Positions 1 to 64,000 of a DNA stretch of 64,000 bases are shown here, piece after piece. The stretch is from assembly GCF_016592435.1 (NCBI RefSeq), contig NZ_AP014545.1, positions 2,488,693 through 2,552,692 on the forward strand. Reading direction: 5' to 3'. Within the stretch, counting starts at the first letter, position 1. Each line of letters starts with the position of its first letter. The position numbers were made by a program, and so were the translations under genes. The notes beneath the pieces are model-generated. The model was not told the DNA's origin. It did no database searches and saw nothing but the letters and a program-made list of their open reading frames with translations. Origin of the DNA: Amphritea japonica ATCC BAA-1530. Its GTDB lineage: Bacteria; Pseudomonadota; Gammaproteobacteria; Pseudomonadales; Balneatricaceae.

Positions 1-709
1 GGGCCAGCGGGGATTTATTCAACAACTGCTTTCGCGTCCGCCAGTCAGGCAGAAACTTATCCATCAAGGTTCTGAATCGTTCGTTGTGGTTGCGTTCATG
101 CAGATGAACCAGCTCATGCACCAGTATGTACTCAAGGCACTGAATCGGTTTCTTCGCCAGATCAAGGTTTAGCCAGATACGGCTTTGCTGAATATTGCAG
201 CTACCCCACTTAGTTCGCATTTTTTTGACACCCCACTCTGCGGCCTCTTTGCCGACAACAGGGTGCCACTTATCTAACAGTTGAGGAATCATCTGTTTCA
301 TTTCAGCCCGATACCAATTGTTCAATAAGCGTTCTTTTGCTTCAATACTGGTGCCAGATTTAACATACATTTTCAGCCGGCCGGACTTCAACAAGCGGAC
401 TTCATGTTTTCCCTGACGCTCAATCAGTTCAAAACGACAGCGTTTACCAAACATAAAGTGACATTCACCAGAGATGTACTGACGCGCCGACTGACGTGGC
501 TGATCCTGGAAATCCTGCTGCTGTTTTCTAATCCAGCTTAAACGGGAGATAACAGCTAAACGAACATTATCGTTATTGACGTGGTTAGGTACGGCAACCC
601 GCACTCTCCCATCCGGAGGGTAAACAGCCAGATGTAGGTTTTTTATCCCCTTTCTGACAATCTCAACCTCAATACCACTAACGGTCAACGTTTCCCAAAC
701 TTCGACCAC
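1..709 (-). CDS. YgjP-like (DUF45/M48-related) zinc metallopeptidase, 3' end cut by window
   Basis: Reading the minus strand from a GTG at 709, directly after the hsdR stop codon, gives 236 codons running off the window. The protein carries HELVHLHERNH (residues 198-208), an HExxH zinc motif with a third His, preceded by the family block KMRTKWGSCN. This is the YgjP-like metallopeptidase family (Pfam DUF45), normally about 230-240 residues, so only a few C-terminal codons are missing. The family is a frequent companion of type I restriction operons; its substrate is not established. The near-zero gap to hsdR implies translational coupling and the same transcript. The GTG start rests on the junction with hsdR, since no good in-frame ATG lies nearby. 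Confidence 0.85.
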   Translation of the reverse strand, partial: MVEVWETLTVSGIEVEIVRKGIKNLHLAVYPPDGRVRVAVPNHVNNDNVRLAVISRLSWIRKQQQDFQDQPRQSARQYISGECHFMFGKRCRFELIERQGKHEVRLLKSGRLKMYVKSGTSIEAKERLLNNWYRAEMKQMIPQLLDKWHPVVGKEAAEWGVKKMRTKWGSCNIQQSRIWLNLDLAKKPIQCLEYILVHELVHLHERNHNERFRTLMDKFLPDWRTRKQLLNKSPLA

Positions 710-3700
710 TTAATCGTACTCAGTCTGATTCTTAATAATATCCATAACACCGCTAAGGTCGACGTTATAACTAGCCAGCTGTTCAGTCACTGCATTCTCG
801 ACTGATTTATACTTAAACCGATTGGACTTCCATCCCTCTTTTTTAACTGACTTAACCGCTTCATCCAACCCACTAACCAACGTTTCATTACCATTCAGGT
901 TGTCATAGAGCGATTGCTTTGCCTTGGAATTCATCGACTGAGGATAGGTTACCAGACCATCTGGCTTCACAACGCCCTCGGCTAGTTTCTTCACCTCTTT
1001 CAGATAGGCTTCATAACTAATCGCTTCATCTCTGCGTTGCTCAATAAGAGCATCCAACAACTCTGACATTTTTTCGTAGTACTTAGGGTTGATAGGCTGT
1101 TCATCGATAATAACTTTACGAATATTATTTTCGATGGTTTCCGCCATCGCTTCTGGCACCGGTTTATTATCAGCCTTAGGAGGGCACTGCTTAATTTTTG
1201 TGATGATCAGTTCAACCAGCCCCAGCTCCTCAAAATCGATCAACAACTCACTGTCTTCAGCTTTGATGTAAGTGTCCAGTAAACGGCGCATAGCAGGTTC
1301 AAATTGCTTCAGGTCGACTTCATCTCTGGATGCAATCTTGACCTCTTTGCGCATATCCGCAAAATGTTCAACTTCGGTCTTTATCTGTCGAGTCTCAGTA
1401 GCGCTATAACCTGCACCCTCCATCTCACTAGCCATATTGGCATATGCCCTAACCAGCGCTGCCACATTGCGATAGAGTGACACTCGCTTAGCTTCATTCA
1501 GTTTCAGCGCTTCAGGGTTTAATACATCACCACAGAAGTAACGTAGATAATCAATCGTTGCCTTGGGCTGCAATACCGGCTCACATAGTGCACTACTGGT
1601 TTCTAAGGCCTGCTCCAGTTTTTCCCTGCTTTTCACTAAACGGTCCGTCAACAGACCCTGTACATCTTCCTGTTCATACGCATCAAAAGCGCCGCTAGTG
1701 TAGTCGCCAATCGAGGTTTCCAGGCTATGGAACAGGTCTTTATAATCGACAATATAACCATACTCTTTGTCCTCACCATCCAACCTATTTACCCGGCAGA
1801 TCGCCTGAAACAATCCGTGGTCCTGCATCTTCTTATCGATATATAAATAGGTCGCTGAGGGGGCATCAAAACCGGTCAATAGTTTATCCACCACGATCAG
1901 CAAGCGCATCTGCCCCGGCTCTTTCTTAAACTGCTCTTTTACCCGCTGTTCAAACTCTTCAGCTTTCTTAATGGCTTCATCTTTTGACACCTCAAAATAG
2001 TCGGCCAGCATATCCTGATAGATCTGATACTGATGCAACTTCTCGGTATAACCCTCACCGGATTCCTCACCTTTAATGTCATTAGGCGATGGCAGATAAC
2101 TGGTGACAATGGCGCACTTACCTTTAAGGTCAGTACCATTGAACAGCTCATACACTTTACAAGCCTGATAGATACTGGCGCACACCAGCATCGCATTACC
2201 CCGGCCATCCATTAGCCGTGGTCGCTTCATCATATCCATCAGGATATCGTTAACAATCATCTCCAGACGGTCTTTGCTGGAAAGCACCTTCTTCATAGTG
2301 CCCCAGCGCTGTTTCAGCTGCACCTTAGCCATATCGGTCAGTCCTTTCGTATTCAGCTCAAACCACTCGTCTATTTTTTCCGGAGACTTAATATACTGAT
2401 CTATATCGCGGGCTTCATATTGCAAGTCCAGCACCACACCATCGGCCACCGCTTCATCAAACTTGTAGGTATGAATGTAGGAACCAAAGACCTCAATACT
2501 CTTCTGCTTATCTTTCTTTAACAGCGGTGTGCCGGTAAAACCGATAAAAACAGAGTCCGGCAGAATAACCTGCATCGCATCATGTAACTTGCCAGACTGG
2601 GTGCGGTGACACTCATCAACGAAAACAAACAGGTTTCCCTTCGCACTGAAATCATCAGGCAGACTCTCTTTAAGCTGCTGGATATATTCATCGGTGGCCT
2701 TCTCGGCCTGAGTATCATCTTCGTCAGCCCCTCCTCTGCGACCAAACTTATGTACCAAAGAACAGAGCAGCCACTGGTCTGAAGCGTTAAGGGTTGCAAT
2801 CAGATCAGCACCGCTCGTACAGCGGTAGATCTCCTCATCAACGCCCTGGTATACCCCCTCGATCTGATCATCCAGTTCGGTGCGGTCAGTCACCACCAGC
2901 ACCCGGGCATTGGCTACATGTTCACGAATCCACTTGGCCAGCCAGACCATACTCAGACTTTTACCCGAGCCCTGAGTGTGCCAGATAATACCGCCCTGGT
3001 TTTCCTGAACCCGTTGCTGGGCAGCTTTCACACCAGAATACTGGTTATGACGGCTGGTTTTTTTAACGCCCGCATCAAAAACAATAAAGTCGTGAATCAG
3101 TTCCAGAAAACGCTTTTTCTGGCAGAGATGAATAATGTCAAAATCAAGCAGTTCATCGGCATAATCGACGTCATCAAGCGAGAAGTGTTTCTTACTGCGG
3201 TCATCCAGTTCTGGGTTATAAGCGGGGTTCTCCTCTTTCCAGCGGTAGTAATGCTTTTCAGAGGTTTCAATAGTGCCGTAGCGCAATCCTTCGGTATCGT
3301 TGCCTGCCATCACCAGCTGCATAGTGCTAAAGAAATCACGGATAAAGGTTTTCTTCTGGTTATCCAGATTCTGACGTATACCCTCGGTAACCGACACCGA
3401 TGAGCGTTTCAGTTCAATCACCCCCAGCGCGATACCGTTCACATAGAGAACGATATCCGGTCGTTTGGTATGTTCGCCTTTGATTGACACCTCTTCAGCG
3501 ATAGCAAACTCATTGTTCTGTGGCTGTTGCCAGTCAATCAGCCACACCGTTTGGGTTTGCCCCCCCTGCGTCTGACGTACCTTAACGCCGTAACGCAGCA
3601 GCCCATAGACTGAATTATTGGCATGATAGAGTTTCTTACCATCGCCCATTGCAGCGGCCCGCTTAAGCTGACGCAGGGCATCGGTAATCAGCCCACTCTC

Positions 3701-3862
3701 AACTCCCTGCTTGCCCAGCCAGTCACGCAGATAGCTTTCTTCAATATTTGAGTTATCAACCCGTTTTTGCCAATCACCGTAGTACTGGTAATCCAGCTGG
3801 TTCTGAAAAAGCTTAACCACCCGGTTTTGCGTGGCTCGTTCGCGTTGGCCGACAGCACTCAC
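710..3862 (-). CDS. hsdR: Type I restriction endonuclease subunit R (HsdR)
   Basis: This 1050-residue protein is the motor and nuclease subunit of a type I R-M complex: it translocates DNA with ATP and cleaves unmethylated DNA far from the target. The PD-(D/E)xK nuclease is visible as RPDIVLY...GVIELKR (D136, E150, K152). A superfamily 2 translocase follows, with Walker A HTQGSGKS (K301), DECH (416-419) and the later motif GQAICRVNR-like region. The start is GTG at 3862, overlapping the TGA of the upstream gene (GTGA), so translation is probably coupled. Length and motif order are normal and no frameshift is seen. It lies between an AlbA_2-type gene and the YgjP-like peptidase gene. Confidence 0.96.
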   Translation of the reverse strand: MSAVGQRERATQNRVVKLFQNQLDYQYYGDWQKRVDNSNIEESYLRDWLGKQGVESGLITDALRQLKRAAAMGDGKKLYHANNSVYGLLRYGVKVRQTQGGQTQTVWLIDWQQPQNNEFAIAEEVSIKGEHTKRPDIVLYVNGIALGVIELKRSSVSVTEGIRQNLDNQKKTFIRDFFSTMQLVMAGNDTEGLRYGTIETSEKHYYRWKEENPAYNPELDDRSKKHFSLDDVDYADELLDFDIIHLCQKKRFLELIHDFIVFDAGVKKTSRHNQYSGVKAAQQRVQENQGGIIWHTQGSGKSLSMVWLAKWIREHVANARVLVVTDRTELDDQIEGVYQGVDEEIYRCTSGADLIATLNASDQWLLCSLVHKFGRRGGADEDDTQAEKATDEYIQQLKESLPDDFSAKGNLFVFVDECHRTQSGKLHDAMQVILPDSVFIGFTGTPLLKKDKQKSIEVFGSYIHTYKFDEAVADGVVLDLQYEARDIDQYIKSPEKIDEWFELNTKGLTDMAKVQLKQRWGTMKKVLSSKDRLEMIVNDILMDMMKRPRLMDGRGNAMLVCASIYQACKVYELFNGTDLKGKCAIVTSYLPSPNDIKGEESGEGYTEKLHQYQIYQDMLADYFEVSKDEAIKKAEEFEQRVKEQFKKEPGQMRLLIVVDKLLTGFDAPSATYLYIDKKMQDHGLFQAICRVNRLDGEDKEYGYIVDYKDLFHSLETSIGDYTSGAFDAYEQEDVQGLLTDRLVKSREKLEQALETSSALCEPVLQPKATIDYLRYFCGDVLNPEALKLNEAKRVSLYRNVAALVRAYANMASEMEGAGYSATETRQIKTEVEHFADMRKEVKIASRDEVDLKQFEPAMRRLLDTYIKAEDSELLIDFEELGLVELIITKIKQCPPKADNKPVPEAMAETIENNIRKVIIDEQPINPKYYEKMSELLDALIEQRRDEAISYEAYLKEVKKLAEGVVKPDGLVTYPQSMNSKAKQSLYDNLNGNETLVSGLDEAVKSVKKEGWKSNRFKYKSVENAVTEQLASYNVDLSGVMDIIKNQTEYD

Positions 3863-5298
3863 TTAATCACCTCCCAGTGACCGGCTTTAGTTGAGCCGGT
3901 ACGCTTCAATTTCCCTGATTTTTTAAGCTTTTCAAGGTGGTACTTCACCCCATCCGGGGTAATATCCAGCCGTTCTGCCAACTGTTTACGGGTTAATTCA
4001 GGATTCCGCCGCAGAAGAGCAAGAATCTGTTCCTGTGTCGTTTGTTGTATTGTTTCCAGGAGAGCGCCCTGAAGAATTTCTTGGGTAGTTTCTTGGGTAG
4101 TTTCTTGGGTAGTTTCTTGGGTAGTTACCTGAAGAGCTTCTTGGATAGTTTCTGGTCCCGCTATCCGGCTCCCCTCTATCTCAGTCAAATACTCAGACGA
4201 ATAATGAAAAATAGTCCAGACACCCTGGGGTTCTAACTGCCATTCAGGCAATGAAGATTCCGCTTCAATACAGGCTTGCTGTATACGTTCAATCCCCCGG
4301 CCCCAGGATTCAATTAACCCTGCACGAAAAAACACATTGGCAATATCCGGGTTAAAAGGGCGGGACGCATGCTTTGCCATCAGATCATCCACCGACCAGC
4401 TATCGGGCAGTATCCCGGGATTCCAGATCATCAGTTTATGGGGGTATACACTGATTTGAATCGGTATCGAGCTGGCGTAATCCTTGTGGGTCACCGTATT
4501 AAGCAGGGCTTCGCGTAACCCCGCCAAAGGCACGGGATAAGTCTCCTGACGATGTAATCCGTCATAACTGATAAGGGCTTTAAAATATTTACGCTGCAGG
4601 GTTTCAATGGTCTGTTCAACCTGACTAAACAGATCACCATGAATCTCATCCTGATAGCGCAGGTCGGTATTGTCATGCTCAAAGTAACCGATTTTAATCC
4701 AGGCACCGGAGACAAAACCTTCCGGGTCGGGGTGAAACAGCAAAGCTGCAGCCCGTTTAAGATAATCGCCGCTTACCAGGCGCAAACGCTCAAGCAGGAG
4801 TTTGTCGCTGTCGTCTAATACTTTTTCCGGCAGGCGCTGGCTATTAATCGCCCGCTGACGAAACGCTTGCAACACAACACTATCTAAATCGCTACTCTGT
4901 AATCCCGGCAGTGGCAGAGCATCCCAGTGCAGCCCCTGTTTCTTCAACAGAAAACGGTCAAGCGCCGGGCCTTTTAACTCCTGTTTGGTACTGCCACTAC
5001 GATAATGGTACTGCCCCTTATAACTGACCGGATAAGGGTAGGGTTCAACCACAATCTCCAGCAGCTTTTTGTTATTAACTTCCAGCAGATTGACATCCAC
5101 CATAATGCCCAACAGGTCTCGCACTTTGTTAGGGATGCTTTCGAGCAGCTCCCGGGCATTGTTAATACCCAGATCCTTGCCCCTGTCATCACGCCCAACA
5201 ATTAATACACCGCCATCCGCATTGGCGAAGCCGCAAAGCCACTTAATGTACTCATCGCGCCAGGATTCCTTCCACTCTGTATTCTGCGATTCACTCAT
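3859..5298 (-). CDS. AlbA_2/Schlafen-type ATP-binding protein with C-terminal winged helix, R-M associated
   Basis: This 479-residue protein sits between hsdS and hsdR. The N-terminus (about 5-120, with NTEWKESW and FANADGGVLIVGRDD) matches the Schlafen AlbA_2 nucleic-acid-binding domain. The middle (about 265-345, REALLNTVTHKDY and GLIESWGRGIERI) matches the HATPase_c_4 region of 'ATP-binding RecG-like' regulators. The C-terminus (about 425-479, LTRKQLAERLDITPDGVKYHL) is a winged helix-turn-helix. Between them is a low-complexity linker of TTQE units encoded by four exact 12-bp repeats. ATGA overlaps join it to hsdS, and its stop overlaps the hsdR start. Such genes recur in type I R-M loci; a regulatory or accessory defence role is inferred, not shown. 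Confidence 0.85.
   Translation of the reverse strand: MSESQNTEWKESWRDEYIKWLCGFANADGGVLIVGRDDRGKDLGINNARELLESIPNKVRDLLGIMVDVNLLEVNNKKLLEIVVEPYPYPVSYKGQYHYRSGSTKQELKGPALDRFLLKKQGLHWDALPLPGLQSSDLDSVVLQAFRQRAINSQRLPEKVLDDSDKLLLERLRLVSGDYLKRAAALLFHPDPEGFVSGAWIKIGYFEHDNTDLRYQDEIHGDLFSQVEQTIETLQRKYFKALISYDGLHRQETYPVPLAGLREALLNTVTHKDYASSIPIQISVYPHKLMIWNPGILPDSWSVDDLMAKHASRPFNPDIANVFFRAGLIESWGRGIERIQQACIEAESSLPEWQLEPQGVWTIFHYSSEYLTEIEGSRIAGPETIQEALQVTTQETTQETTQETTQEILQGALLETIQQTTQEQILALLRRNPELTRKQLAERLDITPDGVKYHLEKLKKSGKLKRTGSTKAGHWEVIK
4077..4124. repeat. Four exact 12-bp tandem repeats (TTTCTTGGGTAG)
   Basis: Four identical 12-bp units lie head to tail, followed by two degenerate units (to about 4152). 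On the minus strand they encode repeated TTQE in the linker of the AlbA_2-type protein. The unit is a multiple of three, so copy-number change would alter linker length without breaking the frame. Confidence 0.95.
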
Positions 5299-6572
5299 AC
5301 CAGTCGCGTTCTCCCTGTCAGTAGTTCCTGCATCATGCCTTGTTTGAGATTTTGGGTTTTGATTAGGCGTTGATCTAACTTATCCAACTCATCATCCATT
5401 GATGAAAAAACAGCCGCTATTTGATTTTGCTCTTCTAAGTTCGGAGCTTCAAATTCAAAGGTCACAAAGTCCTTTTGATATAAATGCGTTATCGTTGAGC
5501 CGGCAGTGATCCTGTTAAGGAAATCATCAAAAATTCTCGATGACAAAATATAAAACAGATACATCGGATTAAAAGCATTTTGAACAGGTCGTATAACAAA
5601 TACTCCACTATTTAATGTTGCAGGGCCATTAAGCTTGTCAACATAGCCAACCTTTCCAATGGTTCCATCTTTAGTCAGTAGAACATCACCATTTGTTAAC
5701 TGTATATTTCTATCTTGGCTATATCTCCACTCATCTACGTAATGACAGGTAGACCAATTTACACGGCCGCCTTTAAAATCTGTGCCTGTGACAAGATAAA
5801 AATCGCCTTGATCTAAGTACTCAGTAGTTGTAAGAGCTTGCCAACCAATTCTGGCTTTGAGATCAGCATCCCTATTCATGGAAACAGTTTTCCAATCCTC
5901 TTCAAAACCTGGCAGACGCTTTTTGCCGGTAAGAAGTTGCTGCATAGCGGCGGTTTTAATCGCGCGTTTTTTTGCTATCAGTTTTTCGAGTGAGGTGATG
6001 AGGGCATCGACATCGGAAAGTGCGGTGGCTATGGCGGTTTGTTCTTTCGTGCTTGGGACTAAAAATTCAAGCTTATTGATTTTATCCAACGTCAACCGTG
6101 TAATGGCATTACCAGACATCGCAACCTGGACAGCTTGTTGGAATGAAGGTGACATAATTTGCTGCAGAAAATATTGGGAAGAATATATTTCCTTGCTGAC
6201 ACGTAGAAAAGCAACGCTAGATAACAAGCTGAACTCGTCGTTAATATTATTTAGCGCCGCATTCCCAGTATTTGCTCCATCCTTCGTTAGAAGGATGTCC
6301 CCCTTTCTCACATCACATCTTTTATAAATACTTTTATGTTGTTTTTCATCAATATATTCAGCTGAGCTTAAATCAAGCTTGCCCGGTCGAATATTTTTAG
6401 ACGTTACGTAAAGATAATCATTACCACCGATTTTTGGAGAAAAATGGGTCCCGTCTTGTATTTTTATGAAAATATCACGCGCAGTTTTTATCAACCACTC
6501 CTCTGGAATAGTCCCAAGCTCTGTTTTCTTATACCCCTCCGACACCAACTGCTCCTCCACACTACTCACCAC
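5295..6572 (-). CDS. hsdS: Type I restriction-modification specificity subunit (HsdS)
   Basis: This 425-residue specificity subunit has two target-recognition domains (about 18-175 and 225-390), each followed by a conserved helical spacer: LEKLIAKKRAIKTAAMQQLL, then LDQRLIKTQNLKQGMMQELL. The repeat symmetry is the hallmark of HsdS. Each TRD reads one half of a bipartite DNA target, and the subunit joins HsdM and HsdR. The likely start is one of two adjacent GTG codons (6572 or 6569), overlapping the hsdM stop and preceded by a GGGG-rich ribosome site. The TRD regions are visibly more AT-rich than the flanking genes, as expected for exchangeable recognition domains. No internal repeats or recombinase that would suggest shuffling are seen. 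Confidence 0.95.
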   Translation of the reverse strand: MVSSVEEQLVSEGYKKTELGTIPEEWLIKTARDIFIKIQDGTHFSPKIGGNDYLYVTSKNIRPGKLDLSSAEYIDEKQHKSIYKRCDVRKGDILLTKDGANTGNAALNNINDEFSLLSSVAFLRVSKEIYSSQYFLQQIMSPSFQQAVQVAMSGNAITRLTLDKINKLEFLVPSTKEQTAIATALSDVDALITSLEKLIAKKRAIKTAAMQQLLTGKKRLPGFEEDWKTVSMNRDADLKARIGWQALTTTEYLDQGDFYLVTGTDFKGGRVNWSTCHYVDEWRYSQDRNIQLTNGDVLLTKDGTIGKVGYVDKLNGPATLNSGVFVIRPVQNAFNPMYLFYILSSRIFDDFLNRITAGSTITHLYQKDFVTFEFEAPNLEEQNQIAAVFSSMDDELDKLDQRLIKTQNLKQGMMQELLTGRTRLV

Positions 6573-9004
6573 TGCAACCCCATCATTTTCAGATGCTCAT
6601 CAACTTTGCCGCTCAGCACCTCAACATCCTGGGATAGTGCTGACAAAGGTTCGGCATAACGCTCTTCCAGGGTTTTAACCCGGTTGGCCAGTTGCTGCGT
6701 CACCCGCTCAATCTCAGCAATCACCGTAGCCCGCAAGGTCGCCAGCCATTTATCTTCGACGATCAGCGTTTTAATCTCCGCTTCCGTCAGTTGTGGATAT
6801 TTTTCCAGGGTGATTTTGTCCAGTGCCTCCTGCGCGGTTTTAACCGCCCTCTTATACTCCGCTTCTGTTTCAAGCAGCGTTTTCACCCGTTTCAATGCCG
6901 TCACTTCATCTGTCTCGATGGCATGTTTTAATCGCGCAGTCACACTCGCTTTATTCACCTTGCCGCTATCGTTGATCGCCTCTTCTAACAGCCCCCCTTC
7001 AACCCCATGCTCTTCAACATAGGTTTCCAGTTCCTGAGTAGCGGCATCCAGTGAGGCTTTCAACGCATCTATTGCTGACTGCTGTTCGGAAAAAAATCGC
7101 TGTATGATCAATGCCGGGGGAATCACGGCCGCTTTATACTTGGCTTTATTTACGATCAGATCCGGTGTCTCTTTGAGTTTTTCGCCCTTTTTAACCACCA
7201 GCTGACGAATATCATTGGCAGTGTTCCAACCGTCCTGAGTAATGACATAAACGTCGTCCTGCATCACCTCTACCCAGTAGTTCATGATAATTTGGTACAT
7301 ATCATAACGGTCTAACAGTGGTGCAGCGGTGTACGCTTGCAGCAGGCTTTCAGAGATGCGGTGGATAATGGCTTTCGGCAGTTCACTCCCGTCGATATCA
7401 GAAAGTTTGGCATCGATTGTCCACTGCTCAAACAGCGACACTGAGCTCTGTGCGAACTGTTTAAACTCGGGGTGAGCAAGAATAGTGTTTTTCACCTCGG
7501 TCGCTTTGACTAAAGCCCGGCTATAGCCGTCACGCTCAGCTTCAAACAGCGAGTTACGCAGAGTCGGAAACACCTGCCAATAGGGTGCCAGGGCATCAAT
7601 ATCCCGATTTGGAATACCGCCGCTCAGATGGGCACTGAGATCGTGCAGATCTTCCGCCGCTGAGCTGTCGATATAGCGGGGAATATTGAGGTTGTAATCA
7701 TTACCGGCGATCTCATCAAAGCCAACCATGCGGCTGTAACCGATCTGTTCTAGCTGATGGTTAAACACATCGACAATTTTATGGATATCCTGATCACGCA
7801 GCCGGTTCTTCGGCCCATCTTTCATAAAGCCTTTACCTGCATCGACCATAAAGATGCCGCTGTCAGTGTTTGTCAGCCGCTCCCTGGCACCCGCTTTGTC
7901 GATTACCAGAATGCAGGCGGGGATACCGGTGCCATAAAACAGGTTAGCGGGTAACCCAATAATACCTTTGATATAGCCCTGTTTAATCAGATTACGGCGA
8001 ATATCCGCTTCGGCATTACCCCGAAAAAGTACACCGTGAGGCAGAATAACTGCGCCCTTACCGGTACTTTTCAGCGATTTAAGAATATGCAGCAGAAAGG
8101 CATAGTCACCGTTCTTTTCTGGCGGAATACCGTATTCAAAACGGGAGAATTGATCCTCTTGCGGCAGAAAGCCGGTGTTCCAGGCCTTAAAGGAAAACGG
8201 CGGGTTAGCCACGGCAAAATCAAAAGTTTTCAGTGAGGCATTGTCTTGTTTGTACTCGGGTTCGGCCAGGGTACTGTGGCCTCCCGGTGCTATTTCGGCA
8301 TCGGCATTGTTGTGCAAAATCATATTCATGCGACACAGTGCCGTGGTGGCTACATCTTTTTCCTGCCCATAAATGGTTAACCCGTTACTGGCCTCGTCTG
8401 CCGCTTTCAACAACAACGACCCTGAGCCACAGGTTGGGTCATATACCGTCTGATCTTGTGCTGTCTCTTTCGTAATACCCACCACTTTAGCCAGAATACG
8501 GGATACTTCTGCTGGCGTATAGAACTGGCCTTTGCTTTTACCGGACTCGGTCGCAAAGTTTCGCATCAGGTATTCGTAAGCATCGCCCAGCAGATCATCG
8601 CCCTGTGCACTGTTGCCGCCAAAATCCAGCCCCTCGAAAATACCGATCAGCTTACTGAGACGGTCAACCATCTCCTTGCCTTTACCCAGGCGTTCTTCAT
8701 CGTTGAAATCATTATCTTTGTTGGCCAACCAGGGTAGATCGTTCTCTTTCGCAATGCCATCCAGCGCAATATTGAGCTTCTCACCGATCTCTTTATCGCC
8801 CTTCAGGCTCACCAGATCAGCAAAGGCACAACCTGCTGGCACTACAATCATCGCTTTTGGGTCTGTCTGGTATTTATCTGACACATACTTAAGAAACAGA
8901 AAGGTAAGCACATAATCTTTATACTGAGAGGCATCCATACCACCTCGCAGTTCATCACAACTTGCCCAAAGGGAGGAGTAAAGCTCGGTCTTCTTAATGG
9001 CCAT
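6566..9004 (-). CDS. hsdM: Type I N6-adenine DNA methyltransferase (HsdM), long form
   Basis: This 812-residue modification subunit methylates adenine within the HsdS-chosen site. The N-terminal HsdM helical domain (about 5-145) is followed by the class I methyltransferase core: SAM-binding DPTCGSGSLLLK (189-200) and catalytic NPPF (267-270). The protein is about 250-300 residues longer than the common 500-residue HsdM. The extra C-terminus is helical and charged, with a coiled-coil look (about 640-800), a form seen in some type I families. The ATG at 9004 has an AGGATAAAT ribosome site. It is the first gene of the operon, so the promoter should lie in 9005-9440. Confidence 0.96.
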   Translation of the reverse strand: MAIKKTELYSSLWASCDELRGGMDASQYKDYVLTFLFLKYVSDKYQTDPKAMIVVPAGCAFADLVSLKGDKEIGEKLNIALDGIAKENDLPWLANKDNDFNDEERLGKGKEMVDRLSKLIGIFEGLDFGGNSAQGDDLLGDAYEYLMRNFATESGKSKGQFYTPAEVSRILAKVVGITKETAQDQTVYDPTCGSGSLLLKAADEASNGLTIYGQEKDVATTALCRMNMILHNNADAEIAPGGHSTLAEPEYKQDNASLKTFDFAVANPPFSFKAWNTGFLPQEDQFSRFEYGIPPEKNGDYAFLLHILKSLKSTGKGAVILPHGVLFRGNAEADIRRNLIKQGYIKGIIGLPANLFYGTGIPACILVIDKAGARERLTNTDSGIFMVDAGKGFMKDGPKNRLRDQDIHKIVDVFNHQLEQIGYSRMVGFDEIAGNDYNLNIPRYIDSSAAEDLHDLSAHLSGGIPNRDIDALAPYWQVFPTLRNSLFEAERDGYSRALVKATEVKNTILAHPEFKQFAQSSVSLFEQWTIDAKLSDIDGSELPKAIIHRISESLLQAYTAAPLLDRYDMYQIIMNYWVEVMQDDVYVITQDGWNTANDIRQLVVKKGEKLKETPDLIVNKAKYKAAVIPPALIIQRFFSEQQSAIDALKASLDAATQELETYVEEHGVEGGLLEEAINDSGKVNKASVTARLKHAIETDEVTALKRVKTLLETEAEYKRAVKTAQEALDKITLEKYPQLTEAEIKTLIVEDKWLATLRATVIAEIERVTQQLANRVKTLEERYAEPLSALSQDVEVLSGKVDEHLKMMGLQW

Positions 9005-9441
9005 ATTTATCCTAAATAAATCTTTCTAAACACCCGAAGAAAATGAAAACTTGGCTACGGGCGAAACAACTAATACCGATGCAGCAGGCGACTAATATTA
9101 AAGATGAACAATACTACGCCACTCCCTCAGCTCAAAGAGAAAACAAGGCTCAGGCAGTTTTCAGCATGATGAGATAGTAAGCAGGCAAGCCAATGAATAG
9201 TCGGATACGGCGAGGTAAGTAAAAATGTAAAAACTGATCCATGATCTATCCCTGTTTAGCGGAAAAATCCATTACGGTTAAACATCAATTACAAGATCAT
9301 ACCAGCTTATAACTGACACGTAGAACCCCTCTCTCACTCAGAATGGGCTATCCATTATCTTATTCGGCTCAGTTTGTGAGCCGATTAGCTCATTTATTCG
9401 GCTCATAGGCTAATAAAGGCACAAAACAGAAACTGCAGACA
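9005..9441. other. Intergenic region between hsdM and tRNA-Ala with short inverted and direct repeats
   Basis: No gene is supported here. The region should hold the hsdM promoter. At 9365-9383 there is a perfect 7-bp inverted repeat (CGGCTCA-5 nt-TGAGCCG), and the 12-mer TTATTCGGCTCA occurs twice as a direct repeat at 9360-9371 and 9394-9405. These could be operator sites for the R-M operon or remnants at an island boundary; the sequence does not decide. Confidence 0.5.
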
Positions 9442-9465
9442 CAAAAAAACCAGCAAGATGCTGGT
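9442..9465 (-). terminator. Intrinsic terminator after tRNA-Ala
   Basis: On the minus strand, ACCAGCA-3 nt-TGCTGGT is followed by a run of seven T. It lies about 40 nt beyond the tRNA 3' end and would separate the tRNA transcript from the R-M operon. Confidence 0.8.
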
Positions 9466-9507
9466 CTGATGGTTTCCTCTACTCTTGAATTTTGAGGAGG
9501 AAGGAAT

Positions 9508-9583
9508 TGGTGGAGCCTAGCGGGATCGAACCGCTGACCTGTTCGCTGCCAGCGAACCGCTCTCCCAGCTGAGCTAAGGCCCC
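9508..9583 (-). tRNA. tRNA-Ala (anticodon GGC)
   Basis: The 76-nt minus-strand sequence folds as a full cloverleaf. The acceptor stem is GGGGCCT/AGGCTCC, the D arm GCTC...GAGC, and the anticodon stem GTTCG/CGAAC with loop CTGGCAG (anticodon GGC). The T arm contains GGTTCGATCC, and CCA is encoded. Its 3' end points towards the restriction island. Confidence 0.97.
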
Positions 9584-10049
9584 AATACCAAGTGGCGGCT
9601 ATATTAATCATGGTGCATTCCAGAGTCAAGCAAAGTTGGTGTTTAACATGGGCTAAAACCCTCTTCCTTTTCAACTGCTTATTTAAAGTTACTCACTCTG
9701 ATTAAGAAAGGCTCATCGCAGGTTCTGGTGGAACAGAGAATACGTGGTGGTTTTGATAGAACTCAGCCTATCGGGACATGCTTTTTGTGGGAGCTGCGCC
9801 CTCGCGGCGATAGATTTATTTTATTGCCTAACGAGGGTTTTATCGCGACGGGCACCCAAAGGGCATGCAAGCGTCACTCCTACAAGTGCTTTTGATTGAT
9901 TTAATCTCTATGCCCTCGGTGTTCTCTGTGGTTAAGCGCTCTTTAATCTCGTAATTCTGTGAGAGCCACGTTCTCGCGGTGATTAATTAATTTTTTTTAT
10001 TGCCTGCTGAAGGCTTTATCGCGACGGGGCGTCGCTCCTACAGGTTAAT
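9584..10049. repeat. Two REP/REPIN-like palindromic elements between tRNA-Ala and gltX
   Basis: No gene is present. Two related elements lie in direct orientation at about 9786-9895 and 9958-10043. Each has a left arm around CTCGCGGYGAT, a central TTTTATTGCC, and a right arm TTTATCGCGACGGGC running to CTCCTACA. Read in reverse, the right arm of the second copy is TGTAGGAGCGACGCC followed by CGTCGCGATAAA, close in style to Pseudomonas-type REP sequences. The 76 nt next to the tRNA probably hold its promoter. Confidence 0.75.
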
Positions 10050-10084
10050 ACAAAAACAAAAAAAGCCCCGCAGTGCGGGGCTTT
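10050..10084 (-). terminator. Intrinsic terminator of gltX
   Basis: On the minus strand, AAAGCCCCGCA-TGCGGGGCTTT is followed by seven T and a further T-rich stretch, 26 nt beyond the gltX stop. Confidence 0.93.
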
Positions 10085-10110
10085 GAATTTATCAAAAACA
10101 GCTTGGGCGT

Positions 10111-11610
10111 TTAAGCCTCTGACAGCGCTTTAGCGACGTCGCGGTACTCTTTTTCCCAGCGCTTCGCTTCTTTCTTCGATGGCCCGCCGACGGTGTTCAG
10201 TGCATGACGTACACGGGCACGGCTCATGTCCGGGCCGAGGATCTGCATAGAGTCAACGACTGATACACTCTGGCTGGTGCCGGCAATCGCCACAAAGATT
10301 GGGAAGAGTACGTCGCGGATCTTATAATCCATCGCTTCACCCAGTACTTTAAACTGAGCGAACAGGTGGTCTTTTTCCCAGTTCTGTTCAGTATCCAGCA
10401 TCCAGGAAGCAAACTGCAAAATCCGGCGGGTATCTTCCAGCTGGAGCTTCTTATGCTCAAAGCTCTCTGTCGTGATCGGGAGCATTCCGGATAACAGGAA
10501 AGAGGATACCGGTGCTACATCGGTGAACTTTTCTACCCGTTGTTTGATTAGCGGAATAATCTGCATCAGGTATTCAGGGTTCAGCGCCCATTTCTGGAAC
10601 TCTGCGGCAAACTGTTCATCGGACAGCTCTTCACGAATCCACAGACCGTTAAGCCAGCTGAGTTTTTCCTGATCAAAGATCGGGCCACCCAGTGAGACAC
10701 GGTTGATATCGAAATGCTCGACCATCTCTGCCAGCGAGAACTTCTCGCGCTCATCCGGCATCGACCAGCCCATACGCGCCAGGTAGTTGATCAGTGCTTC
10801 AGCCATGTAGCCCATACGCTGATAGTAGATGATGCTGGTTGGGTTCTTACGCTTAGACAGCTTGGACTTGTCAGGGTTACGCAGCAGTGGCATGTGGCAC
10901 AGCTGCGGCATATCCCAACCGAAGTAGCTATATAGCAGCTGATGCTTTGGCGCTGAGTTAATCCACTCTTCGCCTCGCAGTACGTGAGTGATCTCCATCA
11001 GGTGATCATCCACTACGTTCGCCAGGTGGTAAGTCGGCATACCATCTGACTTCATCAGAATCTGACAGTCCACCTGAGACCATTCCACTTCGATGCTGCC
11101 ACGGAGCATATCGTCAAAGACGCAAACGCCCTCTTCCGGTACTTTCATGCGGACAACATACGGCTCATCCGCCGCTTCCCGCTTAGCCACTTCGTCAGCA
11201 GGCAGTGCCAGATCGCTCTCTTTCAGCGCACTTTGCAGCCCCTGTTCACGGCGCTGATTACGCAGCTGATCCAGCTCTTCTGAGGTGCGGTAACATTTAA
11301 AGGCTTTTCCGCCATCGAGCAGCATTTGCGTATGCGTCTTATAGATGTCGCTACGCTCGCTCTGACGGTATGGACCGAATGGGCCTGGCTTATCCGGGCC
11401 TTCTGCCCATTCCAGACCTAACCAGCGCAACGAATCAAAAATAGCCTGTTCAGATTCAACAGTGCTGCGGGTCTGATCGGTATCTTCGATACGCAGGATA
11501 AACTCGCCTCCGTGTTGACGGGCGAAAGCCATGTTAAACAGAGCAATATAGGCGGTGCCTACGTGCGGGTCACCGGTTGGGGACGGCGCGATACGGGTAC
11601 GTACTGTCAT
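10111..11610 (-). CDS. gltX: Glutamate--tRNA ligase (GluRS)
   Basis: This 499-residue class I aminoacyl-tRNA synthetase charges tRNA-Glu with glutamate. The HIGH-type motif is in [13 protein letters not shown] near the N-terminus, and the KMSKS-type loop reads KLSKRK. An anticodon-binding helical domain ends in [15 protein letters not shown]. The frame stays open upstream to 11745, but the protein should start at the ATG at 11610 ([11 protein letters not shown]), because homology begins there and the upstream 45 codons look like untranslated sequence. It is monocistronic with its own terminator. Confidence 0.96.
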
Positions 11611-11741
11611 CAGAAAATATGCATCCAGACTGATTAAAGGGAATTGCCGCGCATTATACCCGCTCCTCTGATCAGCGCCTACCGTAACTGTCGATAAGCC
11701 TCCTTTATCAGGCGAGTATTTCTGCAGCATAATGCTGCGTC

Positions 11742-11756
11742 GCACAAAACTGGTGC
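11742..11756. promoter_or_regulatory. Candidate NtrC binding site upstream of nasT
   Basis: GCAC-AAAACTG-GTGC matches the NtrC pattern GCAC-N7-GTGC exactly. It lies about 170 bp upstream of the predicted sigma54 start, a normal enhancer distance. The call is by consensus only; the site falls in the 5' flank of gltX. Confidence 0.55.
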
Positions 11757-11890
11757 GCTTTTTCCTTTTCAGTCTCTACCTTTAACGCTGTGTTGATTTT
11801 CTGGCATTCGTCATTAATTGCATCTCAAGCCTTACATCACAAGGCTGGCAGGCTGAACACAGCTCTATCGGCAGGTTGGCATATAGCCTC

Positions 11891-11906
11891 TGGCACGCTA
11901 AGTGCA
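11891..11906 (+). promoter_or_regulatory. Sigma54 (-24/-12) promoter of nasT-nasS
   Basis: TGGCACG-CTAA-GTGCA differs from the sigma54 consensus TGGCACG-N4-TTGCA by one base. GG (11892-11893) and GC (11904-11905) are separated by exactly 10 bp. The predicted start is near 11917, about 25 nt before the nasT ATG. The rest of the 11611-11890 gap shows only the gltX upstream region and the NtrC-like site. Confidence 0.85.
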
Positions 11907-11941
11907 ATAGTAGGTTAACGTTATGACAAGAATAACCCTTT

Positions 11942-12538
11942 ATGACCACGACTCACTTACAACCGGAACGGGTATTGGTCATCGATAAAGATACCGCCCG
12001 CTCAGCTTTACTGGAACAGGCCCTTAAAGATCAGGGCTATGAAGTTGTTTGCCGTCTGCACGATACCGAAGGGTTGATCAGCCGGGTTGAACAGATCCGC
12101 CCTGACATCATCATTATCGAACTGGACTCCCCTGACCGGGATGTACTGGAGCATATGGCCACCCTTAACAGCCATATTCCGCGCCCGGTGGTGATGTTTG
12201 CTGAAACCGGCGATAGCCAGACCATTCAGAAAGCGATTAAAGCCGGAGTTAGCGCCTACGTCGTAGATGGTATGAGTGCTGACCGGATTCAATCAATCAT
12301 GGACGTCGCCGCCGCCCGGTTCCGAGAGTTTCAGGCACTGCGGAGCGAACTGAATGATGTTCGCAACGAACTGGAAGATCACAAGCAGCTTGATCAGGCT
12401 AAGCGACTCATTATGAAGCATCAGCAGTGCACCGAAGACAAAGCCTACAGCGCCATGCGCACCATGGCGATGGATCAGGGAAAACCGATGACACAGATCG
12501 CCAAAAATATAATTTCAGTACTTGAGATGCTGGATTGA
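11942..12538 (+). CDS. nasT: ANTAR-domain transcription antiterminator NasT
   Basis: This 198-residue protein has an N-terminal receiver-like fold (about 9-125) and a C-terminal ANTAR RNA-binding domain (about 130-195, [18 protein letters not shown]). In known NasST systems NasT binds a two-hairpin leader RNA and prevents termination; NasS holds it inactive until nitrate or nitrite is sensed. The receiver is degenerate: Glu60 stands at the phospho-acceptor Asp position, Ala87 at the Thr position and Asp109 at the Lys position, so phosphorylation control is unlikely. It is followed 16 nt later by nasS. Its targets are probably the two leaders at 13957-14047 and 17863-17950. Confidence 0.93.
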
Positions 12539-12554
12539 GCAAAGAGCAACCACT

Positions 12555-13739
12555 ATGACGATAATACACAGCCCACATCTGGACACACCGGAAAAGACTG
12601 CACTGACACTGGGCTTTCTACCGCTAATGGATTGCGCCCCCTTGGTGATCGCTAAAGAGAAAGGGTTTTTCAGTGAAGCAGGCCTGGATGTTCAGCTTAG
12701 CCGTGAAGGTTCCTGGGCATCAATCCGGGATAAGGTCTTATTAGGGCTTCTGGATGGCGCGCAAATGCTCGCCGGTATACCACTGGCATCGACACTGGGG
12801 CTCGGTTCTCCCCAGGTTAATATGATCACCGCTTTCAGTATCGGCCTGAACGGCAACGCAATCACGCTGTCAAATGAACTGCTGGCCGAAATCGATGAGT
12901 CAGGCCATCAGCCAAACGATACCTCTGCGGCTGGCTTTAAAAAGCTGATTAACCTGCGACGGGCAACCGGGCGTGAAAAAATCACGCTGGCGACGGTATA
13001 TCCCTATTCTGCCCACAACTATCTGTTGCGCTTCTGGCTCAGCGATGCCGGTATCGACCCGGATAACGATGTCACCCTCACCGTAGTGCCTCCACCACAG
13101 ATGGCTGTGACCATGAAGAAAGGTCATATCGACGGTTATTGTGTTGGCGAGCCCTGGAACTCTGTCGCCCAGGAGATGAATATTGGTAACCCGATTATCT
13201 CCGGTTATCAGATCTGGAATAATTGCCCGGATAAAGTCTTTGCCGTGACGGAGAACTGGCACAACGCCCACCCTGCGACCCATCAGGCGCTGATCTGCGC
13301 CTTGATTCAGGCCAGCCACTGGTTAGATATGCCCCAAAACAGTGACGAAGCGTTGCAAATTTTGCTGGGCAAAGCATATCTGGGCCCAGCGCTCTCTATG
13401 CTGCCGCAACCGCAGTTGACCCAGGGTAACCGAGTCTTTCATCGCTACGCCGCCAGTTATCCCTGGCGCTCCCATGCATTGTGGTTTCTGGAACAGATGC
13501 AGCAATGGGGACAGCTTCAGCAGGGTGTCGATCTGACCAAAACCGCCTGCAAGGTATACCGACCCGATATTTATCGGGATGTCGCCAAAAAAATGAAGAT
13601 CCTTCATCCGACAATCGATTGTAAGCCGGAAGGTTACCACGACAGCGAATGGATTTTGCAGGGCAATGCCGGCGCCGTCACGATGGGAAGCGATCTGTTT
13701 TTTAACGGTACAACCTTCGACCCAAACAGCTGCCGCTAA
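12555..13739 (+). CDS. nasS: NasS, nitrate-sensing periplasmic-binding-like regulator of NasT
   Basis: This 394-residue protein is related to NrtA (shared blocks [34 protein letters not shown]) but has no signal peptide, as expected for cytoplasmic NasS. It binds nitrate or nitrite and releases NasT. An ATG at 12522 overlapping nasT extends the frame, but ATG 12555 (MTIIHSPHL) is preferred because the extension is not conserved-looking and coding overlap is then avoided. The nasT-nasS order and spacing are typical. Confidence 0.93.
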
Positions 13740-13779
13740 CAGTCGCTCTCTGACTCAGACAAAGTCACCATAACCCTGA

Positions 13780-13825
13780 GCACCTTTTAAGTGCCAGAGA
13801 CAATTATGAGGCTCCACCCGGGTGC
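13780..13825. promoter_or_regulatory. Two tandem NtrC-like enhancer sites upstream of nrtA
   Basis: Site 1 (13780-13794) is GCAC-CTTTTAA-GTGC, an exact GCAC-N7-GTGC. Site 2 (13811-13825) is GCTCC-ACCCG-GGTGC, one mismatch from GCACC-N5-GGTGC. Their centres are 31 bp apart (three helical turns), about 150 and 120 bp upstream of the predicted sigma54 start. This resembles the spacing of the NtrC sites at enterobacterial glnAp2. Confidence 0.7.
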
Positions 13826-13912
13826 ATTTTTAGAGAGTCAGGTTGGCGATAATTACTAAGAAAACCACCTGACTCGAAGTATCTATATGATTTATAAGGC
13901 AATTTAACAAAA

Positions 13913-13928
13913 CGGCACAGACCCTGCT
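13913..13928 (+). promoter_or_regulatory. Sigma54 promoter of nrtA-nrtB-nrtD
   Basis: CGGCACA-GACC-CTGCT matches the -24/-12 pattern, with GG (13914-13915) and GC (13926-13927) 10 bp apart. The predicted start near 13938 gives a leader of about 160 nt before the nrtA ATG. Confidence 0.75.
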
Positions 13929-13956
13929 ATTACAAAGATAATAAATCTAACAAGCA

Positions 13957-14047
13957 AACTTTCAGGAAACTGACAGTTAATTTTACTTAAGACAACGGCG
14001 TCTGCTCTTACCGATCTCACCATCGGCAGGAGCAGGCGCTTTTTTTT
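13957..14047 (+). promoter_or_regulatory. NasT-responsive leader: candidate P1 and P2 hairpins plus overlapping intrinsic terminator
   Basis: The candidate P1 hairpin (13957-13978) has arms AACT/AGTT and TCAG/CTGA around GAAA. Candidate P2 (13990-14003) is AGAC-[AACGGC]-GTCT, a hexaloop with A1 and G4 as in ANTAR target RNAs. A strong terminator follows: stem arms 13998-14007 and 14030-14039 (GCGTCTGCTC/GAGCAGGCGC), an inner CCGAT/ATCGG stem, then eight T (14040-14047). The P2 3' arm lies inside the terminator 5' arm, so the two folds exclude each other. Bound NasT would favour P2 and readthrough. P1 lacks the canonical hexaloop, which is the weaker point. Confidence 0.8.
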
Positions 14048-14100
14048 GACTAACTTTTTTGCTTAGCTTTTTAAAAACTTATATTCAGGAGCCACATCAC

Positions 14101-15510
14101 ATGTCGCAAAAATTGCTATCTAAGTTTATGGGCCGCCGCTCGCTATTGCAGGGTGCGGTAAAGACTTTCGGCGCCGTTGCAGTTGGCAGCATGCTGGCAA
14201 TGAGCACTGCTCAGGCAGCCGTTGGCGAACCGGAAAAAGAAGACCTGAAGTTCGGCTTTATCAAACTGACAGATATGGCCCCTCTGGCTATCGCTTATGA
14301 AAAAGGCTATTTCGAAGATGAAGGCCTGTACGTACAACTGGAAGCACAGGCCAACTGGAAAGTGCTGCTAGACCGGGTAATAGATGGTGAACTTGATGGT
14401 GCGCACATGCTCGCAGGTCAGCCACTGGGGGCAACGATCGGCTATGGTACCCAGGCACACATTATTACCGCTTTCAGCATGGATTTGAATGGCAACGCTA
14501 TCACCGTTTCCAACGATATCTGGGAGCAGATGAAACCCCACGTGCCGATGGGCGCTGACGGTAAACCCGTTCACCCGATCAAAGCAGATGCTCTCAAACC
14601 CGTTGTTGATTCTTTTCAGGCCCAAGGTAAGCCTTTCAATATGGGGATGGTGTTCCCGGTCTCTACCCACAACTACGAGCTGCGTTACTGGCTGGCAGCC
14701 GGTGGCATTCACCCGGGTTACTATGCGCCACATAAGGGCGACACTGCCGGTCAGATCGACGCCGATGCCCTGCTCTCCGTTACCCCACCACCACAGATGC
14801 CCTCCACTATGGAAGCCGGTACTATCTATGGTTATTGCGTCGGGGAGCCCTGGAATCAACAGGCGGTATTCAAAGGGATAGGCGTACCCGTGGTAACCGA
14901 CTATGAGATCTGGAAAGACAACCCGGAGAAAGTATTCGGTGTATCCAAAGGCTGGGCGGATGAGAACCCGAATACCCACATCCGTGTCGTTAAAGCGATG
15001 ATCCGTGCGGCAAAATGGCTGGACGATAATAACAATGGCAACCGCCCTGAAGCAGTAGAAATTCTGTCTCGTTCTGACTATGTCGGTGCTGACTACGATG
15101 TTATCGCGAACTCAATGACCGGAACATTCGAGTACGAGAAAGGCGATAAGCGCGCAGTGCCTGACTTCAACGTCTTCTTCCGTCACAACGCTACCTATCC
15201 TTACTACTCTGATGCTATCTGGTACCTGACTCAGATGCGTCGTTGGGGCCAGATCGCCGAACCTAAATCTGATGACTGGTTTATGGATACCGCTAAGAAA
15301 GTCTACCGCCCGGACATCTACGCAACAGCAGCTAAAGAGCTGATCGCAGAAGGCAAGCTTGAAGCCAGTGAGTTCCCTGACTTTGCGTCTGAGACCGGTT
15401 ACAAAGCCCCACAGACTCACTTCATTGACAACATTACCTATGACGGTACTAAGCCAAATGAGTATCTGACGAAGTTTAAAATCGGCCTGAAACCAGACAC
15501 TACGCTTTAA
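14101..15510 (+). CDS. nrtA: Nitrate ABC transporter substrate-binding protein NrtA (Tat-exported)
   Basis: This 469-residue protein binds nitrate (and probably nitrite) in the periplasm for the NrtBD permease. The N-terminus has a twin-arginine signal ([13 protein letters not shown], then a hydrophobic stretch ending AQA). The mature part carries the family blocks [30 protein letters not shown] and [10 protein letters not shown], shared with NasS. The ATG at 14101 follows AGGAGCC; a longer in-frame TTG at 14059 lies in the terminator tail and is rejected. It is the first gene after the NasT-type leader. Confidence 0.95.
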
Positions 15511-15634
15511 CGTCTGTTTAACGCCGGGCTAACCAGGCTCTACTAAAGAGTTCAGCTGAAGGGTTTTACTGAAAAGCTCTACTAAAAAGTCCGGCTAAAA
15601 GATTCAGCTAACAAGTTTGACTACAAAAACCAAA

Positions 15635-15656
15635 GGGTCACTCATCTGAGTGACCC
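15635..15656 (+). promoter_or_regulatory. nrtA-nrtB intercistronic stem-loop
   Basis: GGGTCACTC-ATCT-GAGTGACCC is a perfect 9-bp stem 14 nt before the nrtB ATG, with no T run, so it is not a simple terminator. It is preceded by about 110 nt of imperfect repeats built on CTACTAAAAAG / CAGCTAAAAG units (15538-15625). It may protect nrtA mRNA or lower nrtB translation. Confidence 0.6.
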
Positions 15657-15670
15657 ATTGGAGAGGCCTT

Positions 15671-16654
15671 ATGAGTAGCATCGCATTAAAACTGTTAAAG
15701 CCGTTAGGCTTACCAGAGAAGTTTAATCTGGCTCAATTGATCAAATCAGTTGTCGTTCCTTTGAGCGGTATTCTGGTATTTCTGTTTATCTGGAATATTG
15801 GCGCACAGAACATTAACACCTCCCTGGGTGAGTTTCCTGGCCCAACTCAGGTATATGAAGAAAGCAAGAACCTGATCGCAGAGCATAATAGAGAGCGTCA
15901 AAAAGAGGTCGCCTTTTATGAACGTTTGGAGATACGCAATGCGAAGAAACTGGAAGCCAATCCCGATGCCGTTATCAAGACCCGTCCTTACACCGGCAAG
16001 CCAACTTTTATTGACCAGATAGGCACCAGCCTGGTGACAGTGTTAGCCGGCTTTTTTGCCGCCTCACTGATCGCTATTCCGGCGGGCATTGTGATCGGCA
16101 TGAACAAAACGCTCTACAGCGCGTTCAACCCCGTGATTCAGTTATTCAAACCGGTTTCTCCACTGGCATGGTTGCCACTGGTGACCATGGTTGTCAGTGC
16201 GCTTTATGTAAGTGATGACCCGATGTTTGCTAAATCCTTTGTGACTTCGCTGATCACCGTTTCCCTCTGCTGTCTCTGGCCGACTCTGCTGAATACCGCC
16301 GTCGGCGTATCAACCATCAGCACGGACCTGAACAACGTCAGCAAGGTACTGCGTCTGCCCTGGCTGACCCATGTTATTAAGATTGTTATCCCTTCCGCTA
16401 TTCCGATGATTTTCACCGGCCTGCGTCTGTCATTAGGTATCGCCTGGATGGTACTGATTGCCGCAGAGATGCTGGCGCAGAACCCGGGTTTAGGCAAGTT
16501 CGTCTGGGATGAGTTTCAGAACGGTAGTTCCAGCTCACTGGGACGGATAATGGTGGCTGTATTAGTGATCGGTCTGATCGGTTTCGTACTGGACCGGGTC
16601 ATGCTGGCACTGCAGAAGAAAGTATCCTGGGATAAATCAGTAGAACTGAGATAA
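15671..16654 (+). CDS. nrtB: Nitrate ABC transporter permease NrtB
   Basis: This 327-residue inner-membrane permease belongs to the NrtB/SsuC/TauC class (BPD_transp_1). An N-terminal membrane helix (about 28-46) is followed by a charged periplasmic segment and a cluster of helices (about 120-320). The EAA loop region is at about 220-260 (LRLPWLTHVIKIVIPSAIP) and ends with MLAQNPGLGKFVWDEFQNG, which is typical of the nitrate subfamily. The start at ATG 15671 (MSSIALK) has GGAGAGG upstream; a longer frame to 15650 runs into the hairpin and is rejected. Confidence 0.94.
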   Translation: MSSIALKLLKPLGLPEKFNLAQLIKSVVVPLSGILVFLFIWNIGAQNINTSLGEFPGPTQVYEESKNLIAEHNRERQKEVAFYERLEIRNAKKLEANPDAVIKTRPYTGKPTFIDQIGTSLVTVLAGFFAASLIAIPAGIVIGMNKTLYSAFNPVIQLFKPVSPLAWLPLVTMVVSALYVSDDPMFAKSFVTSLITVSLCCLWPTLLNTAVGVSTISTDLNNVSKVLRLPWLTHVIKIVIPSAIPMIFTGLRLSLGIAWMVLIAAEMLAQNPGLGKFVWDEFQNGSSSSLGRIMVAVLVIGLIGFVLDRVMLALQKKVSWDKSVELR

Positions 16655-16686
16655 ACGACCTTGACGTCAAAGGTTAGGAGAAGATC

Positions 16687-17577
16687 ATGACCGTTAAAAC
16701 ACACCTTGAGCTGACCGGTGTCGATATCGACTTTCCAACACCCAGCGGCCCGTTTAAAGCGTTAAACAACGTCAACCTGAAGATAGATCAGGGAGAATTT
16801 GTCTCGCTGATCGGTCACTCCGGTTGCGGCAAATCCACCGTTCTGAATATCGTTGCCGGTCTCTACCAGGCAACAAAAGGCGGCGTACTGCTAGACGGCA
16901 GAGAGGTAAACCAACCCGGTCCTGAGCGGGCGGTAGTGTTTCAAAACCACTCTCTACTACCCTGGTTAACCGCCTATCAGAATGTTGAACTGGCTGTTAA
17001 ACAGGTTTTCAAACACAGCAAATCTAAAGCTGAAATGAAGGAGTGGATCGAACATAACATGCATCTGGTACATATGGATCATGCGATGCATAAACGACCC
17101 GACGAGATCTCCGGCGGCATGAAGCAGCGCGTGGGTATCGCCCGCGCACTGGCGATGGAGCCAACCGTCATGCTGATGGATGAGCCTTTCGGTGCACTGG
17201 ACGCCCTGACACGGGCGCATCTGCAAGATTCTCTGATGGAAATTCAGGCAGACCTGAATAACACGGTGATCATGATTACTCACGATGTTGATGAAGCGGT
17301 ACTGCTATCGGATCGCATTGTCATGATGACCAACGGCCCGGCAGCCACCGTCGGTGAAATACTTGATATAAAACTGGAACGCCCTCGCCATCGCCTGGAA
17401 CTGGCCGATGATCCGGAATATAACCACTATCGGGCCGCCGTTCTCAGCTTCCTCTATGAGAAGCAGAGAAAACCGGGTGAAGCGCCGACTGAACCTGCTG
17501 CCACCGAAGAAAAGCCTGAAAAGATTAAAGACGTGCAAGCATCAACACCTCTGCTTGCGGATGAGCAAGCCGCCTGA
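16687..17577 (+). CDS. nrtD: Nitrate ABC transporter ATPase (NrtD/NasD-like)
   Basis: This 296-residue ABC ATPase energises nitrate import. It shows Walker A GHSGCGKST, Q-loop QNHSLLPWL, signature SGGMKQR, Walker B VMLMDEPF and the H-loop ITHDVDEA. The C-terminal 30 residues are Glu/Pro/Lys-rich and variable. The ATG follows AGGAGAAGATC. It is a single-ATPase form, not the cyanobacterial NrtC fusion with a sensor domain. Operon partners are nrtA and nrtB, and a strong terminator follows. Confidence 0.95.
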   Translation: MTVKTHLELTGVDIDFPTPSGPFKALNNVNLKIDQGEFVSLIGHSGCGKSTVLNIVAGLYQATKGGVLLDGREVNQPGPERAVVFQNHSLLPWLTAYQNVELAVKQVFKHSKSKAEMKEWIEHNMHLVHMDHAMHKRPDEISGGMKQRVGIARALAMEPTVMLMDEPFGALDALTRAHLQDSLMEIQADLNNTVIMITHDVDEAVLLSDRIVMMTNGPAATVGEILDIKLERPRHRLELADDPEYNHYRAAVLSFLYEKQRKPGEAPTEPAATEEKPEKIKDVQASTPLLADEQAA

Positions 17578-17600
17578 AAAACACAGGCTTGATTAAGCAT

Positions 17601-17630
17601 AAAAAGCCCGGCGCCCCGCCGGGCTTTTTT
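17601..17630 (+). terminator. Intrinsic terminator of nrtABD
   Basis: AAAAAGCCCGGC-GCCCC-GCCGGGCTTTTTT forms a GC-rich stem followed by T residues, 23 nt after the nrtD stop. It isolates the transporter operon from the reductase operon. Confidence 0.95.
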
Positions 17631-17747
17631 ACGAAACCTTGGGTTAATCGCAACAAGACTTCTTTCCCACACTGGCCACTGAAGGAGCAGTTTATCAAGA
17701 TGATAACTCTGCCAGAGGATGCCTTTCTGTGCACAACCCTAATCCCC

Positions 17748-17762
17748 GCCCCAACACAGTGC
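17748..17762. promoter_or_regulatory. Weak NtrC-like site upstream of nasC
   Basis: GCCCC-AACAC-AGTGC has two mismatches to GCACC-N5-GGTGC and is centred about 110 bp upstream of the predicted sigma54 start. A GTGCAC half-site palindrome lies at 17729-17734. Support is modest. Confidence 0.35.
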
Positions 17763-17839
17763 GCCAAATCTACACAACCTCTTTAAGGCACAGACACAAA
17801 AACACCTAACTAATTGAAAAATATATAAATAAACAAATC

Positions 17840-17855
17840 AGGCACGGTCTCTGCT
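17840..17855 (+). promoter_or_regulatory. Sigma54 promoter of nasC-nirB-nirD-nasA
   Basis: AGGCACG-GTCT-CTGCT matches the -24/-12 pattern, with GG (17841-17842) and GC (17853-17854) 10 bp apart. The predicted start is about 17865, giving a leader of roughly 95 nt. Confidence 0.8.
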
Positions 17856-17862
17856 TTACTCT

Positions 17863-17950
17863 AAGTGCCTATCTTCGGCTTCTCATATTTTTTGAACAAT
17901 GGTGTTCATCCTCCGGTATTCGTACCGGTTGATGGATGCCATTTTTTTTT
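17863..17950 (+). promoter_or_regulatory. Second NasT-responsive leader: P2 hexaloop hairpin overlapping an intrinsic terminator
   Basis: P2 (17893-17908) is TGAAC-[AATGGT]-GTTCA, a 5-bp stem with an A1/G4 hexaloop matching the AAYGGY loop of the nrtA leader. Its loop and 3' arm overlap the terminator 5' arm. The terminator (17899-17942) pairs ATGGTGTTCATC with GATGGATGCCAT, with an inner CCGGTA-TTCG-TACCGG hairpin, and ends in a T run to 17950. A weaker stem at 17865-17882 (GCC/GGC core) is the P1 candidate. The ATG of nasC lies only 10 nt past the T run. Confidence 0.82.
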
Positions 17951-17960
17951 GGGATTTTTT

Positions 17961-19397
17961 ATGACAAAGCCTCATCTCATCATCATCGGTAACGGCATGA
18001 CATCAGGCCGTCTGCTTGACGATATTCTGAAGCGTGACCCGGATAAGTTCCGGATCACCGTATTCGGCGCAGAAGGCTATGCAAACTACAACCGGATTAT
18101 GCTCTCTCCCGTTCTGGCTGGGGAAATTAAGGCCTGCGATATCGTCACCCATTCAGAACAATGGTATCAGGAACACAATATAACCCTGCATAACGGCGTT
18201 ACCGTGACCGGCATTGATACTGACAATCAGACGATTAAGTGTCACAACGGGACGATATTAAGCTATGACAAACTAGTGCTGGCAACCGGCTCCAACCCTG
18301 TTATTCCCCCTGCAGCGCGTAACGTCGGGGTGGAAGGTATATTAAGCTTTCGCAGGCTGGACGATATCGATCGCATCATGAATAAGGCCAGCAACATCAA
18401 GCATGCCACGGTGGTTGGCGGAGGCTTACTTGGTCTGGAAGCCGCTTGGGGACTGTGCCAACAAGGACTTAATGTCACGGTTATTCATCGGGGCGGATGG
18501 TTACTAAACCGGCAACTTGATCCGGCAGCAGGTGAACTGCTTAAACAGTCGCTGGAAGCACGTGGCATCAGCTTTCGCCTCAATGCGGAAATCATTCAAT
18601 TCTCCGGTCAAGAAACAATATCTTCCGATGAGAGCCCTGCCCTTCTGTCTGGTGGTTCAGAAAGCGAAGTGCACTCAAACTCTGAGGCTCTTAAGAAGGT
18701 CTTTGTAGAGAAGACCTCTGTGCAGAAGGACGCTCTCCAGCAAATTACCCTGAGTGATGGCTCAGTTCTCAACACAGAACTGGCCGTTATCGCAATCGGC
18801 ATAACGCCCAATCACTCGCTGGCGAAAGCCAGTGCGATCGATTGCGACAGGGGAGTTCTGGTCAATGACCAGATGCAGAGCTCTCATCCGAATATATTTG
18901 CACTGGGTGAATGCACTCAGTTTGGCCAACATACCTTTGGGTTGGTTGCCCCTCTATGGGACCAGGCCGCAGTATTGGCCGATCAACTGTGCGAAACATC
19001 AGATCATCGCTTTAGCGTTCAGCCCTGTGCGACAAAACTCAAAGTATCAGGTATCGATCTGTTTTCAGCCGGCGAGTTTATGGGCAGCCCTGAAAACAAG
19101 ACGGTCGTCTATCAGGACAATAACAATGGCGTCTATCGCAAGCTTATTTTTCGTGACCAAAAACTCACCGGCGCTGTGCTCTACGGCGCGGTTAACGATG
19201 GTAACAAGTACTTCGAGCTGATCCAGACTCAACAGCCAGTTCAACATTTGGCGCCGGACCTGATCTTTGGCTGGCGCTACTGCGAAACCGACTCTATCTC
19301 AAAATCAATCACTGCGGGCGTGCCAGAGACACCGGTCTCTTCTGCACCAGACCTTAATCCACAGGAACTTAGCCTGGCAACAGGAGCAACCTTATGA
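17961..19397 (+). CDS. nasC: FAD/NAD-dependent electron-transfer subunit of assimilatory nitrate reductase (NasC type)
   Basis: This 478-residue pyridine nucleotide-disulfide oxidoreductase resembles the N-terminal half of NirB and the NasC (Klebsiella) / NasB (Bacillus) subunit that passes electrons from NADH to NasA. The FAD site is IIGNGMTSGRLL, the NAD site VVGGGLLGLEAAWGL, with ATGSNPVIPP between them. Unlike NirB it has no BFD-type cysteine cluster. An extra Ser/Glu-rich stretch of about 34 residues (about 216-250) interrupts the NAD-binding region. The ATG at 17961 is chosen because the longer frame from 17865 would translate the leader terminator. It overlaps nirB by 4 nt. Confidence 0.85.
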   Translation: MTKPHLIIIGNGMTSGRLLDDILKRDPDKFRITVFGAEGYANYNRIMLSPVLAGEIKACDIVTHSEQWYQEHNITLHNGVTVTGIDTDNQTIKCHNGTILSYDKLVLATGSNPVIPPAARNVGVEGILSFRRLDDIDRIMNKASNIKHATVVGGGLLGLEAAWGLCQQGLNVTVIHRGGWLLNRQLDPAAGELLKQSLEARGISFRLNAEIIQFSGQETISSDESPALLSGGSESEVHSNSEALKKVFVEKTSVQKDALQQITLSDGSVLNTELAVIAIGITPNHSLAKASAIDCDRGVLVNDQMQSSHPNIFALGECTQFGQHTFGLVAPLWDQAAVLADQLCETSDHRFSVQPCATKLKVSGIDLFSAGEFMGSPENKTVVYQDNNNGVYRKLIFRDQKLTGAVLYGAVNDGNKYFELIQTQQPVQHLAPDLIFGWRYCETDSISKSITAGVPETPVSSAPDLNPQELSLATGATL

Positions 19398-21940
19398 GTA
19401 AAACAAAATTAGTTATCGCCGGTAACGGTATGGTGGGCCATCAATTTCTTCAAAGCCTGGCCGACAGCGGTCAGCTGGAAAGCTTTGACGTAACCGTTTT
19501 CTGCGAAGAAAGCCGATTAGCCTATGACCGGGTTCAGCTAAGTGCTTACTTCTCCGGTTCGACCGCTGAAGATCTGGCCATGGGTAATGCCAACACTTAC
19601 CGCAGCTGGGGTCTTAACGTGCTGACTGGGGAAAAAGTCACAATGATTGATCGCGGCTACAAATCGGTAACCACTGATAAGGGTCGTGAACTAAGCTATG
19701 ACAAACTTATTCTGGCCACCGGCTCATACCCTTTTGTACCTCCGGTACCGGGCCATGATCGTTCACAATGTTTGGTATACCGTACCATTGATGATCTGGA
19801 AGCGATTGCTGAAGCGGCTAAAAATTCTAAAGTCGGTACCGTTGTCGGCGGTGGTCTGCTCGGGCTGGAAGCGGCTAAAGCGCTAAAAGATCTGGGGCTA
19901 GAGACCCACGTGGTTGAGTTCGCGCCTCGCCTGATGGCTGTTCAACTGGATAATGGTGGCGGTGCAATACTGCGTCAGAAGATTGAAGCACTAGGTGTAA
20001 CGGTACATACCGAGAAGAACACCCAGCTGATCGATGACGGTGAGCAGTGTTTCCACAAAATGAATTTTGCCGATGGTGAAGTACTGGAAACAGATCTTAT
20101 TCTCTTCTCTGCCGGTATCCGCCCACGCGATGAACTGGCGCGCCAGAGTGAACTGGACGTCGGTGAACGCGGCGGTATCGTAATCAACAATAACTGCCAG
20201 ACCTCTGACCCCTCTATCTACGCTATTGGTGAATGCGCCCTGTGGAATAAACAGATTTTCGGATTGGTTGCCCCAGGCAATCAGATGGCTAAAGTGGCCG
20301 TATCTCACTTAACCAATGGCGAAGACTGTTTTACCGGTGCCGACATGAGTACCAAGCTTAAATTAATGGGTGTTGACGTTGCCAGTATTGGCGATGCCCA
20401 TAGTCGAACACCTGGCGCGCAGAACTACAGCTTTATTGATGAACGCGAAGGGATATATAAAAAGCTGATTGTGTCTGAAGATGGAAAACTACTCCTTGGC
20501 GCAATTCTGGTCGGCGATGCCGAACAGTACGGCACGCTGCTGCAATATATGCTCAACGGCATTCACCTGCCGGAGTATCCCGACACATTAATCCTGCCCA
20601 ATCGAGGTGATGATCAACAGACCGGGCTGGGGGTTGCGGCCCTGCCGGAGACAGCCCAGATCTGTTCTTGTCATGATGTGAGCAAAGGTGACGTGAGAGC
20701 CTCACTGGATGCAGGATGTTGCACAATAGGAGATGTTAAAGGTGCCACCAAAGCAGCCACTGGCTGTGGCGGCTGTGCTGCGTTGCTGACCGATCTGGTT
20801 AATCATGAATTAGAAGAGATGGGCGTCGAAGTAAACCGCGACCTCTGTGAACACCTTCCCTACACCCGTCAGGAGCTCTACAGCCTGATTCGGGTTGAAG
20901 AGATCCGTAGCTTTGACGAACTACTAGACAAGCATGGCAGCGGTCACGGCTGCGAAATCTGTCGTCCGGCCGTCGGTAGCATTCTGGCTTCCTGCTGGAA
21001 TGATTACATCCTCAGCGAAAAAAACATTGCGCTGCAGGATACCAATGACACCTTTATGGCAAATATGCAGAAGGATGGTACCTATTCCGTAGTACCCCGG
21101 GTTGCCGGTGGAGAGATAACTGCCGATAAGTTGATAATCCTCGGTCAGGTGGCTAAGAAATATAATCTTTATAGCAAGATTACCGGTGGTCAGCGGGTTG
21201 ACCTGTTCGGTGCGCGCTTAGACCAGCTCCCCCCAATCTGGGAAGAACTCATAGCAGCCGGTTTTGAAACCGGGCATGCCTACGGTAAATCCCTGCGTAC
21301 GGTGAAATCCTGTGTCGGCAGTACCTGGTGTCGTTTCGGTGTCGATGATAGCGCTGGTCTGGCGATTGAACTGGAAGACCGATATAAGGGCTTGCGAGCA
21401 CCTCATAAAATTAAGTTTGCGGTATCCGGTTGTACCCGGGAATGTGCCGAAGCACAAAGTAAAGATATCGGTATTATCGCGACGGAAAATGGCTGGAACC
21501 TTTACGTTTGTGGCAACGGTGGAATGAAACCTCGTCACGGTGACCTGTTCGCCACCGATCTGGATAAAGCGACCCTGATTCGCTACATCGACCGCGTGCT
21601 GATGTTCTACATCAAGACCGCCGATCGTTTACAACGTACCTCCGTCTGGATGGAAAATATGGAGGGTGGTCTGGCCTATCTGCAACAAGTGGTCATCGAT
21701 GACAGCCTGAACCTGGGTGATGCACTGGAACAGCAGATGGATCATGTTGTAGCAACCTATCAGTGCGAATGGAAAACCACTCTGGAAAGTCCTGAAGCAT
21801 TGAAGCGCTTCCGACAGTTTGTTAACTCCGATGCCAGTGACAGTAACGTTGTCTTTGTTGAAGAACGGCAGCAGATCCGTCCCGCGACAACAGAAGAAAA
21901 AGCGAACATTCAGGCCGAGCCTATCAAACTGGTTAGCTGA
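19394..21940 (+). CDS. nirB: Assimilatory nitrite reductase [NAD(P)H] large subunit NirB
   Basis: This 848-residue cytoplasmic enzyme reduces nitrite to ammonium with six electrons from NAD(P)H. FAD and NAD domains (VIAGNGMVGHQFL, VVGGGLLGLEAAKAL) are followed by a BFD-like [2Fe-2S] domain with Cys pairs (CSC...CGGC, about 423-460). The C-terminal sirohaem/[4Fe-4S] domain has ligands C640, C646, C680 and C684 (CVGSTWC and GCTRECAEA). Length and order match the full family. ATGA overlap with nasC and a 16-nt gap to nirD indicate one operon. Confidence 0.97.
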   Translation: MSKTKLVIAGNGMVGHQFLQSLADSGQLESFDVTVFCEESRLAYDRVQLSAYFSGSTAEDLAMGNANTYRSWGLNVLTGEKVTMIDRGYKSVTTDKGRELSYDKLILATGSYPFVPPVPGHDRSQCLVYRTIDDLEAIAEAAKNSKVGTVVGGGLLGLEAAKALKDLGLETHVVEFAPRLMAVQLDNGGGAILRQKIEALGVTVHTEKNTQLIDDGEQCFHKMNFADGEVLETDLILFSAGIRPRDELARQSELDVGERGGIVINNNCQTSDPSIYAIGECALWNKQIFGLVAPGNQMAKVAVSHLTNGEDCFTGADMSTKLKLMGVDVASIGDAHSRTPGAQNYSFIDEREGIYKKLIVSEDGKLLLGAILVGDAEQYGTLLQYMLNGIHLPEYPDTLILPNRGDDQQTGLGVAALPETAQICSCHDVSKGDVRASLDAGCCTIGDVKGATKAATGCGGCAALLTDLVNHELEEMGVEVNRDLCEHLPYTRQELYSLIRVEEIRSFDELLDKHGSGHGCEICRPAVGSILASCWNDYILSEKNIALQDTNDTFMANMQKDGTYSVVPRVAGGEITADKLIILGQVAKKYNLYSKITGGQRVDLFGARLDQLPPIWEELIAAGFETGHAYGKSLRTVKSCVGSTWCRFGVDDSAGLAIELEDRYKGLRAPHKIKFAVSGCTRECAEAQSKDIGIIATENGWNLYVCGNGGMKPRHGDLFATDLDKATLIRYIDRVLMFYIKTADRLQRTSVWMENMEGGLAYLQQVVIDDSLNLGDALEQQMDHVVATYQCEWKTTLESPEALKRFRQFVNSDASDSNVVFVEERQQIRPATTEEKANIQAEPIKLVS

Positions 21941-21956
21941 TACAGAGGATATAGAA

Positions 21957-22292
21957 ATGACTCATAGTACAACCTGGACTACGGTCTGTAGTCAAAACGA
22001 TCTGGTGCCAAACTCCGGAATCTGCGCGCTGGTAAAGGACGTTCAGATAGCCCTGTTTTATGTAGAAAAAGAGCAAGACGTATTTGCCATCGCCAACCAT
22101 GACCCGTTCAGCCAGGCCAATGTGCTGTCCCGTGGGCTGATCGGTTCTAAAGGTGATGATCTGTTTGTTGCCTCACCGGTTTATAAGCAGCACTTCTGTC
22201 TTAAAAGCGGCCGTTGCCTGGATGATGAAAATACCCATATACAATCCTGGCCTGCCCAGATTAAAAATGGTGAGGTCCAGGTTCTTTTTTAG
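21957..22292 (+). CDS. nirD: Nitrite reductase [NAD(P)H] small subunit NirD
   Basis: This 111-residue Rieske-fold small subunit partners NirB. It retains the beta fold landmarks (VFAIANHDPFSQA, FCLKSGRCLDD) but lacks the C-x-H / C-x2-H cluster ligands, which is normal for NirD. ATG 21957 has CAGAGGATAT upstream; a longer frame inside nirB is rejected. Confidence 0.94.
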   Translation: MTHSTTWTTVCSQNDLVPNSGICALVKDVQIALFYVEKEQDVFAIANHDPFSQANVLSRGLIGSKGDDLFVASPVYKQHFCLKSGRCLDDENTHIQSWPAQIKNGEVQVLF

Positions 22293-22351
22293 TGCTCTTT
22301 TAAAATTCGAATAAACGTTACACACAACAAACCTACAGGACACCCTGATTG

Positions 22352-25000
22352 ATGACTATCGCAACCAGCCCAGACACTTGCCAGGTAAAAACCACTTGCC
22401 CCTACTGCGGAGTGGGGTGCGGTGTAAATGCCAGGGTAAGTGAGAATCGGCTGATTGCGGTAAGTGGCGACAAGGCGCACCCTGCCAATCAGGGCCGACT
22501 CTGCGTTAAAGGTTCAGCCCTGCACGAGACCTCTGGGCTGGAAGGCAGGCTACTAGCCCCTCAAATCGAGGGTGAAACGGTCAGCTGGGACAAAGCCTTT
22601 AATCATGTTGCTCAGGGTTTTAGTGAAACCATAAAGAAATATGGCCCCGATTCAGTCGCACTTTATCTCTCCGGCCAGATTCTTACCGAAGACTATTACG
22701 TTGCCAATAAGTTGATGAAAGGCTTTATTGGCTCGGCCAATGTTGATACCAATTCCCGCCTCTGCATGTCTTCCGCAGTCGCCGCTCATAAACGTGCATT
22801 TGGGGCTGATCTGGTACCGGGCTGTTATGAAGATCTGGAACTGACCGACCTGCTTATACTGGTGGGATCGAATACCGCCTGGGCACATCCGGTCATCTAC
22901 CAGCGAATTGTCGCGGCAAAAAAAGCCCGCCCGGAGATGAAGGTCGTTGTCATTGATCCGCGTCGGACAGCCACCTGCGATATTGCCGACCTGCACCTAC
23001 CACTCAAGCCCGGTAGTGATGGATACCTGTTTACCGGCCTGTTGAGCCACCTGGCGGACAATAACGCTCTTGATAACTCATATATCAACGACCACACCGA
23101 AGGCTTTGAGGACGCTCTACAGGCTGCCAGAACTCTCACGGCCGATCTAACCCAAACAGCAGAATTATGCGGATTAGACAAACCTGATCTTAAACAACTT
23201 TACCAATGGTTCTCTCAGATCGATAAAGTTGTCACGCTCTTTTCTCAGGGGATCAATCAATCCTCTTCAGGAGTAGATAAAGGTAATGCGATAATAAACT
23301 GTCACCTGGCGACCGCAAAGATTGGTAAACCCGGCGCTACACCTTTCTCGATAACCGGTCAGCCCAACGCAATGGGCGGACGGGAAGTCGGTGGGCTGGC
23401 GAACCAGCTCGCGGCACATATGGATTTCAGCAATCCGGAAAATATAGAACTGGTAGAAACCTTTTGGCAGGCCCCGAATATAGCCCGAAAAGAGGGTTTA
23501 AAAGCGGTCGACATGTTCCAGGCTATCCATGATGGCAAGATAAAAGCGATCTGGATTATCGGTACCAATCCAGTTGTTAGTATGCCCAATGCAGACTTTA
23601 TTCGTGAAGCACTGCAACGTTGCGAACTGGTGGTTGTCTCTGATTGCATGGAGAAAACCGATACTACCGCTTGCGCTGATGTGCTGCTACCTGCAACCGG
23701 TTGGGCGGAAAAAGACGGTACCGTGACCAATTCTGAACGGGTAATTTCACGTCAGAAAGGCTTTTTAGAACCCGCGGGGCAGAGCCTGCATGACTGGCAG
23801 ATCATCTGTTCTGTTGCGCAGACAATGGGATTTGAAGAAGGCTTTAGATTCAATTCGCCCGCTGAGATATTCGCCGAACATGCTGAACTGTCAGGCTTTC
23901 GAAACAGTGGTAAACGCTTCTTTGATATATCGTCACTCGCGACGTTATCAGAAAATGAATATCACAATATGAAGCCGGTTCGCTGGCCTGCGATAAAAGA
24001 TAGCAAGACTGATTCAACGCGCCTGTTCGTCAACGGCAGGTTTAATACCCCGTCCGGCCGGGCAAGAATGATACCGGTAACACCTGCCGCGCCTATCAGC
24101 CAGGTATCAGAAACTTACCCATTGGTACTGAATACCGGGCGAATTCGCGATCAATGGCACACGATGACCCGCACTGGCAAAGCCAGCCGGTTACTCAATC
24201 ATATCGATCAACCCTATGTAGAAATCTCTCTACATGATGCCGCAGATAAAGGTATCGTTGAACAGGATCTGGTTGAGATACAGAGTGCTATCAGTCGCTG
24301 CCTGGCGCGAGCAAAAATTACAGCAGGGCAACCCGCCGGTTCAGTCTTTATGCCGATTCACTGGACGGACCAGTTCGCCTCGCTGGCCCGGGTGGATAGT
24401 CTGTTTGCATCGATTAAGGACCCTATCTCTGGGCAACCCGAAGCAAAACACTGCCCGGTCAGTATTAATAAACTAAACAGCCGCTGGCAGGCAATCCTGA
24501 TTACAGAGATGGAACTCGCTAATCTGCCTTGCGAATACTGGAGTAAAATTCCTCAGAAAAGAGGCTTTCGTTATGAGCTGGCGGGCACTCAACTACCAGA
24601 AAACTGGAAAACCTGGATTAAATCCATGGTGACCTTTAGCGATGACGACCAGATCGAACTCGATTCAGGAGAAACATATCGATTAGTCAGCTTCCGTGAT
24701 CAAACACCCGAGCTACTGTTTTTTGCTTCGACTGAGAAATTACCCAACAGCCATTGGTTGAGTAAACAGTTCGACCAGATAACAGCCTCCCCCGCTCAGC
24801 GGATGGCACTTCTGGCAGGTAAACCGGTTGATAACAACCATGACTCGGGGGCAATCGTATGCAGTTGTTTTGAAGTCGGTGAAAAAAGCATTCGCAAGGC
24901 GATACATCAGGGGGCGAACAATATTGAAAAACTCGTCACGCAGCTAAAATGCGGCAGTAACTGTGGTTCCTGCCTGCCGGAAATCCGGGCGTTGCTTTGA
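22352..25000 (+). CDS. nasA: Assimilatory nitrate reductase catalytic subunit NasA (with C-terminal BFD domain)
   Basis: This 882-residue molybdopterin enzyme reduces nitrate to nitrite in the cytoplasm. The N-terminal [4Fe-4S] ligands are C16, C19, C23 and C51 (CPYCGVGC...GRLC). Molybdopterin domains include NSRLCMSSA, GGREVGGLANQLAAHM and, near the end, VFMPIHWTDQFA. The last 50 residues (CSCFEVGEK...CGSNCGSCLPE) are a BFD-like [2Fe-2S] domain, the likely electron entry point from the NasC-type flavoprotein. It is the last gene of the operon; ATG 22352 follows ACAGGACACC. No Tat signal is present, as expected for assimilatory enzymes. Confidence 0.96.
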   Translation: MTIATSPDTCQVKTTCPYCGVGCGVNARVSENRLIAVSGDKAHPANQGRLCVKGSALHETSGLEGRLLAPQIEGETVSWDKAFNHVAQGFSETIKKYGPDSVALYLSGQILTEDYYVANKLMKGFIGSANVDTNSRLCMSSAVAAHKRAFGADLVPGCYEDLELTDLLILVGSNTAWAHPVIYQRIVAAKKARPEMKVVVIDPRRTATCDIADLHLPLKPGSDGYLFTGLLSHLADNNALDNSYINDHTEGFEDALQAARTLTADLTQTAELCGLDKPDLKQLYQWFSQIDKVVTLFSQGINQSSSGVDKGNAIINCHLATAKIGKPGATPFSITGQPNAMGGREVGGLANQLAAHMDFSNPENIELVETFWQAPNIARKEGLKAVDMFQAIHDGKIKAIWIIGTNPVVSMPNADFIREALQRCELVVVSDCMEKTDTTACADVLLPATGWAEKDGTVTNSERVISRQKGFLEPAGQSLHDWQIICSVAQTMGFEEGFRFNSPAEIFAEHAELSGFRNSGKRFFDISSLATLSENEYHNMKPVRWPAIKDSKTDSTRLFVNGRFNTPSGRARMIPVTPAAPISQVSETYPLVLNTGRIRDQWHTMTRTGKASRLLNHIDQPYVEISLHDAADKGIVEQDLVEIQSAISRCLARAKITAGQPAGSVFMPIHWTDQFASLARVDSLFASIKDPISGQPEAKHCPVSINKLNSRWQAILITEMELANLPCEYWSKIPQKRGFRYELAGTQLPENWKTWIKSMVTFSDDDQIELDSGETYRLVSFRDQTPELLFFASTEKLPNSHWLSKQFDQITASPAQRMALLAGKPVDNNHDSGAIVCSCFEVGEKSIRKAIHQGANNIEKLVTQLKCGSNCGSCLPEIRALL

Positions 25001-25009
25001 TATTAAACA

Positions 25010-25405
25010 TCAGAAAAAACCTTTGATAAAGTCCAGATAACCGTTATCCCAGGCAATGCCAGCCCAGATAATCCAGGTCATATTCAGCATCATAAACACC
25101 GCGGCAGAGCCCATATCTTTAGCCCGCCCTGCCAGCTCGTGATATTCAGGCCCCCAGCGATCGACGACCGCTTCTATCGCTGAGTTAACAATCTCGAACG
25201 CTAATACCAGAAAACAGCAGCCCAACATCAATGCTAATTGAATGCCTGACTCAGCCAACCAGATAGCTCCAGGCACCATCACCACTAATGCCCCGACCTC
25301 GTAACGAAAAGCAGGCTCTTCTATCCAGGCGGCTTTAATTCCCTGCATTGAATATTTAGTGGCATAGTAGAAACGAGAAACGCCGGTCCGTTTGATCTGG
25401 TGCAT
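25010..25405 (-). CDS. dgkA: Diacylglycerol kinase (DgkA)
   Basis: This roughly 131-residue inner-membrane enzyme phosphorylates diacylglycerol to phosphatidic acid. The family core is clear: KAAWIEEPAFRYE, then EIVNSAIEAVVDRWGPEYHE and AGRAKDMGSAAV, with three membrane helices. The ATG at 25405 (MHQIKRTG) fits the usual length; an ATG 33 nt upstream (25438) is possible. It converges with nasA, with 9 nt between the stop codons. Confidence 0.94.
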   Translation of the reverse strand: MHQIKRTGVSRFYYATKYSMQGIKAAWIEEPAFRYEVGALVVMVPGAIWLAESGIQLALMLGCCFLVLAFEIVNSAIEAVVDRWGPEYHELAGRAKDMGSAAVFMMLNMTWIIWAGIAWDNGYLDFIKGFF

Positions 25406-25490
25406 GTATATCACTACTTTCAATTGCGAAACCGGCATTAAAACATGAAAATAATGACCATACTATGACTCACAGAGCATTCAAATAAAG

Positions 25491-26177
25491 ATGCAAAAAA
25501 CCACTGAGTATCTATGCCGCCACCACGGAGGCGATGGTCATAAAGCCGCCGAAAAAACGATTCAGAGTCACGCTAAGAATCATGATCGAGATTTCCAAAC
25601 CTTCTGGCACCGTCATTGTGATCGGCAACTGTCTGATAAAGCCTCTGTAATCGATCTCGGATGCGGTCCAGGACTCTGGCTGAATGAACTGGCAGCCCTC
25701 TATCCAAATGCCCGCCTTACCGGCATAGAACTCGCACCCTATATGCTAGACCGTATCAACGGTCTGGCCACTAATATTAATATCATCATCGATGATCTCA
25801 ACAACCCCACAGTGGACATTCCAGTGCATTCCGTAGATGTCGTTCTGGCCAATCTTCTGATTCATGAACTGCACCAGCCCGTAACTCTGTTCAGTAAACT
25901 GCGCAGCTGGCTGAAACCCGGTAGTGTATTAATCCTTTGTGACATGGTTCGCCAACCACTGGCCGACTACCTGGAACACCAATATGCTGATATTAATCTG
26001 GGCAGCCATACCCCGGATTATGAGGCGCTGACCAACGCCTTTCAGCATTTTCAGGAACACAACCGCTACCACCCTGAGGACCTTATACAGCTGCTAGAAC
26101 GCTGTGGTTTCAAAGTAATTGAATCAGAACTGTTTAAAAATGGCCGCGCGGTGAGAATTGCTGCGATATCAGTTTAA
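25491..26177 (+). CDS. Class I SAM-dependent methyltransferase, substrate unknown
   Basis: This 228-residue protein has the SAM-binding motif I VIDLGCGPGLW (about 55-65), an acidic residue at the end of the next strand (TGIELAPYM) and a motif resembling DVVLANLLIHEL. The N-terminus has a Cys/His-bearing start (YLCRHHGGDGHKAAE). Its type is that of small-molecule methyltransferases such as UbiE/BioC relatives. Neighbours (dgkA opposite, an unknown small gene downstream) give no clue to the substrate. Confidence 0.8.
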   Translation: MQKTTEYLCRHHGGDGHKAAEKTIQSHAKNHDRDFQTFWHRHCDRQLSDKASVIDLGCGPGLWLNELAALYPNARLTGIELAPYMLDRINGLATNINIIIDDLNNPTVDIPVHSVDVVLANLLIHELHQPVTLFSKLRSWLKPGSVLILCDMVRQPLADYLEHQYADINLGSHTPDYEALTNAFQHFQEHNRYHPEDLIQLLERCGFKVIESELFKNGRAVRIAAISV

Positions 26178-26503
26178 ATACTATCTGTTTGAATGTTATA
26201 GTTGCTTGCCGCAATAGATTTCGCATTCGAAGTGTTATTAACAAGATATTAATTTGTACGCCATACACCCCGGGATTCATTCATCGGAGTTAACGCTACA
26301 CTGAATATATAAGCTCTTTTTATTAATTTTGTATAATTAAACTTTTGTTAGTGGTCTTCCGTTAATGGCCTTTTGTTAACTACTTTAAATGCCTAAGCAC
26401 AAATAAAGAACTCTGCGGACCTCCAAGGACGTAATTGTATTCTGCACAAGAGCTGCAGATAAGTATGGAATATTGCACTTTCTCTGGAAATTGATCTTAT
26501 CTG
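26178..26503. other. AT-rich intergenic region, no gene seen
   Basis: These 326 nt carry no convincing ORF, RNA gene or terminator. A short run near 26341-26375 repeats the motif CTTTTGTTA with variants (CTTCCGTTAA, CCTTTTGTTAA). It probably holds the promoter of the small gene at 26504. Confidence 0.4.
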
Positions 26504-26719
26504 ATGCAAAATAACGAAATTGATATTCAACTGAGCAACCTCAGTCTGGACCAGTTAAATAGCCTGTTAGACAAGCTGAAGCAAAAAGCAGTAGAAAAAA
26601 AACTGGCGATTAAAGCCGCCAGTAAAGCCCCCCCTCGTACTCAAACTGATATTGAGAAACTAGCCGACCTACAGGGGTTAGATCTCAGCGGTCTGATGCG
26701 AGAAATATCAAAGCGCTAA
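26504..26719 (+). CDS. Small hypothetical protein (71 aa), helical
   Basis: I do not recognise this protein. It is Lys/Leu-rich and predicted helical, with a likely coiled coil at about 9-35 (LSLDQLNSLLDKLKQKAVEK) and a short C-terminal Leu-rich end (LQGLDLSGLMREISKR). A GGAAA-like ribosome site precedes the ATG, and dusA starts 27 nt after its stop. The N-terminus faintly recalls H-NS-type oligomerisation helices, but no AWGR-type DNA-binding motif is present, so no function is assigned. Confidence 0.6.
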   Translation: MQNNEIDIQLSNLSLDQLNSLLDKLKQKAVEKKLAIKAASKAPPRTQTDIEKLADLQGLDLSGLMREISKR

Positions 26720-26746
26720 AAAACTAATCCGGAACGACTCTGACAC

Positions 26747-27736
26747 ATGACTGCTGAAAAACAAAGTGCAGGAATTAACCGCACATTCTGTGTTGCACCC
26801 ATGATGGAATGGACAGATCGCCACTGTCGATACTTCCACCGTATTATCAGCCAAAATGCAGTGCTCTATACTGAGATGGTGACCACCGGTGCACTGATAC
26901 ACGGAGACCGGGAACGATTTCTGCAATATAACCCGCAGGAGCATCCACTGGCACTTCAACTTGGTGGGAGCAATCCTGCCGATCTTACTACCTGTACCCA
27001 AATGGCTGAAGACTTTGGCTATGACGAAGTAAACCTTAACGTCGGCTGTCCCAGCGATCGGGTTCAGAACAATATGATTGGCGCCTGCCTGATGGCCCAC
27101 CCCAAGCTGGTCGCTGAATGCCTGGAAAAAATGCAATCTGCCGTGAGCATCCCGGTAACCGTTAAGCATCGCTTAGGTATCGATGACATGGATAGTTACG
27201 AAGAGCTTCATCATTTCGTATCTATTGTCAGAGAATCCGGTTGCAAAACCTTTATAATCCATGCCAGAAAAGCGATACTTCAGGGATTAAGCCCAAAAGA
27301 AAACAGGGATATTCCACCGCTTAAATATGACTGGGTCTACCGGATTAAGGAAGCTTTTCCCGAACTGGAAATCCTCATTAATGGCGGTATTAAAACCTTA
27401 GAAGAAACCCGCGAACATTTACAGCAGGTTGATGGTGTGATGATAGGCAGGGAAGCCTACCATAACCCCTATATGATGGCCGAAGTCGACGCGCTTTATA
27501 ATCCAGGAATTGCTATTCAATCCAGACTAGAGATTATTGAGCAGATGTACCCTTACATCGAAGAGCAACTTCAACAGGGTTGCTATCTGGGCCATATAAC
27601 TCGCCATCTACTTGGACTTTTTCACGCACAAGCTGGGGGACGTCAGTTCCGACGCTACCTGAGTGAGAATGCCCATAAGGCTGGAGCGGGTGTAGACGTA
27701 TTGAAACAGGCCGTAGCTAAAGTTGCGGCGATCTAA
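26747..27736 (+). CDS. dusA: tRNA-dihydrouridine synthase DusA
   Basis: This 329-residue FMN enzyme reduces uridines 20/20a in the tRNA D loop. Visible signatures are [24 protein letters not shown], the catalytic-Cys block [28 protein letters not shown] (DusA-specific) and INGGIKT. The length is typical. ATG 26747 is the only sensible start. Confidence 0.96.
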
Positions 27737-27756
27737 AAAATTAAAGGATGATACAT

Positions 27757-28713
27757 ATGGAAAGCCAGCTGGATCAGCTAAAGAAGATGACCACCATTGT
27801 TGCCGATACCGGCGATATTAACGCCATCCGCGACCTGAAACCGGTTGATGCCACCACCAACCCGTCCTTGCTGCTTAAAGCCAGCCAGGACCCTGCATAC
27901 CGCCCCTATCTTGAAAAAGCCAAAGCATGGGCGATAAGTCAGGGAGGCAGTGAAGCAGAGCAATTAGCCAACATGACCGATAAGTTAGCGGTTCTGGTCG
28001 GATGTGAAATCCTTGAAGTGATTCCTGGACGCATCTCTACCGAAGTAGATGCCCGACTCTCATTTGATACTGAAGCGACCATCGCTAAAGCAAAAAAACT
28101 GATGGGACTGTATCAGGAAGCCGGTGTCAGCAACGAACGAGTATTGATTAAAATCGCATCGACCTGGGAAGGTATTGAAGCCGCTCGTCAGTTAGAAAGC
28201 CAGGGCATCAACTGCAACCTGACCCTGCTATTTGGTTTTGCACAAGCAGTTGCCTGTGCAGACGCTGGAGTATTTCTGATCTCCCCTTTTGTTGGCCGTA
28301 TTCTTGACTGGAACAAAGCCAACAGCCCTGAAGGCACAGATCTTAGCGGATCTAAAGACCCAGGCGTCTTGTCTGTCAGCCGTATATTCAATTATTACAA
28401 GCAGCATGGCTACAAAACCGTAGTGATGGGCGCCAGTTTCCGAAACAGCGAAGAGATCCGTCAATTAGCTGGATGCGATCGCCTGACCATCAGCCCCGGA
28501 TTGATTAACGAACTGGCTGAAACAAAGCTACCGTTAGATCAAAAGCTGCTAGCCAGTGATCCGGTTTCCGATGAGGCGAAACAATTGAACAGCGAGCAAT
28601 CGTTCCGCTGGGCCATGAACGAAGATGCAATGGCCACTGAGAAACTAGCCGAAGGCATTCGTAACTTTGCTGCAGATCAGGTAAAGCTGGAGCAGTTACT
28701 CAGTCAACTCTGA
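27757..28713 (+). CDS. tal: Transaldolase (TalB type)
   Basis: This 318-residue class I aldolase-fold enzyme moves the dihydroxyacetone unit between sedoheptulose-7-P and glyceraldehyde-3-P in the pentose phosphate pathway. [13 protein letters not shown] and the Schiff-base Lys block [12 protein letters not shown] are present, as is [17 protein letters not shown] 27757 has AAAGGATG upstream; the ATG 9 nt earlier would lack spacing. A terminator follows. Confidence 0.97.
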
Positions 28714-28740
28714 TAGCCTTACCAGGAAACCTCCAAAACC

Positions 28741-28770
28741 AAAAAACGCATCTTAAAGATGCGTTTTTTT
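28741..28770 (+). terminator. Intrinsic terminator of tal
   Basis: AAAAAACGCATCT-TAA-AGATGCGTTTTTTT is a near-perfect stem with an A/T flank on each side, so it may also end the opposing mlaA transcript (28799). Confidence 0.9.
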
Positions 28771-28798
28771 ATGTTCGTCACAGGGAAGCCATTACTTT

Positions 28799-29506
28799 CT
28801 AGAACTGATCATCGTCAAATACAGCCTGACCATCGTTAACCAAGAATTCCCGGCGTTGCATATAAGCATCCCGTATTGCCGTATAGCGATCTCCGTTCAA
28901 AAGCTGCTCCGCCGCCAACAGATCCGCCCGGGTATCTACAATGCGTAAAGCATAAAGCTGGTTACGGGTACGTATAGGATTAACTTCTCCAACAGGATCA
29001 AGCATTGAATCAGGTATTTTGCTGATACCATCACGTACATTCGAAGGGCCTAAAAGCGGCAGAACCAGATAAGGTCCCGATTGTACTCCCCAATACCCCA
29101 GCGTCTGACCAAAATCCTCTTTATGCTCAGGCAAACCCATTGGCGTGGCTACATCGATAATTCCACCTAACCCTATTGTGGAATTAAAAATTACCCGGGA
29201 AAAATCCTGGACCGCCGCCTCACCCTTCAACTGCAACAAGCTGTTAACAATACTTCCTACATCAGCCAGATTACCAAAAAAATTACTAACCCCAGTTTCA
29301 ACAATATCAGGCGTTACGAACTGATAACCCTGGGCTGCCGGTTTGAGAAGATAACCATCCAATACTTCATTGAATTCAAAAACAGAACGATTAAAGCCCT
29401 GCCACGGATCAATCTCATTATTCCCATCCTGGGCAACAGCAGCAGACACAACCACAAAAGAAGGTAACAATAACAACAGAATAGATAGTCTTTTTATGCA
29501 ACGCAT
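28799..29506 (-). CDS. mlaA: MlaA-family outer-membrane phospholipid transport protein without a lipobox
   Basis: This 235-residue VacJ/MlaA protein normally removes mislaid phospholipids from the outer leaflet of the outer membrane, working with MlaC and MlaFEDB. Family blocks are DPWQGFNRSVFEFNEVLD, FFGNLADV and GPYLVLPLLGPSNVRDG. The N-terminus is a plain signal peptide (about 1-25, ending VSAAVAQDG) with no cysteine at the expected lipobox, so it looks secreted and not lipidated. ATG 29506 has AGGA upstream. No other mla genes are in the window. Confidence 0.9.
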   Translation of the reverse strand: MRCIKRLSILLLLLPSFVVVSAAVAQDGNNEIDPWQGFNRSVFEFNEVLDGYLLKPAAQGYQFVTPDIVETGVSNFFGNLADVGSIVNSLLQLKGEAAVQDFSRVIFNSTIGLGGIIDVATPMGLPEHKEDFGQTLGYWGVQSGPYLVLPLLGPSNVRDGISKIPDSMLDPVGEVNPIRTRNQLYALRIVDTRADLLAAEQLLNGDRYTAIRDAYMQRREFLVNDGQAVFDDDQF

Positions 29507-29674
29507 AAGCAGATTCCTTAGTAACAGACTATTAACGTTTAATGATATACAGATATATTGGAATATATAAGAATAAATTGTGCACTACAACAAACAAAGA
29601 TGCGAGCGATCTTTGCCCTGGGCAGAAAAGAAACAATCAGCATTGAACCGCAAACAACAGAATATATGAAAACG

Positions 29675-29702
29675 AAAAAAGGGTCCCGAAGGACCCTTTT
29701 TT
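29675..29702 (-). terminator. Intrinsic terminator of the porin gene
   Basis: AAAAAAGGGTCC-CGAA-GGACCCTTTTTT has T tracts on both strands and lies 25 nt beyond the porin stop. Confidence 0.9.
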
Positions 29703-29726
29703 ATAAGCTTAATCTTTAAATAAAGA

Positions 29727-30671
29727 TTAGAAGCTTACGTTGTAACCTACAGCGAAAGTATCAACTGCGTTACCAGCATCAGTAGCGTCACCGCTTGCTT
29801 CGATGTAGTTAGCAAATACGAATGCCTGCTTGCCCAGCTTCTGCTGAACTTCAGCAATGTAACGCTTGCCGCCATCTACGTCTGCAGCGTCATCACCGAA
29901 ATCAGTGATAGAACCCAGAACCTTAGTGTTGCCCATAGCGTAAGAACCCGCCAGAACCATTACAGAGTCAGCACCGTTACGGTTAACTTCGTCATCTTCT
30001 ACAGAGAAACCTACGTACAGGTTATCAGCAGAGTAGTTTACACCCAGAGAGTTGATGTTCTCATCAACAACACCGTTATACTGCAGTGTAGACAGTGCGA
30101 TACCGAAACCAGCAACAGAGTAGTTAGCTGCAACGTGAGTCGCATCAACCTGAGTACCAGCATCACCACCAGCATCAACGCCAGCAGCATCACGTGCAAC
30201 ACCAGCAACAGCTAGCTGAAGACCGCCCATAACTGGAGACAGGTATGCAGCAGCATTACCCTGACGACCGCCAGTACCGTAGCTGTGAGTTGTTTCAGTA
30301 GAAGCAGCAGCCATGATGTCAGTCTTACCAACAGTCCACAGGTAAGCTGGCAACCACTGACGACCAACAAGAACTGTACCGAAATCACCGGTAGCACCAA
30401 CATAAGCCAGACGGCCTTTACCTGGAGTACCGAAAGAACCGGATTCAGTGTTTGCATAAGTCTCGAAGTGAGCGATTGCAGTCGCGCCAGAGAACAGCTC
30501 AGAAGTAGCCTTGATACCGATACGTGAAGTGTTGTCCTGGATATCCAGTGCTGCACCTTCTGCATCAGCAATTTGAACACGCAGAGAGCCGTACAGAGTA
30601 GCGTCAGCTTGTGCAACCAGTGGTGCAGTCATAGCGCCAGCTACAGCCAGAGCAATAATAGACTTTTTCAT
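29727..30671 (-). CDS. Gram-negative outer-membrane porin
   Basis: This 314-residue beta-barrel porin has a signal peptide MKKSIIALAVAGAMTAPLVAQA, then ATLYGSLRVQI, the usual first strand of OmpC/OmpF-like (Porin_4) proteins. The barrel alternates acidic/Gly turns and ends in YNVSF, with a terminal Phe required for outer-membrane insertion. Codon choice is strongly biased (frequent GTA, GCA, ACC), as in highly expressed genes. ATG 30671 has GAAGGGGAAAC upstream; the longer frame is rejected. Confidence 0.93.
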   Translation of the reverse strand: MKKSIIALAVAGAMTAPLVAQADATLYGSLRVQIADAEGAALDIQDNTSRIGIKATSELFSGATAIAHFETYANTESGSFGTPGKGRLAYVGATGDFGTVLVGRQWLPAYLWTVGKTDIMAAASTETTHSYGTGGRQGNAAAYLSPVMGGLQLAVAGVARDAAGVDAGGDAGTQVDATHVAANYSVAGFGIALSTLQYNGVVDENINSLGVNYSADNLYVGFSVEDDEVNRNGADSVMVLAGSYAMGNTKVLGSITDFGDDAADVDGGKRYIAEVQQKLGKQAFVFANYIEASGDATDAGNAVDTFAVGYNVSF

Positions 30672-31134
30672 TAATGTTTCCCCTTCAATATTTAACGTAC
30701 TAGTAGTCAAACTTTAATTATTTCTTATCGCTTTGCGTCATCAACTACGCGTAGCTACCAAGAAAAATACTATAAAATAGAAATATTGCAATGATATGAG
30801 TAAAAAAATATCAGTTATCAATACTTCTTTTGAGCTAACACCTATGCCAGCCCTTAGTATTCTTTATCGCATTCTATTTGGTCTTCTTTAGCTTTTTCAA
30901 CAATTTCGGCGCTATTAAGAGCTGTGAAATCATTGTTTTTAGCTGCCGTAATCAGAGTGCGTTTTAATAAATTTGGCGCATTACAGCATAACCACCCGCC
31001 ATTCGCAACTATTTATTCTATCTTTTTAAACAGTTACTCCTTTTTGTGCAGGCCGGTATTAGCAAAATCTGATACAGATCAGATGAAACAATTAATACTG
31101 GACCACACGCCAATTTAACCCTGCGGCGAACCAG
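30672..31134. other. Intergenic region upstream of the porin, with hrpA converging from the right
   Basis: These 463 nt are AT-rich. No gene is supported; a 64-codon frame at 30924 lacks a ribosome site. The length before a highly expressed porin suggests regulatory sites, but I could not name any beyond the promoter candidate. Confidence 0.4.
30717..30744 (-). promoter_or_regulatory. Candidate sigma70 promoter of the porin
   Basis: On the minus strand TTGATG (30744-30739) and AATAAT (30722-30717) are separated by 16 bp, placing a start near 30710 and an untranslated leader of about 40 nt. Confidence 0.4.
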
Positions 31135-34100
31135 CTAGCAATCGATCTGCCGCCACTGCTGCTTTAAGCGCTTTTCAGAAATAGTTACCCGGGTACCTAA
31201 TTGCTGAGCAAACAGAGAAACCCGGTACTCTTCGAGCATCCAGCGATATTCTTCCAGGGCTACGTTATACTGGTTATGTTTTTTATCCAGTTCAGCCCGC
31301 CCCTGATACTGTTTATACAATTGTTGTAACTGTTCGCTCAGCATCCGTTGCCTGGGCAGTTCACGCTGATACTTTTCTAATCGCGCCTCGATCCCCTTCA
31401 GGTAACGGGGATACTCCTGCAATTGCTCACCAGGCACCTCCAACAGAAAGCCTTTATACACCAGACTTTCAAGTTGCTGGCGAATATCGGCGAGTATTGT
31501 GACAGCCTGAAGATTAACCGAACCTGAAAGTTGCTTCTGAATGCTGTGATAACGTTTAGCGATCTCTCCTAACAACAGCGCCCACTCTTCTGCCTTATTA
31601 CAATAGTCAGCTTTATACTGCTTTAGCTGGTCTGCAAAACTTTGCTGAGAGCGAATATCTACATCGTGCAAGAAAGTTGCCTGCACAGCACTAAAAAGAC
31701 ATTCATTCTGTAATTGATTTTTATTCTGCACTTTTCCTAAGAAGATCGCCGTCTGCGGAAAAGCCGGCAGCTTGTTTTTGACAAAACGCAACTGTTCACT
31801 TAGTTGTAGCATAAACAACCGAGCCAGACCCTGGCGATTCTGCCTCACAGCCATCGCCTGATCTTCAAACACTTTCAGCTCTACACTCTGTCCACAATCC
31901 TGAAGCCCCGGATAGACTTCAAGTTCAAGCCCCCCTGCCTGCTTCAACGTTATAGCCTGAGGCAGATCACCAAAATCCCACAGGGTGATATTTTTACGCC
32001 CCCAGGTTTCAGAAGGCGCTTTAGTTAATGCTTGGCGGGCCTGGGAACCAAAACCATGCTGCAGTTTCTGCAAGTCACGCCCCTCACTGACCGTATTTCC
32101 TTTCTCTCCCCTCAAACGGATATTCACCCGGTAGTGATCATCCAGCACTACCGCATCCAGATCATCCCGACTAATCCTGACACCCGTCTTTCTTTTCAGA
32201 TGCAGTGCCAGCGCTTCATTCAGCGAGCCTTCCGCAAATATTGCGGTCTCTATGAATCCATCGACATAGTCTGGGATAGGAACAAAGTTTTTCCGCAACG
32301 CTTTGGGCAAACCTTTGAGTAGCGCAACGCACTTCTCTTTTAACATACCTGGTACCAGCCATTCGAGACGCTCTTCTGAGATCTGATTGAGCAGAACCAG
32401 GGGCGCCTGCAGCGTTACCCCATCATCTTTAGCACCCGGTTCAAAATGGTAACCCAGCTTCAGCTTCGCACCGTTAAGGACTAGCTGTTCCGGATAGTTG
32501 GAACCGGTTACATGCTCAGCAGAACGTTGTAGAAGGTCTTCCTCCTGCATAAACAGAATCTGTGGGTTCTGTTGTTCTGCTATTTTACGCCACTGCTCGA
32601 ACCCAGCACCGTTAACGACCCATTTACCCTTATCGGCACCATTATTTTCTTCCAGCCGTAACGCATAAAAATCTGCCAGGGTATCTTCATCGACTAACAG
32701 GTCTCGCCGACGAGTCTTCGCTTCCAGATTTTCGATCGAACTAAGCAGATTACGGTTATGGTTAAAAAACGCCCCCTGGGTCTTAAATTCACCTTCAACC
32801 AACGCGCTGCGAATAAAGATCTGCTGACTCACTTGTGGGTCAACACTGCCATAGTGGACCGTTCTACCCGGCACAATAATCAAGCCATACAGGGTCACCT
32901 GTTCCTGGGCGACCACCTGGGTTTTTTTCTTCTCCCAATGGGGCTCTAAATAGGACCGTTTTACCAAATGAGCCGCCAGGGAGTCCGCCCACAGCGGATC
33001 AATACGGGCAACCATTCGAGCGTAGAGCCGACTAGTCTCTACTAATTCTGCCGCCATTATCCATTTAGGCGCTTTCTTATATAGCATCGAGCCAGGAAAA
33101 ATATTGAAACGGCGGTTACGTGCCCCCAGATACTCTTTCTTCTCCTGCTTAAACCCCATGTTACCCAGAAGCCCCGCCAATAAAGACTTATGCAACGATT
33201 CATATCCGGCGGGCTGCGTATTCTCTTTATAATCCAGGTTCCGGCAGATCAGATGCAGCTGACGATGCACATCACGCCATTCCCGCATACGCATGTAGGA
33301 TAGAAATTGTTTCTGACAATACTTTCGCAGCTGATTTTGCGAAAGCTCCTGTCGCTGTTCCTCGTAGAGATTCCAGAGATTAACCAGGGTCACAAAATCT
33401 GATTCTTCGTCTGCATATTCACGATGTTTCTGATCAGCTGCCTGCTGCTTTTCCATCGGCCGTTCGCGAGGGTCCTGCACACTCAGTGCACTGGCAATAA
33501 CGATCATCTCTGCCAAGCAGTTATTCTGTACTGCCGCCAGCAACATCCGACCGATCTTAGGATCAACAGGTAGTCGGCTCAACTGCCGGCCAAGCTTGGT
33601 CAGGTGACGCTTTTCATCAACAGCACTCAATTCTTGCAGCAGTTTAAAACCATCATTGATATAACGGGAGTCCGGCGGATCAATGAAGGGAAACTGATCG
33701 ATCGCGCCCAACCGCAAATTGAGCATCTGTAAAATTACCGCGGCCAGATTGGTTCTGCGAATCTCTGCATCCGTAAATTCAGGCCGGGCATCAAAGTCCT
33801 CTTCGGAATATAGCCGTATACAGATACCTTCAGCTACCCGGCCGCAACGTCCCTTCCGTTGATTAGCGCTGGCTTGAGAAACTGACTCAATCGGTAAACG
33901 CTGTACCTTAGAACGGTAGCTATAACGACTGATTCGGGCAACGCCCGGATCAATAACATAACGAATTCCCGGTACCGTAAGCGAGGTTTCTGCCACGTTA
34001 GTGGAAAGCACAATACGACGCCCTGCACCACGCGCCGAAGAAAATATTTTATTCTGCTCCGCCACACTAAGCCGGGCATAGAGCGGCATCACCTCTATAT

Positions 34101-35067
34101 GCCTTAATCGCCCTTGCTGCGAAGCTTTACGCAGATATTCCGCTGCCTCTCTGATCTCACGTTCACCGCTAAGGAAAACCAGAATATCTCCGGCACCGGT
34201 AAGACCCTTCTTGCGTTCCAGACGAATCAGTTCTTCAGTAGCAGAAACAATACCTTCGGGGATGCTTTTTTCATTGCCATCATCCAACTCCTCTAAGGGA
34301 CGGTAATGTAGTTCAACCGGATAGCTTCGCCCGGAGACCTCGATCACAGGGGCATTATTAAAATGTTTTGAGAAGCGCTCCAGATCGATTGTCGCTGAAG
34401 TGATGATTACTTTTAGATCCGGGCGCCTCGGGAGAATCTGATGCAGATACCCCAGCAGAAAATCGATATTCAGGCTGCGCTCATGAGCCTCATCGATGAT
34501 GAGCACTTCATAACGTTCCAGATAGCGATCATTCTGTGTTTCCGCCAGCAGAATACCATCAGTCATCAACTTGACCATGGTCTTGTCTGCCACCTGTTCA
34601 GTAAATCGCACCTGATAACCCACGGTACTACCTAAGGTTGTCTGTAGCTCTTCAGCAATACGATTGGCAACGGTTCTGGCGGCGAGCCTTCGGGGCTGTG
34701 TATGACCGATTAACCCGACTTTACCCAGGCCTAACTCAAGACAGATCTTAGGTATCTGAGTCGTTTTTCCTGAGCCGGTTTCGCCGGCAATCACCACCAC
34801 TTGATTCTCTTTGATTGCGGTTGCAATTTCATCTCGACGACCACTGACGGGCAGATCCGGAAAATTGATCTTCTGACTGTATACGCGTTTAGCGACACGT
34901 TCTTCAGAGCGATGCAGCAACGCCTCTACCTCTTCACTAAGGCGATCTGATGGCTTCTGCTCTTTCAGACGACGTTGCAATAGCTGGATTTTTTTCCGAA
35001 TAGAAAATCGATCGGCGATCAGACAGTTATCTAACCGTGAATAGAGTTGATTAATAGTGGCAGTCAC
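31135..35067 (-). CDS. hrpA: ATP-dependent RNA helicase HrpA
   Basis: This 1310-residue DEAH-box helicase has Walker A GETGSGKTTQ, DEAH (IIDEAHERSLN), SATID motif III and motif VI QRKGRCGRV, followed by the HA2/OB-fold and the long HrpA-specific C-terminus (DUF3418). HrpA acts in mRNA processing and in clearing stalled ribosomes in E. coli. Length matches the family. It stands alone, with the amidotransferase gene 35 nt upstream on the same strand. Confidence 0.96.
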   Translation of the reverse strand: MTATINQLYSRLDNCLIADRFSIRKKIQLLQRRLKEQKPSDRLSEEVEALLHRSEERVAKRVYSQKINFPDLPVSGRRDEIATAIKENQVVVIAGETGSGKTTQIPKICLELGLGKVGLIGHTQPRRLAARTVANRIAEELQTTLGSTVGYQVRFTEQVADKTMVKLMTDGILLAETQNDRYLERYEVLIIDEAHERSLNIDFLLGYLHQILPRRPDLKVIITSATIDLERFSKHFNNAPVIEVSGRSYPVELHYRPLEELDDGNEKSIPEGIVSATEELIRLERKKGLTGAGDILVFLSGEREIREAAEYLRKASQQGRLRHIEVMPLYARLSVAEQNKIFSSARGAGRRIVLSTNVAETSLTVPGIRYVIDPGVARISRYSYRSKVQRLPIESVSQASANQRKGRCGRVAEGICIRLYSEEDFDARPEFTDAEIRRTNLAAVILQMLNLRLGAIDQFPFIDPPDSRYINDGFKLLQELSAVDEKRHLTKLGRQLSRLPVDPKIGRMLLAAVQNNCLAEMIVIASALSVQDPRERPMEKQQAADQKHREYADEESDFVTLVNLWNLYEEQRQELSQNQLRKYCQKQFLSYMRMREWRDVHRQLHLICRNLDYKENTQPAGYESLHKSLLAGLLGNMGFKQEKKEYLGARNRRFNIFPGSMLYKKAPKWIMAAELVETSRLYARMVARIDPLWADSLAAHLVKRSYLEPHWEKKKTQVVAQEQVTLYGLIIVPGRTVHYGSVDPQVSQQIFIRSALVEGEFKTQGAFFNHNRNLLSSIENLEAKTRRRDLLVDEDTLADFYALRLEENNGADKGKWVVNGAGFEQWRKIAEQQNPQILFMQEEDLLQRSAEHVTGSNYPEQLVLNGAKLKLGYHFEPGAKDDGVTLQAPLVLLNQISEERLEWLVPGMLKEKCVALLKGLPKALRKNFVPIPDYVDGFIETAIFAEGSLNEALALHLKRKTGVRISRDDLDAVVLDDHYRVNIRLRGEKGNTVSEGRDLQKLQHGFGSQARQALTKAPSETWGRKNITLWDFGDLPQAITLKQAGGLELEVYPGLQDCGQSVELKVFEDQAMAVRQNRQGLARLFMLQLSEQLRFVKNKLPAFPQTAIFLGKVQNKNQLQNECLFSAVQATFLHDVDIRSQQSFADQLKQYKADYCNKAEEWALLLGEIAKRYHSIQKQLSGSVNLQAVTILADIRQQLESLVYKGFLLEVPGEQLQEYPRYLKGIEARLEKYQRELPRQRMLSEQLQQLYKQYQGRAELDKKHNQYNVALEEYRWMLEEYRVSLFAQQLGTRVTISEKRLKQQWRQIDC

Positions 35068-35102
35068 AATTGAATTTTCAGATATAAAGGGATGGTTAAC
35101 GA

Positions 35103-35897
35103 TCAGGCATGACCAAAACAGCGACTCAGGGGCTCTTGTACCCCTTCCCTGAAGACAATCAACTCGCCGGTCTGCAACTTACGCCACTGTTCGTTATCGG
35201 TCAGTGGTTCCGTGGTAATAACCGTCACGATGTCATTTGGTGTTGTTTCTTCACCAAAATCGACCGTCAGTTCAGCATCGGTTAAACGTGCACGACCAAA
35301 AGGCGCGCGACGGGTTATCCAGGAAAGCTTAGTCGTGCAATACGCCAATAAATATTCTGATTCGGTCAGCAGCATGTTAAACACACCCAACTCTCGCAAC
35401 TGATCAGCACAACAATGAATCAGCTCGATCACATCAGAAAAGCAATCAGGGCGTTGAGGAAAGCGTTCGCGTATCTGCCCTAGCAGCCAACAGAATGCAT
35501 ATTCGCTATCCGTAGTGCCTACCGGTTGATAGTGAGTCAATGGTAACTCAAACAGTTTCGGATCAAGCTGGCCGTTATGAGCAAAGGTCCAACAAAAGCC
35601 CCACAACTCACGGGTAAAGGGATGTGTATTTTCAAGACAGATGCTGCCTACATTAGCCTGGCGAATATGACTAATGACGGTTTTACTTTTGATCGGGTGG
35701 TTCTTGATCAATCGGGCAATTTCCGATTCACAACTAGGGGCAGGATCATGAAAAACCTGCAGTCCCTTGCCCTCGTAAAAGGCGATACCCCACCCATCTT
35801 TATGCGGTCCGGTCTCACCACCACGTTGCATCAGCCCGCTAAAGCTAAAACAGATATCGGTTGGGACATTGGCACTCATGCCCAGTAATTCGCACAT
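35103..35897 (-). CDS. Class II glutamine amidotransferase (YafJ-like)
   Basis: This 264-residue protein begins [14 protein letters not shown], exposing Cys2 as the N-terminal nucleophile after Met removal. [19 protein letters not shown] and FAHNGQL are GATase_4 landmarks for glutamine binding. No synthetase domain is attached, so the ammonia acceptor is unknown. It lies 3 nt downstream of the bactofilin gene on the same strand. Confidence 0.9.
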
Positions 35898-35900
35898 CGT

Positions 35901-36362
35901 TTAAGCTGATTCCTCTTCCGTACTGAGTGTGACTTTATTGGGTAGCGAATCAATAGCATCAATGCCAGATTCAACTTGAGGCGTATGCTCAATCATACTC
36001 ACCTCTTTCATTCGACGTTCACCGATAAAGTTACCTTCAGGATGAATTGCCATTATCTTGCTGACTACCGTGGCTACAACTTTACCACCCCGATCAATCT
36101 GCAGTTCATCACAGATAACCTCTCCTTCGAGCAATCCACATACAGTGATGTAGTTAGCTTTAACAACTCCATGTACATGGCCATTTTTGCCGATAGAAAT
36201 ATTATCCATAGAAGAGATATTGCCTTCAAAAGCTCCATCGATATGCATCTTGCCGACAATGCTCATATCACCACTGAACTTATTTCCTTCAGCGATAATG
36301 GTTATTGCTGAGCCGTTTGCAGTGCCTGATTTAGCGGATACAGTTTTTGTAAGGAAGCCCAT
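35901..36362 (-). CDS. Bactofilin (polymer-forming cytoskeletal protein)
   Basis: This 153-residue protein has the bactofilin beta-helix core (about 20-115): ITIIAEGNKFSGDMSIVGKM, then repeated short strands around GAFEGN, GHVHGVVKA and GLLEGEV. Bactofilins polymerise without nucleotide and often position peptidoglycan hydrolases. The ATG at 36362 has AAAGGTG just upstream, so the gene really starts inside the upstream M23 peptidase gene (61-nt overlap in another frame). Confidence 0.94.
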   Translation of the reverse strand: MGFLTKTVSAKSGTANGSAITIIAEGNKFSGDMSIVGKMHIDGAFEGNISSMDNISIGKNGHVHGVVKANYITVCGLLEGEVICDELQIDRGGKVVATVVSKIMAIHPEGNFIGERRMKEVSMIEHTPQVESGIDAIDSLPNKVTLSTEEESA

Positions 36363-37261
36363 TTTACACCTTTGACATTTGAAAACAGTGAATCAAAATT
36401 ACCTATATTCCATGCCACAAACGGCTCAGGATCAATCGCTCTGTAGAGATGACGCACTTCGTAATGTAAGTGCGGCCCTGTTGAGGTTCCAGTGTTACCA
36501 CTCAGACCTATTAGCTGTCCTTTGCTAACGTAAGACCCACTTTTAACTTTTAATTTACTCAGGTGAGCATAATAAGTTTTAAAGCCAAGACCGTGCTGCA
36601 AAATAATCAGATTACCAAAGCCACTGGACTTATTATAACCCGCATACTCAACGGCACCATCTGCAGTTGCATAAACCGGAGTGCCTATATTTGCTTTGTA
36701 ATCAATACCATTATGCATCACCCGCTTTTTACGTACCGGGTGCATTCTCATGCCAAAATGATCATTAATCCGCAGCCCTTGAATCGGTTCGCCATTGGGC
36801 ATAATGCTTAGGAAAAACAGCCGCTGGTTAGTCATCACCGTCAGCTCATCAGCACGGCCACTGGTCATATCTTCAGAGGGAGGTAAGCCCAGCAGGTCTT
36901 CCAATCCATAGAGACTGGCATCCAAAGTGTCATTCAACTCGCCGATGCGCAGATTTTCTTCCTGAAGTTGATCCCGCTCTACTTTCAATTCTTGCAGCGT
37001 ATGAGACAGCTGGTCTAGTTGGCCTTTCTGTATTTCCTGGGTTCCCAGTGTCATTTCATACTGACTGGACAACGAGTTAATACCCTGTTCCAGGTCCTCG
37101 AGTTCATCTGAAGTCTGTACCAGCAATAAATTAGACACAAAGAAGCTACAAACCGCCATCACCAAAAACAGGGCGAGCAGATACCGGGCAAGCTGGCCCA
37201 GGGTATACTGGCGGGAGCCCCGTGCAGTCGTTAATGTGATAAGCAGCTTTTTCTGCAACAT
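36302..37261 (-). CDS. Membrane-anchored M23 (LytM) peptidoglycan endopeptidase
   Basis: This 319-residue protein has an N-terminal membrane helix (about 27-50), a coiled coil (about 55-115) and a C-terminal M23 domain. Zn ligands are in HNGIDYKANIG (H, D) and HLHYEV (H), after HFGMRMHPV. The active-site set appears complete, so it is a probable enzyme that cuts peptide cross-links. Coupling with a bactofilin gene matches the known bactofilin-M23 pairing in cell-shape control (for example in Helicobacter). The 3' end overlaps the bactofilin start by 61 nt. Confidence 0.93.
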   Translation of the reverse strand: MLQKKLLITLTTARGSRQYTLGQLARYLLALFLVMAVCSFFVSNLLLVQTSDELEDLEQGINSLSSQYEMTLGTQEIQKGQLDQLSHTLQELKVERDQLQEENLRIGELNDTLDASLYGLEDLLGLPPSEDMTSGRADELTVMTNQRLFFLSIMPNGEPIQGLRINDHFGMRMHPVRKKRVMHNGIDYKANIGTPVYATADGAVEYAGYNKSSGFGNLIILQHGLGFKTYYAHLSKLKVKSGSYVSKGQLIGLSGNTGTSTGPHLHYEVRHLYRAIDPEPFVAWNIGNFDSLFSNVKGVKWASLQKLYPLNQALQTAQQ

Positions 37262-37378
37262 GCCCTACAAACCGATATTCAAGTAAATAAATAACGGTGG
37301 AATATACCTTTATTGAGGACAAAAGTCATAAAAACGACATCAAAAGCCCACCATTGTATGACATGGATACGGGCAAAA

Positions 37379-38128
37379 TTAGCTCTCACCCTTATCTGAG
37401 CCACCCATATCAGGAGCTGCAGCGATAATCCGATCCGCTAGCCTGGAAAAGGGCAGGCTCTGTACCCAGACAGTACCCGTACCCGAGAGTGTCGCCAACC
37501 ACAGACCTTCACCTCCAAGGAACATCGACTTCAACCCTTTTACCATCTCAATATCGTACTCGATCCCTTCACTGAACCCGACCAGACAGCCGGTATCGAT
37601 TCGCAATGTTTCGTTGTTCAGTTCTTTTTTTACCACAGTGCCGCCAGCCTGAATAAAGGCCATACCATCACCTTCCAGCTTCTGCAGAATAAACCCTTCC
37701 CCACCAAAAAAACCGGCTCCCAGTTTGCGGGAAAACGCAACAGATAGACGCGTACCCAGCGCAGCACAAAGAAACGCATCTTTTTGACAATACAATCGCT
37801 CGCCGGTCTGAGACATGTCCACAGGCACTACCATCCCCGGGTATGGTGCAGCAAATGCAACTTTACGCTTCTGAGCACCACTGTTTGAGAAGTGCGTCAT
37901 AAACAACGATTCGCCAGTCACCATCCGCTTACCCGCAGAAAACATTTTAGAAAACAGCCCCTGGTCAGGATCAGCGCCATCTCCCATTTTCGTTTCGAAG
38001 CCAATATCCTGCTCCATATAGTTCATAGAACCCGCTTCGGCGATCACCGTTTCACCCGGATCCAGCTCTACTTCAAGCATCGGCATCGAATTACCAATAA
38101 TTTCGTAATCAACCTTGTGACATTTCAT
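37379..38128 (-). CDS. TIGR00266/AIM24 family protein, function unknown
   Basis: This 249-residue protein shows the family's repeated short beta pattern and blocks [28 protein letters not shown] and [16 protein letters not shown]. The fold is TRAP/AIM24-like; the biological role is not established. The gene stands between the M23 and AEC transporter genes, all on the minus strand. Confidence 0.88.
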
Positions 38129-38156
38129 TTCATTTCCCCTTTCAAACTATTCGTAA

Positions 38157-39098
38157 CTAACCCACCAGCTGCTTTAAGACTGGCAGCAAAAACGCCAGCG
38201 TAATGACTGAGAAAGTGGTTGTCACCATGATCGTGGCCGAGGACAGTGTCACCCGGGTGTTATACTGCTGAGCCAAAACATAAACCATTGCCCCCGTGGG
38301 TAACGAAGACAATAATACGGCACTGGCAGTCCAATAAGGATCCAGATTCAACAACACTGCCAGGCCCCAGGTTGCCAGCGGGTGTATTATTAATTTAACC
38401 AGCGTCAGCCAGGCCAGATCAAAACCTGCCCGTCGCACCTTCAATCCGTTCAAAGACATTCCCAATGCAAACAGCGCCACTGGCGCTGCCGATGGAGCCA
38501 GCATATCCATCGGGGTAATAATCGCGGCTGGTAAGCTGATACCTGAAACAGACACCAACATACCCAGTATAGGCGCCATCATCACTGGATTTTTCAGCAA
38601 TGCCTGTATCACTAAGGTCTTCAGCTTCTCTAAAATACCGCCTTCACTGTGCTGCAATTCAGACATCAGTGCCAGAACCAGGATAAAAACCAGATTGCTG
38701 ACCAGAGTTGCAATAATCACCGGCAGTGTACCGCGGTCCCCAAACAGGAAATAAAAGATAGGCACGCCCATATAAACAGTATTCGCCCAGGCAGAATTCA
38801 GCGCTACAACTGTCCAGTCCAGAGGAGTCTCGAGCTGCAATCGACGCCACCCCATAAAAGCCATGATGACTGCGATAACAGAACCGCCCAAATACACGGC
38901 AATAAAATCCCAGCGTAATACAGCCTGAATATCTACGGAGACGGTTGAGGTAAACATCAACGCCGGTACAGCGATGTAATACACGTAGCGATTCAGAGCA
39001 GAAGCGCTGGACTCTTCCAACAAGCCGGAACGACTACACCACCAGCCCAGTACCATTAGTAAAAAAACAGGTATCACAATATCAAACAACAGTTGCAT
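38157..39098 (-). CDS. AEC (auxin efflux carrier) family transporter
   Basis: This 313-residue membrane protein has about ten hydrophobic helices and the family pattern in LFALGMSLNGLKV and near the C-terminal LSSLPTGAMVYVLAQQY. Members export organic anions such as malate; the substrate here cannot be read from sequence. It ends 28 nt before the TIGR00266 start. Confidence 0.88.
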   Translation of the reverse strand: MQLLFDIVIPVFLLMVLGWWCSRSGLLEESSASALNRYVYYIAVPALMFTSTVSVDIQAVLRWDFIAVYLGGSVIAVIMAFMGWRRLQLETPLDWTVVALNSAWANTVYMGVPIFYFLFGDRGTLPVIIATLVSNLVFILVLALMSELQHSEGGILEKLKTLVIQALLKNPVMMAPILGMLVSVSGISLPAAIITPMDMLAPSAAPVALFALGMSLNGLKVRRAGFDLAWLTLVKLIIHPLATWGLAVLLNLDPYWTASAVLLSSLPTGAMVYVLAQQYNTRVTLSSATIMVTTTFSVITLAFLLPVLKQLVG

Positions 39099-39257
39099 CA
39101 GAAATTCTCAGAAAATAAATAAAACAGTGAAATCATCATAAACGTTTCACTAATGGGTAAGAGCCTTTAGCGCCATCCGATGATAAGTTAACTCAACTGA
39201 CTGCACTACCTTTCATACATAACAATAATAAATACAGCAAATATAAAGGACTCAAAA

Positions 39258-40442
39258 ATGAGTAAAAGAGAAGTCGTAGTACTAAGCGGTGTACGTACTG
39301 CAATAGGCGGTTTCGGTGGAAGCCTGAAATCCCAGACCCCTTGCGAACTGGCCACTACCTGTGTCAGCGAAGCCGTATCTCGCTCCGGTGCAGCAGCCGA
39401 AGATTTCGGTCATAGCGTATTTGGTAATGTCATTCACACCGAACGACGCGATATGTATCTTGGCCGAGTGGCCGCCGTTAATGGCGGACTGCCTCATGAA
39501 ACACCCGGAGTAACCATAAACCGCTTGTGCGGCAGTGGCCTCCAGGCAATTATTTCGGCCACCCAACAAATTGAATTGGGAGTCTGCGATGCTGCAGTAG
39601 CTGGCGGTTCAGAAGTAATGAGCAAATCCCAGTACTGGATGCCTACAGCCCGTTTTGGCCAGCGCATGGGCGACGGTGCAATCGTAGATGCGATGGTGGG
39701 CGCACTGACCTGTCCGTTTGATGATACACACATGGGTATCACTGCAGAAAACATTGCCGACAAGTGGCAGGTCAGCCGTGAAGACCAGGATGCACTGGCC
39801 GTCATGAGCCACAACAACGCTGAGCGAGCTATTACAGAAGGACGCTTTAAGGAGCAGATTGTTCCTATCGAGTTAAAATCACGCAAAGGCGTCACCGTCT
39901 TTGATACCGATGAGCACCTCCGCTATGGTTGCACTACTGCGGATATGGAAAAACTGCGCCCGGCATTTAAACGCGATGGTAGTGTTACAGCAGGTAACGC
40001 ATCCGGTCTTAATGATGCGGCTGCGGCCGTTACATTAATGGCAGCAGAGACTGCTGAGGCCAAAGGCCTGAAGCCCATGGCCCGCCTGGTAGGTTACAGT
40101 TTTGCCGGCGTTGAGCCTAAATATATGGGTATCGGACCGGTTCCTGCGGTGCGTAAGCTATTGGCTGATGCCGAACTTAGCATCGGTGACATCGATGTTT
40201 GGGAAGTCAACGAAGCCTTTGCCGCTCAGGCGTTAGCAGTCTGCCGTGACCTGGAACTGCCGCTGGAGAAAGTCAATGTCAATGGTAGCGGTATCTCTCT
40301 GGGACACCCAATCGGAGCGACTGGTGCCATTATTACCGTTAAAGCACTGCACGAATTACAGCGCAGTGGCGGACGCTATGCGGTCGTGACTATGTGTATC
40401 GGTGGTGGCCAGGGTATTGCTGCTTTATTTGAGCGTGTTTAA
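39258..40442 (+). CDS. Acetyl-CoA C-acyltransferase (thiolase II type)
   Basis: This 394-residue thiolase has the acyl-accepting Cys91 (NRLCGSGLQA), His350 (GHPIGATGA) and Cys380 (CIGGGQG). It catalyses acetoacetyl-CoA formation or beta-ketothiolysis; its length fits the biosynthetic AtoB/PhaA/BktB group. No phaB or phaC lies nearby, so a PHA role cannot be claimed. The ATG has AAAGGACTC upstream. Confidence 0.95.
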   Translation: MSKREVVVLSGVRTAIGGFGGSLKSQTPCELATTCVSEAVSRSGAAAEDFGHSVFGNVIHTERRDMYLGRVAAVNGGLPHETPGVTINRLCGSGLQAIISATQQIELGVCDAAVAGGSEVMSKSQYWMPTARFGQRMGDGAIVDAMVGALTCPFDDTHMGITAENIADKWQVSREDQDALAVMSHNNAERAITEGRFKEQIVPIELKSRKGVTVFDTDEHLRYGCTTADMEKLRPAFKRDGSVTAGNASGLNDAAAAVTLMAAETAEAKGLKPMARLVGYSFAGVEPKYMGIGPVPAVRKLLADAELSIGDIDVWEVNEAFAAQALAVCRDLELPLEKVNVNGSGISLGHPIGATGAIITVKALHELQRSGGRYAVVTMCIGGGQGIAALFERV

Positions 40443-40455
40443 ATAAAACCCTTAA

Positions 40456-40486
40456 AAAGCCCGCGACCGCAAGGTCTGCGGGCTTT
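40456..40486 (+). terminator. Intrinsic terminator of the thiolase gene
   Basis: AAAGCCCGC/GCGGGCTTT arms enclose a second GACC-GCAA-GGTC hairpin, 14 nt after the stop. The T tract is short. Confidence 0.8.
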
Positions 40487-40602
40487 CTAATAAGCAGCCC
40501 TGTTTAACCCTCACCATTTTGGCACCAGACCTGCATCAATTATTTCTCCTTCCTCCGTCCTCAGACTATTATTAAAACTGCAAATTAACGACAGGCGCAG
40601 TT

Positions 40603-43600
40603 ATGTTTCCTCTCTCGCTCTACTTTTCAGAACAGCAGGTTAAATGGTCTGCAAAGCAACTGTGGAACAATATCCCAGCCCATTACTGCACCGATGAAAC
40701 CGACTTGGTGACTCAGTTACTGGAACTTGCTCAACCGATAGACCAACAACACCTTGAGATCGCGACCGGATGGGTAAAAAACCTGCGAGCTGATAAGGAA
40801 AACCAGCGTTACCTTGACCAGTTTTTAAAAACTTTCAGCCTGGAAACCGATGAAGGGATCCTATTGTTGTCACTGGCTGAAACGCTGTTAAGAATACCCG
40901 ACCAGCAAACCGCTGACGCTCTGATAGAAGATAAACTCAGCTCAGCCCAATGGCAGCGCTATTTTGACCCTGACAACTCTGTTTTACTCAACACCAGCGT
41001 CTGGGGACTAGCCCTCAGCCAGCAGTTAATTGATCCTAAAACTGAACCAGACAACATCTTTAGCCAGTTGATGGAGCGCATCAGTCGACCTGTTATCCGT
41101 TCCGCCTTAACTCAGGCAATGAATCATCTGGGAGAGCGTTTTGTCTTTAGTCCGAATATACAATCAGGATTGAAACGCATCCACGATCTGGGACGGAACC
41201 AAACCTGCTCCTTTGACATGCTCGGGGAAGCCGCGGTCACTAACCAGGATGCAAAGCGTTACTTCAGCGCCTACCTGGAAGCGATAGAAGCCGTTGCTGC
41301 ACAAAATCTAGAAGACCGCCCTGCCGCATCCGTATCGGTTAAGCTATCTGCACTACACCCGCGCCTGGAGCCTCTTAAATCAGCTTATATTGTCGATGAA
41401 GTCACTCAGCGAGTACTCCATCTGCTGATTGTCGCCCGAACAGAAGACGTTCAGATTACCATTGATGCCGAAGAGTGCAGCCGACAAGAACTGAGCTTAC
41501 AAATTTTCGAAACATTATTGCGCAGTGAGATATGTAAAGATTGGGGAGGACTGGGCATTGCCGTACAAGCCTACTCAAAACGCGCCTTGCCGATTCTCGC
41601 CTGGCTCAATTTTATCGCAGATGAACTACAAACCGACATCCCAGTTCGACTGGTTAAAGGCGCTTATTGGGATACTGAGATCAAACAGGCCCAGCAGCAA
41701 GGCCTTACCGACTATCCTGTTTACAGTCTAAAACAAGCAACCGACCTGTCCTATCAAGTCTGCGCACAGTATCTATTAAGTGATAGATGTTCCCGGCTGC
41801 AACCGCAGTTTGCAAGCCACAATGCCACGAACATAAGCCATATCATCAGTCTTGCTGAACAGAGTAATAAAACCCTGGAATTTCAGCGCCTGCATGGCAT
41901 GGGAGAGGCCATCTACAGAGAGGCATTAGAACACAGTCCAGACACTCAACTGAGAATTTATGCACCGATAGGTGCGCACCAACAGCTACTCCCTTATCTT
42001 GTCCGCCGACTCCTGGAAAATGGAGCCAACAGTTCATTTCTATTACAGCAGTTTGATACAGACATTACACCGGAACAGTTAACCGCCCCCCCCGAAACGC
42101 AACTGCAGGCATTGAAGCTAAAACGCAACCCTTCAATCCCCCTGCCCACAGACCTGTATCAGCCGACCCGTGAAAACTCTGAAGGCGTCATACTCGACTC
42201 CCTACAGCAACGGGCTCAACAGTTAGAGAAGATAGAACCTTTTATGCATCATCAGTGGCAGGCAGCTCCCCTGATTAACGGCGAGTCTGTCAAATCCCAG
42301 TCCGCAGAAATAACCGTTTCACCCTTTGACCTGGCGCGGCAAACCGGGCAGTTATGCAATGCCACGGAAGAAGATGTAAGAGAGGCCTACGCAGTCACCC
42401 GTGCAGGTTTTATCAGCTGGAACAACCACCCGGTAAGTGAGCGAGCAAAGATTATTCAACGCTTCGCTACCCTGTTAGAAGAACACCGGGAAGAATTAAT
42501 TGCACTTTGCATGCGAGAAGCGGGAAAAACCCTGCGTGATGCTATTAACGAGATCCGGGAAGCGGTGGATTTTTGCTATTACTACGCCCACGAAGCAACC
42601 AATCGCCTGATCAGCCAACCGATGCCGTCGGTAACCGGTGAGGAAAACATTCTTAGCTATGAGGGCCGCGGCATTTTCCTCTGTATCAGCCCGTGGAATT
42701 TTCCTCTGGCCATCTGGACCGGGCAGGTAGTCGCCGCCCTACTCGCAGGCAACTCTGTTATCTCCAAACCTGCCGCCAGCACTCCCCTGATCGCCTATCG
42801 AGCCACCCAACTGCTGCTGGACGCAGGGATACCCAAAGACGCCATTGCGCTTCTGCCTGGCCGCAGTCAGGAGATTGGCCCCCAGCTGACAAGTGATTTT
42901 CGTCTCTCAGGTGTTGCCTTTACCGGATCCACCCGGAGCGCAACCGATATTGTTCGCCAACTAACCCTGCGTGACGGGGCCTCAATCGTTCCCTTTATCG
43001 CTGAAACAGGTGGACAAAATGCGATGATCGTCGACAGTACCGCCTTACCGGAGCAGGTTGTAAAAGACGTGATTGAATCGGCTTTTAACAGTGCCGGACA
43101 ACGTTGTTCCGCATTACGGGTACTCTACCTCCAAGAGGAGACTGCCGAACAGATTGAAGCGATGCTTAAAGGCGCTATCCATACTCTTAAAGTGGGTAAC
43201 CCCTGCGAGATAGACACCGATATCGGGCCTATTATTAACAACAATGCTATGCAGGGGCTGCATGGCCATATAGAACACTGCCGGGAGCACCGGCGACTGA
43301 TGTTTGAAGCTGATTTAAAAGAGCAACACGACACCGGCTATTTCGTGGCGCCAACGCTGGTTCGACTGCATACCATTGAGGAGCTCAGTGATGAGCATTT
43401 CGGCCCCATTCTACACATCATTCATTATCAGGCAGACAATCTTGACCGCATTATTGAGGAGATCAACCGTACCGGATACGGCCTTACACTAGGCGTGCAC
43501 TCCAGAAACAATCAGACTATCGAGCATATCTGCAATCACGCCCGGGTAGGCAATATCTATATCAACCGCAATCAGATTGGCGCCATTGTCAGCTCCCAGC

Positions 43601-43749
43601 CTTTTGGGGGGATGGGGTTGTCCGGCACCGGCCCGAAGGCCGGTGGGCCAAACTACCTGATGAGTTTTGCCCAGGAGAAAACCTGTTCAACCAACACCAG
43701 CGCAAACGGTGTTAATCCTCAACTTCTGAATCAAAGTATTCAGAATTAA
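40603..43749 (+). CDS. putA: Bifunctional proline dehydrogenase / P5C dehydrogenase PutA (minimal form)
   Basis: This 1048-residue enzyme oxidises proline to glutamate in two steps. The FAD-dependent PRODH barrel (about 150-480) contains SVKLSALHPRLEP, RLVKGAYWD and the C-terminal FQRLHGMGE. The aldehyde dehydrogenase part (about 560-1030) has catalytic Glu801 (FIAETGGQNA) and Cys835 (NSAGQRCSA). It lacks the N-terminal ribbon-helix-helix repressor domain and the C-terminal extension of the 1320-residue E. coli protein, so it should not autoregulate. It has its own promoter region after the thiolase terminator. Confidence 0.95.
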   Translation: MFPLSLYFSEQQVKWSAKQLWNNIPAHYCTDETDLVTQLLELAQPIDQQHLEIATGWVKNLRADKENQRYLDQFLKTFSLETDEGILLLSLAETLLRIPDQQTADALIEDKLSSAQWQRYFDPDNSVLLNTSVWGLALSQQLIDPKTEPDNIFSQLMERISRPVIRSALTQAMNHLGERFVFSPNIQSGLKRIHDLGRNQTCSFDMLGEAAVTNQDAKRYFSAYLEAIEAVAAQNLEDRPAASVSVKLSALHPRLEPLKSAYIVDEVTQRVLHLLIVARTEDVQITIDAEECSRQELSLQIFETLLRSEICKDWGGLGIAVQAYSKRALPILAWLNFIADELQTDIPVRLVKGAYWDTEIKQAQQQGLTDYPVYSLKQATDLSYQVCAQYLLSDRCSRLQPQFASHNATNISHIISLAEQSNKTLEFQRLHGMGEAIYREALEHSPDTQLRIYAPIGAHQQLLPYLVRRLLENGANSSFLLQQFDTDITPEQLTAPPETQLQALKLKRNPSIPLPTDLYQPTRENSEGVILDSLQQRAQQLEKIEPFMHHQWQAAPLINGESVKSQSAEITVSPFDLARQTGQLCNATEEDVREAYAVTRAGFISWNNHPVSERAKIIQRFATLLEEHREELIALCMREAGKTLRDAINEIREAVDFCYYYAHEATNRLISQPMPSVTGEENILSYEGRGIFLCISPWNFPLAIWTGQVVAALLAGNSVISKPAASTPLIAYRATQLLLDAGIPKDAIALLPGRSQEIGPQLTSDFRLSGVAFTGSTRSATDIVRQLTLRDGASIVPFIAETGGQNAMIVDSTALPEQVVKDVIESAFNSAGQRCSALRVLYLQEETAEQIEAMLKGAIHTLKVGNPCEIDTDIGPIINNNAMQGLHGHIEHCREHRRLMFEADLKEQHDTGYFVAPTLVRLHTIEELSDEHFGPILHIIHYQADNLDRIIEEINRTGYGLTLGVHSRNNQTIEHICNHARVGNIYINRNQIGAIVSSQPFGGMGLSGTGPKAGGPNYLMSFAQEKTCSTNTSANGVNPQLLNQSIQN

Positions 43750-43764
43750 CTATCAGCACCTATA

Positions 43765-45153
43765 TCAGGCAGGCTCGTCCTGCACCAGGCGGTAGCAGGG
43801 CTGATACTCCTCATAATTTATTTTCATACGCCGCTGTTCAACAAAAGCGGCCAGCAAGGTATCCAGCGCCTCCACCATCTCAGGTTCACCGCTGAGCTCA
43901 AACGGACCATGCTCTTCTATTGCCCGAATACCCGGCTCTTTCACATTACCGGCAACAATTCCGGACAACGCTTTTCGCAGGGTGGCCGCCAGCAGGTAAT
44001 CGGGCTGATCAGAAGTCAGATCCAAAGCTGCCATGTTTTCATGAGTCGGCTCAAATGGCTGCTGAAACTCAGACGGAATATGCAGTTGCCAGTTAAAATG
44101 GAATGACTCACCGGTGGCTTTACGATACTCCGTCACTCGCTCCAGGCCCGCTTTCATTTTGACGGCTACGTCATAGGGGTCGCCAACAACAATCTCATAA
44201 AGCTCTGCAGCCTGATCACCCAGCGTCGCCCGAATGAATCGATCTACCGTTTCGAAATACGCTTCACTGCCTTCTGGCCCGGTAAATATAAAGGGAAAGG
44301 GAACATTATTGTTTCGCTCATGCAGGAGCACTCCCAGCATATACAATATTTCTTCGGCGGTGCCTGCTCCTCCCGGGAAAACGATAATGCCGTGACCCAG
44401 GCGAACAAAGGCCTCCAGTCGCTTCTCGATATCCGGCATAATAATCAACTCATTGACTATGGGGTTAGGAGATTCCGCCGCAATTATCCCCGGTTCAGAG
44501 ACCCCCAGATACCGAGCATCAGTCACCCGCTGTTTAGCATGCGCAATAGTGGCCCCCTTCATCGGCCCTTTCATCGCTCCGGGACCGCATCCGGTGCAGA
44601 CACTAAAGCCCCTCAAACCTAATTCGTAACCTACCTGTTTGGTATAGATATACTCATCCCGACTAATCGAATGGCCACCCCAGCAAACAACCAGATTAGG
44701 TTTGATATGTGGCTCTATAGCGTTGGCGTGACGCAGGATATGGAACACCATATTGGTGACCTGCTCTCCCTCTTCCAGCTCATCACAACAGATATCCAGT
44801 TCATCAACGACATACAGTAGATCACGCAATACTGAGAACATATGTTCTCGAATACCTTGTATGATCTCACCATCAACAAAAGCACTGGCGGGGGCATTTA
44901 TCAGCTCTAATTGCACACCTCTGTGCTTATGACTCACCCTGATATCGAAATCTTTGTGTTTTTCCAACACTTGCTTAGTACTGTCAAGCTCACTGCCACA
45001 ATTCAACACCGCCAACGCACACTGTCGAAATAGCGGGTATAAACCTGCCTGATTGCGATCCTGGAGCTTAGCGACTTCATGTGGAGACAGCGTATCAAGG
45101 CTGTCCAGCGGTGTAATATTTGCCGATACAAACTGTTCTGTCATCATTATCAT
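43765..45153 (-). CDS. ppnN: Nucleotide 5'-monophosphate nucleosidase PpnN (YgdH type)
   Basis: This 462-residue protein has the TIGR00730/LOG-like Rossmann core with GCGPGAMKGPMKGA and the catalytic-type FPGGAGTAEEILYMLG, plus the N- and C-terminal extensions of the PpnN group. The E. coli homologue cleaves purine and pyrimidine monophosphates to base and ribose-5-P and is bound by (p)ppGpp. AGAGGGGC precedes the start; one of two nearby ATG codons (45153 or 45147) is used. It converges with putA. Confidence 0.93.
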   Translation of the reverse strand: MIMMTEQFVSANITPLDSLDTLSPHEVAKLQDRNQAGLYPLFRQCALAVLNCGSELDSTKQVLEKHKDFDIRVSHKHRGVQLELINAPASAFVDGEIIQGIREHMFSVLRDLLYVVDELDICCDELEEGEQVTNMVFHILRHANAIEPHIKPNLVVCWGGHSISRDEYIYTKQVGYELGLRGFSVCTGCGPGAMKGPMKGATIAHAKQRVTDARYLGVSEPGIIAAESPNPIVNELIIMPDIEKRLEAFVRLGHGIIVFPGGAGTAEEILYMLGVLLHERNNNVPFPFIFTGPEGSEAYFETVDRFIRATLGDQAAELYEIVVGDPYDVAVKMKAGLERVTEYRKATGESFHFNWQLHIPSEFQQPFEPTHENMAALDLTSDQPDYLLAATLRKALSGIVAGNVKEPGIRAIEEHGPFELSGEPEMVEALDTLLAAFVEQRRMKINYEEYQPCYRLVQDEPA

Positions 45154-45315
45154 GCCCCTCTATGCAAACACCCCAGCACAGGAAACTCCTGGCTGTAAAC
45201 AGGGCTTAGCGGATCTGGCTGTACTAGGTTTGACCCCGCTAAAAAATATATAGTTCAGGTTACAATATAGTTAATTTTTCAACTCTACTCCAATAACTTG
45301 TTGATAAAAAAAGAA

Positions 45316-46038
45316 TTAACTTCTTATTAACGCATCAACAAACAACGGAACTTCACTGCTTGCAGGGCCATATATATGCCGATCAAACGCGGATTGAGTT
45401 TTCGATGGTTCAAGATTTATCTCCATCGTTTCAGCACCTACACTATTGGCCATCTCAACAAAACCAGCGGCCGGATAGACATGCCCCGAGGTACCGATTG
45501 AAATAAACAGATCACAGCGTTCCAATGCGTCATAAATCATCTCCATCTGCATCGGTAGTTCCCCAAACCAGACAATATCTGGTCGCAACGTTCCACTTTT
45601 ATCACAACAACCACACCGCCGGTCAGCCTGCACTGAATGGTGATTAGGAAAGACCTGACCTGAAGTAATGCAGCGTAAATTCAGCAATTCACCATGCATA
45701 TGAATCAGATTTTTACTTCCCGCCCGTTCATGCAAATTATCAATATTCTGCGTCACCAGGAGGACCCGAGCGGGGAAGGTGTCTTCCAGTCTGGCCAACG
45801 CCAGGTGAGCCGGATTCGGACGAATATCAGGTTGTAGGAGATGCTCTCGTCGTTGATTGTAAAACCGATGCACCAGTTCAGGGTCACGGATAAAAGCCTC
45901 AGGTGTCGCCACATCTTCAATCCGATGATCCTCCCACAATCCATCAGCTGCCCGAAAGGTTCTGATACCTGACTCTGCTGAGATTCCGGCACCGGTAAGA
46001 ATAACAATATTCTGGTACTGCACTGGATTGATCCTCAA
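45316..46038 (-). CDS. cobB: NAD-dependent protein deacylase, sirtuin class III (CobB-like)
   Basis: This 240-residue sirtuin has [14 protein letters not shown] (NAD), [11 protein letters not shown] and the catalytic His in HMHGEL. One upstream Cys (LRCITSG) and a CGCC cluster form the likely zinc site. FYNQRRE carries the Tyr-x2-Arg pair linked to desuccinylase activity in SIRT5/CobB. It removes acyl groups from lysines with NAD. Confidence 0.93.
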
Positions 46039-46150
46039 AAATGGTAACTGATGGGTTTTATCCTACGCCAACTTCTGCTTAACTAACCATACAGGCCGGA
46101 AATTTTTTCCGGTAGTTGTAAAATCTAGTCGTATCGAGAAGGAAATCCGA

Positions 46151-47536
46151 ATGAGTGCTGATAAACTCTATATCCTCGACACCAATGTTTTACTGCATGA
46201 CCCTAACTGCCTGTACGAATTCAAAGAACAGGATGTCGCTATCCCGATGACTGTCCTTGAAGAACTGGACAACATCAAAGACCGCAAGCAAAGCGTGGCA
46301 CAGGAAGCCCGTCACGTCATTCGCGCTATAGACAATATCTTAAGCGTTGCCACCCCCTCTCAGATTCTCAAAGGGGTACCGATACTGGTTCCGGGAACCG
46401 AAGACGCAACTAGGCTGGGTAAGCTGAGCATCTTCCCCGATCACGAACTAACCACCCGTCAGGGCTTTTTGCCTGACAACAAAAATAATGACAATCACAT
46501 TATCAATTGCGCTCTGCATCTACAGGGGAGTGATCCTCACCGAGAGATTATCCTGGTCACGAAGGATATCAATATGCGCCTTAAGGCGCTGGGTGCAGGC
46601 CTGCAAAAAGTTGAGGACTACCGCAAAGATCAACTGGTATCCGATCTCGATTTGCTGCCCTCCGGGCATCATCATATCGATGGAAATTTCTGGGAAAAAG
46701 TCGAAAAAGTCAAAAGCTTCCAGGAAGGCCCAAACACTTATCACAAAGTTAGCCCAGACCTGCTGCCGGAAACTTACCCCTGCCAGTATGTCTATGATGA
46801 TTCAAAAGACTTTGCTGCCCGTGTGGTTTCAGTCAATCACGAAGAAACCATTCTGATGGATCTGGGGCATCAAAAGCTGATGCAACAGGAATGCTGGGGC
46901 ATCAGCCCGATCAATATCTTTCAGGCGTTTGCCATGCAATCGATCCAGGATCCGGATATTGATCTCTGCCTTCTGAATGGCGCTGCCGGTTCAGGCAAGA
47001 CCCTCATCGCTCTGGCCTGCGCGCTGGAAATGGTGATTGAAGATGGTCGTTACAACAAGATAATTGTGACCCGTTCTACCCCACCGGTTGCCGAAGACAT
47101 TGGTTTCCTGCCGGGTACCGAAGAGGAGAAGATGACCCCCTGGCTGAGTTCCATCCACGATAACCTGGAAGCGATGCATGAAGGGGATGAACGGCCTCAA
47201 AGCAGCGTTAAATACGCCATTGAGAAAGCAAACATCCAGTTTAAATCACTTAATTTCATCCGCGGACGAAGCATTCAAAATGCAATAGTGCTCATCGATG
47301 AGGCACAAAACCTGACACCTCAGCAACTCAAAACGATTCTGACTCGCTGCGGTAAAGACAGTAAGATGATCTGTCTGGGCAACCTTGCACAGATCGATTC
47401 AAACTATCTGACTCCATTAACGTCCGGCCTGACCTACGTGGTTGAGCGATTTAAAGACTTTGAAGGCGCATCAACAATTCACTTAGAAGGTATCTTCCGC
47501 TCACGGCTGGCGGAGTACGCCGAAGAGCATCTCTGA
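46151..47536 (+). CDS. PIN domain-PhoH fusion ATPase (YlaK-like)
   Basis: This 461-residue protein joins an N-terminal PIN nuclease domain ([13 protein letters not shown], then [10 protein letters not shown] and [11 protein letters not shown]; acidic residues present) to a PhoH ATPase domain with Walker A GAAGSGKT and Walker [12 protein letters not shown]-PhoH proteins unwind and cut RNA in other bacteria; the physiological targets are unclear. ATG 46151 follows GAGAAGGAAATCCGA. Confidence 0.93.
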
Positions 47537-47556
47537 CACCAACATCCTGCTCAATC

Positions 47557-47584
47557 AAAGCCGCTACCTTGTAGCGGCTTTTTT
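47557..47584 (+). terminator. Intrinsic terminator of the PhoH gene
   Basis: AAAGCCGCTAC-CTT-GTAGCGGCTTTTTT, 20 nt beyond the stop. Confidence 0.92.
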
Positions 47585-47636
47585 CTTCTATTGGTTTTAC
47601 TTGTTTTCCTCTAGTGGGCAGCGCTACACTGCTGCC

Positions 47637-47933
47637 ATGATTCTACGACGTAGCTTTATCTTTCTGATCCGTATCTATCAATACCTGATCAGTCCATTTC
47701 TGGGCCCTAACTGCCGGTTTTACCCGACCTGCTCAGCCTATACCCTCGAAGCCATTGAAACCCATGGGGTTCTGAAAGGCTTCTGGCTTGGAATCAAACG
47801 AATCGGAAAGTGCCATCCGGGCCACCCAGGCGGCTATGATCCGGTTCCCCCTTGTTCTGGCTGCGACACCCACCAGCCTGCCACTACTGATACCGCTTCC
47901 CCAAAACCGCCCTCCGAGCAACCTTTTGAGTAG
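47637..47933 (+). CDS. yidD: Membrane protein insertion efficiency factor YidD
   Basis: This 98-residue protein has the full family signature [31 protein letters not shown] in sections, with conserved Cys residues, and [18 protein letters not shown]. YidD supports YidC-dependent membrane insertion. It is unusual in lying away from rpmH-rnpA-yidC. ATG 47637 (MILRRSF) is chosen; an upstream frame overlaps the terminator. Confidence 0.94.
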
Positions 47934-48095
47934 CCTTTTCATTGACCTGTGAACATAAGCCAGCTATAGCTATAGGAAGGTGAGAACAAGCCCATTGCGC
48001 CTCTAATGCCCGCAGAGAACACAAGGGACTTATTCCCATCTTCCTTAACTGATTGACAAACACTCTATGAATTCGTTGTTGAAGTAAGGATCAGG

Positions 48096-50342
48096 ATGTT
48101 TAGCTCTCTTACGGTTATTCTTACCGTCACTCTCTATATGGCGGTACTGTTTGGTATCGCCCAGCTTGTTGAACGACGTATTGCTGTGCGCGGCGAGGGG
48201 TTTAAAAGCCCCTGGATCTATTGCCTTTCGCTGGCGGTTTACCATACCTCCTGGACCTTCTATGGCAGTGTCGGCTTTGCCGCCAGTTCCGGCTTGCTTT
48301 TTCTGGGCGTCTATTTGGGAGCCATACTGGGCATCGCCTTTTGGTGGATAACCTTACGACGGATGGTGTTTGCTAAAGAAGTCTTTCGCATTACCAGTAT
48401 CGCAGACTTTATTTCTACCCGGTATAACCGTTCGGAAAGCATCGCCGCGCTCGTTACACTGATTGCCCTGTTTGGCGTTCTTCCCTACATAGCATTACAA
48501 CTAAAAGCGGTGGTAGGCTCATTCCAGCTCATTACTGACCACGAAAGTTCAACCATGGGATGGGGCCTGTCGGGCCTGCTCATTACTCTGTTTATGATCG
48601 CCTTTACTATTATGTTTGGTATGCGCAGGCTTGACCCGACCGAACGCCACCAGGGTATGATGACGGCGCTGGCTGTTGAGTGTGTCATCAAGCTCATCGC
48701 TTTTATTTCTATCGGTTTGTTTGTCAGTTTTTCCCTTTTCGATGGCTTTGATGATATTACCAAGCGACTGTTTGATCAGGGGTTTGAAAAGGTCATCAGC
48801 CTCAGTGGGACTGAAAACTCAGGCGCAATGTGGTTAACCCTGATCATTCTCAGTTTCGCCGCCATCCAGAATCTACCCCGCATGTTTCATGTCGCCGTCG
48901 TCGAAAATGCCAACCACCAGCACATCAAGACGGCGATCTGGGTGCTGCCACTGTATATGATTCTGATTAATCTGTTTGTGGTTCCCATCGCAGCCGGTGG
49001 TCTTCTGATGGGGCTTCCGGAAGATGCTGCTGATTTTTATGTGTTGATGCTGCCTCAGATGGCCGGAAATAACGGTCTTACCCTACTCGCCTTTATCGGG
49101 GGATTTTCAGCTGCCACCGGGATGATCATCATTACCACTATGACGCTCTCAACAATGGCCTCGAACCACCTGATATTACCCCTGCTTGAGCGTCTGCCGG
49201 CCTGCAGATTCCTCAAGCCTTTTCTCCTACAAATCCGCTGGTTACTGGCAGCACTTATATTATTGGGTAGCTATGGTTTCGCTATCGAATTCAGTGATTC
49301 ATATATTCTGGTCGCTATCGGGCTAATATCATTCGTTGCAGTACTACAGTTTTCACCCGCACTGCTCGGCGGCATATTCTGGCACAAGGGCAACAGCATG
49401 GGAGCCGTTTCAGGGCTACTGGCAGGTTTCTCTATGTGGGGTTTTACCCTCATCATCCCGGCGATGGTGAACCAAGGCTGGATCTCAACCGCAATCCTGA
49501 CTGATGGACTGTTCGGCGTCGCGCTCTTCCGGCCAGAAGCCCTCTTCGGACTGGATGGACTGGGGTCTATTCCCCACAGCGTTTTCTGGACACTGCTAGC
49601 CAACGTCGGTTTTTATATTGCCGGCTCTCTACTCTACAGCCCACATAAATCAGAACGTAACCATGCGACTGAGTTTCTCTGCTCGATGAATCCGGCACCC
49701 ACCCAGAAAGCCAGACCAACCGGACTGGACCGTTACATCTCTCTGGACGATAAGCTTAATGAAGCCCAGTCACTTTTAGAAGGTTACCTGAGCGAAGACA
49801 AAACTAAAGAAGCGCTCTACAGAATCACCGAAGACCTTCAAGTCAGTGGAAAAAGCCATATTGCTATTATTGAGCTACTTGAGTTTCATCGTATGCTTGA
49901 ACACGCATTAGCAGGATCAATAGGCTCTGCCAGCGCGCACAAAGCGATGGAAACTAACATCCGCTATAACAACCGGGAATCCACCGACCTTAAAGCCCTT
50001 TATAGCCATCTGGTTAGTGAGCTGGGGCAACACTTGCCAGAATCAGACCAGCTGACAGAGCATGAATCAGGAAACCAAAGCTACGGCCTGATCAATAAAC
50101 TTCAGAATAAACTGTCTAAGCTGGAAAAAACGATTCAACTACGGGATAAGCAGATTAAAGACATGGAGGTAAAGCTGGAATCTCGTTATCAGGATATCTT
50201 TCAGTATCGACTTGAAACCCAGAAAATCCGACAGGAAAATGAAAAGCTTAAGCTGCAACTTGAAAGCACGCTGAAAATTGAAAAAACACAAAACGCTGCA
50301 AAGAAACAGGAAGCGGAAACACCAGACGAGACGAAAAGCTAA
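48096..50342 (+). CDS. CbrA-like sodium/solute-symporter domain protein with STAC-like region and coiled coil, no kinase
   Basis: This 748-residue protein begins with about 13 membrane helices of the SSS (SLC5) family, closest in style to the N-terminus of CbrA sensor kinases (YHTSWTFYGSVGFAA, SIADFISTRYNRSES, ENANHQHIKTAIWVLPLYM). After the last helix (about 510) a soluble region resembles the STAC linker (about 550-640), then a long coiled coil (about 660-735, KLQNKLSKLEKTIQLRDKQI). There is no PAS, HisKA or HATPase domain; the frame ends cleanly at a stop followed by a terminator. It may be a transporter-like receptor working with a separate partner. Homology is by motif memory only. Confidence 0.82.
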   Translation: MFSSLTVILTVTLYMAVLFGIAQLVERRIAVRGEGFKSPWIYCLSLAVYHTSWTFYGSVGFAASSGLLFLGVYLGAILGIAFWWITLRRMVFAKEVFRITSIADFISTRYNRSESIAALVTLIALFGVLPYIALQLKAVVGSFQLITDHESSTMGWGLSGLLITLFMIAFTIMFGMRRLDPTERHQGMMTALAVECVIKLIAFISIGLFVSFSLFDGFDDITKRLFDQGFEKVISLSGTENSGAMWLTLIILSFAAIQNLPRMFHVAVVENANHQHIKTAIWVLPLYMILINLFVVPIAAGGLLMGLPEDAADFYVLMLPQMAGNNGLTLLAFIGGFSAATGMIIITTMTLSTMASNHLILPLLERLPACRFLKPFLLQIRWLLAALILLGSYGFAIEFSDSYILVAIGLISFVAVLQFSPALLGGIFWHKGNSMGAVSGLLAGFSMWGFTLIIPAMVNQGWISTAILTDGLFGVALFRPEALFGLDGLGSIPHSVFWTLLANVGFYIAGSLLYSPHKSERNHATEFLCSMNPAPTQKARPTGLDRYISLDDKLNEAQSLLEGYLSEDKTKEALYRITEDLQVSGKSHIAIIELLEFHRMLEHALAGSIGSASAHKAMETNIRYNNRESTDLKALYSHLVSELGQHLPESDQLTEHESGNQSYGLINKLQNKLSKLEKTIQLRDKQIKDMEVKLESRYQDIFQYRLETQKIRQENEKLKLQLESTLKIEKTQNAAKKQEAETPDETKS

Positions 50343-50374
50343 AAAAAAACAGCCGCTCAAGCGGCTGTTTTTTT
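50343..50374. terminator. Bidirectional intrinsic terminator between the symporter and mscS genes
   Basis: AACAGCCGC-TCAA-GCGGCTGTT is flanked by A and T runs, immediately after the symporter-gene stop and 15 nt from the mscS stop. Confidence 0.92.
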
Positions 50375-50388
50375 AATAACAATAAAGC

Positions 50389-51198
50389 TTATTCGCTATC
50401 TTGCTTATACTGATGAACATCCATCTGTGGATAAGGGATAGAGATACCTTCCTGATCAAAACGCAATTTAACGTTTTCAGTAGTATCAAACATCACACCC
50501 CAGTAATCCGCGGAGTTAACCCATGGACGTACGACGAAGTTAACACTGCTATCAGCCAGTTCAGATACCGCAATAACCGGCGCCGGATCTTTCAAAACAC
50601 GCTCATCACTGGTAACTATCTCTTCCAGCAAAGCTTTGGCTTTTTTCAGATCATCGTCATAACCAATTCCAAAAACCATGTCCACACGGCGAGTATCACG
50701 GGCCGAAAAGTTAACAATAACGCCGCTGTAGATATTGCCGTTTGGCACAATTACTTCTTTATTATCACCGGTGCGCATAATGGTATTGAAGATACTGATA
50801 TGCTCTACAACACCGTTTACACCAGCCGCTTCAATGAAGTCACCTTCCTTGAACGGACGAAAAACAATCAGCATTACGCCCGCAGCAAAGTTCTGCAAAG
50901 AGCCTTGCAGTGCCAGACCAATAGCCAAACCTGCAGCACCCACCAACGCAATCATTGAGGTAGTATCAACGCCCAACTGATCCAGTGACGCTACGATCAC
51001 TACCAACAGCAACAGCATGTTAGCAATAGAGGAGATAAAGTTAACCAGTATCTCTTCCATGTTTCCTTTACGCAGTACTTTCCCCAGCATGTTTACCAGG
51101 AACTTTGCGATAATACGACCAACGATGAAGATTGCAGCCGCTAGTGCAATATTAATTGCCCATGGCAGCACATAAACTTCAACAAATGACATATCCAT
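50389..51198 (-). CDS. mscS: Small-conductance mechanosensitive channel MscS
   Basis: This 269-residue protein has three N-terminal membrane helices, the pore-lining TM3 with Gly/Ala packing (GAAGLAIGLALQGSLQNFAAG) and a beta/alpha cytoplasmic vestibule domain. It releases solutes on osmotic downshock. ATG 51198 follows AAAAGGGGAAA. Confidence 0.95.
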   Translation of the reverse strand: MDMSFVEVYVLPWAINIALAAAIFIVGRIIAKFLVNMLGKVLRKGNMEEILVNFISSIANMLLLLVVIVASLDQLGVDTTSMIALVGAAGLAIGLALQGSLQNFAAGVMLIVFRPFKEGDFIEAAGVNGVVEHISIFNTIMRTGDNKEVIVPNGNIYSGVIVNFSARDTRRVDMVFGIGYDDDLKKAKALLEEIVTSDERVLKDPAPVIAVSELADSSVNFVVRPWVNSADYWGVMFDTTENVKLRFDQEGISIPYPQMDVHQYKQDSE

Positions 51199-51385
51199 TT
51201 ATTTTTTCCCCTTTTTCTCATAGAACTATTAGCAGATGGCACTCAGTGTTTAAAAATAAACGATTCCCGTACAACTACCACCTGCGCGTGAATATCACAC
51301 AAGCATAGTCAAAAAGTCCATTTAAAACAGTATTTTTCGCGCTAAAATAGACTTAATCTAATCAACCTGTAGTCATTCATAGAAA

Positions 51386-53161
51386 ATGCCTGAATCAGTA
51401 CCAAAACCCCTATTTAAACTACGTGATTATCAGCAGGATGCCGTCGAGGCAACCCTGACGCACTTCCGTCATAGCAATCAGCCTGCTGTAATTGTGTTAC
51501 CTACCGGGGCAGGAAAAAGCCTGGTTATTGCTGAACTGGCCAAACTGGCACGACGTAAAATCCTGGTGCTGGCCCATGTCAAAGAGTTGATTGAACAAAA
51601 CCACAGTAAATACCTCAGCTACGGCCTTGAAGGAGGCCTGTACTCAGCAGGCCTTAAGCTCAAACAGAGCCATCTTCAGGTAACCTTTGCCAGCGTTCAG
51701 TCGGTTGCCCGTAATTTGCAAGACTTCGCCACTGAACACTCGCTGGTTATCATCGATGAGTGTCATCGTATCAGTGATGATGAGAACAGCCAGTATCAAA
51801 AAATCTTCTCTCAGCTGAAAAAATTTAATCCCCAACTGAAGCTCCTGGGCTTGACGGCTACCCCCTACCGGATGGGAATGGGCTGGATTTATCGCTACCA
51901 CTACCGCGGCTTTTGTCGCAGCAGCGAACCCCGCCCTTTTGAACACTGTATTTATGAGCTGCCACTACAATATATGATAAAACGGGGCTTTCTGACCCCG
52001 CCCAGAATGATCGATGCGCCTATTGCTCAATATGATTTCTCCACCCTTAGTGCTAACCAGTTCGGCAACTACTCAGAAACAGACGTCAACCAATTACTGG
52101 TGAATCATCCCAGAGTCACCCAGGCTATCTGTGAGCAGGTTATCGAATTAGCAGCCGAGCGCCGGGGGGTCATGATATTTGCCGCCACGGTAAAGCATGC
52201 CCATGAAGTATGCGGTTATCTGCCAGAGGCTGAAACTGCACTGATAACCGGCGCCACCGCAAACACTGAACGGGATGAACTGATCCACTTATTTAAACAG
52301 CAAAAGATCAAATATCTGGTCAATGTTGCCGTTCTGACAACCGGATTCGATGCACCGCATGTAGATTTCATCGCTATCCTCAGGCCAACCCAGTCAGTCT
52401 CCCTCTTCCAGCAGATAATAGGTCGGGGACTTCGGTTGGCAGAACAAAAAAAAGACTGCCTGATAATGGATTATGCCGGCAACGGCTTCGACCTGTTTGC
52501 ACCAGAAGTAGGACAACCCAAACCGGACAGCAGCAGCGTACCGGTTCAGGTGTTTTGTCCAGTCTGTGAGTTTGCTAATATTTTTTGGGGAAAGACCGAC
52601 GAGGAAGGTCATATTCTTGAGCATTTTGGCAGACGTTGTCAGGGAACTATAGCACTGAACAGCGCTGACAAAGCATCGAACAAAAGAGCTCAATGCGACT
52701 TTCGCTTTCGCTTCAAAGAGTGCCCGCAGTGTAACGCCGAAAATGATATCGCAGCCCGGAACTGTCACCGGTGTGACCACGCCATTATTGACCCTGATGA
52801 TCAGCTAAAATCAGCATTGAAACTAAAAGATGCACGGGTAATTCGTTGTGCGGGGATCTCACTGAGCGAAACCAAGCAAAAACTTAAAGTAATCTATCAT
52901 GATGAACAGGGTGAGGAGCTAAGCGAGCTTTTTGATATGCAAAATTCAAAGCAGCGCAAACGCTTCAATAATTTGTTTGGACGCCGTTTTCAACAGAGCA
53001 GCCAGCCAACAGAGTTCAAAACCCTGGAGGCCGTCCTCGCCGTAGCTGATCAGTTCACCGCTCCAGATTTTGTAGTGGCCAGAAAATCAGGACAGTTCTG
53101 GCGAGTTCAGGAAAGAGTATTCGACTACCAGGGTAACTACCGTAAAGCCAATCAGCTTTAA
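51386..53161 (+). CDS. radD: DEAD/DEAH-type helicase RadD (YejH)
   Basis: This 591-residue superfamily 2 helicase has Q-motif [10 protein letters not shown], Walker [21 protein letters not shown] and motif [11 protein letters not shown]. The C-terminus has paired Cys sets (CPVCEF; CPQCNA and CHRCD) for zinc. The size equals E. coli RadD (586), which assists RecA-dependent repair and interacts with SSB. Confidence 0.92.
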
Positions 53162-53183
53162 GACCCAACACCTTCACATTGAT

Positions 53184-54044
53184 TCAACCACCGACCACTC
53201 GTTCCGGTAACCAGCGTAGTGAATCAAACAGCCCCTCCATCACGTTGAGTCGGGGCGTACTGCGATGTTGAATAAACTGTGTTGGCACTATGGCAATCTC
53301 CTCGGGGAGTGATTCAAAGGTCAAACTATCCCGATAGATCGACAGTTCAACCACATTACGGGGCATCAATGTCACGCCTAACCCCTGAGCGACACACCCC
53401 AGAATACCCTCAAGCGTTCCCAATTCACTTAACGCAAAGCGGTTACCCTGATAATCCCGACACCATTGCAGCGCTTTTTTTCGATAGGCACAACCCTCAC
53501 GAAACAGTATAAGTGTTTCTGAAGGTTCAGTATTTCGGGGTCGCACCAGCACCAGTTCCTGCTCAAAGACATCCAGAATGATCAAATCTTTATGCACAAC
53601 AGGTCCCCCTACAAACGCACAATCGATATGATGTTCCAGCACCGCCCTTAATAGCTCTGCTGTCGTTGTTGCAGTCACTCTGGGCTGGAGCTTGGGGCAG
53701 ATCTCCCGCAATGCACCCAACATTTGCGGTAGATGGGTTGCGGTAAAAGATTCCATTGCACCGATATTTATTTCTGCTGCACCTTTTTCAGATAACCGAA
53801 CCGCGACACCCGCCTGTCGTTCAAGCTGAAGTATCTGCTCAGCGTAATCCAACAATATTCGTCCGGGCCGGGTCAGTTCAAGACCCCGCCCTTTGCGGGA
53901 AAACAGTTTAGTACCCAGCTCTTCTTCCAGTCGCTGTATCCGGGTCGTGACATTAGACTGGACGGTGTTCATCTGCTTTGCAGCCGCCAGAACCCCACCC
54001 TCTTTCGCCACCTTTTCAAAAGTCTTCAGTGCTATCAGTTCCAT
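53184..54044 (-). CDS. LysR-family transcriptional regulator
   Basis: This 286-residue LTTR has the N-terminal HTH (about 4-60; FEKVAKEGGVLAAAKQMNTV, ELGTKLFSRKGRG) and a PBP2-type effector domain. It is divergent from the MFS gene and shares a 164-nt control region with a 7-3-7 inverted repeat, so it probably regulates that transporter and itself. Confidence 0.92.
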   Translation of the reverse strand: MELIALKTFEKVAKEGGVLAAAKQMNTVQSNVTTRIQRLEEELGTKLFSRKGRGLELTRPGRILLDYAEQILQLERQAGVAVRLSEKGAAEINIGAMESFTATHLPQMLGALREICPKLQPRVTATTTAELLRAVLEHHIDCAFVGGPVVHKDLIILDVFEQELVLVRPRNTEPSETLILFREGCAYRKKALQWCRDYQGNRFALSELGTLEGILGCVAQGLGVTLMPRNVVELSIYRDSLTFESLPEEIAIVPTQFIQHRSTPRLNVMEGLFDSLRWLPERVVGG

Positions 54045-54074
54045 AGTCGTCTCACTTCAATCACACCAACTTTA

Positions 54075-54091
54075 GTTCTTAATATAAGAAC
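54075..54091. promoter_or_regulatory. Candidate LysR operator in the divergent LysR/MFS region
   Basis: GTTCTTA-ATA-TAAGAAC is a perfect 7-bp inverted repeat that contains the T-N11-A pattern. It is placed 31-47 bp from the LysR start and about 120 bp from the MFS start. Confidence 0.6.
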
Positions 54092-54208
54092 AATAGTATC
54101 TTTATAATTCGTTTGTAAAGAATCATATTGATATATACGCTTATAAACATAGCTAAGTTAGAACAAAAACAGGCCATAATCGGCGGCAAAGCTCTTTGGA
54201 AACGCTCT

Positions 54209-55405
54209 ATGAATACCGTTAATAATAAGCAACACCTTAAAGTGCTGGGTTCAGGATTACTGGGATTGATACTCACAGTCGGCATCGCACGTTTCTGCTA
54301 TACAACCCTGCTACCTGCGATGCAGGCCGAAGCTGAACTGAGTGATCTGGCGGGTGGTTATCTGGCCACCATTAACTACATAGGCTATATGTGTGGCGCT
54401 CTGATGGCGGCAACCATCGGCAATCTCAAAACCAAGGACATGCTCTACCGTGCCGGCCTGATTACTGCGGTGATAACAACACTGGGTATGGCCCTGACCG
54501 ACAACCTCTGGCTGTGGGGAATACTGCGCTTTTTCTCGGGTTTAAGCAGCGCCAGTGGTATGTTAATCAGTGCCGGACTCATCATGAACTGGCTCCTCCG
54601 CCACGGCCACCGGGCTGAGTTAGGTATTCACTACGCAGGAGCTGGACTGGGTATTATTGTCAGTGGGCTGGCTGCTGAAATAATGATCGGTCACCTTGAC
54701 TGGCGAGAGCAATGGCTTGCCGTTGGCCTGATAGGTTCACTAATCGCTATCCCCGCCTGGCGCTGGTTACCCCGTCCAGACACAAGTCATCAGACAACGG
54801 CCGGCCAACAGCTTAAGGACAATCCTCCCAGCCGCCGCTGGTTAATGCTGCTGGGCATCATGTACTTTTGCGCCGGATACGCTTATGTGATCAGCGCAAC
54901 CTTTCTGGTGGCCATTGTAGAAGCCCAGCCCGCCCTGCAAGGCGACGGGCAGATTGTCTGGATATTTGTCGGACTGAGTGCAACGCCTGCCGTTATTTTA
55001 TGGGACAGAGTTGCGCGAAAACTAGGCGAACTAAACGCCCTGCTCATCGCCTTTATGATTCAAATCGTCGGTATTATTCTGCCCGCCCTGAACGATAACC
55101 TGGGGTTAGTGTTGTTAAGCGCGGTTCTCTATGGCGGTAGCTTCATCGGCATCGTCAGCCTGGTACTGGCAATGGCGGGCCGCTTCTATCCAACCAAACC
55201 CGCCAAGCTGATGGGCAAGCTCACCCTGTTGTACGGTACTGCGCAGATTTGCGCCCCGGCCATCGCCGGTATTATCGCAGATCAGGGTGGCACTTATGCT
55301 GACTCCCTCTATATCGCGGCAGCAATCTCCGTATTAGGTGCAGGAATGATATTGATACTAAAAGCCAGTCAACAACGTGAGCTCGCCTTGATTAACGAGC
55401 GATAA
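54209..55405 (+). CDS. MFS transporter, YbfB/YjiJ family
   Basis: This 398-residue protein has 12 predicted membrane helices. GIARFCYTTLLPAMQAEAEL is typical of the YbfB/YjiJ group. The substrate is unknown. ATG 54209 (MNTVNNKQ) follows TTTGGAAACG; a longer frame to 54128 reads through the divergent control region. Confidence 0.9.
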   Translation: MNTVNNKQHLKVLGSGLLGLILTVGIARFCYTTLLPAMQAEAELSDLAGGYLATINYIGYMCGALMAATIGNLKTKDMLYRAGLITAVITTLGMALTDNLWLWGILRFFSGLSSASGMLISAGLIMNWLLRHGHRAELGIHYAGAGLGIIVSGLAAEIMIGHLDWREQWLAVGLIGSLIAIPAWRWLPRPDTSHQTTAGQQLKDNPPSRRWLMLLGIMYFCAGYAYVISATFLVAIVEAQPALQGDGQIVWIFVGLSATPAVILWDRVARKLGELNALLIAFMIQIVGIILPALNDNLGLVLLSAVLYGGSFIGIVSLVLAMAGRFYPTKPAKLMGKLTLLYGTAQICAPAIAGIIADQGGTYADSLYIAAAISVLGAGMILILKASQQRELALINER

Positions 55406-55415
55406 TACAAAAGAA

Positions 55416-55437
55416 AAACGGCTCGAATGAGCCGTTT
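55416..55437. terminator. Stem-loop terminator between convergent genes
   Basis: AAACGGCTC-GAAT-GAGCCGTTT lies between the MFS gene and the 133-residue gene on the other strand. The T tract is short, especially on the plus strand. Confidence 0.75.
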
Positions 55438-55457
55438 ATATTAATGAAACGATCAGA

Positions 55458-55859
55458 TTAACTAACCAGCCAGACCTCTCGGGCCCACTCCCATACTGTC
55501 GTCCACTCCTCGATCTCACCACTTTCGGGGGTCCAGAACACCACGGCTCCCTCAATAGTCACCGCGTAAAAGCCACCGTCGTGTGCGCAGATAGGTGTCT
55601 GTTCACGAGACAAACCGATAGACCAGGCGTAAGCGGCCACCTCAGGCAAGTGAGTATGGGCAGAAGCATCAGCAACAGTTACCGGTTCCATCGAACCACA
55701 CACCACATCACTAACCGTTAGAAGAAATTCTTTAAAATCTGGATACAGGGGTACGCAGATATCTTCTTCTGCCGAAACGACATCGTCGAAATCAGGCAGT
55801 TCCAAAGGGGTTACCACGTCGATATTCGCATCGCGCAGTGCATCAATTACATCTTGCAT
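55458..55859 (-). CDS. SMI1/KNR4 (SUKH)-like small protein
   Basis: This 133-residue acidic protein has PLYPDFKEFLLTVSDVV, an aromatic-rich FYAVTIEGAVVFWTP and a Trp-rich end (WTTVWEWAREVW), the pattern of SUKH-like domains. Such proteins include toxin immunity proteins, but no toxin gene is adjacent, so a housekeeping role is equally possible. The ATG at 55859 is 57 nt downstream of the peroxiredoxin stop. Confidence 0.65.
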   Translation of the reverse strand: MQDVIDALRDANIDVVTPLELPDFDDVVSAEEDICVPLYPDFKEFLLTVSDVVCGSMEPVTVADASAHTHLPEVAAYAWSIGLSREQTPICAHDGGFYAVTIEGAVVFWTPESGEIEEWTTVWEWAREVWLVS

Positions 55860-55915
55860 AATGTCTCGCTTAGAAGGCCTCGATATCTCTCATTAACTGA
55901 AAAGAGACGGTTATA

Positions 55916-56389
55916 TCAGAGCAGTTCCAACATCGCTTCAGCGCTGCTCACTTCAAAGCTCTTAGGCTCTTCAAGGTGCAACGCAGTGACGACTGAATCT
56001 TCAATAATCATTGCATAACGTCGTGAACGGGTACCACCAAAAGACCCACTGTCCATCTCCAGACCGAACGCTTTGGTCAGATCAGCACCACCATCAGCCA
56101 CCATAGTGATCTTCTCTGCGTTCTGTGCATCCGCCCAGGCTTTCATCACAAAGGCGTCATTCACAGAGAGACATGCGATAAGATCTACGCCTTTATCAAA
56201 AAACTCATCCGCTTTAACCACATATCCAGGCAGATGAGAGGCAGAGCAGGTCGGCGTAAAAGCACCAGGCAGCGCAAACATTACAACTTTCTTTCCCGCC
56301 AACAATTGATCTGCACTAACCGCTGAAGTCTCACCACCTGCAACTGCGCTCACGCTAATCGCCGGAATTTTATCACCTACCTGAATCAT
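55916..56389 (-). CDS. Peroxiredoxin (Prx5-type)
   Basis: This 157-residue thiol peroxidase has the peroxidatic Cys in PGAFTPTCSASHLPGY, the Prx5 family signature, and a second Cys (LIACLSV) near residue 73. The conserved Arg in RSRRYAMI matches the active-site set. It reduces hydroperoxides with a thiol donor. There is no attached glutaredoxin domain. Confidence 0.94.
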   Translation of the reverse strand: MIQVGDKIPAISVSAVAGGETSAVSADQLLAGKKVVMFALPGAFTPTCSASHLPGYVVKADEFFDKGVDLIACLSVNDAFVMKAWADAQNAEKITMVADGGADLTKAFGLEMDSGSFGGTRSRRYAMIIEDSVVTALHLEEPKSFEVSSAEAMLELL

Positions 56390-56515
56390 AATCGTTACCT
56401 TATAAAAATGTTATTTTATACGTAGTTGTTAGGTGCAACACAGACCCCGAATCATCCGGCATTTCACACGATAAGGGAAGCTTAACTTGCTTCCCCCAAA
56501 GAGATAAACAGAGGG

Positions 56516-56836
56516 TTAAAAACTAAAACCAAAGCGTAAAACCACGAAGAACAGCATGCCCGCGATAATCGTTGTCAGCAGATCTTTACGCCAAAATGAC
56601 ACCAGCGCAGCAAATAGCCCCGCCAATAACCATGGATTATTAACCCCAATCCAAAGCTCTCCCCGGGGCACCAGCACAGCAGGCATAATGATCGCCGTGA
56701 GCACCACCGGTGGTACAAAATTCAGCCCAGTGATTAACCAACCAGGGAAGTGTACCTTGCCTGCCACGGCGAACAGCAGGTAACGCACACTAAAAGTCAC
56801 CAGAAACATCCCCACAATCAATCCTGCTTCATTCAT
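56516..56836 (-). CDS. azlD: AzlD-family branched-chain amino acid export subunit
   Basis: This 106-residue membrane protein has four helices (for example LPA-like VVLTAIIMPAVLVPRGELW). It overlaps azlC by 8 nt. AzlC and AzlD together export branched-chain amino acids in studied systems. Confidence 0.9.
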   Translation of the reverse strand: MNEAGLIVGMFLVTFSVRYLLFAVAGKVHFPGWLITGLNFVPPVVLTAIIMPAVLVPRGELWIGVNNPWLLAGLFAALVSFWRKDLLTTIIAGMLFFVVLRFGFSF

Positions 56837-57581
56837 GGGAAGGTTCCTGTGCAGAATTCCGTTTCAACAACAGGTGCATAGATAACCCCGTTGAGATACC
56901 GCAGATAGCCGCTACCATCAAACCCAGCTTATGAGGCAAGCCCAGAGTAGCCATTGCCATTGCAGCTGCGACAATCACAGCTCCCCACATAGGCTTACTT
57001 TTCAGATAGGGCACCACCATGCCGATAAACGTAACCGACATAGCAAAATCTAATCCCCAATGCGTCATATCCGGAAACAACTCCCCCAGACCTATACCCA
57101 GGCCGGTACAGAGTACCCAGTTACTGTACATTGCCAGCCATGACCCCAGATAAAACCAGTGGGCATGGGTAGTATTTTCCTGCAGTAAAAAGCGGTTACT
57201 GACCGCCGCAAAGGTTTCATCCGTCAAGCCAAATGCCATCATTAACCGCCAGCGTTGCGGCAAGTGTCGTACCTTTGGCACCAGATTAGCGGCATAGAGA
57301 ATATGCCGCAGGTTGACCACAAAGGTGGTAGCAATAATAACCGGTATAGCTGCCCCGGCTGCCATCAAACCGAGGGCGATGAACTGAGCTGAGCCGGCAA
57401 ACACAATAACCGACATAGCCAACGCCCCCCATGCAGACAAACCACTGGGACCTGCCAGAGTGCCAAAAATGATCCCAAAAGGAATAGCTCCAACAATTAA
57501 TGGCAAAGTCGCCTTAGCACCGTCGAGCATCTCTCGACGCTTGATAGCCGTCACTGTCTGGCTCAATATCTGACTACTCAC
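56829..57581 (-). CDS. azlC: AzlC-family branched-chain amino acid exporter
   Basis: This 250-residue membrane protein has LPLIVGAIPFGIIFGTLA, VFAGSAQFIAL and FGLTDETFAAVS, the AzlC signature. It starts with GTG 57581, 2 nt after the regulator's stop, so all three genes are one operon. AzlD is the partner. Confidence 0.92.
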   Translation of the reverse strand: MSSQILSQTVTAIKRREMLDGAKATLPLIVGAIPFGIIFGTLAGPSGLSAWGALAMSVIVFAGSAQFIALGLMAAGAAIPVIIATTFVVNLRHILYAANLVPKVRHLPQRWRLMMAFGLTDETFAAVSNRFLLQENTTHAHWFYLGSWLAMYSNWVLCTGLGIGLGELFPDMTHWGLDFAMSVTFIGMVVPYLKSKPMWGAVIVAAAMAMATLGLPHKLGLMVAAICGISTGLSMHLLLKRNSAQEPSHE

Positions 57582-57583
57582 AT

Positions 57584-58549
57584 TCAGAACCTAAGCGTCA
57601 TATAGATATCGGATCGGCTGTAATAAGAACAACCATCAGGGTGCGCTGTCTGCTGAAAACCAAAATTCTGATAGAGCTGCAGCGCCCTTTCGAGCTTACT
57701 AGAGCTTTCCAGAAAGACTTCAGACGCACCTATCTCCCTGGCTTTATCTAACGCGGACATAAGCAACCGTCTACCGACACCCAGCGCTTGCCAGTTCTCT
57801 TTCACCACCATTTTTGAAATCTCAAACTGCCCATTTTCATGACGAGCCAGTGCAACACAGCCAACAACGGCGTTATTAACTTCACTACGAGCGAACCAGA
57901 TATACCCCCCCCGTGCTAAATAAAACCCTTCAGGGTTATTCAACGCTTCAAGATCCCGATCGGTTAACTCACCATCAAAGTAATGCTCCAACCAGGTCAT
58001 ATTAAGACGTTTAAATTCTGCCTTAAATTCCGCACTCCAGCCCTGGATCACCACCTGCTGGCTCTCATTACGTCGTTCAAGCTGCTGCAGTACCGGCGCA
58101 TAAAGGCCGTGCTGCTCTACCAGTGATTCAAACTCAGCCAACGACTCGAGAAGAGGGTGTTCCTGAGAGGTTATTAGCGCATCCAGATGAGACTGAATTG
58201 CGGCCCAGACGGGGACTATCTGTTCCAGTAACAATTCACTCTTAGACGTCAGAGACAGCAGCTGGCGCCTTTCATCTTCAGGGTCCGTTGTTTTATTCAA
58301 CCACTCTTCGCGCTGCATTTTGCGGGAAATTTTACTGATCGCCGGATGGCTGACAGCTAACTTCTCAGCGGCCTCTGTCACCGTCATCGCTCCCTGTTGA
58401 TGCAGTAGATTAAACAGCGGAAAAAAAGATGGATTCAATGTTATGCCCTGACTTTGATACAGGCGAATCACATCCTGAACCAAGGCGTCAGAAAGTCGCT
58501 TTAATCGGCTTCCCAGTGACAGGCTGCCAAAACTTTTCATGTAATCCAT
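57584..58549 (-). CDS. MarR-family regulator fused to a GNAT acetyltransferase
   Basis: This 321-residue protein has an N-terminal MarR winged helix (about 10-150; VTEAAEKLAVSHPAISKISRKM, DPEDERRQLLSLT) and a C-terminal GNAT domain (about 165-320; acetyl-CoA loop VKENWQALGVGRRLLMSALD). This MarR-GNAT architecture is recurrent and may couple metabolite acetylation to DNA binding. It is upstream of azlC and azlD in the same operon. ATG 58549 has AGGGTTAC upstream; TTG or ATG alternatives exist at 58606 and 58540. Confidence 0.88.
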   Translation of the reverse strand: MDYMKSFGSLSLGSRLKRLSDALVQDVIRLYQSQGITLNPSFFPLFNLLHQQGAMTVTEAAEKLAVSHPAISKISRKMQREEWLNKTTDPEDERRQLLSLTSKSELLLEQIVPVWAAIQSHLDALITSQEHPLLESLAEFESLVEQHGLYAPVLQQLERRNESQQVVIQGWSAEFKAEFKRLNMTWLEHYFDGELTDRDLEALNNPEGFYLARGGYIWFARSEVNNAVVGCVALARHENGQFEISKMVVKENWQALGVGRRLLMSALDKAREIGASEVFLESSSKLERALQLYQNFGFQQTAHPDGCSYYSRSDIYMTLRF

Positions 58550-58604
58550 TAAGCGTAACCCTAATTCCCAACATTTTTCACACACGAACGGCTTTATATA
58601 AACC

Positions 58605-58628
58605 AATTACGTAACCGGTTACGTAATT
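58605..58628. promoter_or_regulatory. Perfect 24-bp palindromic operator upstream of the MarR-GNAT gene
   Basis: AATTACGTAACC followed by its exact reverse complement makes a 24-bp perfect palindrome, 56 nt before the start codon. It contains two TTACGTAA sub-palindromes around CCGG. It is the right size and place for a MarR dimer pair; autoregulation is inferred. Confidence 0.75.
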
Positions 58629-58635
58629 TACAATA

Positions 58636-58661
58636 AAAAAGAGGGTTTTTACACCCCCTGA
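58636..58661 (-). terminator. Possible terminator of the 40-codon gene
   Basis: On the minus strand, AGGGGGTG-TAAAAA-CCCT is followed by CTTTTTT. The stem is short (4-5 bp), so support is modest. Confidence 0.5.
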
Positions 58662-58729
58662 ATGGTTGGGTTGAACGTTGAAAAGGGAATTCAGCTTTAC
58701 TAAACCTTGTGCTGCCTGCTCGAGGCGGC

Positions 58730-58852
58730 TTATGACACCAGCAATGCGATCTGCATCAGCAATGGAAATATCCCAACCAGCAAACCACCTACAACCATTA
58801 AAATAGTTGGGATAATACCAATAACCTCAACACCCTGCTCTTCATGTGACAT
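58730..58852 (-). CDS. Small membrane protein, 40 aa, unrecognised
   Basis: The minus-strand ATG at 58852 has GGAG 8 nt upstream and encodes 40 residues: a charged start (MSHEEQGVEV) and a single hydrophobic segment (IIPTILMVVGGLLVGIFPLL) ending at TAA. It lies in an otherwise empty gap between the MarR-GNAT operon and the gene at 59010. I do not recognise a family. The RBS, start, membrane segment and downstream stem-loop make it a plausible real miniprotein. Confidence 0.65.
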   Translation of the reverse strand: MSHEEQGVEVIGIIPTILMVVGGLLVGIFPLLMQIALLVS

Positions 58853-59009
58853 AAGTAAATCTCCAGTTCCGATTTAAGATATCACTCATAAAGCACAAAC
58901 AAGGCCAACTCAATTTTTTCCTTTAGTTTCAATACATTAGAAAAACTAGAAATTTATAACGCTCCTGTCATATGACAAAAATAACAATATTAATGCCATA
59001 TTTGACAAT

Positions 59010-59981
59010 TTATTCGAACTCCATCGCTTCAAAGATCCGTCCTGCATTCTTTCCGGCCAACTGCTCATAGGTTTCCAAGTGCTTATAGGGGGTCTGATCT
59101 ATCTGATAAGCATCTTCAAGGGCACCATCATTATCCAATAACTCAGCCACCTTACTCCGCATATACTCAAGGTAGCCTCGGGTATATTTATCGACTTCTG
59201 TAAAGTCGGTTGGCTCACCATGCCCGGGAACAATAACCATTTTTCGGGCAACAGGCTCGAAGCTGTTATGCCAGGTCTCCAGCCAGGCGGCAGTATCGGT
59301 ATCCGGAAAAACCGGCAGCATCCGTTGATGGAAAGCCATATCACCAGCGATAAGTACATTACGCTCGGGCACCAGAACAGAGATATCCCCAGGACTGTGA
59401 GCCGGACCAAAACGCACTAGCTGCACTTTCAGGCCACCCAGATCTATTTCAAGCTGATCACTAAAACTACGGTCTACCGTTACCAGTTCAGTACCAGCAA
59501 TCTGTTCTTTTAGAATATTGCTCATCTCCTCCAGACCATCTGCCCCTTTATGCTCGATCTCGGTGATGGCATCTTCATGAGCGATTATTTTCGCTCCCTG
59601 CTCCTGCCAGTAACCATTCCCCAGGGCCGCATGGGATTGACCATTCTCATTAACAACATAAAGAACAGGCTTATCAGTAATCTGTTTAATTTCATCGTGT
59701 AATGCTTTAGCTAAAAGGTAGGCTGAACCACCATTAACCACGAGCACAGCATCCTGCCCTTCGACGAAGCTGAGGTTATTGTTATGGCCACCATTTTCAT
59801 AACTGAAGTACTGTGTAGCCCCGATAGCAGACCATACCCCTTCAGCCACTTTAACCGGCTTACTATAAAGCATAGATTCAGGATAACGGTCTGCCGGTGA
59901 TGCAGTCGCTGATAAAGAGACCAGAGGTAGCCACAAACAGATGGCGATAGCGGATACCCGCTTGAACAGTTGGGATTGCAT
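59010..59981 (-). CDS. Secreted metallo-beta-lactamase-fold protein with a degenerate first metal motif
   Basis: This 323-residue protein has a Sec signal peptide (about 1-28). The fold is MBL-like: LSFVEGQDAVLVVNGG, HSPGDISVLVPERN, VLIAGDMAFH and VPGHGEPTD. The first zinc motif HxHxDH is replaced by NGQSHA (before ALGN), so at least the normal site-1 ligands are missing, while the later His, Asp and His are retained. It resembles the SoxH/quinoprotein-relay group of MBL proteins in layout. Enzymatic activity is uncertain. Confidence 0.85.
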   Translation of the reverse strand: MQSQLFKRVSAIAICLWLPLVSLSATASPADRYPESMLYSKPVKVAEGVWSAIGATQYFSYENGGHNNNLSFVEGQDAVLVVNGGSAYLLAKALHDEIKQITDKPVLYVVNENGQSHAALGNGYWQEQGAKIIAHEDAITEIEHKGADGLEEMSNILKEQIAGTELVTVDRSFSDQLEIDLGGLKVQLVRFGPAHSPGDISVLVPERNVLIAGDMAFHQRMLPVFPDTDTAAWLETWHNSFEPVARKMVIVPGHGEPTDFTEVDKYTRGYLEYMRSKVAELLDNDGALEDAYQIDQTPYKHLETYEQLAGKNAGRIFEAMEFE

Positions 59982-60236
59982 AATTTATACACCTCGGGCT
60001 TTTTTGTATTTATGAATATGCATATAAGATAATGGAATATATAAAAAATGCGAATAACTTTCTTCATCGCACAGCAACACAGGTCGCGCACAGCCACAGC
60101 TAATCACTGCAAAATTAAGCTCGAGTACAGCAAGGAGAAGCAATAATAAGAAATAATTCAACTCAACAACATCAGCGCCGATAACGTTACTAAGCGTTTA
60201 GAGTTGACAGCCATCAGATCAGCTGTGAGGTGAAAA

Positions 60237-60659
60237 ATGCCACGATACTATCTGCGACATCCGACAGAGATTCCAATTTTTCTGAATATGGCAGAGCCGC
60301 CACAAACAGTAAAAGAAGGCGGACGGGATTACAGTGCAGGCGGGCTGTCATGCATTTCTGATCTGTTCATCACTCCCGGCTCCGCCGTTCATATTACCCT
60401 ATCCCTCTCCCACCCCGACTTGATAGTGTCAGGCCATGTCATCTGGTGCCACAGGCAACCTGCAGGCTATCTGATAGGTATAGGATTTGACGATCCGGAT
60501 CAGGTTTACACAGTCAGAATGATTGAGCAGATCTGTCAGATTGAAAGCTTCCGCTTAAAACAAAAGCGCAATGGCCGACAGCTCAGTAGCGAACAGGCCG
60601 CTGTAGAATGGATAGCGCTGCACGCAGCGGGTTTCCCCACCTGCGAGCAGCTGCAATAA
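60237..60659 (+). CDS. PilZ-domain protein (candidate c-di-GMP binder)
   Basis: This 140-residue protein shows the PilZ motifs: an Arg-bearing start (YYLRHPTEIPIF) and DYSAGGLS, matching (D/N)xSxxG. The Rxxx R motif is partly altered (RYYLRH), so c-di-GMP affinity is uncertain. GAGGTG precedes the ATG. Confidence 0.85.
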   Translation: MPRYYLRHPTEIPIFLNMAEPPQTVKEGGRDYSAGGLSCISDLFITPGSAVHITLSLSHPDLIVSGHVIWCHRQPAGYLIGIGFDDPDQVYTVRMIEQICQIESFRLKQKRNGRQLSSEQAAVEWIALHAAGFPTCEQLQ

Positions 60660-60673
60660 TGACTAATAAAAAC

Positions 60674-60910
60674 TCAAAGATGGTGCTCTGCGATAAAGTC
60701 ATGCAATGAATCATAAGTCCAGTCATTGCCATCTGGGTGTTTATGATCATGCTCGTTTAGCTTTTCCATCATCTGCTTAACATTGTCGCCTTTCTTACGC
60801 AGTCCATGAACGAAATGAACCGCTTCATCAATTCGCTGCTTCATCTCAGGAGAGATCTCACTACTGCTCTCTCCTTTCTTGCGAATGCTCACTTTAATAC
60901 CCGATTTCAT
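60674..60910 (-). CDS. Small hypothetical protein (78 aa)
   Basis: I do not recognise this protein. It starts with a basic segment (MKSGIKVSIRKKGE), then an amphipathic helix (EMKQRIDEAVHFVHGL), and ends His/Asp-rich (HDHKHPDGNDW). AGGAGC 8-9 nt upstream of the ATG is a strong ribosome site. It is divergent from the ChaN-like gene, 77 nt away. Confidence 0.7.
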   Translation of the reverse strand: MKSGIKVSIRKKGESSSEISPEMKQRIDEAVHFVHGLRKKGDNVKQMMEKLNEHDHKHPDGNDWTYDSLHDFIAEHHL

Positions 60911-60987
60911 GCTATGTTGCTCCTACGCATTGTACTTTTCCTTAACGTTACCTCAGCCCTGCGCAACTGAAAAGGGTCCTGCTGAAA

Positions 60988-61938
60988 ATGGTTATAAAAC
61001 AACGAATTCTCCAGTCATTTTTATCAACTTTGGTTATTTTTTGCTTGTTATTTATACAGGGATGTATAAAGCCCGCTATACACCAAGTCACAAGCGATCC
61101 ACATCAGAAGCTCCGTCAGCCAGGCATGATTTATTCAACCCAAAGCGGCCTGTCCATTAGCTACACAAAGCTGTTGAACGAATTAACGACCAGCCGCTTC
61201 ATCCTGGTGGGTGAAAAGCACGATAACCCACACCATCATCAACTCGAACTTATGCTGCTGCAGGATCTTCAAAACAAAAGCCACACTCGCGTCGTCTTGG
61301 AAATGCTGGATGAACAACAGACATCAAACCTGGATGAACTAACTCCTCGTAACAAAACAGAAGAGATTAAAGACATACTTAACTGGAATGATCGCAGCTG
61401 GCCCTGGGATGATTACGGTCCACTGATAAGTTCAGCACTGGCAAACGGCAATCAGATCGCCGCTGGAAATCTTAGCAAGCCGCTACTGATGCAGATATAC
61501 AAACACTCTTTGCCTGAGGAGGCTCGATTTGAAACAGTGAAGGCCGTACCCGAAACGATACAAGCGGCGATACTTCAACAGGTCTACGACAGTCATTGCC
61601 AGGCTATCCCTCTTACTCAGATGGAACCAATGGCACAGATCCAGATCAGTCGGGATGCCAGCATGGCCTTTGCCATGAACCATCAACTTCCAGCTAATGC
61701 ACAGAGCATTCTCTTCGCGGGAGCATTTCATGCCAGAAAGGATAGCGGCGTACCACTTCACCTGAAGATGCTTAGCGAAGAAAAATCATCCACCCTCTTG
61801 CTGATAGAGATCGAAGAAGAGGAAACGCAGGACCGGGGGCTCAGTGAAGAAGATAAAAAACTAGCAGACTATATCTGGTTCACACCCAGATCTGAGAAAA
61901 AAGACTACTGCGCGTCTTTACGGCAGCAGTCTCATTAA
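60988..61938 (+). CDS. ChaN-family (haem-binding-type) lipoprotein
   Basis: This 316-residue protein has a lipoprotein signal (about 1-27) with lipobox LFIQGC, then the ChaN core: ILVGEKHDNPHHHQLEL, VLEMLDEQQ and AGAFHARKDSGVP. Campylobacter ChaN binds haem pairs and is linked to iron uptake; that role here is inferred. The start is ATG 60988. Confidence 0.88.
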   Translation: MVIKQRILQSFLSTLVIFCLLFIQGCIKPAIHQVTSDPHQKLRQPGMIYSTQSGLSISYTKLLNELTTSRFILVGEKHDNPHHHQLELMLLQDLQNKSHTRVVLEMLDEQQTSNLDELTPRNKTEEIKDILNWNDRSWPWDDYGPLISSALANGNQIAAGNLSKPLLMQIYKHSLPEEARFETVKAVPETIQAAILQQVYDSHCQAIPLTQMEPMAQIQISRDASMAFAMNHQLPANAQSILFAGAFHARKDSGVPLHLKMLSEEKSSTLLLIEIEEEETQDRGLSEEDKKLADYIWFTPRSEKKDYCASLRQQSH

Positions 61939-61983
61939 GGAAAGTGCGCGTCCAAGTATCTTGTTCACACCCTCCTTACGAAC

Positions 61984-62265
61984 CTAGTCTTCGCGACTGG
62001 TTACTTCCAGCAGGTGATAACCGAACTGAGTTTTAACCGGCCCCTGAACTTCACCTACAGGTGCAGAAAAAACGACTTTATCGAACTCTGGAACCATCTG
62101 ACCAGGACCAAAACTTCCCAGATCACCACCCTGACCACCAGACGGGCAGCTGGAATACTGTTTAGCCAGATCAGCAAAATCAGCGCCGGCTTCGATTTGT
62201 GACTTAAGATCAGCACACTCAATCTCTTTACTTACCAAAATATGTCGGGCCGTTGCACGTGCCAT
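61984..62265 (-). CDS. ppiC: Peptidyl-prolyl cis-trans isomerase, parvulin type (PpiC)
   Basis: This 93-residue single-domain parvulin has [28 protein letters not shown] and FGYHLLEV, the standard rotamase landmarks, and equals E. coli PpiC in length. ATG 62265 has TGAGGTTTACAT upstream; the start five codons earlier is less likely. Confidence 0.95.
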
Positions 62266-62391
62266 ATATGTAAACCTCAATCAGTTAAAATTTTCCGCTA
62301 CAGGATGACCTTTTTCAAAAGTCACTGCAAGTCTATTAAAAGACTATCGACACGCAATTGACGTTATAACTTTTACTGATATGCTTAGCCC

Positions 62392-63306
62392 ATGGAACTC
62401 GCCCGCATCAACCTCAACCTGCTCATCTCTCTGTACTACCTGTTACGCAACAGGAGTGTCACAGAAGCCGCTGCTGATCAACACATAACCCAACCCGCAA
62501 TGAGCCGAAACCTCAGCCAATTGCGAAAGATATTCGATGACCCGTTAATGGTACGGGTCGGTAATAATATGCAGCTAACTCCCCATGGCGAACAGCTTTG
62601 GCTAAAACTGCCAGATGCACTAAATAACCTGGAAAGTTTACTTGTACCCAATCAATTTGAAGCGGCGGGATATCAGGGTGAGTTCAACATCGCCAGTACT
62701 GACTTTATCACCCATGATCTGATGCCCCCCTTACTGGCAGAACTTCAGTCAGATGCGCCGGGTATCAGGCTGCACTTTCATCTCTGGGAGCCTGGCATGA
62801 TGGAAAGCCTGCGTCAGGGTCGAATGGACCTGGCCGCCTGTATTCTCGACACGGTACCCAGTGATATCTATGGAAAGCAGATCGGTAGTGACAGCTACAG
62901 CTGCCTGGTAAACCAGCACCATCCGCTGGCCGGACAGGTAATGACGATGGCAGATTACATCCACGCCGATCATATAGGCATCAGTGCCGGGGGGGATAAA
63001 ATAAGAGCGGTCGATGAAGCTCTGGCACAACTAAAGCATCAACGAAAAATGCAGCTGACAGTCCCTTTTATTCATTCCGCCATGGCTATCACCAGCCGTG
63101 CCAGTTACATATTAACTTTGCCCACCAGGATAGCCACACGACTTGGCCCAAAATATGGACTGAGCATTCTAGATCTGCCGAAGCAACTGAAGATTCCCGC
63201 TAGTAACTATTACCTGATTTGGCATCAGCGCCTGCAATCTGATCCAGCCCATCGCTACCTTCGTGAACGCATGCTCGAGAGTCTGGCGATTGATACGCCC
63301 CACTGA
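62392..63306 (+). CDS. LysR-family transcriptional regulator
   Basis: This 304-residue LTTR has HTH residues SVTEAAADQHITQPAMSRNL and FDDPLMVRVGNNMQLTPHG, typical of the NodD/LeuO-like group, with a C-terminal effector domain. It is followed 158 nt later by a LysE-type gene on the same strand, with an inverted repeat between them; regulation of that exporter is inferred. Confidence 0.9.
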   Translation: MELARINLNLLISLYYLLRNRSVTEAAADQHITQPAMSRNLSQLRKIFDDPLMVRVGNNMQLTPHGEQLWLKLPDALNNLESLLVPNQFEAAGYQGEFNIASTDFITHDLMPPLLAELQSDAPGIRLHFHLWEPGMMESLRQGRMDLAACILDTVPSDIYGKQIGSDSYSCLVNQHHPLAGQVMTMADYIHADHIGISAGGDKIRAVDEALAQLKHQRKMQLTVPFIHSAMAITSRASYILTLPTRIATRLGPKYGLSILDLPKQLKIPASNYYLIWHQRLQSDPAHRYLRERMLESLAIDTPH

Positions 63307-63354
63307 ATAACCATCAACTTAAGCCTTCCTGATATATGCGATAACAAAGCCTTA

Positions 63355-63379
63355 AGGTCATAACTGTTTGTTATGACCT
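63355..63379. promoter_or_regulatory. 10-bp-arm inverted repeat upstream of the LysE-type gene
   Basis: AGGTCATAAC-TGTTT-GTTATGACCT has perfect arms and contains a T-N11-A core. No T tract follows, which favours an operator over a terminator. Confidence 0.6.
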
Positions 63380-63464
63380 ATATCTATAATCAGTATTCGC
63401 CACGCCCCTTCTGGCTCACTACAATCCCCCCCATCTACTAAAGCTCTAAATTAAGAGAAAGACC

Positions 63465-64000
63465 ATGACCGAATGGCTTATTTTCGCCGGCATTATGTTA
63501 CTGGGCGCGATGCTTCCAGGCGCTAACACGGCGATTATTCTGCGGAATACACTGCAAGGCTCGCGCCGGCACGGTTTTATTACCGCGCTGGGACTCGCAA
63601 CAGCCTTAGCCATCCATGTTGTGTTATCAGTCGTCGGCCTGGCAGCACTGATTGAACGAACACCCATTCTGTATGAAGCGATTCGTTGGCTGGGCAGTGC
63701 TTACCTGATCTATCTCGGTATTGTTTATCTGGCTACCCGTTCGTCCACGGATGACAACGACATTCAGCACAGCAGTCAGAATCCATTTATCGCAGGCATG
63801 ATGGTAAGCCTGTTCAACCCCAAAATTCTGATCATGTTTGTCGCAATCTTTAGCCATATTGTGGCCGAAGTCTCCAGTATTGCTATGCAGGTACTTTATT
63901 GTATTACACCGGTAGCCATGGAGTTTGGTTGGCTCAGTATGATCATTCTACTGTTGACCCGCCCGGCAATTCAGGCATGGCTCAAACGGGCCCGTACCGC
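63465..64000 (+). CDS. LysE/RhtB-family amino acid exporter, 3' end cut by window
   Basis: 178 codons are visible of a protein usually about 205 residues. It starts MTEWLIFAGIMLLGAMLPGAN, the LysE signature with P-G-A-N after the first helix, and has further helices including AIRWLGSAYLIYLGI and SLFNPKILIMF. Members export amino acids or homoserine lactones. AAGAGAAAGACC precedes the ATG. Confidence 0.9.
   Translation, partial: MTEWLIFAGIMLLGAMLPGANTAIILRNTLQGSRRHGFITALGLATALAIHVVLSVVGLAALIERTPILYEAIRWLGSAYLIYLGIVYLATRSSTDDNDIQHSSQNPFIAGMMVSLFNPKILIMFVAIFSHIVAEVSSIAMQVLYCITPVAMEFGWLSMIILLLTRPAIQAWLKRART

Follow-up and report, generated by a model that had tools for sequence, protein, structure and literature searches.

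Two leader RNAs in the window (the whole stretch of 64,000 nucleotides analysed here), one before nrtA and the other before the first nas reductase gene, are probably nitrate-controlled transcription attenuators of the known NasS-NasT (ANTAR) antitermination type, with the P2 hairpin as the only sequence-specific ANTAR site in Amphritea. The attenuator design is already known. Here, one of two supposedly required recognition hairpins, P1, seems to be missing.

The nas genes and their two leaders

All features described here lie on the + strand. The nasT gene (11942..12538) encodes a response-regulator-like receiver joined to an ANTAR domain (PF00072, E 7.9e-12; PF03861, E 1.9e-15). It adjoins nasS (12555..13739; PF13379, E 1.1e-80), the gene for an NMT1_2-type nitrate-binding sensor partner, as expected of a NasS-NasT pair. 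The nasS start was set at an internal ATG, where the ORF list gives 12522 (TTG). NasS is 41% identical to NrtA, and its gene adjoins nasT in many relatives. No ANTAR protein other than NasT turned up in the genome (one Pfam match in 3.83 Mb). Downstream are the nitrate ABC transporter operon, which consists of nrtA (14101..15510; PF13379, E 2.5e-98) as first gene, nrtB (15671-16654; PF00528) and the ATPase gene nrtC (16687-17577; PF00005), and then the genes for an FAD electron-transfer subunit (17961-19397; nasC in the first-pass annotation), nirB (19394-21940), nirD (about 21954-22292) and the Mo nitrate reductase nasA (22349-25000). The name of nirD comes from gene order and size, and those of the other three from Pfam.

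In leader 1, P2 (13990..14003) reads AGAC-AACGGC-GUCU, and its 3′ arm sits inside the 5′ arm of an intrinsic terminator (13998..14047; hairpin 13998-14039, U-tract 14040-14047). In leader 2, P2 (17893..17908) reads UGAAC-AAUGGU-GUUCA, and its 3′ arm is likewise included in the 5′ arm of a terminator (17898..17950; hairpin 17898-17943, U-tract to 17950). Both P2 hairpins have at least 3 bp, an A1/G4 hexaloop and a C:G closing pair; that of leader 2 folds with a 4-nt loop because loop A1 and U6 can pair. At full length the terminator was the predicted fold of both leaders (z −6.6 for leader 1 and −5.5 for leader 2, each against 200 dinucleotide shuffles), and P2 formed when either was cut short before the terminator 3′ arm, so that, as base pairing, P2 overlaps and excludes the terminator in both. 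The first-pass annotation had proposed this AACGGC/AAUGGU hexaloop with a 3′ arm reused in the terminator, and the sequence, the folds and conservation in relatives all confirmed it.

The sigma-54 consensus is GG-N10-GC at −24/−12, extended to TGGCAC...TGC. A predicted element with an extended match precedes each leader, at 13913..13929 for leader 1 (GG at 13914, N10, GC) and at 17840..17857 for leader 2 (GG at 17841), which would place transcription starts near 13939 and 17866. The two intergenic regions in the window contain one GG-N10-GC apiece, which is close to chance level for the bare pattern (about 1 per 256 nt). Because the bare pattern is so common by chance, the leader 1 element is supported by how far its match extends and by its conserved location, relatives having it at a similar position. 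Among 95 leaders with an identified nas gene within 160 nt, 83, including the two in the window, reached at least 6 of 9 on an ad hoc sigma-54 score used without a shuffled control. An AGGCAC...GUGCCU inverted repeat overlaps the leader 2 element, so that a transcript from the predicted start would not contain the whole repeat.

On the proposed mechanism, sigma-54 RNA polymerase would start just 5′ of each leader, presumably under nitrogen limitation, and the nascent RNA would by default adopt the terminator. Nitrate-bound NasS would release NasT, in line with the nitrate-induced separation of NasS from NasT reported in Paracoccus (PMC3795266). The ANTAR domain of NasT would then grip the A1/G4 hexaloop and hold P2, leaving the terminator 5′ arm unavailable, and polymerase would go on to transcribe nrtABC or the nas reductase genes.

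Conservation and association with ANTAR proteins

The overlap of P2 hexaloop and terminator is kept in relatives. It was found in 45 of 49 nrtA upstream regions. Of 208 nas gene starts, 94 had it, whereas 20 rounds of dinucleotide shuffling gave 0.15 on average. The 208 exclude starts that lie shortly after the end of a known gene, matches short of the gene start, and starts less than 360 nt from a locus end. The loop class A..G.. gave 124 matches over 97 loci, while the 15 other position-1/position-4 classes gave 1–28. Duplicate loci (L052-L055) were dropped from locus counts, and other near-identical strains were counted apart.

Both helices covary. Pairing in the P2 helix reached 92.7%, and double-change cells numbered 41, compared with 14.3 after shuffling; for the terminator helix the values were 91.3%, and 131 compared with 35. 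Alignment columns 14-17 pair in both. Alignment A2 derives from 52 stretches, with L032 swapped for leader 1 of the window and L067, L068, L090 and L110 left out; A4 is A2 minus its five Amphritea rows. The covariance model R2 contains the window leaders, whose R2 scores are thus by construction, and R3 was built without any Amphritea sequence. With R3, leader 1 scored 46.5 bits (genome-wide E 3.6e-8), and leader 2 was weak at 24.1 bits (rank 4 genome-wide, with E 0.031; E 0.00064 in 78 kb). The case for leader 2 thus comes mainly from its position and conservation. One further R3 match, near 77885 in G000 (E 0.028), was present on both strands and was rejected, as it looks like an ordinary bidirectional terminator. 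At gathering score, Rfam matched neither window leader and gave no family in the loci of seven relatives searched; microRNA and snoRNA matches below that score fell on terminator hairpins and were taken as chance.

It is very improbable that these are ordinary terminators of upstream genes with a chance hexaloop. Intrinsic terminators are common in general, and the genome-wide score of leader 2 is weak, but such a reading does not account for the loop-class bias or for the excess at gene starts given above. Moreover, nrtC is already followed by its own separate terminator-like hairpin and U-run near 17600-17630.

Our search also found a third target in the genome, beyond the window, 5′ of a formate/nitrite transporter-kinase/phosphatase-cyanase operon, which would be under the same control. 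At least three NasT-type targets are therefore predicted in this genome. The first-pass annotation had argued for a two-operon NasT regulon with transporter and reductases controlled separately: the separate leaders are supported and NasT-type attenuators do adjoin nasTS, but the number two does not hold. Several leaders per nas region are unsurprising, because in relatives several nas genes often have leaders of their own (28 of 64 leader-bearing loci, from 97 examined) and several hairpin-bearing NasT targets have been reported in Bradyrhizobium (PMC6759348).

Of 194 genomes from the order, 63 gave R3 matches (E <= 0.001). An ANTAR match accompanied them in 58 of these 63, versus 28 of the 131 R3-negative genomes; the exceptions were five genomes with an R3 match but no ANTAR match (E 8e-5 to 4e-4), and another 28 in which an ANTAR match stood without one of R3. 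Within the genus (17 genomes), the two without strong R2 matches, G001 and G013, also had no ANTAR match. Leaders were present without an ANTAR match in G012, whose contig starts 218 nt before the P2 of leader 1, where nasTS would be expected. At least two Amphritea species carry NasR (NIT-ANTAR) in place of NasT, with homologous leaders.

The apparently missing first hexaloop

A canonical A1/G4 P1 was absent from both predicted window transcripts, as the first-pass annotation had noticed, and neither leader has such a hairpin at the P1-P2 linker of 2-25 nt given for ANTAR dual-hexaloop targets (PMC8164766). It was also absent from 35 of 36 Amphritea leaders examined, which were found by five P2 patterns in 23 stretches of sequence from 15 species of the genus. 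Where a sigma-54 site was lacking (five of the 36), the scan covered 80 nt. Under a strict rule, which overstates the absence of P1 outside Amphritea, 39 of 83 leaders had no A1/G4 P1: ten of these precede nasA in Marinomonas, where the six inspected have a G1/G4 hexaloop instead, and 3-bp stems occur in a few more.

In leader 1, AACUuUCAG-GAAA-CUGAcAGUU (13957..13978) folds into a hairpin without an A1/G4 hexaloop. All 12 Amphritea nrtA leaders examined were predicted to have a hairpin before P2 (z −1.7 to −5.4; 100 single-base shuffles); each was folded singly, as their alignment had too many gaps to count pairs. Their loops (GAAA, AUAG, AAAG, UGUU, UAUU, AAUUC, loops of 7-8 nt and one longer branched form) have neither length nor letters in common. 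In leader 2 there is only a 5′-terminal mini-hairpin, GCC-UAUCUUC-GGC (17867..17879), with about 27 nt from the predicted start to P2; the nrtA leaders of L040 and L056 are similarly short here, the distance in all three being just 22-28 nt. Among ten Amphritea leader 2 homologues with a sigma-54 element, nine have a 5-bp 5′-terminal triloop hairpin, GCCUA-NCU-UAGGC, and the window's leader is the tenth; with the start put 12 nt past the GC, the same GCC opens nine of the ten transcripts. This 5′ hairpin and the CUUCUCAUAU after it are almost invariant. In the formate/nitrite transporter (FNT) leaders, no hairpin recurred consistently upstream of P2 (z +0.1 to −1.7).

One alternative is that NasT, and also NasR, recognises the hairpin before P2 from its shape or its stem, in which case the target would still be a motif of two hairpins, with P1 relaxed. 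The regular presence of a hairpin in the nrtA leaders, the near-invariant 5′ end of leader 2 and the G1/G4 hexaloop that occupies the place of P1 in the six Marinomonas nasA leaders inspected all speak for it. We consider it rather unlikely, since the nrtA loops differ in length and letters, the leader 2 triloop hairpin is unlike every one of the nrtA hairpins, and the FNT leaders have no consistent hairpin. The variant P1 recognition rule suggested in the first-pass annotation is unsupported because the upstream loops share no sequence, and leader 2 leaves little room before P2. The Amphritea upstream hairpins are probably structural.

Transcription could also start 5′ of the sigma-54 site and so bring a P1 hexaloop into the transcript, as might be suggested by an A1/G4 hairpin 5′ of the predicted site of one leader in L045 and by a weak one at 17682 in the window. 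We regard this as quite improbable. No A1/G4 hairpin of at least 3 bp lies between nasS and the P2 of leader 1, and the one at 17682, the only one in the two intergenic regions besides the P2s, is upstream of the predicted promoter and about 215 nt from the P2 of leader 2.

P2-only control, with a dispensable P1, is thus the simplest reading for the Amphritea leaders. The fuller proposal, which we hold tentatively at somewhat under even chances, is that they are natural single-hexaloop ANTAR attenuators in which P1 was lost or replaced by structural hairpins, P2 suffices, and leaders passed between NasT and NasR with the recognition element unchanged. Published accounts differ on this point. 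Isolated P1 and P2 hairpins are reported to bind EutV about equally well, and the minimal ANTAR binding motif was redefined as one hexaloop; the same source holds that contact with both is needed against termination and that EutV antitermination is lost on lengthening the linker (PMC8934654). The affinity given for NasR is ~12 uM for P2 alone versus ~1 uM for both hairpins (PMC7496416). In Paracoccus, a mutant in one nasA leader hairpin (HI; P1 or P2) is described as unable to grow on nitrate (PMC5424462).

Known systems, narK RNA and implications

As in the NasS-NasT systems of Paracoccus (nasA), Azotobacter (nasAB) and Bradyrhizobium (nosR and others), an ANTAR regulator is paired here with an NMT1-type nitrate sensor, and the leader has hairpins and a terminator. 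Unlike those systems, this genome has three leaders standing apart from one another, each downstream of a predicted sigma-54 site and each lacking a canonical P1; nrtABC encodes the transporter, and the targets include the formate/nitrite transporter-kinase-cyanase operon. The ANTAR dual-hexaloop RNA described for EutV, NasR and AmiR (PMC3369931) shares the A1/G4 hexaloop, the C:G closure and the 3′ arm in the terminator, but the window leaders are canonical in P2 only. The Klebsiella NasR-nasF leader is likewise a nitrate-responsive ANTAR antitermination site of assimilatory nitrate genes; it differs in having both hexaloops, as reported (PMC7496416), and in its regulator, this genome having NasT instead.

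The Rfam narK RNA (RF03032) resembles the Amphritea leaders in having a sigma-54-like element first and a terminator-overlapping A1/G4 hexaloop last, but it differs from the window leaders in having an A1/G4 P1 (16 of 17 narK RNA matches). Its model gave leader 1 21.5 bits, below the gathering score of 43.2, and did not match leader 2. The narK RNA thus seems to combine a sigma-54 promoter with a NasT attenuator that has two hexaloops. Our literature search, within the parts of papers it covered, found no description of narK RNA as an ANTAR target; the family's presumed source paper lay outside it. The assignment, if true, would supply a regulator for an Rfam family.

Whether ANTAR regulators need one hexaloop or two is unsettled, and the P2-only leaders of Amphritea, under NasT or NasR depending on the species, are natural test cases. 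If they are indeed single-hexaloop attenuators, they would run counter to the view that antitermination requires two hexaloops, and they would extend known ANTAR regulons, because searches for two hexaloops miss them.

The nas locus and its two leaders

The genes on the + strand were found in the order nasT, nasS, leader 1, nrtA-nrtB-nrtC, leader 2, the gene of a FAD electron-transfer subunit (FAD gene), nirB, nirD and nasA. The nasT product consists of a receiver and an ANTAR domain and the nasS product is NMT1_2; no ANTAR protein other than NasT was found in the host genome (3.83 Mb, single contig).

In leader 1, the hairpin P2 (AGAC-AACGGC-GUCU, 13990-14003, +) overlaps a terminator at 13998-14047 (+), and in leader 2, P2 (UGAAC-AAUGGU-GUUCA, 17893-17908, +) overlaps one at 17898-17950 (+). 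The 3′ arm of P2 is a portion of the 5′ arm of the terminator in each leader, so the two structures are mutually exclusive; in computed folds, both leaders formed the terminator at full length and P2 when truncated. Sequence and folds thus confirmed the observation in the first-pass annotation of an A1/G4 hexaloop hairpin overlapping a terminator in both leaders. A1, G4 and closure by a C:G pair are shared by the two P2 loops, and the same features were selected by NasR in SELEX (PMC7496416). The NasT-type reading of both leaders is well supported by sequence.

One sigma-54-like GG-N10-GC element precedes each leader, with the GG at 13914 (+) for leader 1 and 17841 (+) for leader 2. By the rule that places the start relative to this element, transcription would begin near 13939 and near 17866, respectively. 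Chance alone would yield a bare GG-N10-GC every 256 nt or so, and the evidence therefore rests on the extended match and its conserved position; a sigma-54 score of at least 6 of 9 was obtained, without a shuffled control, in 83 of 95 leaders including the window's two. Ahead of leader 2, an inverted repeat, AGGCAC...GUGCCU, overlaps this promoter element; provided that the promoter is correctly predicted, the repeat is no leader hairpin. Sigma-54 and NasT together would form an AND gate needing both nitrogen shortage and nitrate. The stretch GCCUAUCUUAGGCUUCUCAUAU (17867-17889), with which the predicted transcript of leader 2 opens, is nearly invariant across the genus, and CUUCUCAUAU is kept even in the congener G008, where a sigma-54 site was not found.

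Conservation of the P2-terminator overlap

We examined 97 loci around nasT in relatives (the window among them, four duplicates dropped). When hairpins with their 3′ arm inside a terminator were sorted by loop positions 1 and 4 into 16 classes, A..G.. counted 124 and the rest 1-28; under a stricter rule the counts were 50 versus 0-12. Anchored on genes, the overlap was present upstream of nrtA in 45/49, the FAD gene in 19/50, nasA in 29/67 and nirB in 1/42, or 94 of 208 for all genes, versus a mean of 0.15 (maximum 1) over 20 shuffling rounds. Many upstream regions without the overlap probably belong to genes internal to operons. The gene-anchored rule also misses true leaders, because the FAD-gene leaders of two loci (L037 and L038) went uncounted despite a readable P2 and terminator.

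Across 48 leaders, P2 had 92.7% standard pairs and 41 double-change cells (shuffled mean 14.3), and the 11 terminator pairs had 91.3% and 131 (shuffled 35.0), alignment columns 14-17 being paired in both structures. Without any Amphritea sequence (43 leaders) the values were much as before, 92.4% and 90.0%. Since the leaders had been picked partly for pairing, the slid controls matter; these fell to 31-51% for P2 and 41-54% for the terminator.

R3, a covariance model of the P2/terminator leader trained with all Amphritea sequences left out, recovered leader 1 at 46.5 bits (genome-wide E 3.6e-8) and leader 2 at 24.1 bits (E 0.031). In the order, 63 of 194 genomes had R3 matches (E <= 0.001), and an ANTAR match was present in 58 of these 63 versus 28 of the 131 others (Fisher p 5e-22, the 194 including related genomes and some training genomes).

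A scan of 249 genomes of the phylum for the Rfam narK RNA (RF03032) gave 17 matches in 11 genomes, 12 of the matches exceeding the gathering score; all 11 genomes had an ANTAR match, versus 86 of 194 in the window's order. Of these matches (L162-L178), 16 have GG-N10-GC at the beginning and 16 an A1/G4 P1, P1 being the upstream hexaloop hairpin of known dual-hexaloop ANTAR targets. Under a terminator rule looser than elsewhere, 15 have an A1/G4 P2 within a terminator-like hairpin, and the other two read G1/G4 at P2. An R3 match overlaps 8 of 14 narK RNA matches in genomes scanned with both. We infer that narK RNA would combine a sigma-54 promoter with a NasT attenuator of two hexaloops, a description not found in a literature search that did not cover the probable source paper of the family.

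P1 in relatives and in Amphritea

An A1/G4 P1 hairpin was found within 120 nt upstream in 51 of 95 leaders (other loop classes, 2-14) and, within predicted transcripts, in 44 of 83 (other classes, 1-12). The A1/G4 P1 in relatives is real. In 15 of the 44 P1-bearing leaders, P2 is separated from the closest P1 by more than 25 nt, which exceeds the linker range of published searches (PMC8164766). Six Marinomonas nasA leaders (L059, L060, L062, L064, L065, L067) read G1/G4 hexaloops, GACGAU, GACGAA or GAUGAU, at the P1 place.

In Amphritea, the A1/G4 P1 was absent from 35 of the 36 leaders examined (12 nrtA, 12 FAD gene with the divergent G003 included, 8 formate/nitrite transporter and 4 MFS transporter), the exception being the formate/nitrite transporter leader of G005. 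The nrtA leaders retain an upstream hairpin whose loops are unrelated. In the FAD-gene leaders of the ten species with a promoter, only 27-31 nt separate the predicted start from P2; nine of them open with GCCUA-NCU-UAGGC, and the window's own has C in place of A and a shorter stem. This pattern argues against the variant recognition rule previously proposed for P1, a rule that is not supported, and for P2 as what may be the only specific site in Amphritea leaders. Such a reading agrees with the nearly equal binding of single hairpins by EutV (PMC8934654); the published roles of P1 (PMC7496416, PMC5424462, PMC8934654) stand against it. The interesting part is the loss of the canonical P1.

Further targets and possible exchange of the regulator

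The top R3 match of the whole genome lies outside the window, at G000:C1:3744370-3744429 (-), with 49.1 bits (L192 10371-10430). Its P2, GGAC-AAAGGC-GUCC, lies 86 nt before a formate/nitrite transporter gene (PF01226); the genes of a PP2C-protein kinase fusion and of cyanase come next. A similar leader precedes a like transporter in seven congeners, as judged by first residues (Pfam was run on the window's genome only). Two or more different nas genes have leaders in 28 of 64 leader-bearing loci, which makes regulons of several operons common among them. The two-operon regulon suggested earlier was thus right as to separate leaders, if ordinary, but incomplete, given the third leader. A P2-terminator also precedes a gene that by eye resembles an MFS nitrate transporter, between nrtC and the FAD gene (L193, L195, L197) or between nasT and the FAD gene (L202); no sigma-54 site was found before these four, and this is possibly an internal attenuator.

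An ANTAR match was present in 14 of the 17 genomes of the genus, one apiece. G001 and G013 had neither an ANTAR match nor a strong leader match; G012 had leaders and no ANTAR match, and its contig ends where nasTS would lie. In G006, G009, G010 and G016 the ANTAR sits in open frames of 417-447 codons, and in the two tested, G010 (L207 5535-6776) and G006 (L208 3299-4540), the sole ANTAR protein is NIT + ANTAR, i.e. NasR. The nirB tree nested NasR species among NasT species with two changes, a number as low in 11 of 500 label shuffles, although several forks are weak and the starred branches force one change only. The nrtA and FAD-gene leaders of G006 and G010 are homologous to those of the NasT species, and one recognition element therefore seems to serve both NasT and NasR.
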